A stretch of 37,516 nucleotides of DNA from Lachnospiraceae bacterium UBA7026 (GTDB lineage: Bacteria; Bacillota; Clostridia; Lachnospirales; Lachnospiraceae): NCBI GenBank assembly GCA_002494165.1, contig DLBH01000059.1, forward strand, positions 1-37,516, read 5' to 3'. Shown in pieces: positions 1 through 37,516 of this stretch. Position numbers and translations under genes: made by a program. Numbering within the stretch: the first letter of the stretch is position 1; each line of letters opens with the position of its first letter. The notes under the pieces were generated by a model, which saw only the letters and a program-made list of their open reading frames with translations, was not told where the DNA came from and ran no database searches.

Positions 1-1401
1 GGTATCACCCAGCATATCGGTGCTTCCGTAGTTAAGATCAACGGGGAGCGTATCACCTTCCTGGATACCCCGGGACATGAGGCCTTCACCTCCATGAGAC
101 TGAGAGGTGCCCAGGCTACAGATATCGCTGTCCTTGTGGTGGCGGCAGATGACGGCGTTATGCCCCAGACCATCGAGGCCATCAACCATGCCAAGGCTGC
201 TGAGGTTGAGGTTATCGTCGCTGTCAATAAGATCGACAAAGAGGGAGCCAACGTGGACCGTGTCAAGCAGGAGCTGACAGAGTATGGCCTGATCGCCGAG
301 GATTGGGGCGGAAGCACAGTATTTGTACCCGTATCCGCCAAGACCGGCGAAGGAATTGATGACCTTCTTGAGATGATCACCCTGACCGCTGAGGTCCTTG
401 AGCTCAAGGCCAACCCCAACCGTATGGCAAGGGGTCTTGTCATTGAGGCCAAACTGGACAAGGGCCGTGGTCCTGTAGCCACTATCCTGATCCAGAAGGG
501 TACCCTTCATGTGGGAGACAGCATCAATGTAGGTCATGCCTACGGCCATATCCGTGCCATGATCGATGACAAGGGCCGTCGGGTTAAATCAGCCGGTCCG
601 TCCACACCCGTTGAGATTCTCGGTCTCAATGACGTTCCCTTCTCCGGTGAGGTCATGATGGCTCATGAGAATGAGAAGGACGCCAGGTCCACGGCAGAAG
701 CCTTTGTGGCCTACGGCAGGGAGAAAATGCTGGAAGACACTAAGACCAAGCTGTCTCTTGATGACCTCTTTAACCAGATCCAGGCAGGAAATGTCAAGGA
801 GCTTAACCTGGTTGTCAAAGCAGACGTCCAGGGCTCTGTGGAGGCAGTCCGCCAGAGCCTGACCAAGCTGTCCAATGAGGAGGTTAAGATCAATGTGATC
901 CACGGTGGTGTAGGCGCCATCAACGAGTCGGACGTAACCCTTGCCTCCGCCTCCAATGCCATCATCATCGGCTTTAATGTCCGTCCGGATACCCAGGCCA
1001 AGTCCGCTGTAGAGCGGGAGAAGGTTGACATGAGACTCTACCGTGTCATCTACAATGCCATCGAGGATATCGAGGCGGCCATGAAGGGTATGCTTGACCC
1101 GGTATTCCGGGAGAAGGTGATCGGCCACCTGGAAGTGCGCCAGACCTACAAGGCATCCGGTATCGGAACCATCGCCGGCTGTTATGTGTCCGATGGTATC
1201 GTATCCAGAGACGCCGGTGCCCGGATCGTCCGTGACGGTATCGTTATTTACGAGGGCAAGCTGGCTTCCCTGAAGAGATTCAAGGATGACGTGAAGGAAG
1301 TCAAGTCCGGCTTTGAGTGTGGTATTGTCTTTGAGAAATATAATGATCTCAAAGAGGGAGACCAGATCGAGGCCTTTGTTATGGAAGAGGTTCCCAGATA
1401 G
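1..1401 (+). CDS. infB: Translation initiation factor IF-2, 3' part (5' end outside window)
   Basis: This is the GTPase that positions initiator tRNA on the small ribosomal subunit and promotes subunit joining. The reading frame is open from base 1, so the true start lies upstream; 466 residues are visible. The first visible residues, GITQHIGA, are the switch I motif. DTPGHEAFT (G3) and NKID (G4) follow, so only the N-terminal region and P-loop are missing. Behind the G domain come the beta-barrel domain (around [15 protein letters not shown]), the central IF-2 domain ([13 protein letters not shown]) and the C-terminal tRNA-binding barrel, ending FVMEEVPR. It heads the rbfA-nrnA-truB-ribF cluster. 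The start at base 94 is an internal Met, not the real start. Confidence 0.97.
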
Positions 1402-1512
1402 GAATTCAAAGGCAGTGGCGGAAGAACTTCTTACAGATATGTCAGCAGAGCTGACCCAGATCCGCGGCAGGGATCCCCTGGGGATTCCCGCCAATGACGG
1501 AGGTGAGATTAT

Positions 1513-1890
1513 ATGAGAAAGAACAGTGTTAAAAATACAAGAATTAATTCGGAGGTTCTCAAGGAGCTGAGCAGAATCATCTCCCGGGAGATCAAGGATC
1601 CCCGGATCAGTCCCATGACCACTGTTGTCTCTGTGGAGGTGGCTCCGGATCTTAAGACCTGCAAGGCCTACATCAGTGTCCTCGGTGACGAGGAGGCCCA
1701 GAAGGATACCCTGGCCGGTCTCAAGAGCGCCCACGGTTATATCAAGCGGGAGCTGGCCCACAGTGTGAATCTGAGAAATACGCCGGATATCCGCTTTATC
1801 TTAGACCAGTCCATAGAGTATGGCGTCAACATGTCCAGGAAGATTGATGAGATTACCGCAGATCTCCACAAGGGAGAGGAAGGAGCCTGA
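1513..1890 (+). CDS. rbfA: Ribosome-binding factor A
   Basis: This 125-residue KH-like protein binds the 30S precursor and assists 16S rRNA 5'-end maturation and cold adaptation (family knowledge). The length is normal. Family features are the N-terminal NTRINSEVLKELSRII helix, the strand VVSVEVAPDLKTCKAYISV, and the C-terminal IRFILDQSIEYG segment. An almost perfect ribosome binding site, GGAGGTGAG (1499-1507), precedes the ATG. It sits 111 bp behind infB and 2 bp before nrnA, in the usual Firmicute order, so co-transcription is expected. Confidence 0.95.
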   Translation: MRKNSVKNTRINSEVLKELSRIISREIKDPRISPMTTVVSVEVAPDLKTCKAYISVLGDEEAQKDTLAGLKSAHGYIKRELAHSVNLRNTPDIRFILDQSIEYGVNMSRKIDEITADLHKGEEGA

Positions 1891-1892
1891 CT

Positions 1893-2921
1893 ATGATTTC
1901 TGAATATAGGATAGACCATATGAAATCAGAGGCCTTTTTCCAAAAAAGCCAGGAGATTATTGGGAGAATATCCCAGGCCGGATCCATCGGGATCTCCGGC
2001 CACAGGAACCCGGACGGGGACTGTATCGGGGCCTGCCTGGCCATGAAAGCTTATATTCAGGACCATTTTCCTCAGGCAAAAGTGTCCGTTTTTCTGGATG
2101 ACATCAGTAATAAATTCAAATTTCTGCCCGGGGCTGAGGAGGTCCGCTTTGCCAAAGCGGAGGATGAGACCTTCGATCTCTTCCTTGCCCTGGACTGCTC
2201 TGACCCAGACCGGCTCAACCACCACAAGGACTATTTTATGGAGGCCGCTTACCGGATCACCATAGACCACCATATCACCAACGAGGGCTTCGGAGACCTT
2301 TGCCTTGTTGTCCCGGGGGCTTCTTCAACCTGTGAGATCCTCTTTTATATGATGGGGGAGGAAGAGATATCTCTCCCCTGCGCCCAGGCCCTCTACACAG
2401 GAATCGTCCACGACACAGGAGTTTTCGCTCACACCAATACGGGCAGGATGACCATGGAAGCGGCCGGCGCCCTCTTAGAAAAGGGTGTGAACTCCGAGGA
2501 GATTATTGACCGGTCCTTCTACCGGAGAACCTATGTCCAGACCCAGATCCTGGGCCGGGCCCTCATTGAGAGCATCATGATTCTCGACGGCAGGATGATC
2601 TTTTCCAAGGTGACCAGGAAGGATATGAGGTTTTACGATGTGGACAGCAGTGATTTAGACAGCATCATAGACCAGCTGAGACTGACGGGTAATGTGGATT
2701 GTGCCCTCTTTCTCTATGAGCTGGAGGATGGCAGTTTCAAGGCCAGCCTCAGGTCTTCTGACCGGGTGGACGTGAGCCGTATTGCCCGGTCCTTCGGCGG
2801 AGGCGGCCATGTCAAGGCCGCAGGCTGTACCATGGTGGGCAGGGTCAGGGATATCGTCATGAACATAGCCCAGGAGGTAGAGAACCAGCTGGATAATCCA
2901 GTGAGCGAAGATGATGATTAA
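1893..2921 (+). CDS. nrnA: DHH-family bifunctional oligoribonuclease / pAp phosphatase
   Basis: This DHH/DHHA1 phosphoesterase degrades nano-RNAs and hydrolyses 3'-phosphoadenosine 5'-phosphate (known for NrnA). Metal-binding motifs are visible in order: GHRNPDGDCIGA (about residues 36-47), DCSD (101-104), the signature DHH (125-127), and the DHHA1 substrate-binding motif GGGGHVKAAG near residue 305. The length of 342 residues fits the family. The first ATG at 1893 is preceded by GAGGAAGGAG at good spacing. A second in-frame ATG at 1920 has a poorer site. It overlaps truB by 11 bp, which suggests translational coupling. Confidence 0.93.
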   Translation: MISEYRIDHMKSEAFFQKSQEIIGRISQAGSIGISGHRNPDGDCIGACLAMKAYIQDHFPQAKVSVFLDDISNKFKFLPGAEEVRFAKAEDETFDLFLALDCSDPDRLNHHKDYFMEAAYRITIDHHITNEGFGDLCLVVPGASSTCEILFYMMGEEEISLPCAQALYTGIVHDTGVFAHTNTGRMTMEAAGALLEKGVNSEEIIDRSFYRRTYVQTQILGRALIESIMILDGRMIFSKVTRKDMRFYDVDSSDLDSIIDQLRLTGNVDCALFLYELEDGSFKASLRSSDRVDVSRIARSFGGGGHVKAAGCTMVGRVRDIVMNIAQEVENQLDNPVSEDDD

Positions 2922-3834
2922 CGGAATCTTAAACATATATAAAGAAAAAGACTACACTTCCCATGATGTGGTCGCCCGGATGCGGGGGATCCTCAGACAG
3001 AAGAAGGTCGGTCATACCGGGACCCTGGATCCGGCAGCCGAGGGAGTTCTCCCGGTCTGCCTGGGCAAGGCAACCAGGCTCTGTAGTATGCTGGAGGACT
3101 GGGACAAGGAGTACCGGGCGGTGTTACTGCTGGGAGTGGAGACTGACACGGAGGATATGACCGGTCAGGTCATGGCCCAGGCCCCGGTGGAATGCGGCGA
3201 AGACCAGGTCCGGGAGATCATAGAATCCTTTACAGGAGCCTACCTGCAGGTGCCGCCCATGTATTCAGCCAAGAAGATCGGCGGCCGTAAGCTCTATGAG
3301 CTGGCCCGCCAGGGGGTGACCGTGGAACGAAAGCCCTGTCCTGTTGAGATCCGGTCCATAAAGATAGAGGAGATCGCCCTGCCCCGGGTGACCTTCACTG
3401 TGACTTGCTCCAAGGGTACCTACATCAGGAGCCTCTGCCGGGACATCGGCAGGAAGGCAGGCTGCGGGGGTGCCATGGAGTCCCTGCTGCGGACAAGAGT
3501 GGGAAGCAACAGTCTCGACACTGCCATCACTTTAGACCGGCTGCAGGACCTGGCAGGGGAGGGGCGGCTTTCAGAAGTTCTGATCCCCATGGACAGGATG
3601 TTTTCCGACCTGCCGGCCTTCAGTGTGAAAGAGGCCGGGGAAAAGCTTCTCTACAATGGCAATCCTCTGGAATTTTCCCTTCTTACAGGGATCGGTCCGG
3701 AGGCTGACCCGGAGAAAAACCTGGTCATTGCCGGCGGGGAAACTGTCAGGATCTATGACAGAAATCATCGATTTATCGGAGTATATACTTCCGATGGTAA
3801 CAAAAGAATCAAACCTGTAAAGGTATTCCTTTGA
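2911..3834 (+). CDS. truB: tRNA pseudouridine(55) synthase
   Basis: This enzyme forms pseudouridine 55 in the T-loop of tRNAs. The catalytic motif GHTGTLDPAAEGVLP contains the nucleophilic Asp40. GTYIRSLCRDIG, a conserved RNA-binding stretch, and a C-terminal PUA-like part ending RIKPVKVFL are also present. At 307 residues it has the normal length. The gene begins inside the 3' end of nrnA (ATGATGATT at 2911), and ribF follows directly, so the three genes are tightly packed. Confidence 0.95.
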   Translation: MMINGILNIYKEKDYTSHDVVARMRGILRQKKVGHTGTLDPAAEGVLPVCLGKATRLCSMLEDWDKEYRAVLLLGVETDTEDMTGQVMAQAPVECGEDQVREIIESFTGAYLQVPPMYSAKKIGGRKLYELARQGVTVERKPCPVEIRSIKIEEIALPRVTFTVTCSKGTYIRSLCRDIGRKAGCGGAMESLLRTRVGSNSLDTAITLDRLQDLAGEGRLSEVLIPMDRMFSDLPAFSVKEAGEKLLYNGNPLEFSLLTGIGPEADPEKNLVIAGGETVRIYDRNHRFIGVYTSDGNKRIKPVKVFL

Positions 3835-3851
3835 CAGGGTTGGAGACCGAC

Positions 3852-4784
3852 ATGAAATATATCACAAATTCTGAATTCCATTTTCAAAATACAGCGGTGG
3901 CCCTGGGTAAGTTCGAGGGCATACACAAAGGCCATCAGCTGCTGATTCACAGGGTCCTTGACGAGGAAATGCACGGCCTGGCCAGTATGGTTTTTACTTT
4001 TGACCGTCCCCCCAGGATCACCCTTAAGGGAGATGAAGGCTATCGGCAGATCTACACCAAGGAAGAGAGACACAGGATCCTTGAGCAGATGGACGTGGAT
4101 ATCCTGGTGGAGCATCCCTTCACCAAGGAATTTGCTGCCCTGACACCCAAGCGTTTTATCCGGGATGTCCTGGTAGCTAAGGCGGGAGCCAGGGTAATTG
4201 TTGTCGGTAAGGATTTCCGGTTTGGGAAAAAAAGGTCCGGCAGCGTCAAGGACCTTTACAAGTACCAGGAGGAATACGGCTATCAACTGGTGGTCATTGA
4301 CAAGCTGCAGATGGACGGTAAGGATGTCAGCAGCACCAGAATCCGGGCCTGCCTGGAAAAGGGAGACATGGAAAGCGCCGAGCGGCTGCTGGGGAGAACA
4401 TTCAGCATCAGTGGACCGGTGATCCGCGGAGAGCAGCTTGGGCGGACAATCCAGATCCCCACCATCAATCTCATTCCCGGCAAGGAGAAGCTGCTGCCTC
4501 CCCTGGGGGTCTATATCAGCAGGGTCCGGGAGGGGGACAGTGTCTATTTCGGCATGACTAATGTGGGAAGGAAACCAACCGTAAAAGACAGTTCTGAGGT
4601 TAATGTGGAGACCTATATCTTTGATTATGACGGAAACCTCTATGGCAGGGATGTCAAGGTTGAACTTATGCACCACACCAGACCGGAGCGTAAGTTTGCC
4701 GATCTTGACGAGCTGAAAAGCCAGCTGGATCTGGATCTGCAGGATGGCAGGGACTACCTGGCAAGATACAGCCCGTCCCTGTGA
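3852..4784 (+). CDS. ribF: Bifunctional riboflavin kinase / FAD synthetase
   Basis: RibF phosphorylates riboflavin to FMN and adenylylates FMN to FAD. The N-terminal nucleotidyltransferase motif GKFEGIHKGHQ is a variant of the usual GNFDGVHxGH. The adenylyl-transfer segment DVSSTRIRACLEKGD follows. The C-terminal flavokinase domain is marked by GPVIRGEQLGRTIQIPTIN, YFGMTNVGRKPTV and VETYIFDYDGNLYG. I prefer ATG 3852 because TGGAG lies about 8 bases upstream (310 residues). A TTG at 3831 would overlap truB by 4 bp and add seven residues, and it has only a weak AAAGG site. No rpsO follows, although it often does in related genomes. Confidence 0.94.
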   Translation: MKYITNSEFHFQNTAVALGKFEGIHKGHQLLIHRVLDEEMHGLASMVFTFDRPPRITLKGDEGYRQIYTKEERHRILEQMDVDILVEHPFTKEFAALTPKRFIRDVLVAKAGARVIVVGKDFRFGKKRSGSVKDLYKYQEEYGYQLVVIDKLQMDGKDVSSTRIRACLEKGDMESAERLLGRTFSISGPVIRGEQLGRTIQIPTINLIPGKEKLLPPLGVYISRVREGDSVYFGMTNVGRKPTVKDSSEVNVETYIFDYDGNLYGRDVKVELMHHTRPERKFADLDELKSQLDLDLQDGRDYLARYSPSL

Positions 4785-4854
4785 TATTTACCAATATATA
4801 TCAGAGTGTGTATATGAGACGTTTTGTTATGGCGGACGGGTATATTTACCAGGT

Positions 4855-4902
4855 CCGGCTGGGGCAGGGCGTCTTTTGTTTTTCAGCCGGGTTTTTGCTT
4901 TT
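4855..4902 (+). terminator. Probable terminator of the infB-ribF operon
   Basis: CCGGCTG (4855-4861) can pair perfectly with CAGCCGG (4884-4890), with a 22-base loop. GTTTTTGCTTTT follows immediately. The loop is long, so the call is moderate. It lies 70 bases behind ribF, where an operon end is expected. Confidence 0.45.
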
Positions 4903-5015
4903 ACCAGGCTTGGCCGGTCAATCAGTGCGGCCGGTTCTACAGGAAAGGATACCAGGCCGGCGGAGAAGACCGGCCGGCTGGCAAGCTCCCTGTGGATTCT
5001 GCTTTCATTCTGTAG

Positions 5016-5021
5016 TATAAT
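5016..5021 (+). promoter_or_regulatory. -10 box of a likely promoter for the 5058-9281 genes
   Basis: A perfect TATAAT lies 36 bases before the TTG start at 5058, in the AT-rich tail of the 4785-5057 gap. No convincing -35 is present at 17 bases; TGGATT at 4993-4998 is poor. A transcript starting near 5028 would keep the GGGAGGGG ribosome binding site. Confidence 0.4.
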
Positions 5022-5057
5022 ATAAAATAATCATTATGACCGGGAGGGGTGAATGGA

Positions 5058-5675
5058 TTGAATACGATTATAACCATAGGAAGACAGTACGGTAGTGGAG
5101 GAAGAGAGATCGGCAAGAAGCTGGCTGACCATTATGGCATTCCTTTTTATGATAAGGAGCTTCTTAAGATCGCCGCCAAGGAGAGCGGACTTTGCGAAGA
5201 CCTTTTCGAGAACTATGATGAGAAGCCAACAACCAGCTTTCTCTATTCCCTCGTTATGGATCCCTATGCCTTGGGATATAATGCGGCCTCCTTTGATATG
5301 CCGCTGAACCAGAAGGTATTTCTGGCCTCCTTTGACGCCATAAAGAAGGTAGCGGACGCTGGAGCCTGCGTCATCGTCGGCCGCTGTGCCGATTATGCCC
5401 TCAAGGAATATGATAATATTCTGAATCTGTTTATCCACGCTCCCATGGAATTTAAGAAAAAGAGGATCCATGACATCTATGAGGTGCCCATGGACCGGGT
5501 TAAGGACGCGGCAGCTAAAACAGATAAGCAAAGGGCCAGTTATTATAACTACTACAGCTCCAAGAAGTGGGGAGACTTCAGGAGTTATCATTACAGTTTG
5601 GACAGCAGCGTCCTGGGTATTGACGGGACCGTGAGCCTTATAGAGCAGATTATCGCCCTTAAGGAAAGCCTGTAG
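5058..5675 (+). CDS. Cytidylate-kinase-like family protein
   Basis: This is a 205-residue P-loop protein of the cytidylate-kinase-like family common in Clostridia. The start is typical of the family: MNTIITIGRQYGSGGREIG, with an atypical P-loop ending GSGGREIG instead of GKS/T. IVGRCADYAL and the lid-like RVKDAAAKTDKQRASYYNYY are also characteristic. The substrate is not established. The start is chosen as TTG 5058 because GGGAGG at 5042-5047 is 10 bases away; the GTG at 5049 would be only one base from it. pyc follows after 36 bp with no visible terminator, so they probably share a transcript. Confidence 0.8.
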   Translation: MNTIITIGRQYGSGGREIGKKLADHYGIPFYDKELLKIAAKESGLCEDLFENYDEKPTTSFLYSLVMDPYALGYNAASFDMPLNQKVFLASFDAIKKVADAGACVIVGRCADYALKEYDNILNLFIHAPMEFKKKRIHDIYEVPMDRVKDAAAKTDKQRASYYNYYSSKKWGDFRSYHYSLDSSVLGIDGTVSLIEQIIALKESL

Positions 5676-5711
5676 CATCTGCAGCCAGTCTGATCAATTG
5701 GAGGAGGATCC

Positions 5712-8700
5712 ATGACTAATTTTGAGATTAGAAAGTTTAAAAAAGTGCTGGTAGCCAACAGAGGCGAGATCGCCATCCGTATTTTCAGGGCCCTGTCAGA
5801 GCTGAATATTGGTTCTGTGGCCATCTATTCCAAGGAGGACCGTTACGCCCTGTTCCGCAATAAAGCCGATGAGGCCTACCCCTTAGATCCCAACAAGGGA
5901 CCTGTGGATGCCTATCTGGATATCCCCAAGATCATCCAGATCGCCAAGGAGAAGAAGGTGGACGCCATCCATCCGGGTTACGGTTTCCTTTCTGAGAATC
6001 CGGAGTTCGCCGAGGCCTGCGAGAGCAATGGTATCGTCTTCATCGGACCCACAGTGGAATCCATGAATATTATGGGGGATAAGATCTCCGCCAAAAAAGC
6101 GGCAAAAGAAAGCCGGGTACCCATCATCCCCGGCAATGATTTCGCCATCCATGACGCTGACACGGCCATGAGAATCGCCGACGAGATCGGTTATCCGGTT
6201 ATGCTCAAGGCCAGCAACGGCGGCGGAGGCCGGGGTATGAGGATCGTCTATGGTCCCGAATCCATGCCCGACGCCTTCCGCCAGTCTGACAATGAATCGA
6301 TCCGGGCCTACGGAGAGTCCAAGCTCTTTATCGAGAAGTATCTTTACCATCCCAAGCATATTGAAGTGCAGATTCTGGGAGACAATTATGGCAATATCGT
6401 CCACCTCTATGACAGGGACTGCTCCCTGCAGCGGCGTAACCAGAAGGTGATCGAGTTCGCCCCAGCCTGGTCTATCTCCGAGGATACCAGGAAGAAGATT
6501 ATGGACTCGGCCAAAAGGCTGGCCAGAAGAGTAGGCTACACCAACGCGGGAACCATGGAGTTCCTGGTGGACGAAAACGAGAATCCCTATTTCATTGAAA
6601 TGAATCCCAGAATCCAGGTGGAGCATACGGTGACAGAGGAGATCACAGGCATCGATATTGTGGTATGCCAGATCCTGGTGGCTGAGGGCTACCCACTCAA
6701 CAGCCCTGACATCCACATTTATTCCCAGAACGAAGTCAAGTGTAATGGCTATTCCATCCAGGTCAGGGTGTCCACGGAAGACCCCATGAATCATTTCATT
6801 CCTGACAGCGGCAAGATTGAATTCTACCGGTCCGGCAACGGAAGCGGCGTCCGCCTGGACGGGGGCAACGCCTACAGCGGCGCTATCATCACCCCTTATT
6901 ATGACAGCCTGCTGGTCAAGGCTACCTCCCACGACCGGTCCTTTGAAGGAGCCATCCGCAAGTCGGTTCGCCTGCTCCGGGAGATCCGGATCCTGGGAGT
7001 CAAGACCAATATTACCTTCCTGATCAATGTACTCAACCACGAGGTCTTCCATAAGGGAAAATGTTACACCACCTTTATAGAAGAGACACCAGAGCTCTTT
7101 GAGTTTCATTATAAGCTGGACCGGACCACAAAAATCCTGGAGTTCCTGGGCAACAAGATGGTAAATGTCAATCCGGGTCCCAAGCCCTTCCTGGAGGACC
7201 GTATCGTACCTAAGATCGATACCTCCCAGGTGATCTATGGTACCCGGGATGAGTATCTCAGAATGGGAGCCAAAGAATTTACCCAGAAGATCTACCGGGA
7301 TAAGAAGCTTTATGTGACCGATACTACCATGAGAGACGGTCAGCAGTCCCTGCTGGCGACCCGGATGAGGACCAAGGAGGTGGCAGGAGCCGCCAGGGCC
7401 ACCAACCTCTATCTTAAAGATTCCTACTCCATCGAATGCTGGGGCGGAGCCACCTACGATACCATGTACCGTTTCCTCAAGGAATCTCCCTGGAAGCGGC
7501 TGGATCTCCTTAGAGAACGTATGCCCAATGTCATGATCCAGATGCTGCTGCGGGGTGCCAATGTGGTGGGCTACACTAATTACCCGGACAATGTCATCCG
7601 CAAGTTCATCAAGGTGTCCTCGGACCATGGCGTGGATATTTTCCGGATCTATGACAGTATGAACTGGCTGGAAAATATTAAGCTGCCGGTGGAGGAGGTC
7701 CTCAAGGCCGGCAAGATCGTGGAAGGAACCATCTGTTATACCGGTGATATCCTGGATCCAAACCAGAAGAAGTTCACTCTTGATTACTATTGCAGAAAGG
7801 CCAGAGAGCTGGAGGAGATGGGCGTTCATGTCATCGCGGTCAAGGATATGGCGGCCCTGCTTAAGCCTTACTCGGCCAGGGAATTGATTACCGCCCTCAA
7901 GAAGGAAGTCAAGATTCCCATCCATCTTCACACCCACGACACCACCGGCAATGGCATAGCCACCTACCTGATGGCAGCCGAGGCAGGCGTGGACATTGTG
8001 GACTGTGCCATCGGTTCCATGAGCTCCCTGACCAGCCAGCCCTCCCTCAATACTCTGGTGGAGGTTTTAAGGGGCACTCCCAGGGATACCAAGATCGATC
8101 CGGAAGGACTGCTGGTTCTCGACGACTATTACCGTCATGAGAGAAAGGCCTTCCAGGTTTATGAGAGCGATGTAAGATCTCCCGACCCGGAGATTTATAA
8201 ATATGAGATACCCGGCGGCCAGTATTCTAATTTCGCTGCCCAGGTGGAAGCCCTGGGAGGCGGCCGCAATTTCGGTGAAGTGAAGCATCACTACAAGGAA
8301 GCCGACAACCTGCTGGGCAATATCATTAAAGTAACTCCCACCTCCAAGGTGGTGGGTGACCTGGCCATCTTCATGTGGAGAAACCGGCTGACAGAGGAAA
8401 ATATTTTTGAGAAGGCCAAAGACCTGACCTTCCCGGATTCTGTCATCCAGTACTTCCGCGGCGAGCTGGGCCAGCCCGAGGGAGGCTTCCCAGAGAAAAT
8501 GCAGAAGTTGGTATTGAAGGATCTGGAACCCATCACAGTCCGGCCCGGCAGCCTGCTGCCTGACCTGGATTTCGACGCCATCGCTGATTTCCTCCGGACC
8601 AACTTCTACATGGAGAGCATGGAGGATGAGTCTGTCATGGAGCAGAAGACCTTAAGCTATGCCCTCTATCCCAGGGTTTATGAGGATTACTGTGAGCATT

Positions 8701-9281
8701 TCGATGCCTACAATGACGTATCCAAGCTGGAGAGTCACGTTTATTTCTACGGTCTGAGGCCCGGTGAGGAGACCGTCATCCAGATTGATGACGGTATTGA
8801 TACTTCCATCAAGTTCATCACCGAGACCGAGATGGATGACGAAGGCTATCACACCATGCAGTTTGAGGTGAACGGCTTCCTTCGTGAGATCAAAATTCTT
8901 GATAAGAATTTCGACATCAAGGAAGACAACCGCCTGAAGGTAGACCGGAGGAATCCGGGTCATCTGGGTGCCAGTCTGGCCGGAACCATCTGTGATATCC
9001 ATATCAAGGTGGGTGACCATGTGAAGAAAAACCAGCCTCTTATGGTTATTGAGACCATGAAGCTGGAAACCACGGTTGTAGCCCGGCTCAGCGGTACGGT
9101 TAAGCAGATTTATGTCAAGGAAGGGGATACGGTTACGGAGGATACTCTGCTTGTGACCTTTGCCCCTGACCCTGAGGAGAAGGCAGAGATCGTTCATCCG
9201 GAGCTGCCGGAGATGGATCTGGATACCCTCGGCGATGACGAGCTGAAGGTGATCAACATCGACTACGGCCACAAGGCCTGA
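5712..9281 (+). CDS. pyc: Pyruvate carboxylase
   Basis: This biotin enzyme carboxylates pyruvate to oxaloacetate (anaplerosis). All domains sit in one 1189-residue chain. The N-terminal biotin carboxylase (to about residue 450) shows NGGGGRGMRIV, DRDCSLQRRNQKVIE and EMNPRIQVEHTVTE. The carboxyltransferase (about 530-800) shows TDTTMRDGQQSLLATR, FRIYDSMNWLENI and HLHTHDTTGNG. The central PYC/OADA domain is followed by the C-terminal biotinyl domain with ETMKLE, where Lys1117 is the biotin site. The chain is slightly longer than the usual 1140-1150, with an acidic tail after the biotinyl domain. GGAGGAGG precedes the ATG. The last codons form the first unit of a tandem repeat. Confidence 0.97.
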   Translation: MTNFEIRKFKKVLVANRGEIAIRIFRALSELNIGSVAIYSKEDRYALFRNKADEAYPLDPNKGPVDAYLDIPKIIQIAKEKKVDAIHPGYGFLSENPEFAEACESNGIVFIGPTVESMNIMGDKISAKKAAKESRVPIIPGNDFAIHDADTAMRIADEIGYPVMLKASNGGGGRGMRIVYGPESMPDAFRQSDNESIRAYGESKLFIEKYLYHPKHIEVQILGDNYGNIVHLYDRDCSLQRRNQKVIEFAPAWSISEDTRKKIMDSAKRLARRVGYTNAGTMEFLVDENENPYFIEMNPRIQVEHTVTEEITGIDIVVCQILVAEGYPLNSPDIHIYSQNEVKCNGYSIQVRVSTEDPMNHFIPDSGKIEFYRSGNGSGVRLDGGNAYSGAIITPYYDSLLVKATSHDRSFEGAIRKSVRLLREIRILGVKTNITFLINVLNHEVFHKGKCYTTFIEETPELFEFHYKLDRTTKILEFLGNKMVNVNPGPKPFLEDRIVPKIDTSQVIYGTRDEYLRMGAKEFTQKIYRDKKLYVTDTTMRDGQQSLLATRMRTKEVAGAARATNLYLKDSYSIECWGGATYDTMYRFLKESPWKRLDLLRERMPNVMIQMLLRGANVVGYTNYPDNVIRKFIKVSSDHGVDIFRIYDSMNWLENIKLPVEEVLKAGKIVEGTICYTGDILDPNQKKFTLDYYCRKARELEEMGVHVIAVKDMAALLKPYSARELITALKKEVKIPIHLHTHDTTGNGIATYLMAAEAGVDIVDCAIGSMSSLTSQPSLNTLVEVLRGTPRDTKIDPEGLLVLDDYYRHERKAFQVYESDVRSPDPEIYKYEIPGGQYSNFAAQVEALGGGRNFGEVKHHYKEADNLLGNIIKVTPTSKVVGDLAIFMWRNRLTEENIFEKAKDLTFPDSVIQYFRGELGQPEGGFPEKMQKLVLKDLEPITVRPGSLLPDLDFDAIADFLRTNFYMESMEDESVMEQKTLSYALYPRVYEDYCEHFDAYNDVSKLESHVYFYGLRPGEETVIQIDDGIDTSIKFITETEMDDEGYHTMQFEVNGFLREIKILDKNFDIKEDNRLKVDRRNPGHLGASLAGTICDIHIKVGDHVKKNQPLMVIETMKLETTVVARLSGTVKQIYVKEGDTVTEDTLLVTFAPDPEEKAEIVHPELPEMDLDTLGDDELKVINIDYGHKA

Positions 9282-9373
9282 CTGTCCCCTTGACATGTCT
9301 ACAAGGCTTGACTGTCCCCTTGACATGGCTACAAGGCCTGACTGTCCCCTCGACATGGCCACAAGGCCTGACT
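9271..9373 (+). repeat. 30-bp tandem repeat spanning the pyc stop codon
   Basis: Three near-identical 30-bp units (9271-9300, 9301-9330, 9331-9360) and a 13-bp partial copy begin with ACAAGGCCTGACTGTCCCC. The first unit starts inside the last codons of pyc and contains its TGA. Copies differ at only a few bases, which points to recent expansion. Confidence 0.9.
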
Positions 9374-9392
9374 TTAAGGTAAATGGAGTTTG

Positions 9393-9476
9393 AGGCAGTT
9401 AGATTTTGAATCAGCCTTCAAGGCAAGTAGACTTTGATTCAGCCTCTAAGACAAGTAGATTTTGAGCCAGCTTCCA
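9393..9476 (+). repeat. 28-bp imperfect tandem repeat behind pyc
   Basis: Three consecutive 28-bp units (9393-9420, 9421-9448, 9449-9476) share the core AG(G/A)CA-(A/G)-(T)TAGA(T/C)TTTGA-(A/T/G)-(T/C)CAGCCT/TTC. A decayed fourth unit follows to about 9510. They are unrelated to the 30-bp array 20 bases upstream. The gene-free stretch 9282-9706 therefore holds two arrays, a GC-rich hairpin and the leader of the aminopeptidase; I see no gene in it. Confidence 0.8.
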
Positions 9477-9571
9477 AGACAGCCGGGTTTTAAGGCAAGC
9501 AGATTTATGCAAGAGCCAGCTGAGCTTACATATGAATTAAATACTATAGGTTGAAATCAAGAAATGGAAGG

Positions 9572-9593
9572 TCGCGCCGCTTTTGCGGCGCGA
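9572..9593 (+). other. Perfect GC-rich hairpin in the leader of the M18 aminopeptidase
   Basis: TCGCGCCGC (9572-9580), a TTTT loop and GCGGCGCGA (9585-9593) form a perfect 9-bp stem. No T-run follows on either strand, so it is not a standard intrinsic terminator. It lies 114 bases before the start codon. Confidence 0.75.
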
Positions 9594-9706
9594 ATTCCTG
9601 TATAAAGCCGGCCTCCCTTTTCCAGGGTCAGGCAGGACCGCCGGAAGGTCCTTTCCGGGATAGAAATCGAGAGGACCAGAAGATTACAGAGAGGAATGCG
9701 ACAAAA

Positions 9707-11101
9707 ATGAAAAGAGATAATTGTTGGACAGGTTACGGTGACCAGGATCTGGAAGCATTGGAAAAGCTGGCTTCCGGCTATCGGACTTTTATCAGTGAAA
9801 ATAAGACGGAGAGGGAATGTGCCGCTTTTTTCAAGGCCCAGGCTGAGCTCTCCGGTTACAGGAATATAGAAGAGCTTATTGACGGTAAGGGAGAGCCTTT
9901 GAAGGCCGGTGATAAGGTCTATGCCCTCTATATGGGCAAGACCATAGCGCTTTTCCAGATTGGAAAGAGACCGGTGACAGAGGGCATGAATATTCTCTGT
10001 GCCCATATCGACTCCCCCCGGCTCGACCTGAAGCAGAATCCCCTTTATGAAAATACGGAACTGGCCTATCTGGATACCCATTACTACGGTGGTGTGAAAA
10101 AATACCACTGGGTTGCCCTTCCCCTGGCCCTCCACGGTGTGGTGGCCATGAAGGATGGGTCTGTGGTTCCCATCAATATCGGTGAGGACCCGGCGGACCC
10201 GGTACTTTATATCACAGACCTGCTCATCCACCTGTCCGCCAGGCAGCTGCAGAAAAAGGCAGCCGAGGTCATCGAGGGTGAGAAGCTTGATGTGCTGGTG
10301 GGCAGCCGGCCTCTGAAAGAAACAGACTTAGAGGAAAAAGAAAAAGACCTGGTAAAGGCCAATATTCTCCTCCTGCTCCAGGAAAAATACGGTTTGGAGG
10401 AAGAGGATTTCCTGTCGGCTGAGCTGGAGGTGGTTCCTGCCGGTCCTGCCAGAGACTGCGGTCTGGACCGGAGCATGATCGCCGGCTATGGCCATGATGA
10501 CCGGGTATGTGCTTACCCCTCTTTCCTGGCCATGGTAGGAACCGATGATGTGGACCGGACCTCCTGCTGCCTGCTGGTAGATAAGGAGGAGATCGGCAGT
10601 GTGGGTGCCACAGGCATGCAGTCCATGTTCTTTGAAAATACGGTGGCAGAACTTTTAGCCCTCTGCGGTATAGAGGGTAACCTGGCCGTCCGCCGGACCC
10701 TGGCCCGGTCCAGGATGCTGTCCTCCGATGTCAGCGCCGCCTATGACCCGGCCTACAGTGAGGCCTTTGAAAAGAAAAACACCGCTTACTTTGGCAAGGG
10801 CCTGGTTCTCAATAAGTATACCGGTGCCAGGGGCAAATCAGGCTCCAATGATGCCAACGCAGAATACCTGGCCTTCCTGCGCCGGATATTTGACGAAAAT
10901 AAGGTGGCCTTCCAGACGGCTGAGCTGGGTAAGGTTGACTATGGCGGAGGAGGAACCATCGCCTATATTGCCGCCCTCTATGGCATGGAGGTGGTGGACA
11001 GCGGCGTGGCTGTTCTCAGCATGCATGCTCCCTGGGAGGTCATCAGTAAGGCAGACCTTTATGAGGCTATGAAGGGTTATGTAGCCTTCCTGGGCAGCTG
11101 A
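9707..11101 (+). CDS. M18-family metalloaminopeptidase
   Basis: This zinc-dependent aminopeptidase of family M18 (aspartyl aminopeptidase/aminopeptidase I type) removes N-terminal residues from peptides in the cytosol. Metal-binding and active-site motifs are clear: LCAHIDSPRLDLKQNP, HYYGGVKKYHWV, GHDDRVCAYPSF and KEEIGSVGATGMQS, and near the C-terminus SMHAPWEV. ATG 9707 is chosen because GAGAGG at 9689-9694 is 12 bases upstream and the protein then has 464 residues, typical for the family. The frame stays open upstream to 9551, but that part crosses the hairpin and resembles no protein. Confidence 0.92.
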   Translation: MKRDNCWTGYGDQDLEALEKLASGYRTFISENKTERECAAFFKAQAELSGYRNIEELIDGKGEPLKAGDKVYALYMGKTIALFQIGKRPVTEGMNILCAHIDSPRLDLKQNPLYENTELAYLDTHYYGGVKKYHWVALPLALHGVVAMKDGSVVPINIGEDPADPVLYITDLLIHLSARQLQKKAAEVIEGEKLDVLVGSRPLKETDLEEKEKDLVKANILLLLQEKYGLEEEDFLSAELEVVPAGPARDCGLDRSMIAGYGHDDRVCAYPSFLAMVGTDDVDRTSCCLLVDKEEIGSVGATGMQSMFFENTVAELLALCGIEGNLAVRRTLARSRMLSSDVSAAYDPAYSEAFEKKNTAYFGKGLVLNKYTGARGKSGSNDANAEYLAFLRRIFDENKVAFQTAELGKVDYGGGGTIAYIAALYGMEVVDSGVAVLSMHAPWEVISKADLYEAMKGYVAFLGS

Positions 11102-11316
11102 TTCCCCGGATCCTTATGACCGGGACCGGCCGGCAAACCGGGAGCCCCCGGCTTCTGGATTTTTCTGCCAGGTCCCCTGCTTTTGATGATGACTGGCCGG
11201 AAATCATCCGGGGTCAGTCAGCTATTCACTGAAGACGAAGAAGATAGAATAGATTCCAGCCCTGCCTGGCAGGCGGGATCTGGAATCTGGAAAATACAAA
11301 ATGACGGAGGGAAATT

Positions 11317-13995
11317 ATGGCAGATAAGATTATGCTGCTTGATGGCCACAGTATATTGACCAGGGCCTTTTTCGGTCTGCCTCAGCTGACCAATGCAGAG
11401 GGGGTGCCCACCAATGCGGTGCTGGGCTTTCTGAATATGATGGTCCGGTATATTGAAGAAGAGAAACCAAGCCACCTGCTTGTGGCTTTTGACCGGAAGG
11501 AGCCTACTTTCCGCCATGAGATGTACGAGGAATACAAGGGGACCAGGAAGCCCATGCCGGCTGAGCTCCATGAGCAGGTGCCCCTGGTCAAGGAGATTCT
11601 TACCTCCATGGAGATTCCTGTGGTAACCCAGGCCGGCCTGGAGGCGGATGACATTCTGGGAACCATCTCTGTGGATGCGGAGAAGGAGGATCTGGATGTG
11701 ACGGTGGTTTCCGGAGACAGGGACCTGCTGCAGCTGGCCACAGACAAGGTTAAGATCAAGATTCCCAAGACCAAGGGCCGGACCACCATAACCGAGGAGT
11801 ACTATGCCAGAGATGTGGAGGACCTCTACGGGGTAACCCCTAAAGAATTCATCGATATGAAAGGGCTTATGGGCGACCAGTCTGACAATATTCCCGGCGT
11901 CCCCGGTATCGGGGAGAAGACGGCAGCTAAGATCATCAAGGAATTCCATACCATAGAAAATGCCTACCAGCATCTGGACCAGGTCAAGCCGGCCCGGGCC
12001 AGGAATAATCTGGAGGAATACTATGATCAGGCCCTCATGAGTAAGGACCTGGCCACTATCAGGACCAACTGTGACCTGGAATATAATTTTAAGGATGCAA
12101 GGCTGGGCCGGCTTTTTAACCAGGAAGCTTACCAGCTCTTTAAGAAATTGGAATTAAAAAGCCTCTACAAATATTTTGAAGACCAGGATTCAGGGCAGGA
12201 AGACCAGCTTTCTGACCTGGAGATCTGCCGGGACCCGGGACGGGCAGAAGACATTTTCCAGGATCTGGAGAAGGCCGGCCGGGCAGGACTTGGCCTGATT
12301 GGCGGTGGTCCCCGCTGGAAGAGACCGGATGAGGCCGGAGCTGATCCCACATTAAGGGGTATCAGTCTGGTTTATGAGACCGGCAAGGTCATTCTGCTTT
12401 GCCAGGAGCCGCTGACGGCCGACTGGATCATGGACAGGCTGCTGCAGGCCCTGGACAAGGGTTTAGTCCTTGATGTCCTTGACTACAAACAGCTGCTCCA
12501 CCAGTGTGAGAATGCCAGACTATTTGAGAGCCAGATCCAGGATGTGGGTCTTATGGCCTACCTGATCAATCCCCTTCAGTCTTCCTATGACTATGAGGAC
12601 CTGGCCAACATTTACCTGGGAAAGACCCTGCCCTCCAGGAAGGAGGTCTGCGGGAAAAAAGACCTGGGCCAGGCATTTTCTCCTGAGGATGATAAGACAG
12701 TGGCTCTGGCCCTGGCCCTGGCCGAGGTGCCCTGGCAGACCCGGGATCTCCTCCTTGATAAGTTGGAGGAGATGGGGATGAAAGATCTTTATGAAGAAAT
12801 CGAGCGCCCCACGGTGCCTACGCTTTTTGATATGGAAAAATACGGTATTACGGTGGAAAAGGAGGCTCTCAAGGCCTATGGCGACCAGCTGGTAGGCAGG
12901 ATCGAGGAACTGGAAAAAGCCATCCATCAGGAGGCCGGCAAGGAGTTTAATATCAATTCCCCCAAACAGCTGGGAGTAATTCTTTTTGAAGATATGAAGA
13001 TGCCCTTTGCCAAGAAGACCAAGACCGGCTATTCCACCAGTGCCGACCTGCTGCAGAAGCTGGCTCCGGACTATCCCATTGTGGCTGATGTCCTGGAGTA
13101 CCGCCAGCTGACCAAGCTCAAATCAACCTATGCTGACGGTCTGGCCGGCTTTATCCAGGAGGATGGCAAGATCCATGGGGTATTTCACCAGAAGGTGACG
13201 GCCACAGGCAGACTTTCAAGTTCTGATCCCAACCTGCAGAACATCCCTATCCGCCTGCCTTTAGGCCGGGAGATCCGCAAGGTCTTTGTGCCGGAAGAAG
13301 GCTCAGTTTTTGTCAGCGCTGACTACTCCCAGATCGAGCTGAGAGTCCTGGCCCACATGGCCCAGGACCAGAACCTGATCGACGCCTACAAACATGGGGA
13401 GGACATTCACCGCATGACCGCTTCCCAGGTCTTTGGAGTACCCTTTGAGGAGGTAAGTCCCATGCTGCGAAGAAGCGCCAAGGCAGTGAATTTCGGTATC
13501 GTCTATGGCATCTCCGCCTTTGGCTTATCCGAGGATCTTAAGATATCCAGGAAAGAGGCCAGCGAATATATCGATAAATACTTTGCTACCTATCCTGGGA
13601 TTAAGACTTATCTGGACGATAATGTGGCCTACGCCAAAGAGCATGGTTATGTAAAGACCCTTTATGGAAGGATCCGGCCCATTCCGGAACTGAGTTCCAG
13701 CAATTTTGCCCAGAGGAATTTCGGAGAGCGGGCGGCCATGAATTCATCCATTCAGGGAACGGCGGCGGATATCATTAAGATTGCCATGATCAAGGTCAGC
13801 AGGAGGCTTCGTGAAGAGAAGCTTCAGTCCAGGCTGATTCTTCAGATTCATGATGAACTGCTGATTGAGACCAGGCGGGAAGAGCAAGCCCAGGTAGCCC
13901 GGATCCTCACAGAGGAAATGATGGGGGCTGCCAGCCTGAGTGTTCCCCTGTCCGTTGACGTGGAAGAAGGCGAGACCTGGTATGATGCCAAATAA
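11317..13995 (+). CDS. polA: DNA polymerase I
   Basis: This 892-residue repair and Okazaki-fragment polymerase begins with a 5'-nuclease domain (LEADDILGTIS, VSGDRDLLQLA, KGLMGDQSDNIPGVPGIGEKT). A central 3'-5' exonuclease-like domain of about residues 300-500 follows. The C-terminal polymerase domain has motif A SADYSQIELRVLAHM, motif B RRSAKAVNFGIVYG and motif C QIHDELL. The exonuclease DxE pair is not visible where expected (AGLGLIGGGPRW), so proofreading is probably lost, as in other Firmicute PolA proteins. ACGGAGGG precedes the ATG. A terminator-like hairpin follows at 14031. Confidence 0.97.
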   Translation: MADKIMLLDGHSILTRAFFGLPQLTNAEGVPTNAVLGFLNMMVRYIEEEKPSHLLVAFDRKEPTFRHEMYEEYKGTRKPMPAELHEQVPLVKEILTSMEIPVVTQAGLEADDILGTISVDAEKEDLDVTVVSGDRDLLQLATDKVKIKIPKTKGRTTITEEYYARDVEDLYGVTPKEFIDMKGLMGDQSDNIPGVPGIGEKTAAKIIKEFHTIENAYQHLDQVKPARARNNLEEYYDQALMSKDLATIRTNCDLEYNFKDARLGRLFNQEAYQLFKKLELKSLYKYFEDQDSGQEDQLSDLEICRDPGRAEDIFQDLEKAGRAGLGLIGGGPRWKRPDEAGADPTLRGISLVYETGKVILLCQEPLTADWIMDRLLQALDKGLVLDVLDYKQLLHQCENARLFESQIQDVGLMAYLINPLQSSYDYEDLANIYLGKTLPSRKEVCGKKDLGQAFSPEDDKTVALALALAEVPWQTRDLLLDKLEEMGMKDLYEEIERPTVPTLFDMEKYGITVEKEALKAYGDQLVGRIEELEKAIHQEAGKEFNINSPKQLGVILFEDMKMPFAKKTKTGYSTSADLLQKLAPDYPIVADVLEYRQLTKLKSTYADGLAGFIQEDGKIHGVFHQKVTATGRLSSSDPNLQNIPIRLPLGREIRKVFVPEEGSVFVSADYSQIELRVLAHMAQDQNLIDAYKHGEDIHRMTASQVFGVPFEEVSPMLRRSAKAVNFGIVYGISAFGLSEDLKISRKEASEYIDKYFATYPGIKTYLDDNVAYAKEHGYVKTLYGRIRPIPELSSSNFAQRNFGERAAMNSSIQGTAADIIKIAMIKVSRRLREEKLQSRLILQIHDELLIETRREEQAQVARILTEEMMGAASLSVPLSVDVEEGETWYDAK

Positions 13996-14030
13996 GGTCA
14001 GCAGGCCGGAACATATCAATGAATGCAGAG

Positions 14031-14064
14031 CCCGGAGGGGACAGGGATTCCCTCCGGGTCTTTT
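14031..14064 (+). terminator. Intrinsic terminator or attenuator between polA and coaE
   Basis: CCCGGAGGG (14031-14039) and CCCTCCGGG (14050-14058) form a perfect 9-bp stem with a 10-base loop, followed by TCTTTT. It lies 35 bases behind the polA stop and 16 bases before the coaE start, so it may limit rather than stop transcription into coaE. Confidence 0.75.
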
Positions 14065-14079
14065 ATGGAGGGACAAGCC

Positions 14080-14955
14080 ATGGAAGATAGCAGAAAAAAC
14101 AGGACGCCAGGACAGGCACAAGACCAGGGGCCGGACAAAAAACCAGGTCTGGTCCCAGAGTCTGCAAGATGTCAGTCAGCCGGGCTGGGAAGCCGGGTAC
14201 TCCGGATTGGGGTGACCGGTGGAATCGGTTCAGGCAAGAGTCTTGTGATGGAGATTTTAAAGAAAGACTACGGGGCAGAGATCATCTTGTCTGATCTGCT
14301 GGCCCATGAGCTTATGGAGCCTGGAGCCCGGTCCTACCAGGACATAGTCCAGGCCTTTGGGACCGGTATCCTGGACGGGGAGGGGAGGATAGACCGGCTA
14401 AAACTGTCGGCCATCGTCTTTGCCGATCCCCGGAAGCTGGCCCGGCTTAATGCCATAACCCATCCCAATGTAATCCAGGAGATCCGGGACCGGATGACCG
14501 CTTTTGCCCGCCAGTGGGACCAGGACTGCCAGGACCGGGATAGAAAACAGGATAAAGAGCAAGATCAGGATAGAGGACAAAACAGGGACCAGGGCGTGGT
14601 GCAGGACCAGCCGGAACTGGAAAAGAAGGATAATAATCTGGATCAGACCAGGGACAAGGCCCGGGTCCGAAGGAAACAGACAGGCATTATCGTCGTGGAG
14701 TCAGCCCTGCTCCTGGAGTCAGGCATGGCCGGGGAATTTGACAGCCTTTGGTATGTTTATGCCGACCGGCAGGTCCGGCTGCAAAGGCTTATGGAGGGCC
14801 GGGCCTACACAGAGGACAGGGCCAGGAGTGTCATGTCCCGCCAGAAAGAGGAAGCCTACTACCGGGACAGGTGTCAGGTAGTTATTGATAACTCAGCGGA
14901 TCCGGAACAGACCGCCAGCCAGGTCCGCCGGGCCATGGCAGAGCTTCTGGTCTGA
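14080..14955 (+). CDS. coaE: Dephospho-CoA kinase with low-complexity insertions
   Basis: This enzyme performs the last step of CoA synthesis, phosphorylating the 3'-OH of dephospho-CoA. The P-loop GVTGGIGSGKS is at about residues 44-54. ILSDLLAHEL, the DGRIDR-like GEGRIDRLKL and the IIVVESALLLESG core follow. Most family members have about 200 residues, while this one has 291. The excess is a 40-residue polar N-terminal extension and an insert rich in Asp, Gln, Arg and Lys (about residues 145-205), interrupting the CoA-binding/lid region. ATG 14080 is chosen because GGAGGGA lies 6-7 bases upstream. ATG 14023 and 14065 are also in frame but sit in or beside the terminator hairpin. Confidence 0.88.
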   Translation: MEDSRKNRTPGQAQDQGPDKKPGLVPESARCQSAGLGSRVLRIGVTGGIGSGKSLVMEILKKDYGAEIILSDLLAHELMEPGARSYQDIVQAFGTGILDGEGRIDRLKLSAIVFADPRKLARLNAITHPNVIQEIRDRMTAFARQWDQDCQDRDRKQDKEQDQDRGQNRDQGVVQDQPELEKKDNNLDQTRDKARVRRKQTGIIVVESALLLESGMAGEFDSLWYVYADRQVRLQRLMEGRAYTEDRARSVMSRQKEEAYYRDRCQVVIDNSADPEQTASQVRRAMAELLV

Positions 14956-15009
14956 CGCCAAAGTCGGCCGGACCAGAGCCGGCAGCCTGCCGGACTGGAA
15001 AATGTTTTC

Positions 15010-15038
15010 TTTACGAATCATTAAAATTGTTATATGAT
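15010..15038 (+). promoter_or_regulatory. Promoter before the WalJ-like gene
   Basis: TTTACG (15010-15015), a 17-bp spacer and TATGAT (15033-15038) form a reasonable SigA-type promoter in an AT-rich stretch. It would give a leader of about 155 bases that contains the repeat array. Confidence 0.55.
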
Positions 15039-15075
15039 AACAAAGTCATCAGGTCATAAACCAGACCTCAGTCAG

Positions 15076-15168
15076 TCCTGGGAAATGATGGCCGGGACAT
15101 CAGAATAGTCCTGAAAATTGATGGCCGGAACATGGTATCTGGTTCTGGGAAATGATGGCCGGGACATC
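15076..15168 (+). repeat. Three dispersed 26-bp repeats in the leader of the WalJ-like gene
   Basis: Copies at 15076-15101, 15109-15134 and 15143-15168 share CTG-(G/A)-(G/A)AAATGATGGCCGG-type sequence ending (G/A)ACAT. Copies 1 and 3 are almost identical; copy 2 is diverged. The spacing is 33 and 34 bp. Confidence 0.85.
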
Positions 15169-15198
15169 GTATTTTATTAATATAAGGATGATTTTAGT

Positions 15199-16041
15199 AT
15201 GTATTTAGGCAGTATAGCCAGCGGAAGCAGCGGCAATTGTATCTATGTCGGCAACCGGGATGCCCATTTTCTCGTGGATGCCGGTGTCAGTAGAAAAAGG
15301 ATTGTGGAGGGCCTGCAGCAGATGGAGGTCAGCCCGGACCGGATCCAGGGAATCTTTGTAACCCATGAGCATAACGACCATATCAGCAGTCTTGGTGTTT
15401 TCCTGAGAAAATACCCTGTGCCAGTCTATGCCACCGGCAAGACCATCGATGCCATTCTGGCCAGTCCCTGTCTGGGCAAGGTGAAAAAGGACCTTTTTTG
15501 TTCTATAGAAAAGGACAGACCCATGGACATAGAAGGGGTTCGGGTGGAGGCCTCAGAGATTCTTCACGATGCGGCAGACCCGGTCTGCTACACCTTTGAG
15601 GATCAGGAGTCCAAGGTGGCCACGGCTACAGACCTGGGTACTTTTGATGATTATCTGATCGATAAGCTCCAGGGCTGTGAGACCCTGCTGGTGGAGGCCA
15701 ATCATGACCTTAATATGCTCATGGTAGGACCTTATCCCTATCCTCTGAAAAGGAGGATTCTGGGTAATTTCGGCCACCTTTCCAATGAGCGGGCTGGCCA
15801 GTTCCTGTCTAAGATTATCGGAAAGAAATGCCGGCATATCCTGCTGGGCCATCTCAGCAAGGAGAATAATTATGCCGACCTGGCTTTTGAGACAGTGAGA
15901 CTGGAGCTGCTCATGCATAATATCTGCCTGGAAGACCAGCCTTTTTCCCTGCAGGTGGCCAGTCGGTCAGAGCCCACTCTGACAGGCCCTTCACCCCTGG
16001 AACAGGAGGAGATCTGCGGCCAGTTGTCTTTTGTCGACTGA
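15199..16041 (+). CDS. Metallo-beta-lactamase-fold hydrolase, WalJ/YycJ-like
   Basis: This 280-residue protein has the MBL-fold metal motif THEHNDH (residues 55-61). Later conserved positions are ATDLGTF, EANHD and LGHLSKENN, which fit the WalJ/YycI-operon hydrolase subfamily (a DNA- or RNA-acting 5'-exonuclease type, function still uncertain). It begins MYLGSIASGSSGNC, typical of this subfamily. It is not next to walRK here. AAGGATG about 9 bases before the ATG acts as ribosome binding site. The C-terminal 25 residues are variable. Confidence 0.85.
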   Translation: MYLGSIASGSSGNCIYVGNRDAHFLVDAGVSRKRIVEGLQQMEVSPDRIQGIFVTHEHNDHISSLGVFLRKYPVPVYATGKTIDAILASPCLGKVKKDLFCSIEKDRPMDIEGVRVEASEILHDAADPVCYTFEDQESKVATATDLGTFDDYLIDKLQGCETLLVEANHDLNMLMVGPYPYPLKRRILGNFGHLSNERAGQFLSKIIGKKCRHILLGHLSKENNYADLAFETVRLELLMHNICLEDQPFSLQVASRSEPTLTGPSPLEQEEICGQLSFVD

Positions 16042-16189
16042 AGTCCGGGCCTGTTGGGGCTCAGGGGCGGCCGGAGCCGGCAGCGGACCAGAAAAGGGAG
16101 ACTCTTATGAGTGTGGCCTTTAATACAGTTATAAATATAGATTTGTAGAATTAATTAAAAATAAGTCTTATAATTTGGAGGAAAAACAG

Positions 16190-16477
16190 ATGGCAGACAA
16201 ACAGATGAAGCGTTCAATCATTACAGTTCTTGGTAAGGATTCCGTGGGAATCATTGCCAAAGTATGTACTTATCTGGCCAGCAATAATATAAACATTCTT
16301 GATATTAACCAGACGATTACAGCCGGCTATTTCAACATGATGATGGTGGTGGAATCTGAGGAAGTGATTAAGACATTTTCTGATATGTCCGCTGAGCTGG
16401 AGCAGATTGGTGAGGAGATCGGCTGCAGGATCCAGGCCCAGCACGAGGACATCTTTGAGATGATGCACCGCATCTAG
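16190..16477 (+). CDS. ACT-domain protein (UPF0237 type)
   Basis: This stand-alone 95-residue ACT domain ([20 protein letters not shown], then [20 protein letters not shown]) is expected to bind a small ligand such as an amino acid and to act as dimer. ATG 16190 is selected because GGAGG (16177-16181) is 8 bases upstream; a TTG at 16175 is in frame but precedes that site. It lies 26 bp before the UPF0210 gene, a pairing found in many Firmicutes, which suggests the ACT protein senses a ligand for its partner. Confidence 0.9.
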
Positions 16478-16503
16478 GAATCCGGCATCGAAGGAGGACA
16501 TAT

Positions 16504-17868
16504 ATGCTGAATATTAATGAGGTAATTGAGACAAACCAGATGATTCATGAGATGAATCTGGATGTTCGTACGATCACCATGGGAATCAGCCTTCTGGACT
16601 GTGTGGACTCTTCAGTGGATGTGGTCTGCGAAAAAATATATGACAAGATTACGACCAAGGCCAGGAACCTGGTAAAAGTCGGTAAGGAGATTGAGGCGGA
16701 ATATGGCATTCCGGTTGTAAATAAGCGTATCTCCATCACTCCGGTGGCCCTGGTGGGAGGAGCCTGCTGCAAGGACACCGATGATTTTGTAAAGATTGCC
16801 AAAGTCCTGGATAAATGTGCCAAAAAAGTAGGGGTGAATTTCATCGGCGGCTATTCTGCCCTGGTCCACAAGGGGATGACCCCCGCAGACGAGAGACTGA
16901 TCCGGTCCCTGCCAAAAGCCCTGGCTTCCACAGACCGGGTATGTGCTTCTGTCAATGTGGGATCCACCAAGACCGGCATCAACATGGATGCGGTTAAGCT
17001 GCTGGGAGAGACTATTTTGGAGATCTCCCGCCAGACCAGTGAAAGAGAGTGCATCGGCAATGCCAAATTCGTAGTATTTACCAATGCCCCCGATGACAAT
17101 CCCTTCATGGCCGGAGCCTTCCACGGTGTCTCCGAGGCTGACACAGTCATCAATGTTGGCGTCAGTGGACCCGGCGTAGTCAAGCGGGCCCTGGAAAGTG
17201 TGAGGGGCAAGGATTTTGAAGTGCTCTGTGAGACCATAAAGAAGACAGCCTTTAAGGTAACAAGAGTAGGCCAGCTGGTGGCCAGAGAGGCCTCCAAAAG
17301 ACTGGATATACCCTTTGGCATCATCGATCTTTCCCTGGCGCCCACCCCGGCCGTCGGAGACAGTGTCGGTGAGATTCTTGAGGAGATCGGCCTGGAATAT
17401 GCAGGAGCTCCTGGAACTACGGCGGCCCTGGCCCTGCTCAATGACCAGGTGAAGAAGGGTGGCGTTATGGCTTCTTCCTATGTGGGCGGCCTCAGCGGAG
17501 CCTTCATACCGGTCAGTGAGGACCAGCGGATGATCGACGCGGTGGAGGCCGGAGCCCTGACCCTGGAGAAGCTGGAGGCTATGACCTGCGTCTGTTCCGT
17601 GGGTCTTGACATGATTGCCATTCCCGGCGACACACCTGCATCCACCATTTCCGGCATTATTGCTGATGAGATGGCCCTTGGTATGGTCAACCAGAAAACC
17701 ACCGCTGTCCGTATTATTCCGGTTATTGGCAAGGGCGTGGGAGAGCAGGTGGAATTCGGCGGACTTTTAGGCCGGGCCCCTATCATGCCTGTCAACTCCT
17801 TCAGCTGTGAGAAATTTATCGCCCGCGGCGGCCGGATTCCGGCTCCCATCCACAGCTTTAAAAACTAG
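16504..17868 (+). CDS. UPF0210 (DUF711) family protein
   Basis: This is a 454-residue cytosolic protein of the conserved UPF0210/DUF711 family, whose crystal structures resemble glycyl-radical enzymes such as pyruvate formate-lyase, but whose reaction is unknown. Family-typical segments are the start [64 protein letters not shown] and the C-terminal [20 protein letters not shown] precedes the ATG. It is coupled with the upstream ACT gene and followed by a clear terminator. Confidence 0.92.
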
Positions 17869-17944
17869 GAGTCCTTCGAAAGCAGGTCTGACCACGGTTT
17901 TGACAAGAAGAAAAGCTAAATAAGTAGAAAAGCATAGAAAAAGA

Positions 17945-17976
17945 GCCAGATGGATCTGACATTCCATCTGGCTTTA
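17945..17976 (+). terminator. Intrinsic terminator behind the ACT/UPF0210 pair
   Basis: GCCAGATGGA (17945-17954) pairs perfectly with TCCATCTGGC (17963-17972), leaving an 8-base loop, and TTTA follows. It lies 76 bases behind the stop codon. Confidence 0.8.
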
Positions 17977-18004
17977 CTCTTGCTGACATAAGTTTGTCAC
18001 GAGC

Positions 18005-18070
18005 AAATCCGGTCGTAAAGGAGAAACAAAAACCATTCAATTATTGAAGGAAGGGTATATAAACCGGATT
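18005..18070 (+). other. Nested inverted repeats, possible structured RNA
   Basis: AAATCCGGT (18005-18013) is the exact complement of ACCGGATTT (18062-18070). Inside lies a second dyad, TTCAA-TTA-TTGAA (18036-18048). The segment sits in the 340-base gap 17869-18208, which contains no visible gene but does contain the upstream terminator, this structure, two palindromes and a -10 box. Confidence 0.5.
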
Positions 18071-18080
18071 TCTTATAAAC

Positions 18081-18117
18081 CATTAGTTAGGGATTACTAA
18101 TTGATGTTAGTATAACA
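18081..18117 (+). promoter_or_regulatory. Two adjacent palindromes, candidate operator
   Basis: ATTAGTTAGGGATTACTAAT (18081-18100) has matching ATTAGT/ACTAAT ends. Three bases later ATGTTA-GTA-TAACAT (18103-18117) is a second perfect dyad. They lie 90-130 bases before the start of the B12-activation-like gene. ATTAGTTAGG plus ACTAAT recurs at 22179-22203. Confidence 0.5.
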
Positions 18118-18154
18118 TTACTTTCTGGATAATGCAACAATTTTTTTTCTGATA

Positions 18155-18163
18155 TGTTAAAAT
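18155..18163 (+). promoter_or_regulatory. Extended -10 box before the B12-activation-like gene
   Basis: TG-T-TAAAAT (18155-18163) resembles an extended -10 element, 46 bases before the start codon. A poly-T tract lies just upstream. No good -35 is visible. Confidence 0.35.
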
Positions 18164-18208
18164 GTTTCTAACTATTGTAAGCGAAGTAGTCTGACAGGAG
18201 TCCGGAAT

Positions 18209-19033
18209 ATGGTTTTTGAAGTAGAACCCAGATTTGAATACAGGCAGGACCGTTTTCTTCGCCGTCTGCATCTGGATGAGGGCAGCGGTCAGAATAAGAA
18301 TATCCGTAAGAAGATTGGCCCCATGGTGGCAAGGGCTTCTTCCCTTGTCCGTCTCCATGGTCTGGTCAGGCTGGGCCGGCAGGATTTTGAGACCGGGATC
18401 CTGCAGGCTGACAGGATGGAGGGACAGGCTATTTTTCTTTGCTGGGCCGGCCGGGAGGCGGTGGAGGAGATAGAAAGACTTTCTGCCCAAGATAAACTGA
18501 TGGAGGCCTACCTGCTGGACCAGCTGGTCAATGACAGCCTTTTTTATGCTTCAGTGGCATTGGAGGAGGCGGCAGACCGGCTTCTCCGGGGTCAGGGCCT
18601 GCAGATCTGCCAGGTCTTTTACCCGGAGGACAGCTGCCCCGATTCCACTCTGTCAGCCAGATTACTGGACCTGGTCAAGGAGGAAAAGGATGTGGAGGTC
18701 ACCCTGAATCAGGCCGGCCTTTTCCAGCCGCCCAAAACCATCTGCTATGTGGCCGGCACCAGCCCTATCCGACAGGAAACCGGGACAGGGCCGGTTCATC
18801 AGGAGTTCGGGGCAGGGCCTGTTTATCAGGAGTCCGGGCCGGAGCCGGTTGGACAGGAGACTGGGACGGGACAAGTCCGCAAGGGAGCAGGGGCGGGTCA
18901 AGGACCGGAAGATGCTTCTTTTATAAAAAAGGACGGAGAGGGGCCGGCAGGCTGTTCCCGGGGAGCCGGCCGCAGCCGCCACAATTGTGCCATTTGTAAA
19001 AAAGAAGGCTGTGCTTTCAGAATTCCTCTTTAA
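18209..19033 (+). CDS. Divergent B12-dependent methionine synthase activation-domain-like protein
   Basis: The 274-residue product resembles stand-alone clostridial proteins related to the MetH reactivation domain. It has a helical first half (RRLHLDEGSGQNKNIRKKIG), a hydrophobic middle (LLDQLVNDSLFYASVALEEAA), then VTLNQAGLFQPPKTICYVAG, matching the family's strand with the PxKS-type end, and a C-terminal cysteine cluster CAICKKEGCAFR. The SAM-binding RxSPGYG-type motif is not visible at its place (FYPEDSCPDSTLSARLL), so activity is doubtful. Five 9-residue repeats are inserted before the cysteine cluster. AGGAG precedes the ATG by 10 bases. No metH is nearby. The assignment rests on pattern, not alignment. 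Confidence 0.5.
   Translation: MVFEVEPRFEYRQDRFLRRLHLDEGSGQNKNIRKKIGPMVARASSLVRLHGLVRLGRQDFETGILQADRMEGQAIFLCWAGREAVEEIERLSAQDKLMEAYLLDQLVNDSLFYASVALEEAADRLLRGQGLQICQVFYPEDSCPDSTLSARLLDLVKEEKDVEVTLNQAGLFQPPKTICYVAGTSPIRQETGTGPVHQEFGAGPVYQESGPEPVGQETGTGQVRKGAGAGQGPEDASFIKKDGEGPAGCSRGAGRSRHNCAICKKEGCAFRIPL
18758..18892 (+). repeat. In-frame 27-bp tandem repeat inside the B12-activation-like gene
   Basis: Five 27-bp units (from 18758, 18785, 18812, 18839 and 18866) encode TSPIRQETG, TGPVHQEFG, AGPVYQESG, PEPVGQETG and TGQVRKGAG. The consensus is xGPVxQExG. The repeat keeps the frame and forms a Gly/Pro/Gln/Glu-rich linker. Confidence 0.9.
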
Positions 19034-19057
19034 AAGCAAGGGAAAATTTGCTATAAT
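19029..19057 (+). promoter_or_regulatory. Promoter for trkA-trkH
   Basis: TTTAAA (19029-19034), a 17-bp spacer and a perfect TATAAT (19052-19057) lie about 100 bases before trkA. The -35 overlaps the stop codon of the preceding gene. Confidence 0.55.
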
Positions 19058-19155
19058 ATAGTGTCATGATTACATATATTTTTCTGATATTTTACCCATA
19101 ATACATATGAAATGTATAATTACTAACTGATAACTACTTGGAGGAGAAAAGGAAA

Positions 19156-20559
19156 ATGTTTGAATTTTTAAATCCCGGCAAAAAAAAGAAGGGTCAGCTG
19201 GGATTGAAAATTATTATTGTAGGATGTGGAAAGGTTGGCATTACGCTGGTGGAGAGACTGAGCCGGGAGGGTCATGATATCACCATTATAGATCAGGAGG
19301 GAACTGTCGTCACCGAGATTGCCAACCTTTATGACGTGATGGGCATCATGGGCAATGGTGCCAGCTACAGTGTACAGATGGAAGCAGGGATTGATGAGGC
19401 AGACCTGATCATAGCAGTTACTGAGTCGGATGAGCTCAACCTGCTCTGTTGTACCATAGCCAGGAGGGTAGGCCATTGCGCCGCCATAGCCAGGGTCCGC
19501 ACACCGGACTATAATATAGAGTCCGACTACCTTAGGGATAAACTGGACCTGGCTATGATTATCAACCCGGAACTGGAGGCTTCCAGGGAGGCGGCCAGAA
19601 TCCTTTTGCTGCCATCTGCCCTGGAGGTGAATTCCTTCGCCCATGGCCAGGCGGAAATGATCAAGTTCCAGGTTCCCGAGGGGAATATCATGCATGGGAA
19701 AACGGTGTCGGGGCTCCGTAAGGAACTGCGGTCAGAAGTCCTGATCTGTGCCATAGAGAGAGATGGGGAAGTCCACATCCCCGATGGTGAATTTATCATC
19801 CATGAGAATGATATCCTTTCCTTTGTGGCAACCAGGGAAGATACCATAGGCTTTTTTGACCATATCGGCTTTAAGACCAACAGGGTTAAGAATACCATGA
19901 TTATCGGCGGCGGCAAGGCAGCCTATTATCTGGCCAGCCAGCTGATCAAAATGGGTATAGGGGTCAAGATTATTGAGATTGACAAGGCCCGGTGCGAAAA
20001 GCTGTCCATCCTTCTGCCCAAGGCCATTATTATCAATGGTGACGGCACAGACCAGGACCTCCTGGAGGAGGAGGGCATCGAGTATGCCGAGTCCTTTGTC
20101 CCCCTTACCGGTATCGATGAGGAGAATATCCTGCTGACCCTCTATGCCAGACAGGTATCCCAGGCCAAGGTCATTACCAAGATCAACCGGATCAATTTTA
20201 AGGATGTGATCTCCAACCTGGATCTGGGCAGTGTCCTCTATCCCCGCTATATAACCTCGGAGGCGATCATCGCCTATGTCAGGGCCAAGACCAATTCCAC
20301 CAGCAATAATATTGAGACCTTGTATCACATGTTTGACCACCGGGTGGAGGCCATCGAGTTCCATGTGGCAGAAGAGTCGGAGATTACGAATGTGCCCCTT
20401 AAAGATCTGAAGCTGAAAAAAGATATGCTGCTGTGTTTCATCAGCAGAAATGAAAAGATTATTATACCCGGCGGCCATGACCGGATTCTCAAGGGTGACA
20501 CAGTAATGGTGGTTACCAGGGATACCGGCTTTAATGACATCAGAGACATACTGGAATAG
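19156..20559 (+). CDS. trkA: Trk-type potassium uptake regulatory subunit
   Basis: This cytosolic NAD(H)/nucleotide-binding gating ring protein binds the membrane subunit TrkH and controls K+ uptake. Two RCK units are visible in 467 residues: the first Rossmann motif IIIVGCGKVGITLVERL with acidic strand end IIDQEG, and the second MIIGGGKAAYYLASQL with IIEID. Each is followed by a RCK-C lobe. ATG 19156 is chosen because GGAGGA is 10 bases upstream; a TTG at 19138 is in frame but poor. trkH follows after 11 bp, so the two are co-translated. Confidence 0.93.
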   Translation: MFEFLNPGKKKKGQLGLKIIIVGCGKVGITLVERLSREGHDITIIDQEGTVVTEIANLYDVMGIMGNGASYSVQMEAGIDEADLIIAVTESDELNLLCCTIARRVGHCAAIARVRTPDYNIESDYLRDKLDLAMIINPELEASREAARILLLPSALEVNSFAHGQAEMIKFQVPEGNIMHGKTVSGLRKELRSEVLICAIERDGEVHIPDGEFIIHENDILSFVATREDTIGFFDHIGFKTNRVKNTMIIGGGKAAYYLASQLIKMGIGVKIIEIDKARCEKLSILLPKAIIINGDGTDQDLLEEEGIEYAESFVPLTGIDEENILLTLYARQVSQAKVITKINRINFKDVISNLDLGSVLYPRYITSEAIIAYVRAKTNSTSNNIETLYHMFDHRVEAIEFHVAEESEITNVPLKDLKLKKDMLLCFISRNEKIIIPGGHDRILKGDTVMVVTRDTGFNDIRDILE

Positions 20560-20570
20560 CGGAGGTCACC

Positions 20571-22058
20571 ATGAACAGTTCAATCGTTCGGATTATAGTC
20601 GGCCAGGTTTTGAAGGTTGAGGCGGCCCTGCTGCTGCTTCCCTGTATGACTGCCCTGGTTTACCAGGAGAGGGCAGGCTGGTATTATCTGCTGACTGCGG
20701 CCATATGCCTGGCTGTTGGTTTTATATTTACATTAAGAAAGTCGAAAAACGATGTCTTTTACCTGAAGGAGGGCTGTGCGGCCACGGCTTTAAGCTGGAT
20801 TTTCCTCAGTATTTTCGGGGCCCTGCCCTTTTATATTTCAGGGGAGATTCCTTCCTATATTGACGCTCTTTTCGAGACCGTATCCGGCTTTACCACCACC
20901 GGGTCCAGCATCCTGAGTGATGTGGAAGTCCTGTCAAGGACAGCCCTTTTCTGGCGCAGCTTTACCCATTGGGTAGGGGGCATGGGAGTCCTTGTGTTCC
21001 TCCTGGCCATCATCCCTTTGAGCGGAGGCAGCAACTTTAATCTCATGAAGGCGGAAAGCCCGGGTCCCTCCGTAGGCAAGCTGGTGCCCAAGGTGGCTTA
21101 CACAGCCAGGATTTTGTATACCATTTATCTGGGAATCTCCATTCTGGAGCTGGTTCTTTTGCTCCTTGGAGGCATGACGGTCTATGAGGCCCTCCTGACC
21201 ACCTTTGGAACAGCGGGAACTGGAGGTTTTGGTTTCCTCAATTCCAGTATGGCCAGTTTTTCACCCTACCTGCAGTGGGTGATTACCATATTTATGATTC
21301 TCTTTGGCGTCAATTTCAACGCCTACTATTTCATCTTGTTCAAGAAGGCCAAAAAGGCATTTCAGATGGAGGAGGTCAGGGCTTATTTCCTCATTATTCT
21401 GGCGGCTGTAGCCATGATCACGGGAGACCTTGTAAGGACCATGGATTTCTCCAATGCTCTGCGGACCTCGGCCTTCCAGGTGGGTTCCATCATTACTACC
21501 ACTGGTTTTTCCACCGCGGACTTTAATGTCTGGTCTCAGACCAGCAGAACCATCCTGGTACTCCTGATGTTCATCGGTGCCTGCGCCGGTTCCACCGGAG
21601 GAGGAATCAAGGTCTCCAGGATTCTTGTCCTCATTAAGACCATGCTCAAAGAGCTTAATTCCTTTCTCCATCCCAAGAGTATCAAGAAGATTAAGATGGA
21701 TGGCAAACCCATAGAGCATGAAGTGGTCAGGGCAACCAATGTATTTTTCTGCACCTACATGATGCTTTTTGCCATATCCGTCCTCCTGATTTCCCTGGAG
21801 GGCCATGACCTGGTAACTAATTTTACGGCCGTCGCCGCCACCTTCAATAATATAGGTCCCGGCCTGGAGCTGGTTGGCCCGGCGGCAAACTTTGGTTTTA
21901 TGAATTCTTTCTCCAAGATTGTCTTGATTTTTGACATGCTGGCCGGAAGGCTGGAACTCTTTCCCCTCCTGATCCTTTGTCATCCTGTCCTGTGGAAGGA
22001 AGTGATCAGCCGGAAAAGTAAAATTGTCCAGAGCAGAAATCTTGACAGGAAATATTAA
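20571..22058 (+). CDS. trkH: Trk-type potassium uptake membrane subunit
   Basis: This K+-translocating membrane protein of the TrkH/KtrB superfamily has 495 residues. Four pore loops are recognisable by their filter glycines: VSGFTTTGSS, FGTAGTGGFGF, ITTTGFSTADF and NNIGPGLE. Hydrophobic membrane segments surround them, from residue 8 to the end. CGGAGGT precedes the ATG. It acts with TrkA directly upstream. The last 17 bases of the gene carry the -35 box of the next promoter. Confidence 0.95.
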   Translation: MNSSIVRIIVGQVLKVEAALLLLPCMTALVYQERAGWYYLLTAAICLAVGFIFTLRKSKNDVFYLKEGCAATALSWIFLSIFGALPFYISGEIPSYIDALFETVSGFTTTGSSILSDVEVLSRTALFWRSFTHWVGGMGVLVFLLAIIPLSGGSNFNLMKAESPGPSVGKLVPKVAYTARILYTIYLGISILELVLLLLGGMTVYEALLTTFGTAGTGGFGFLNSSMASFSPYLQWVITIFMILFGVNFNAYYFILFKKAKKAFQMEEVRAYFLIILAAVAMITGDLVRTMDFSNALRTSAFQVGSIITTTGFSTADFNVWSQTSRTILVLLMFIGACAGSTGGGIKVSRILVLIKTMLKELNSFLHPKSIKKIKMDGKPIEHEVVRATNVFFCTYMMLFAISVLLISLEGHDLVTNFTAVAATFNNIGPGLELVGPAANFGFMNSFSKIVLIFDMLAGRLELFPLLILCHPVLWKEVISRKSKIVQSRNLDRKY

Positions 22059-22070
22059 TTAGAGTATACT
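22042..22070 (+). promoter_or_regulatory. Near-consensus promoter for a structured leader or small RNA
   Basis: A perfect TTGACA (22042-22047), 17-bp spacer and TATACT (22065-22070). The -35 lies in the last codons of trkH. Transcription should begin near 22077, before the rod-like hairpin. This is among the best promoter matches in the window. Confidence 0.7.
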
Positions 22071-22081
22071 AACTTTAGTAT
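22066..22081 (+). promoter_or_regulatory. Palindromic operator over the -10 box
   Basis: ATACTAA-CT-TTAGTAT is a perfect 7-2-7 dyad that covers the -10 box and the predicted transcription start. A bound repressor would block polymerase. Its TTAGT/ACTAA half-sites recur at 18081-18100 and 22179-22203. Confidence 0.6.
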
Positions 22082-22092
22082 TATGCACATAA

Positions 22093-22178
22093 CATACTCA
22101 TAGCAATCTGCCTCCCCTTAGGGGGATGGCAGGCTATCAGTATGGGTAAAAGGTTTGCCTGAGGGGCATTTTATTTTT
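22093..22178 (+). ncRNA. Candidate switching RNA leader or small RNA
   Basis: A long rod can form: CATACT (22093-22098) with AGTATG (22139-22144), ATAGC (22100-22104) with GCTAT (22133-22137), CTGCC (22108-22112) with GGCAG (22128-22132), and TCCCC (22113-22117) with GGGGA (22122-22126). An alternative pairing uses CCCCTTAGG (22114-22122) with CCTGAGGGG (22158-22166), nine pairs including one G-U, directly before CATTTTATTTTTATT. The two folds exclude each other, as in attenuators and riboswitches. I do not recognise a known class. It could also be an independent small RNA ending in the U-rich tract. Confidence 0.5.
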
Positions 22179-22203
22179 ATTAGTTAGGTTTGGTACGACT
22201 AAT
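22179..22203 (+). promoter_or_regulatory. Inverted repeat before the Fur-like gene
   Basis: ATTAGT (22179-22184) and ACTAAT (22198-22203) flank 13 bases. The left side reads ATTAGTTAGG exactly as at 18081-18090. It could be a protein-binding site or an RNA hairpin, since it lies within the presumed leader. Confidence 0.4.
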
Positions 22204-22272
22204 TTTTATTAAAGGCTTCTAATCAAAGATGTTTTTATTGGGAAGCCAGGCTTGGAAAGAGGTTGATTGAAG

Positions 22273-22743
22273 ATGCAGATGACAGCAGCTAAAGAACTTG
22301 AGATAAACAATGTGGATTTTCATCATACTAATATGCAGCGTGATATCATTTTGCAGCAGCTTAAGGCCAGAGGATGCCGGATTACCAAACAGAGGAAGAT
22401 GCTCCTTGATGTCATTCTTAATGAAGACTGCTCCAGCTGTAAGGAGATATATTACAAGGCCGCCATGAAGGATAAACATATCGGGACAGCCACGGTTTAC
22501 CGGATGATTAATATCCTTGAGGAAATCGGTGCTATCAACCGGAAAAATATGTATAAGATTGCCTGTGGTCCCGAGTGCGAGGTTAAAGATGCCTGCGTTA
22601 TCGAGTTCGACGACCAGACTGTCATAGAGCTGACGGGAAAGACCTGGAATAATGTGGTTCAGGAAGGCCTTGCGGCCATGGGCTACCCGGTTAATTCCAG
22701 AATAAAAAGTGTCACTGTCAAGTCCTGTGAGTTTTCCAGGTAA
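22273..22743 (+). CDS. Fur-family transcriptional regulator with atypical metal-site region
   Basis: The N-terminal half is a Fur-type winged helix: GCRITKQRKMLLDVILNE, CKEIYYKA and the recognition helix GTATVYRMINILEEIGAINR. The dimerisation half keeps VIEFDDQTVIEL, but the usual HHHH-LxC-xxCG segment is replaced by MYKIACGPECEVKDAC, so canonical histidine metal ligands are absent and only a Cys cluster (Cys98, 102, 108) remains. It has 156 residues. ATG 22273 has AGAGG about 10 bases upstream; a TTG at 22267 and ATG at 22279 are alternatives. It stands behind trkAH and a structured leader and is closed by a strong terminator. Confidence 0.8.
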   Translation: MQMTAAKELEINNVDFHHTNMQRDIILQQLKARGCRITKQRKMLLDVILNEDCSSCKEIYYKAAMKDKHIGTATVYRMINILEEIGAINRKNMYKIACGPECEVKDACVIEFDDQTVIELTGKTWNNVVQEGLAAMGYPVNSRIKSVTVKSCEFSR

Positions 22744-22757
22744 GACCTTTTCCCTTT

Positions 22758-22775
22758 CCCGGGACAGTTCCCGGG
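22758..22775 (+). other. Short hairpin behind the Fur-like gene
   Basis: CCCGGGA (22758-22764) pairs perfectly with TCCCGGG (22769-22775), with a four-base loop. It is not followed by T residues. It may protect the 3' end of the transcript. Confidence 0.5.
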
Positions 22776-22816
22776 CTTCAGGTATATGTGAGAAGCATTC
22801 ATAGACAGATCATAGT

Positions 22817-22857
22817 CGCCGGTTCCCATCCCCCAGGGGTTCCGGCGGTTTTTTTTT
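22817..22857 (+). terminator. Strong intrinsic terminator of the Fur-like gene
   Basis: CGCCGG (22817-22822) pairs with CCGGCG (22842-22847), with inner C-run/G-run pairing, and a run of eight or more T follows. It lies about 75 bases behind the stop codon. The rest of the 345-base gap 22744-23088 holds the promoter of hydF. A 66-codon open frame here runs through the terminator and is not believed to be a gene. Confidence 0.85.
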
Positions 22858-22965
22858 GTCTCTTAATAACTCTTGTTTCTAAGTACCTGCTCTCTCTGGG
22901 ATTTCTTGTTGTCACCCTGTTTAAAATGGTCCAGCACTTTCTGTTGGCGGCCCCTATCCTTTTCA

Positions 22966-22994
22966 TTGCTTTGTGGAGCCGGATGTAATATATT
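22966..22994 (+). promoter_or_regulatory. Promoter of hydF
   Basis: TTGCTT (22966-22971), 17-bp spacer and TATATT (22989-22994), about 95 bases before the start codon and behind the preceding terminator. Confidence 0.5.
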
Positions 22995-23088
22995 AAGTTA
23001 AAGAATTCCTTCTGATGACTGGAGTATGACATCCGGAGCAGTTTTCCGGCCGCTGTCATAAAATGAGAAAGGGAAAGAGGACAAAATT

Positions 23089-24288
23089 ATGGGATTAAAT
23101 GATACACCTTCGGGAGAGCGCCTGCATATCGGTTTTTTCGGACAGAGGAATGCCGGCAAGTCCAGCCTGGTAAATGCTGTGACCGGCCAGGAGCTGGCTG
23201 TGGTTTCAGACCGGAAGGGGACTACTACAGACCCGGTTTACAAGGCCATGGAGCTGCTGCCCCTGGGGCCGGTGATGATCATAGATACGCCTGGTTATGA
23301 CGATTCCGGTGATCTGGGAGAACTTCGTGTCAAAAAGACCAGGGAGATCCTGGACCGGACTGACCTGGCAGTCCTGGTGGTAGATGCGGGCCGGGGCCTG
23401 GTCAGTGAGGACCGGGAACTGGTGGACCTTTTCCAGGGAAAAAAGATTACTTATCTTATTGTTTTTAATAAAGAGGACCTGATGACCCAGGCCCCTCAGG
23501 CTGATGCCTTTTATGTCAGTGCCCTGACAGGCCGGGGGGTTCATGAACTCAAGGAAAGAATGGCGGCCCTGGCTTTGAAGGCAGGCAGGGACAGGCAGGA
23601 AAGATCCCTTGTCCGGGACCTGCTGGCTCCCGCCGCCCTGGCAGTCCTGGTCATTCCCATCGATTCCGCCGCCCCCAGGGGCCGGATCATCCTGCCCCAG
23701 CAGCAGGTCCTCCGGGATATCCTGGACGGGGACAGGATGGCAGTATGTGTTAAGGAAAGCCAGCTGCAGGACCTGCTTGACCGTTTGCCGGCAGACCCGG
23801 ATATGGTGATTACTGACAGCCAGGTCTTTGAGCAGGTGGCTGCCATAGTTCCTGACCGGGTGCCCCTTACTTCTTTTTCCATTCTCATGGCCAGGTACAA
23901 GGGCTTTCTGGAGACCGCTGTGGCCGGCTGCCGGCAGATCGACCGGCTCAGGGACGGAGACCGGATTCTGATTTCGGAAGGTTGTACCCACCATCGGCAA
24001 TGTGATGATATTGGTACCGTAAAGCTGCCCCGCTGGCTGCGCCAGTATACGGGTAAGGACCTCATTATCGAAACCAGTTCAGGCAGGGAATTTCCCCGGG
24101 ACCTGACCAGCTATGCCCTGGTAATCCATTGCGGTGCCTGTATGTTAAACCCAAGAGAGCTTAAGACCAGGGAAGGCCTGGCGGTGAAGGAGGGGGTCCC
24201 CTTCACCAATTACGGGATAGCCATAGCCCATATGAAGGGAATTCTGGAAAGAAGCATCAGGGAAGTGCTGCCGTTTTCAGAGGCCTGA
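23089..24288 (+). CDS. hydF: [FeFe] hydrogenase maturation GTPase HydF
   Basis: HydF is the scaffold that receives the 2Fe subcluster made by HydE and HydG and delivers it to apo-HydA. The GTPase part shows P-loop GQRNAGKSS (residues 18-26), GTTTDPV, DTPGYDD and NKEDL. The C-terminal [4Fe-4S] ligand motifs are EGCTHHRQCDDIG and HCGACM. At 399 residues the length is standard. AGAGGA is the ribosome binding site. HydE, HydG and the hydrogenase are not in the window. Its presence implies anaerobic H2 metabolism. Confidence 0.95.
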   Translation: MGLNDTPSGERLHIGFFGQRNAGKSSLVNAVTGQELAVVSDRKGTTTDPVYKAMELLPLGPVMIIDTPGYDDSGDLGELRVKKTREILDRTDLAVLVVDAGRGLVSEDRELVDLFQGKKITYLIVFNKEDLMTQAPQADAFYVSALTGRGVHELKERMAALALKAGRDRQERSLVRDLLAPAALAVLVIPIDSAAPRGRIILPQQQVLRDILDGDRMAVCVKESQLQDLLDRLPADPDMVITDSQVFEQVAAIVPDRVPLTSFSILMARYKGFLETAVAGCRQIDRLRDGDRILISEGCTHHRQCDDIGTVKLPRWLRQYTGKDLIIETSSGREFPRDLTSYALVIHCGACMLNPRELKTREGLAVKEGVPFTNYGIAIAHMKGILERSIREVLPFSEA

Positions 24289-24316
24289 TGCCTCTTGGTA
24301 TGCCCTTGTTCTCTTA

Positions 24317-24345
24317 TTGAATAATCATAATCACTGTGATAGAAT
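24317..24345 (+). promoter_or_regulatory. Promoter of the STAS/HATPase pair
   Basis: TTGAAT (24317-24322), 17-bp spacer and TAGAAT (24340-24345) with a TG extension (TG-A-TAGAAT). It lies 75 bases before the STAS gene. A weak hairpin, AGAGGC-CTGAT-GCCTCT (24279-24295), spans the hydF stop just upstream. Confidence 0.6.
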
Positions 24346-24419
24346 GGGATGAGATTTACATAATTATCCTATAGTTGCTAGTATCCTGTAGTCACTATAT
24401 ATATGAGAGGAGCAGCCTT

Positions 24420-24716
24420 ATGACAATCGATAAAAAGCTTAATGGAACATCTCTTGTGATCGCTTTGGAAGGACGTCTTGATACCATGACATCCCCCCAG
24501 TTAGAAGAAGAGCTGAAGACATCTTTAGAAGGAATTACTGACCTGACCTTCGATTTTGAGAAGCTTGAGTATATTTCTTCCGCAGGTCTCAGGGTTCTTC
24601 TGTATGCCCAGAAGGTGATGAATAAACAGGGCAGCATGAAGGTGATCCATGCCAGTGAGCCGGTCCTTGATGTCTTTGATGTTACCGGTTTTGTAGATAT
24701 TCTTACCATCGAATAA
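24420..24716 (+). CDS. Anti-sigma factor antagonist (STAS domain)
   Basis: This 98-residue protein is of the SpoIIAA/RsbV type. In this family the unphosphorylated antagonist binds an anti-sigma kinase and frees the sigma factor. The pattern LVIALEGRLDTMTSPQLEEEL, then LEYISSAGLRVLL, carries the conserved phosphorylatable Ser (Ser53/Ser54). ATG 24420 is selected because GAGAGGAG lies just upstream; an upstream in-frame TTG/CTG extension has no site. The HATPase gene is 76 bp downstream and is its probable partner. Confidence 0.9.
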   Translation: MTIDKKLNGTSLVIALEGRLDTMTSPQLEEELKTSLEGITDLTFDFEKLEYISSAGLRVLLYAQKVMNKQGSMKVIHASEPVLDVFDVTGFVDILTIE

Positions 24717-24755
24717 GCAGTTTTGAAAGTCTTCTTTCCTGACCGGGAAGAGGGA

Positions 24756-24778
24756 GGCGCCCCTTGCTTTCAGGCGCC
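24756..24778 (+). promoter_or_regulatory. Intercistronic hairpin touching the HATPase ribosome binding site
   Basis: GGCGCC (24756-24761) can pair with GGCGCC (24773-24778), with an 11-base loop. GGGAGG (24779-24784) begins directly at its 3' foot. It may set the ratio of antagonist to kinase. Confidence 0.45.
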
Positions 24779-24792
24779 GGGAGGATTTGGTT

Positions 24793-25209
24793 ATGACGTC
24801 ACTGACAGTTAAAGCCCATATTTCTAATCTTTCCATGGTCCAGGCGGCTCTCGAAGAGTGGCTGGATACCATTGGCTGTCCCATGAAGATTTCCCTGCAG
24901 CTGCAGATGGCTGTGGAGGAACTATTTGTCAATGTGGCCAGCTATGCCTACGGGGAAGGGGAGGGCGACCTGACCTTGACCTTTGACTACGAGGAGGAAT
25001 TATCCCTGGTCAGGATCAGCTTCAGGGACCAGGGGATGCCCTTTAATCCCGCTGAGTGCCTTGAGAAAGAGGAGGAATCCACCAGACTGCAGGTGGAGGA
25101 CAGAGGAGTCGGCGGTCTGGGTATCCTGATGGTATACAAGACGGCAGACCAGGTGCATTACAGCTACCAGGACGGATGGAATATTCTGACCCTGGAAAAG
25201 AAACTGTGA
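24793..25209 (+). CDS. Anti-sigma factor serine kinase-like HATPase (RsbW/SpoIIAB type)
   Basis: This 138-residue GHKL ATPase has N-box MAVEELFVNVASYAYG, G1 box FRDQGMPFNP and G2-like GVGGLGILMV. In the family such proteins phosphorylate the STAS partner and hold a sigma factor or other client. ATG 24793 is preferred because GGGAGG is 8 bases upstream; a TTG at 24787 adds two residues. No sigma factor or PP2C phosphatase is in the neighbourhood, so the client is unknown. The ABC-F gene follows after 22 bp. Confidence 0.88.
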   Translation: MTSLTVKAHISNLSMVQAALEEWLDTIGCPMKISLQLQMAVEELFVNVASYAYGEGEGDLTLTFDYEEELSLVRISFRDQGMPFNPAECLEKEEESTRLQVEDRGVGGLGILMVYKTADQVHYSYQDGWNILTLEKKL

Positions 25210-25231
25210 CAAGGTATTTGTATTAATTAAT

Positions 25232-27100
25232 ATGTTATATCAGATCAGACAAGGATCAGTTTCGCTGGGCGGCGAGCTGGTCCTCAATCATGTGAATTTT
25301 GAGATTAAACATCATGAAAAAATAGCCCTGGTAGGGGCTAACGGGGCTGGTAAGACCACCTTGCTACGGCTCATAGCCTCGGAGCTGACTCCCGATAGGG
25401 ATGACAGTCTCTTCCTGCCCCAGGTATGGATGGCAGAGCAGGTGACAGTGGGTTTTCTGCCCCAGCATCCTTTTGAGGATGATGAGGTCCGGGTCCAGGA
25501 GATCATGGATCAGCTTTTCTCGGGTCTTGACTTCCATTCCAGAGACTACTATGACAAGAGGATGGAGTATGACCGGATCCTGACCGGCTTTGGTTTTGAC
25601 AAGACAGACGTAAAGAAGAAGATCGGAGCTTTCTCCGGCGGGGAGAGGACCAAGCTGGCCCTGATCCGTCTTCTAATGGAGAGACCGGATATCCTCCTTT
25701 TAGATGAGCCCACCAACCACCTGGACCTGGATTCAGTCAGGTGGCTGGAGGATTATATCAGGAATTATCCTAAGGCCGTGATCATAGTATCCCATGACCG
25801 TTATTTCCTCGATGAGACAGTGGAGCTGGTCTATGAACTGCAGGATGGCCGTCTTGAAAGATACGCCGGTAATTACACTGCCTACAGGGAACAAAAGAAG
25901 AAAAAACTGGAGAAATGGGCCAGACGCTTTAAGGCCCAGCAGAAGGAGATCCAGGAGACGAAGGACCTGATCGCCCGCTTCCGCCACAAGCCGAGGAAGG
26001 CTTCTATGGTAAAAAGCAGGAAAAGGATGCTGGACCGGATGGATCTGATCGATCCTCCGCCCCTCAGTGACAGCCACAGCTTTTCCGGCAAGATCGAGCC
26101 GGAGGTCCGGGGCAGCAAGCTGGTCCTGGAGACAGATCATCTGAAGATCGGCTATGACCGTGTCCTGGCAGAGATCAGCCTGGCAGTAAAAAGGGGCAGG
26201 AAGATCGGAATCCTGGGGCCTAACGGCATCGGCAAAAGCACCTTTCTGGCTACGGTCTGCGGCAGAGTTCCCAGTCTGGGCGGCGACTGCCGGATGGGAG
26301 CCTCCATCCGCTATGGCTGGTTCGACCAGTTTTCGGGACAGTTCAAAGAGGCCGAGACAGATCTTACGGTTTTTGAATATATGAGTAAATGTTTTCCCCA
26401 GAAGGAGGGCAGGGAGATCCGCCAGCTGCTGGCAGACTACCTCTTCCGGGGCAGCCAGGCCGGACTCAGACTGGCTGACCTGTCTGGAGGAGAAAGCTGC
26501 CGGCTGGTCCTGGCCAGGATTCTGGAGGAAAGGCCCAACCTGCTGCTGCTGGATGAGCCTACCAACCACATGGATATCCCGGCCCGGGAGACTATGGAGT
26601 CAGCCTTCAGGGCCTACAGCGGCACCATCCTCTTCATATCCCATGACCGGTATTTTATCCGGGAAGTGGCAGACTCTCTGCTGATTTTTGGGGAAGAAGG
26701 AGTCAGTTATTACCCCTTTGGCTATGACCATTACATGGAGAGGGAGAAAAAAAGAGAAGATAACAGTTACCAGGGCCTGTCCCCGGTACAGGTGGAAAAT
26801 ACCCTGCTGATTGAGGCCCTTAAGGCAGTCCCGGATCGGGAGCGTCACCAGACTTCCCGTTACAGCACAGACCAGTCCTTTACCGAGTGGGAGCTGGACC
26901 TGGCCCTGCAAGCCATGACAGAGGCCCGGGCAGACCTGCTGGCCAATGAGGAGGTCGGTTTTAATGCCGGGACTGTTGAGGCCTGGCTGGCAGCCAGGGA
27001 AGATGATTATCAGGAACTTTATGACCAGTGGACCCGGACATGTCTTGACTGGTATGAAAAATGGATGGCCTGGGAGGAAGCCTTTAAAGGGTATCAATAA
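25232..27100 (+). CDS. ABC-F family ATPase
   Basis: This 622-residue soluble protein has two ABC domains and no membrane segments. Domain 1: Walker A GANGAGKTT (about 35-43), signature FSGGERTKLAL, Walker B LLLDEPTNHLD. The charged linker around residues 215-270 (KKKKLEKWARRFKAQQKE) is the P-site tRNA interaction motif region. Domain 2: GPNGIGKST (about 328), LSGGESCRLVL, LLLDEPTNHMD. A C-terminal extension of about 110 residues is acidic and tryptophan-rich. Family members act on the ribosome in translation control or antibiotic protection; which role applies here cannot be read from the sequence. A weak ribosome site (AAGGTATTT) precedes the ATG. Confidence 0.92.
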   Translation: MLYQIRQGSVSLGGELVLNHVNFEIKHHEKIALVGANGAGKTTLLRLIASELTPDRDDSLFLPQVWMAEQVTVGFLPQHPFEDDEVRVQEIMDQLFSGLDFHSRDYYDKRMEYDRILTGFGFDKTDVKKKIGAFSGGERTKLALIRLLMERPDILLLDEPTNHLDLDSVRWLEDYIRNYPKAVIIVSHDRYFLDETVELVYELQDGRLERYAGNYTAYREQKKKKLEKWARRFKAQQKEIQETKDLIARFRHKPRKASMVKSRKRMLDRMDLIDPPPLSDSHSFSGKIEPEVRGSKLVLETDHLKIGYDRVLAEISLAVKRGRKIGILGPNGIGKSTFLATVCGRVPSLGGDCRMGASIRYGWFDQFSGQFKEAETDLTVFEYMSKCFPQKEGREIRQLLADYLFRGSQAGLRLADLSGGESCRLVLARILEERPNLLLLDEPTNHMDIPARETMESAFRAYSGTILFISHDRYFIREVADSLLIFGEEGVSYYPFGYDHYMEREKKREDNSYQGLSPVQVENTLLIEALKAVPDRERHQTSRYSTDQSFTEWELDLALQAMTEARADLLANEEVGFNAGTVEAWLAAREDDYQELYDQWTRTCLDWYEKWMAWEEAFKGYQ

Positions 27101-27135
27101 GCCGGGGTCATTCTTGAAGAAAGGAAACTAAAAAA

Positions 27136-27912
27136 ATGAGAGTGGTAGTTAAGCTGGGAACTTCGACCCTGACCCATGCGACGGGCAGGATCAATATCCG
27201 CAGGGTAGAGAAGCTCTGTAAGATTTTGAGTGATATAAAGAATGCAGGCCATGAGCTGATCCTGGTATCTTCAGGAGCCATCGGCATGGGAGTGGGTAAG
27301 CTGAATATGAAGGAGAAGCCGTCGGATGTCCCCACCAAACAGGCCTGTGCCGCCATAGGCCAGTGTGAACTGATGTACCTTTACGACAAGCTTTTCCGCG
27401 AGTACAGCCATATCGTGGCCCAGATGCTGATCACAGGAAGGGATATTCAGGAGCCGGAGACCCGCAAGCATTTTAAAGATACCATCACCCGGCTTTTGGA
27501 GCTGGGAGTTACCCCCATCATCAATGAAAACGATTCTGTGGCTACAGAAGAGATCATGGTGGGGGATAATGATACCCTCGGGGCCATTGTGGCCAGACAT
27601 GTGGAAGCGGACCTGCTGATAATCTTAAGCGACATTGACGGATTTTACACCGATGATCCCAGGACCAACCCTGACGCTCAGATCATTGACGTGGTTCTCT
27701 CGGTCAATGATGAGCTCCGGGACCTGGCCGGTACCAAGGGTACCATGCTGGGGACCGGCGGTATGGTCACCAAGATTCAGGCGGCTGAGATCGCCATGGA
27801 GGCAGGGATCGACATGATCATCGCCAATGGCAAGCATCCTGAGCTGCTCTACCGAATCCTGGACGGGGAGAAGGTAGGAACTAAATTTATCGGAAAAAAG
27901 AAAAGGGCCTGA
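27136..27912 (+). CDS. proB: Glutamate 5-kinase, short form
   Basis: This enzyme phosphorylates glutamate in the first step of proline synthesis. It begins MRVVVKLGTSTLTH and has SSGAIGMGVGKL, NENDSVATEEI, FGDND-like VGDNDTLGAIVA, SDIDGFYTDDPR and GTGGMVTKIQAA, the amino-acid kinase core. At 258 residues it lacks the C-terminal PUA domain of the E. coli-type enzyme, as in several Clostridia. proA does not follow; the operon ends with a symmetrical terminator. AAGAAAGGAAACT is the probable ribosome site. Confidence 0.93.
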   Translation: MRVVVKLGTSTLTHATGRINIRRVEKLCKILSDIKNAGHELILVSSGAIGMGVGKLNMKEKPSDVPTKQACAAIGQCELMYLYDKLFREYSHIVAQMLITGRDIQEPETRKHFKDTITRLLELGVTPIINENDSVATEEIMVGDNDTLGAIVARHVEADLLIILSDIDGFYTDDPRTNPDAQIIDVVLSVNDELRDLAGTKGTMLGTGGMVTKIQAAEIAMEAGIDMIIANGKHPELLYRILDGEKVGTKFIGKKKRA

Positions 27913-28043
27913 GAGGGCCGGGGATCGATTCCATAAAGATAAATCCGTAAAATCAAGTTTGTAAGATTAGTCTGCAAAAAGAAGTTTGTCATGTTCAGGC
28001 TAAAAAGATCAGGCCAGAAAGATAAACCCATAAAAATCAGTTC

Positions 28044-28072
28044 AAAAAAAGCCGGCAGCTGCCGGCTTTTTT
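28044..28072. terminator. Bidirectional terminator between proB and the HExxH gene
   Basis: A7 (28044-28050), the palindrome GCCGGCAGCTGCCGGC (28051-28066) and T6 form a symmetrical terminator that works for proB (+) and the convergent gene at 28082-29032 (-). Confidence 0.9.
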
Positions 28073-28081
28073 AAAAACTTA

Positions 28082-29032
28082 TTATTCTTCTGGGATAAAG
28101 CTGGTATCTATAGACTGCCACTCCTTGGAAGAGCAGGTTGCAAGCACGCCAGCGATAAAGGCTGCCACAGGACTTTCCATTTGCTCTCTGGCTTCGTCAA
28201 GTTCATCCTGACGGGCGTCTAAGTCTTCAAGAAATTCCTGGTAATTATCCATGCTGAGATTATCCACATCCTCATCATCGTAGAGAGACTCGTCATAGTG
28301 AGTCCGGATAAAGTTGCGCAGATACATGAGGAAGGCATCGTTATAAGCATTCTTGGTATATTTAAGTATATTCTCCGTATCCTTATCCTTGAGGGCCTGG
28401 AAGAGGTCCATGTAGCAGGATGAGGAGTCCATACCGATCACTTTCAGAACATGCTGGGCCATCTGCTCATTGGTCTGCTTGAAGAGGGCGATATAGCCGA
28501 AGAGATACATGAGCTGACGGAAGCTGGATACGAAATCACTGGGCTTAAAGTACCTGAAGAACTGTATGTAGGCATACTTGGTCCGGAAGAGGTTCTCAGC
28601 CAGCAGCCGGCGGATGGAGATCTCCCGGAAGGGCCCGGGAATCTGGATCTTGTCTATGTAGACATAGTCATGGGACAGAGTGTCGATGGACTGGCCCAGA
28701 GCCACCCTGCATGCATGATATTCCGAGTAGGAATTCATGTAGAGGAAGAGGTCCTGGCGTTCTTCGAACTGGTCCCCGGCCGTCGCTTTGATAAAATCTG
28801 CGAAATGTGTGAATTCATGGAATAATACAAAGCGGACATAATCCTCACTGTAAAGATGGAAGCGCGGATTCAGATGGAGTATGTAGATGCCGCCAAGGAG
28901 CTCAAAGAGATCAAAGCTGCCCTCCACATTCTCCGGAGTATCGTAGCAGACATCAGTGATCATGGCATCACTGTCCACTTCATACCTTTCTTTATATAAT
29001 TCCCATAAGTCATTTACTTGATTTAAAGTCAT
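28082..29032 (-). CDS. HExxH putative zinc metallopeptidase, function unknown
   Basis: This 316-residue protein has LFHEFTHFADF with HEFTH at residues 72-76, the zinc-binding motif. SEYHACR, about 30 residues later (Glu104), could supply the third ligand, a layout like ImmA/IrrE-type peptidases. No signal peptide or membrane segment is seen, so it is cytosolic. The C-terminus is acidic (YDDEDVDNL, EEFLEDLDARQDELDEA). No helix-turn-helix partner gene lies beside it, unlike most ImmA pairs. It has its own promoter and leader hairpin, and its ribosome site is poor. I do not recognise a characterised relative. Confidence 0.8.
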   Translation of the reverse strand: MTLNQVNDLWELYKERYEVDSDAMITDVCYDTPENVEGSFDLFELLGGIYILHLNPRFHLYSEDYVRFVLFHEFTHFADFIKATAGDQFEERQDLFLYMNSYSEYHACRVALGQSIDTLSHDYVYIDKIQIPGPFREISIRRLLAENLFRTKYAYIQFFRYFKPSDFVSSFRQLMYLFGYIALFKQTNEQMAQHVLKVIGMDSSSCYMDLFQALKDKDTENILKYTKNAYNDAFLMYLRNFIRTHYDESLYDDEDVDNLSMDNYQEFLEDLDARQDELDEAREQMESPVAAFIAGVLATCSSKEWQSIDTSFIPEE

Positions 29033-29067
29033 GATAACACCCGTTAATATATTCTTTTTGATTGATT

Positions 29068-29090
29068 CTTACATTTTCAGGAAATGTAAG
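29068..29090 (-). promoter_or_regulatory. Hairpin/palindrome in the leader of the HExxH gene
   Basis: CTTACATTT (29068-29076) and AAATGTAAG (29082-29090) form a perfect 9-bp dyad with a five-base centre, between the promoter and the start codon at 29032. It could be an operator or an RNA hairpin. Confidence 0.6.
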
Positions 29091-29117
29091 TAAAAATCAG
29101 TAAACCTTCTCATATGT

Positions 29118-29146
29118 ATTATAGCTCACTTAGCCGCAAGACACAA
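29118..29146 (-). promoter_or_regulatory. Promoter of the HExxH gene
   Basis: On the minus strand TTGTGT (29146-29141), a 17-bp spacer and a perfect TATAAT (29123-29118). The leader would be about 80 bases. Confidence 0.65.
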
Positions 29147-29171
29147 TCCTTATCTTCAACTTTCAGATATT

Positions 29172-29351
29172 TTTCAAAGGTATGGTTCTCAAAAACATAG
29201 CTCTTAAAGACATAGATCTTAAAGATATGTCTTTCAAAGGTATCACTTTCAAAGGCATGTCTTTCAAAGGTATCACTTTCAAAAGCATGGCTCTCAAAGG
29301 TATCACTTTCAAAGGCATGTCTCTTAAAAGTATCGTTCTCAAAGCCATGGT
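29172..29351. repeat. Twelve-unit 15-bp tandem repeat
   Basis: Twelve contiguous 15-bp units have consensus TTTCAAAGGTATCAC / TTTCAAAGGCATGTC. The two versions alternate in the centre, giving a 30-bp higher-order unit. The outer units are more diverged. Both strands stay open. The plus frame reads (L/F)K(G/D)(I/M)(T/S/A), a five-residue period. It lies in the 336-base gap 29033-29368 between two minus-strand genes, just downstream of the peptidase gene. No ribosome binding site supports a gene. Confidence 0.92.
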
Positions 29352-29368
29352 TCCCGGGAGTTTATCTT

Positions 29369-30682
29369 TTACCGGGTCCTCTCATAAAAATAAAAGTTGT
29401 AGGCGTAGAGGGTATCCTCGCTGAGGGTCTTGGCGCTGACCCAGTCTCCATAGGCACAGGTGTGTCTCTTTGGGAGATAGTGGGGGTCCAGCAGCAGGTA
29501 TTTTTTCGTCTTGGGATTATAGTCCACAATGGTCACATAATGGCCCGGAACATGGGTGATGGCCGTCTGGCCCTTCTTCAGCCGGAACCTCAGGGTCTTT
29601 AAGCTCTCCCCGTATCCCGCGAAGCGGAAACCGTACTTCTCCCCGAAGACATCGGCTGCCGCCTCGAAAAAGCCCGAGTCCGTGCCGCTGCCCACGATCC
29701 GGAAATAATGGGCTACCGCATAATCGGCCAGCTCATAGGGATCCGGGAAATGCCCTGTGACCGTATAGATGGCATTTACCGTGGCAAAGATGCCGCAGCC
29801 TGCCGTCGTAAAATTATCAGTGGAGGACCTTTTCTTCTTGCCGTCCCCATAGTGGTAGGAGGCCCACTCGCCATCATATTGGACATAGTCTCTCAGGTTA
29901 TTCTTCTCTGTGACAGACCTGGTCCGGACTGCCCGCCAGAGATCCTGGCCGTTTTGTTCAAAGCCCGGATAGTCATCGCTGGTAAGGCAGAGGGTAAGGG
30001 CAGTTGCCTGGTCGGAAACCCTGTAACCATTGCCATCCCTGTAGAGGTGGAAACGGCCGGCCTTCTCCTTGCTGGAAACCCAGTGGATGATGGTCTTGAG
30101 GCCGGAAACAGATTTCTGGCCAGTCAGTCCCGTGGCTGCAGGAGCCATATATTTGCCAGTGACATGGTTGCGGATATAATATACCCCGTGGTCGTCATAG
30201 TTGAAATGCAGGACATAGCGCAGGGCATTCAGCTTATACTGTTCCAGAGACTCCAGGTAATGACTGGTCGTAAAGATATTCTTTTCCGGTTCGATCCTGG
30301 AAAAAAGGTAAAGACCGTCGGCCATGGGCTGTTTATCCCTGCCATCATATTCAAGACAGTCATACTCGAATTCATCCTTGGTGACCCAGCCGTACTTGTA
30401 CTGCTTATCTTTGCGGAAGACCACTTCATACCAGGAGCCTTCCCTGCCTATGACCTTGATGCCGGTGAATTCCGGGATATAACCAAGGTCAGTGCCTCCC
30501 GGGGAATCATAGAAGGAAATGGCATGGCGGGCAGTGCCAAATTTTGCTCCCGGTCCCGGGTCATAGCCATGCTTGTAAGCCTCTACAGTAAGAGACAGGG
30601 AGCTGCCTGCCGCAACGAGGGAAACAAGGGTAAATATGGCTATAAAAAATACTTTGTAAATTTTCCTCAAATTCTTCACCAT
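29369..30682 (-). CDS. Secreted SH3/C39-like cysteine peptidase
   Basis: A signal peptide is evident (MVKNLRKIYKVFFIAIFTLV, cleavage near VEA). An SH3-like segment follows (residues about 50-105, ISFYDSPGGTDLGYIPE with SWYEVVF and GWVTKDEF). The middle part about 120-260 recalls ricin-type repeats (YYIRNHVTGKYMAP, GRFHLYRDGNGYRV). The C-terminal peptidase C39-like domain has Cys296 in TAGCGIFATVNAIY, His381 in PGHYVTIVDY and Asp399 in LLDPHY. The substrate may be peptidoglycan or a peptide; this is inference. ATG 30682 gives 437 residues and a clean signal peptide; GTG 30718 is in frame but would put polar residues first. Neither start has a good ribosome site. Confidence 0.75.
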   Translation of the reverse strand: MVKNLRKIYKVFFIAIFTLVSLVAAGSSLSLTVEAYKHGYDPGPGAKFGTARHAISFYDSPGGTDLGYIPEFTGIKVIGREGSWYEVVFRKDKQYKYGWVTKDEFEYDCLEYDGRDKQPMADGLYLFSRIEPEKNIFTTSHYLESLEQYKLNALRYVLHFNYDDHGVYYIRNHVTGKYMAPAATGLTGQKSVSGLKTIIHWVSSKEKAGRFHLYRDGNGYRVSDQATALTLCLTSDDYPGFEQNGQDLWRAVRTRSVTEKNNLRDYVQYDGEWASYHYGDGKKKRSSTDNFTTAGCGIFATVNAIYTVTGHFPDPYELADYAVAHYFRIVGSGTDSGFFEAAADVFGEKYGFRFAGYGESLKTLRFRLKKGQTAITHVPGHYVTIVDYNPKTKKYLLLDPHYLPKRHTCAYGDWVSAKTLSEDTLYAYNFYFYERTR

Positions 30683-30745
30683 CACTTTTCTTTTCAAACA
30701 GGTGCTTTTGTAGTACACTTAAAACATCTTTATCTGTGAATGAAT

Positions 30746-30806
30746 CCCCATTCCCGGACGGGATAAGGTTCAACCCTTCAACCTGTTCCGGAACCTGTGG
30801 AAGGGG
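30746..30806 (-). other. Foldable 5' leader of the secreted peptidase
   Basis: CCCC-A-TTCC (30746-30754) is complementary, apart from one bulged base, to GGAAGGGG (30799-30806). Inside, AGGTT (30766-30770) pairs with AACCT (30780-30784), and the loop CCCTTC (30774-30779) can instead pair with GAAGGG (30800-30805), a pseudoknot or alternative fold. GTTCCGGAAC (30785-30794) is a palindrome. The segment lies between the minus-strand promoter and the start codon at 30682. No known riboswitch class is recognised. Confidence 0.45.
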
Positions 30807-30832
30807 CTGAATTTTTCAGACATGCAAAATTC

Positions 30833-30861
30833 ATTATAGCATATAAAAACGAAGTCGAAAA
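30833..30861 (-). promoter_or_regulatory. Promoter of the secreted peptidase gene
   Basis: On the minus strand a perfect TATAAT (30838-30833) has a TG extension (TG-C-TATAAT). The -35 position reads TTTTCG (30861-30856), which is poor. It overlaps the divergent promoter of the MecA-like gene. Confidence 0.55.
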
Positions 30862-30883
30862 GGATGAAGTTTTATGGTATACT
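30855..30883 (+). promoter_or_regulatory. Promoter of the MecA-like operon
   Basis: TCGAAA (30855-30860), 17-bp spacer and TATACT (30878-30883) with TG extension (TG-G-TATACT). It is back-to-back with the minus-strand promoter at 30833-30861, so the two may compete. Confidence 0.55.
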
Positions 30884-30930
30884 TACAGCAAATATACTAA
30901 AATCCCACGTTCTTGAGAGGAGGGATGGAT

Positions 30931-31869
30931 ATGTATTTTTGGAAAATAGACGAGGAATCCATATACTGTCTGATCAATGCCAGTGAAATCCGCGATATGG
31001 GCTATGATATTAAAGAGCTAAGCGGCAGTCATGATCTCATGGGCAAGTTTCTGGAGGAGATCGTCAGGGATTCTTTTAAGTATGTCAACTGGAATACGGA
31101 TAACGGGATCCAGACCTATGTGGCCAGAGCCCTGCCGGCGGGACAGTTTCTTCTGACGATCAGCTGTACCTTTATTGACGTGGCCATAGACAGGGATTTA
31201 GACCAGATCCGGGCCATGACAGAGGCGATTAACAGAAAGATAAGTGCGGACCGCATTGAGGAGATTTACTTGATGAAGGGGGAGGAGAAGGAGAAGGCCT
31301 TCGAAGCCCTGGCAAGGGACCTCCATGCCATCTGTACGGGAGAGGATACTGAGATAGAGGAGGATCCATACCAGGAGCAGACAGAGCTTTCTTCTTACCA
31401 GGACCAGCCTGACCCGGACATGTCCTCCGGGCAGTCCCATGAAGCTTCCGGAGCCATGACGGCCTGGAAGCAGCCGGACCAGGAGAGACCGGCACCGGCT
31501 GCCGGTAAGGAAAGAGGATCCAGGAGTTCCGGGAGCCGGAAGGCAGACCAGAGGGACAAAAAGGCTGGATCTTCTCCGGGAGTCTATCTCTTCCGTCAGC
31601 AGAAGCTAGAGAATATCACGGATTTCTGTGCTTCCCTTGGCAGGAATTTCCACCTGCCATCAGTACTCTACCGAAGCGGTTCCGACTATGTCCTTGAAGT
31701 GGCATTTCCCCCTGATATGAGAAAGGACCAGGTCCTTTACTGTGTCATGGCCGGTGAGGAGTATGGCGCCAGGGTGAAGGTGGATAAGTATGAGTCCAAT
31801 TATCTGAAAGAGCACGGGACCAGGCTGATCGGCGAGGATGCTATCAGTGTCCTGCAGAGTCTGAAATAA
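30931..31869 (+). CDS. MecA-family adaptor protein
   Basis: The product resembles MecA/YpbH adaptors that deliver substrates to ClpC-ClpP. The N-terminal substrate-binding part is FWKIDEESIYCLINASEIRDMGYDIKEL with FLEEIVRDSF. The C-terminal ClpC-binding-like domain is YLFRQQKLENITDFCASLG through VLQSLK. Between them is an unusually long, polar, low-complexity linker (about residues 145-210). ATG 30931 is chosen because GGAGGG (30919-30924) is 6 bases upstream; ATG 30925 is too close to it. It has 312 residues. It opens a four-gene plus-strand operon. Confidence 0.75.
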   Translation: MYFWKIDEESIYCLINASEIRDMGYDIKELSGSHDLMGKFLEEIVRDSFKYVNWNTDNGIQTYVARALPAGQFLLTISCTFIDVAIDRDLDQIRAMTEAINRKISADRIEEIYLMKGEEKEKAFEALARDLHAICTGEDTEIEEDPYQEQTELSSYQDQPDPDMSSGQSHEASGAMTAWKQPDQERPAPAAGKERGSRSSGSRKADQRDKKAGSSPGVYLFRQQKLENITDFCASLGRNFHLPSVLYRSGSDYVLEVAFPPDMRKDQVLYCVMAGEEYGARVKVDKYESNYLKEHGTRLIGEDAISVLQSLK

Positions 31870-31949
31870 AGGACTGGCCCGTTAAGGCTACAGTGATACA
31901 GATTTGGCGAAATACAGGGACAGACATAAGAAACAAGCAGGAGTTAAAG

Positions 31950-32813
31950 ATGGAATTATCAGAAGTCAGAGTGAATATTGACAGGGTGGACCGGGAGATC
32001 CGGGCCCTCTTTATAGAGAGGATGGAGTTGGCAGACCAGGTGGCCCGCATCAAGGCGGAGACGGCTGACATGATTTATAAGCCGGATCGGGAGCAGAGCA
32101 TCATTCAAAAGCAGACGGAGGGAATAGATCCTTCTTTGCTGAGGGAGTATACGGCCCTCATAAAGCGGATCATGGAGGTGAGCCGCAAGTACCAGTATGG
32201 CAGGACCATGGAGCTTAGGGAGTGCTTTCCCTTCACTTATCTTGAGGAGAAGCCCCAGATTGCCAGGCCGGCCATGGTCAAAGAGGAGTTATACAGCTGC
32301 CAGGGCTTTTCTAGAGATGCGGTCATGACGGTGGACAGCTACAGTCAGGTGGGAGAGATGATCACCAGCAAGGAAGCAGACGCCGGCATGGGCATCATCG
32401 AGGAGATCGGTGTCGGTGTGTCGGATGAGCTCCATAACCTGTTGGTTTCCCAGGGGCTTTACATTGTTGACTGCCGGATTTTAGAAGAGAGGGGAGCCCG
32501 TAAAAAAGTGGTTACCTTCACGGACCAGCTCTATGTTCTCCCGGAACATAACCGGGTTAAGATTCTCTTCGAGTGTCCCAACCGAAGCGGTAGTCTGGGC
32601 AGCATTTTGTCCATGATTTCAGACTACGGCGTGAACCTTACGGAGATCCATTCCAGGCCCTTCCGCCAGGATGACAGCTGGAACTACAAGTTTTTTGCTG
32701 AGCTGGATGCCAACATAGGCAGCAAGGACCACCGGGCCCTCTTATTCCAGCTTTCCCAGGAGACCATGTATCTCCAGATTCTGGGCAGCTATTACTGTGA
32801 CGGAGATTTTTAG
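31950..32813 (+). CDS. Chorismate mutase with ACT domain and reduced prephenate dehydratase region
   Basis: The N-terminal 90 residues are a chorismate mutase of AroQ type (VRVNIDRVDREIRALFIERMELADQVARIKA, with YKPDREQSII and IKRIMEVSRKYQ). The C-terminal 75 residues are an ACT domain (ILFECPNRSGSLGSILSMISDYGVNLTEIHSRP), as in PheA. The region between, about 100 residues, is much shorter than the roughly 180-residue dehydratase domain and lacks the NxTRF-type active-site motif (KKVVTFTDQLYVL). Chorismate mutation with phenylalanine feedback is likely; dehydratase activity is doubtful. ATG 31950 follows CAGGAG at 7 bases. GTG 31893 would add 19 unrelated residues. It has 287 residues. Confidence 0.8.
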   Translation: MELSEVRVNIDRVDREIRALFIERMELADQVARIKAETADMIYKPDREQSIIQKQTEGIDPSLLREYTALIKRIMEVSRKYQYGRTMELRECFPFTYLEEKPQIARPAMVKEELYSCQGFSRDAVMTVDSYSQVGEMITSKEADAGMGIIEEIGVGVSDELHNLLVSQGLYIVDCRILEERGARKKVVTFTDQLYVLPEHNRVKILFECPNRSGSLGSILSMISDYGVNLTEIHSRPFRQDDSWNYKFFAELDANIGSKDHRALLFQLSQETMYLQILGSYYCDGDF

Positions 32814-32843
32814 GGAAGCCTTTATCAGCCAGGAGGAAGATGG

Positions 32844-33521
32844 ATGGAATCAGTTTTTGCCTCAGAACAATACCGGACCCTGGTCCGGAGAATAAGATAT
32901 GATGACGGAGACGCAGCCAATTATGAGAATATGCTGCGTTTTCTGGCAGTTTACCTGGATAAGCCAGGACAAAGAGAGGATTACCAGGATATCCTGGAAG
33001 AGTATATCCACTGGAACGGTCAGCTTATGGACCATTGCTTTTACCACATGCCCCATGACAGGCCCTATGCGGACCTCTGCCTGGCCAGGCAGTCGGTGGT
33101 GGAATTACTGGCCGGAGACCCCGGCCGGGCTCTTGACAGCCTGAGCCTGCTTGACCGGGCCTACTTTACTAGTGATGGCCTGGCTCCTAAGATCCACAGG
33201 ACCCAGGATGGGACGATCTACAGGCCCTGTTCCAGGCTGTTCCCGGTTTATAATCTGGCCAAGGCCTTCGCCTATCTGGCCGATGGCCAGGGAGAGGATA
33301 AGGTCAGGGACCTTTGTCCCTACGCCTTTGAGACTTTTGGCGACGGGGACCATGATTTCCATGATCAGGAATATGACAGGATGATGAAAGACTGGTCTGA
33401 CCGGGTATTTTATCCGGTATTCGACCGGATCTACCGCCTTCCGGGCCTGGGAAGCCAGTGCTTCCTCTACTATGACCCTGACAGCTATGTAAGCCTGTCA
33501 GAGATCACTTTCCGGAGATGA
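32844..33521 (+). CDS. Hypothetical protein, unrecognised
   Basis: This 225-residue soluble, acidic protein has many Tyr and Asp residues (RRIRYDDGDAANYENMLRF, FGDGDHDFHDQEYDRMM). Helical stretches such as LARQSVVELLAGDPGRALDSL and VYNLAKAFAYLADGQGEDK hint at a TPR-like helical fold; this is weak. There is no signal peptide or membrane segment and I recognise no family. AGGAGGA is 6 bases before ATG 32844. It sits 30 bp behind the chorismate mutase gene and 4 bp before the VanZ-like gene, so it is certainly expressed with them. Confidence 0.75.
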   Translation: MESVFASEQYRTLVRRIRYDDGDAANYENMLRFLAVYLDKPGQREDYQDILEEYIHWNGQLMDHCFYHMPHDRPYADLCLARQSVVELLAGDPGRALDSLSLLDRAYFTSDGLAPKIHRTQDGTIYRPCSRLFPVYNLAKAFAYLADGQGEDKVRDLCPYAFETFGDGDHDFHDQEYDRMMKDWSDRVFYPVFDRIYRLPGLGSQCFLYYDPDSYVSLSEITFRR

Positions 33522-33525
33522 TATT

Positions 33526-33930
33526 ATGATAGAAAAACTTGCCAATGCCTTTGTCGTTTTCATGGCAAAGATGCATAGTAGATTATTGACACTCAACGAC
33601 GCTTACCAGCAGAACTTTACGGATAAGCAGTTACATTTTCTGGTTGTAGGCATAGCCGGCATCCTCATGCTGCTGGTCATTTATCCTATTTTCAAGCTGC
33701 TGAGCAGGAATCATGTGCTCATGATTGCCTTTATTTATGTTTTGACCCTGATTATCGGCCTTTCCTTTGCCGTTGAGATCGGCCAGAGGATCTCGGGGAG
33801 CGGTACCATGGACTTTGGGGACATTCTTTTCGGTGTGGCTGGCTTCCTTCTGATGTTTGCCATCTTTGCCATTGTCAGAGAGATCGGCCTGGCCCTGTGG
33901 AATCTTATCAGAGGATTTTTTGACAACTGA
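33526..33930 (+). CDS. Small membrane protein, VanZ-like
   Basis: This 134-residue protein has three to four hydrophobic segments (about 40-60, 68-87, 97-120). The pattern DKQLHFLVVG, then EIGQRISGSGTMDFGDILFGVAGFLL, matches the order of conserved positions in VanZ-like proteins (DKxxH, ExxQ, D/G at the last helix). The function of this family outside teicoplanin resistance is unknown. The gene starts 4 bases after the preceding stop, with CGGAGATGA as ribosome site. The stop codon lies in the first motif copy of the repeat region that follows. Confidence 0.7.
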   Translation: MIEKLANAFVVFMAKMHSRLLTLNDAYQQNFTDKQLHFLVVGIAGILMLLVIYPIFKLLSRNHVLMIAFIYVLTLIIGLSFAVEIGQRISGSGTMDFGDILFGVAGFLLMFAIFAIVREIGLALWNLIRGFFDN

Positions 33931-33961
33931 CAGATCCTTTTAAGCCTGGAAGGTTACATTC

Positions 33962-34059
33962 AAACCAGACAGTCCTTTTTTAAATCTGACAGGTATCCTT
34001 TCAAATCTGACAGACTGTTTTTAAACCTGACAGATACCCTTTCAAAGCTGACAAGCATA
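33962..34059. repeat. Phased CTGACAG repeat, 20/21-bp period within 41-bp units
   Basis: AAA-N-C(T/A)GACA(G/A) motifs begin at 33962, 33982, 34003, 34023 and 34044. The spacings are 20, 21, 20 and 21 bp. Two 41-bp units (from about 33978 and 34019) each contain two half-repeats. A further CTGACAG overlaps the stop codon at 33930. The 394-base gap 33931-34324 holds this array, a hairpin and the leader of the response regulator; I see no gene. Confidence 0.85.
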
Positions 34060-34090
34060 TTTGGATTATTATAAGCAGTCTTTTCTTTTT

Positions 34091-34109
34091 GCCCGGTGAA
34101 AGACCGGGC
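34091..34109 (+). terminator. Hairpin, possible terminator of the mecA-like operon
   Basis: GCCCGGT (34091-34097) pairs perfectly with ACCGGGC (34103-34109), with loop GAAAG. A short ACATTTTAT follows, so termination would be weak. TTTTCTTTTT precedes it on the plus strand. Confidence 0.45.
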
Positions 34110-34257
34110 ACATTTTATGTAGAAAATGGAATTGAGGAAGAGGGATGGGCTTAAAGGGGTTTTTTGAAAAAATATATGGAAAGATGGGTTTTTGTTCATA
34201 TTTTTTTCAGATTATACCTGTAAGATAATTATGAGTTATTAGAATTGATACAGACTG

Positions 34258-34286
34258 CCGGCAGGGTCTGGACTTTGCCGGTGGGT
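34258..34286 (+). other. Inverted repeat in the leader of the response regulator
   Basis: CCGGCA (34258-34263) is complementary to TGCCGG (34276-34281), and GTGGGTTTTC follows. It lies about 40 bases before the ribosome binding site AGGAGG (34313-34318). Upstream, GATAAT (34224-34229) and TAGAAT (34240-34245) are possible -10 boxes, neither with a good -35. Confidence 0.3.
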
Positions 34287-34324
34287 TTTCAGACTGTAGG
34301 GCAGAGGCCTTCAGGAGGTATATT

Positions 34325-35008
34325 ATGGAGAAATTAAAGATTCTTGTTGTAGATGATGAGAGCAGGATGAGGAAGCTGGTCAAGGATTTCCTGAAGAAGA
34401 AGAATTTTGAAGTGATTGAGGCAGCAGATGGTGAGGAAGCCCTGGACATTTTTTATAAGGACAAGAACATCAGTCTGATTATCTGCGATGTGATGATGCC
34501 CAAGATGGATGGATTTGAGGTAGTCAAGGAGATCCGTCAGTATTCCAAGGTACCCATTATCATGCTCACGGCCAAGGGTGAGGAGAATGATGAGCTGGCA
34601 GGTTTTGACCTGGGAGTTGACGAATACATTTCCAAGCCCTTCAGTCCTAAGATTCTCGTGGCCAGAGTGGAAGCCATCCTCAGACGGAGTAATACCCTGG
34701 CTGCCGGCGAAGTTCTCGAGGCTGGCGGGATCGAGCTGGATATCGAAGCCCATGAGGTCCGCATCGACGGCAAGGAGATCACTTTAAGCTTCAAAGAGTT
34801 TGAACTGCTCAATTACTTTGTGGTTAACCAGGGTGTGGCTCTCTCCAGGGAGAAGATTCTTAATAATGTTTGGAATTACGATTATTTTGGCGATGCCCGG
34901 ACCATTGATACCCACGTTAAGAAGCTGAGAAGCAAGCTGGGAGACAAGGGTGAGTACATCAAGACGATCTGGGGTATGGGCTATAAGTTCGAGGTAAGTC
35001 AGGAATGA
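34325..35008 (+). CDS. OmpR-family response regulator
   Basis: This 227-residue two-domain regulator has a receiver domain with the acidic pair Asp10-Asp11, phosphoacceptor Asp55 in ICDVMMPKMDG, Thr in IIMLTAK and Lys in YISKPFSP. A PhoB/OmpR winged helix follows (LSFKEFELLNYFVVNQGVALSREKI, RTIDTHVKKLRSKLG, GMGYKFE). AGGAGG is 6 bases before the ATG. The kinase gene follows 4 bp later. The stimulus and target genes are not readable here. The repeats at 33962-34059 are upstream of its likely promoter. Confidence 0.95.
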   Translation: MEKLKILVVDDESRMRKLVKDFLKKKNFEVIEAADGEEALDIFYKDKNISLIICDVMMPKMDGFEVVKEIRQYSKVPIIMLTAKGEENDELAGFDLGVDEYISKPFSPKILVARVEAILRRSNTLAAGEVLEAGGIELDIEAHEVRIDGKEITLSFKEFELLNYFVVNQGVALSREKILNNVWNYDYFGDARTIDTHVKKLRSKLGDKGEYIKTIWGMGYKFEVSQE

Positions 35009-35012
35009 TAAT

Positions 35013-36608
35013 ATGAAGAATTCTATTTTGATAAAAATGGTCCTGATTCTGACTGCTCTGGTGATGGCTATTATCAGTCTGGTGGTTTTGCTCAATTACC
35101 GGCTGGGGGAGCAGTACTACATCTCTTATGAGGAGAAGGTCATGACCAATATGCTCAAGGAAGTGAATAAGTTCCTGGACAGGTATTCCCTTGAGGATTT
35201 CGAGTTGGATAATACGGATGCCAGACAGGAGTTGGAGGCCCTGGTGGGCAAGACCAACATGACTATCTGTGTAGCCAAGAATTCTTACCGGAATATTTAT
35301 ACCAACGGCAGCGGCAGGTCCAATGTAGTCAGGGTCATGTACCGCCAGTTCCAGTATATGTGGGACTATGAGGAGCAGATGGCCTTCTTCGGTGAGGAAA
35401 ACAGCGGACAGAATTCTGTGGTTAATGAATACAAGTCTCTCCTGGGCAAGGTAGGCGGCAAGGAGGAAGAGATCCGGGCGGCTATTGAAAAGAATGGCTA
35501 CTGTGTATGTGAGATTACCTCCAATAATACCCAGAAGGGTCTCTATCTCTTTTCGACCTACAAGGTAGAACCTGGGAGTGATCTGCAGATCGGTATCCAG
35601 ATTTCCCTGGATGGTATCAAGGATTTTGCCCGGATCAGCAACCGGTTTATCGTTAATATCAGTACCATAGGTCTGTTCGCGGGTATTATTGTCATCATTG
35701 TTTTTGCGTCTTCTTTCACTAAGCCCATCAAGGATATGGCCCATGTGGCCAACCGTATGGCTTCCCTGGATTTCGATGCCAAAGTAGAGGTGAACAGGAC
35801 TGACGAGCTGGGGATGCTGGGCAACAGTATGAATGAGCTCTCAGAGACCCTGGAGATGACCATCAGTGAGCTTAAGGGAGCTAATGCACAGCTGCAAAAA
35901 GACATCCAGAAAAAGGAAGAGATCGATGAGATGAGGAAGGACTTCCTCTCCCATGTCAGCCATGAGCTGAAGACTCCCATAGCCCTGATCCAGGGTTATG
36001 CCGAGGGTCTCCAGGATAATGTCAATGAAGACCAGGAGAGCAGGGACTTTTATTGTGAGGTCATCATCGACGAAGCCAAAAAGATGAATGGTATGGTCAG
36101 AAATCTGCTCAACTTAAACCAGATTGAGTTCGGTAATAATCAGGTGGAGATCCAGCGTTTTGACATCTGCCAGCTGATTACCAACAAGATCAATTCCTCA
36201 ACCATCCTCTTTAGCAAGAAGAATAATAAGGTGATTTTTGAGGAAAAGGGTCCTGTTTATGTCTGGGCTGACGAGTTGATGATCGAGGAGGTTTTCAGCA
36301 ACTATCTGTCCAATGCCCTCAACCATGTCTATAAGGATGGTGTCATCCGGGTATGGTTTGAGAATCTTGCCGACTCTCTCCGGGTTCATGTCTATAATGA
36401 TGGCAAGCCTATTCCGGCTGAAGAACTAGACAAGCTCTGGATTAAGTTCTATAAGGTAGACAAGGCCAGAACCAGGGAGTACGGGGGTAATGGCATCGGC
36501 CTGTCTATAGTGGCGGCCACTATGGATGCCCATGGCAAGGCCTACGGGGTGGAGAATAAAGAGAATGGTGTCGATTTCTATTTCGACCTGGACCGGCAGT
36601 CTGTATAA
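35013..36608 (+). CDS. Membrane sensor histidine kinase
   Basis: This 531-residue partner of the preceding regulator has TM1 at about residues 8-28, an extracytoplasmic sensor region of about 180 residues (28-210), TM2 at about 212-233 and a HAMP linker to about 285. The HisKA domain has the phosphorylated His317 in FLSHVSHELKTP. The HATPase domain has N-box NYLSNALNHV, G1 VYNDGKPIP and G2 GGNGIGLSIV. The sensor region matches no named domain that I recognise. A weak AGGA site serves ATG 35013. Confidence 0.95.
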   Translation: MKNSILIKMVLILTALVMAIISLVVLLNYRLGEQYYISYEEKVMTNMLKEVNKFLDRYSLEDFELDNTDARQELEALVGKTNMTICVAKNSYRNIYTNGSGRSNVVRVMYRQFQYMWDYEEQMAFFGEENSGQNSVVNEYKSLLGKVGGKEEEIRAAIEKNGYCVCEITSNNTQKGLYLFSTYKVEPGSDLQIGIQISLDGIKDFARISNRFIVNISTIGLFAGIIVIIVFASSFTKPIKDMAHVANRMASLDFDAKVEVNRTDELGMLGNSMNELSETLEMTISELKGANAQLQKDIQKKEEIDEMRKDFLSHVSHELKTPIALIQGYAEGLQDNVNEDQESRDFYCEVIIDEAKKMNGMVRNLLNLNQIEFGNNQVEIQRFDICQLITNKINSSTILFSKKNNKVIFEEKGPVYVWADELMIEEVFSNYLSNALNHVYKDGVIRVWFENLADSLRVHVYNDGKPIPAEELDKLWIKFYKVDKARTREYGGNGIGLSIVAATMDAHGKAYGVENKENGVDFYFDLDRQSV

Positions 36609-36744
36609 CCCTTCCTGTCTGATCCTGGTCCAGTCTGTTTTTTGGCAGTTTGAGAATGATAGAATGAATTAAGAGCCTGCAAAATTAAAAGCCTGCAAGG
36701 TTATTGCAGGTTGGGAAAAGATTAAAAAGAGTTGTAGAAAAAAA

Positions 36745-36789
36745 GGGCAGCCCAAGGGGATCCATCTGATCAATCCCCTTGGGCTGCCC
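36745..36789. terminator. Long bidirectional terminator
   Basis: GGGCAGCCCAAGGGGAT (36745-36761) and ATCCCCTTGGGCTGCCC (36773-36789) form a perfect 17-bp stem with an 11-base loop. Seven A precede it, giving seven T on the minus strand, so it is strongest for the minus gene 36826-37038; TCTTATTAT on the plus side gives weaker termination for the kinase gene. Upstream, CCTGCAA-GGTTA-TTGCAGG (36692-36710) is another hairpin. Confidence 0.9.
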
Positions 36790-36825
36790 TCTTATTATCA
36801 CTTACATCTAATGTGAATAGTCGGA

Positions 36826-37038
36826 TTATTCATAAAGTGGGAAGCTGCCGGACTCATCCTCATTGAACACATAATATACAGCATTCTCTTCAGGCTTAAC
36901 ATATAAGTCCATGGTCTTAAGGTCTTTTACCTTGCGGTTCTTTCCGCCTTCATCAACCCATACTTTTTTAGCATTTGCGATGACAGCCTTGCTTTCAATC
37001 TGATTGGAACCGAACTCCACGTTAAATGTTGATTTCAT
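36826..37038 (-). CDS. Small DUF6465-like protein
   Basis: This 70-residue protein has a beta-strand-like start MKSTFNVEFGSNQIESKAVI and the stretch VKDLKTMDLYVKPEENAVYYVFN. The latter resembles DUF6465 proteins, short clostridial proteins of unknown function that carry the KxLDVYVKPEEN(A)AYY signature. Most relatives have a longer Lys/Ala-rich N-terminus, which is missing here. AAAGGAG lies about 11 bases before the ATG. It is monocistronic, with its own promoter and a very strong terminator, which suggests high expression. Confidence 0.75.
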   Translation of the reverse strand: MKSTFNVEFGSNQIESKAVIANAKKVWVDEGGKNRKVKDLKTMDLYVKPEENAVYYVFNEDESGSFPLYE

Positions 37039-37171
37039 GTGACATAACTCCTTTCCAGGTCTTTCGTAAATTGCTGCAGGAGGATATTGCTGTTAATGTC
37101 GCGAATCCCTTCACTGCAGGATAGTTGTAGATATCTGCCAAAACATAAGCAGAATAATATTGTTCTTTTTT

Positions 37172-37200
37172 ATCATATAATAAATTGCCTATAAAATCAA
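37172..37200 (-). promoter_or_regulatory. Promoter of the DUF6465-like gene
   Basis: On the minus strand TTGATT (37200-37195), 17-bp spacer and TATGAT (37177-37172). The leader would be about 125 bases. Confidence 0.55.
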
Positions 37201-37366
37201 CAATTTTTCCTGAAAATGCGAGGTTAAAATATTCCTGGGAGGATGATATAAAGGATGGTTTTACAGACTTCCATTTTTATAATATAATATAGAGGATGTT
37301 GGGGTCAAAAGCCCTGCCAATAGTACCTTGAAAAATTCATATAAAACCCTATTTCTACCTCTTATC

Positions 37367-37375
37367 TGATATAAT
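37367..37375 (+). promoter_or_regulatory. Extended -10 promoter of the transposase gene
   Basis: TG-A-TATAAT (37367-37375) is a perfect extended -10, 29 bases before the start codon. No good -35 is visible. Confidence 0.5.
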
Positions 37376-37403
37376 AGAATCATCAGGAAAGGTGGTAGAA
37401 ATT

Positions 37404-37516
37404 ATGTCATTCAGAGCAAATGATTGTCAGCAAATATCCTTATTAGACAGTCTTTCGGGACTTACAACGAGAGAACAAAAGGCATTGGAAAATTCCTGGG
37501 CAAAGGTGTTCGCTGA
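37404..37516 (+). CDS. IS1182-like transposase, first 37 codons (runs off the window)
   Basis: The frame opens at ATG 37404 after AAAGGTGGTAG and reads MSFRANDCQQISLLDSLSGL, then TTREQKALENSWAKVFA. This is the usual beginning of IS1182-family transposases of Clostridia (MSFR-ND...L-DS...LT-RE-K-LE-SWA--FA). The DDE domain would follow outside the window. The neighbouring AT-rich sequence agrees with a mobile element. Confidence 0.65.
   Translation, partial: MSFRANDCQQISLLDSLSGLTTREQKALENSWAKVFA

Follow-up and report, generated by a model that had tools for sequence, protein, structure and literature searches.

Genes and features of the locus

The window, that is, the whole stretch of 37,516 nucleotides that was analysed, corresponds to contig C23; the assembly to which it belongs has 2.33 Mb and is 83% complete. 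Along it, trkA and trkH are followed by a promoter and hairpin element, a Fur-like gene and hydF. The trkH gene occupies positions 20571 to 22058 of the + strand and encodes a TrkH potassium transporter (Pfam TrkH, 3.2e-60), and the open reading frame of the Fur-like gene lies on the same strand at 22273-22743, starting with ATG 22273 or, alternatively, with TTG 22267. A literature search that covered listings and the beginnings of abstracts returned no paper concerning this locus.

Canonical members of the Fur family have a His-rich metal-binding dimerisation half. The protein encoded here has a Fur winged-helix domain at residues 35-95 (Pfam FUR, 6.8e-13), which places it in the family, and past about residue 95 neither Pfam nor the PDB gave a match. 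When 50 Fur-like sequences were aligned (at least 40% identical and at least 100 residues long, the window being present also as its own locus, L003), it could be seen that the second half has conserved cysteines, as C-x2-C and at other positions, and no His-rich motif like that of the canonical dimerisation half was seen. The protein and its relatives appear to be an atypical family in which the winged-helix half alone is recognisable and conserved cysteines replace the His-rich metal half. Among named organisms, the best match to the protein is in Anaerobutyricum hallii (77%; L023).

A promoter whose -10 element overlaps a palindrome

The initial annotation had placed a promoter, TTGACA-17-TATACT, between trkH and the Fur-like gene. 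It is present at 22042-22070 of the + strand and matches the consensus at 11 of 12 positions; counting both strands, only three sites in the whole window reach at least 11/12 at a spacing of 16-18. The last codons of trkH contain its -35 element, and its predicted start is near 22077. Overlapping the -10 element is a palindrome, ATTAGAGTATACTAAC (22058-22073), a putative operator that agrees with GTTAG-N6-CTAAC at 9 of 10 positions; we take this motif to be different from both the Fur box and the DtxR site. From the palindrome to TTG 22267 there are 193 bases in the window.

The same promoter and palindrome are found in relatives. After duplicates were merged there were 59 distinct loci of the Fur-like gene, with a near-identical copy standing for the window, and in 15 of these a palindrome (at least 9/10) occurs with a TTGACA-type -35 (at least 5/6) at the matching offset, a combination seen in none of 20 shuffles. 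The palindrome alone occurs 53 times in the relatives' loci, against 3.9 times per shuffle. Eleven of the 15 promoters, that of the near-identical copy among them, are within 320 bases of the gene and four are about 2.9 kb upstream; three of the distant ones (L051, L056 and L067, checked with Pfam) are just upstream of feoA. At the threshold used, this promoter is missing from the other 44 loci, in several cases owing to the little upstream sequence they have. A version of the promoter that is one base wider occurs in L059.

Gene order is also retained in part. In L024 the Fur-like gene is flanked by trkH (70% identity) and hydF, as in the window, and a strong terminator (-27.5) directly after trkH precedes the same promoter; trkH is likewise upstream in L014. 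The L024 leader, taken from the palindrome up to where the match begins, measures 54 bases and is without the rod described below. The leaders of the window and L024 have the 9-mer TACTCATAG in common, and 79 of 2000 shuffles have one by chance; as this is a weak anchor, we take the window's leader to be extended on the strength of its length rather than of a clean alignment. The relatives, with the same promoter and its palindrome over the -10, lend weight to the earlier suggestion that the stretch is a leader of the Fur-like gene, and, judged from sequence, the palindrome-bearing promoter is the feature that the locus shares with them.

A second element was noticed in 26 loci, hand-picked from 38 palindromes that have no -35. 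It consists of a run of 6-9 T, about 8-10 bases and then GTTAG-N6-CTAA(C/T), with the T-run occupying the place of the -35 in the other promoters, and the Fur-like gene usually follows about 2.3-2.9 kb downstream. Examples are at about 389 in L026, 712 in L051 and 414 in L058, where it stands between a FeoA and the FeoB gene; in L028 it is just upstream of the Fur-like gene. In the window, a candidate second operator was found by eye near 22188-22203 (9/10 positions), its T-run being misaligned with that of the relatives.

In the source genome, the only exact match to the motif is the site in the window. Near matches number 47, against 59 for the reversed pattern, and are thus no commoner; the genome's own feoA region has no site at 10/14 or better. 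These motif counts and the siteless feoA region would speak against a wide regulon in the source organism.

A stable rod and a weak terminator-like hairpin

Downstream of the predicted start, the 52-base rod of about 21 pairs that had been described earlier was recovered by folding, at 22093-22144 of the + strand with 21 pairs and -29.6 kcal/mol. The best fold of 22077-22181 consists of this rod and a small hairpin, at -39.3 kcal/mol (z -3.92), and none of 200 shuffles was equally stable. When stability was scanned in frames of 52 nt, the rod ranked with the window's most stable hairpins, other sites equalling or exceeding it. A 5' fragment ending at 22144 is predicted to form the complete rod already, before 22158-22166 is transcribed. 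A mini-ORF in the leader (22083-22103, MHITYS) begins about 6 nt after the predicted transcription start, and no Shine-Dalgarno sequence was seen for it. Elsewhere in the window, a long hairpin at 36741-36792 is very stable on both strands (-38.6 and -43.5 kcal/mol); on the - strand it has a T-run and makes a strong terminator-like site.

Behind the rod, both the scan and the predicted fold gave a terminator-like hairpin with a T-rich tail (22156-22181, + strand), in which a five-pair stem runs into TTTTATTTTTATT. With TTTTATTTTT directly after the stem at 22156-22168, the site has the G+C-rich stem and immediate T-run of an intrinsic terminator, though it is weak at -4.5 kcal/mol (-7.9 for 22145-22181, with an A/U extension). 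Among 267 T-rich positions, neighbouring positions within one run being counted separately, it scored -4.5 or -5.6 and fell below the 40 strongest, the fortieth of which is at -7.7. The hairpin is also weaker than the window's clear terminators; one of these, at -16.9, follows the Fur-like gene at a distance of about 75 bases and ends near 22848. Because the hairpin is weak, termination at 22156-22181 is uncertain on the modelled energies. Between 22182 and 22266 no promoter-like site was scored on the + strand; expression of the Fur-like gene from 22042 would therefore need read-through, and this fits a leaky terminator.

In the region scanned, 22156-22181 is the first + strand terminator-like site scored after the trkH stop. 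The rod and the T-rich hairpin might accordingly be the terminator of the trkA-trkH operon, placed behind the promoter of the next gene by tight gene packing, and the strong terminator that directly follows trkH in L024 points the same way. However, a terminator in this position is downstream of the promoter and so would stop that promoter's transcripts too, and the hairpin is weak. We regard this explanation as possible, though on the unlikely side.

Distribution of the rod and terminator

In DNA searches the rod and terminator were found in two of 24 genomes of the same genus, the source genome and G021, and in none of the 11 genus genomes with a completeness of 90% or more and a contamination of 5% or less. 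Conservation among relatives, by which the initial annotation had suggested testing its proposal, comes down to this one copy, 98% alike, and the rod is absent from the other listed leaders of Fur-like genes. Between the two carriers, 2 of 105 bases differ: one is unpaired in the rod, and the other changes a U-A pair to U-G. We do not read their likeness as a sign of selection, as the pair is a mosaic, with anywhere from 0 to 20 differences in 100 bases, and the leader sits in a low-divergence block that is about as similar as the leader itself. Across 19200-25760, the window compared with L022, its nearest genome, has stretches with 0-2 differences per 100 bases alternating with stretches with 10-20, as from recombination.

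A sample of 397 genomes of the family yielded the source genome and, in G249, 24 bases that match the terminator stretch. The terminator pattern was matched 30 times, in 29 of 299 genomes, these two included, against 15 times for the reversed pattern, and all matches beyond the two were at 3 mismatches; within the source genome the counts were 11 and 10 (reversed). Given these counts, we took the G249 match as similarity of terminator sequence and not as a homologue. Plasmids and phages, searched at blastn sensitivity, gave no match, and at that sensitivity a mobile origin of the element was set aside.

A covariance model, R1, was built from the two near-identical sequences and is thus near to a single-sequence search. 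Over the 24 genus genomes, with E up to 1, it gave three matches, the third in G011 (E 0.405). Over the 397 family genomes, with E up to 0.01 and stricter filters that lose weak matches, it again gave three, of which those in G399 (E 0.005) and G278 (E 0.008) are at chance level, about four chance matches being expected at E 0.01 per genome. On 30 chosen sources (the window and 29 loci) it matched the window, one locus at E 0.73 and the window's own opposite strand (E 0.004), the last because the rod is nearly symmetrical. No match to the Fur-like protein was found at the R1 loci of G011, G399 and G278, or at L073; given this and the weak or chance-level E values, the three genomes' matches were rejected as homologues of the rod. 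L073, an unrelated family member, has an intergenic inverted repeat at about 1504-1694 whose ends carry TGCCTGAGGGGCATTTT in opposite orientation.

The element had originally been matched to no known class, and Rfam agrees: nothing reached the gathering score, and with E up to 10 a snoRNA alone appeared, at E = 9. Among the genomes searched, the rod and terminator were found only in the window's lineage and so appear to be lineage-specific.

A promoter with a putative operator, a stable rod and a terminator-like end would also suit a separate small RNA that acts in trans; it would be about 100 nt long, probably under iron control, and end at 22172-22181, with the Fur-like gene served from elsewhere. 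The element resembles the Gram-positive iron-responsive small RNAs FsrA and IsrR in its possibly iron-controlled promoter, its length of about 100 nt and its structured form. FsrA and IsrR expose a C-rich seed, whereas here the C-rich stretch, CCTCCCC, is buried by pairing inside the predicted rod stem and no relatives were found. Restriction to one lineage, the lack of an Rfam match and the placing of this promoter directly before the Fur-like gene in relatives also argue against a separate small RNA, which we consider improbable.

The alternative helix

The apical strand CCCCTTAGG (22114-22122, + strand) is paired inside the rod, and it had been proposed that it could instead pair over nine positions with CCTGAGGGG (22158-22166), ahead of CATTTTATTTTTATT. 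This complementarity exists in the sequence, with eight Watson-Crick pairs and one G-U. When the helix was enforced, however, the best fold was at -22.6 kcal/mol, 16.7 kcal/mol worse than -39.3; the probability of the alternative pairs is about 2e-11, and keeping 22114-22122 unpaired costs 11.9 kcal/mol. Among 1000 dinucleotide shuffles of 22145-22181, 460 formed a helix of at least nine pairs with the rod, as did 138 of 1003 unrelated 37-nt tiles; the best rod-tail duplex energy was equalled by 70 of the shuffles and 210 of the tiles. Such helices are frequent because of the near self-complementarity of the rod tip, CCCCTTAGGGG, with which AGGGG downstream will pair. Since a nine-pair helix is common by chance, the complementarity is no evidence of switching, and on energy and shuffles the helix was rejected as an antiterminator. 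The mutually exclusive folds of the initial annotation are not supported by these figures, and the two comparably stable exclusive folds of a riboswitch or switching attenuator are not seen here. A switch in which the rod and this helix alternate to control termination is most improbable: the complementarity is real and the helix would overlap the terminator hairpin, but the rod folds first, and the mini-ORF, through which a ribosome might in principle reach the base of the rod, lies close to the predicted start without a Shine-Dalgarno sequence.

Discussion

We conclude, with a probability of about one half, that the stretch is the operator-controlled promoter of the Fur-like gene together with a lineage-specific hairpin and a leaky terminator, without a switch. 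It would serve as the 5' leader of that gene, with transcription beginning at a promoter whose -10 element sits within a palindromic operator, to which the gene's own product or another iron-sensing repressor may bind. The window's lineage would carry a long extension of this leader, in which a stable hairpin is followed by a weak intrinsic terminator, the two not acting as a switch. Some transcripts from near 22077, and some read-through from trkAH, would stop near 22172-22181, yielding a stable RNA about 100 nt long, while the remaining transcripts would read through into the Fur-like gene.

Autoregulated metalloregulator promoters of the Fur/PerR/DtxR type exist. The locus resembles them in that a regulator gene stands behind a promoter with a palindrome over the -10, and in that the same palindrome is found at feoA promoters in the three relatives checked. 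With leaders that contain an intrinsic terminator it has in common the order of promoter, hairpin, T-rich terminator-like end and gene; it differs from leader attenuators in that no competing fold has weight, the terminator is weak and the arrangement is lineage-specific. A further and rather doubtful thought is that this is a young, lineage-restricted regulatory RNA: the metalloregulator promoter would have gained a hairpin-terminator cassette by which many of its transcripts become an iron-controlled RNA of about 100 nt, with the level of the regulator set by leaky termination.

The analysis removes a doubtful riboswitch candidate. It also points to the palindrome common to feo promoters and to this atypical, often FeoB-linked Fur-like family in Lachnospiraceae as a candidate binding site of the family.
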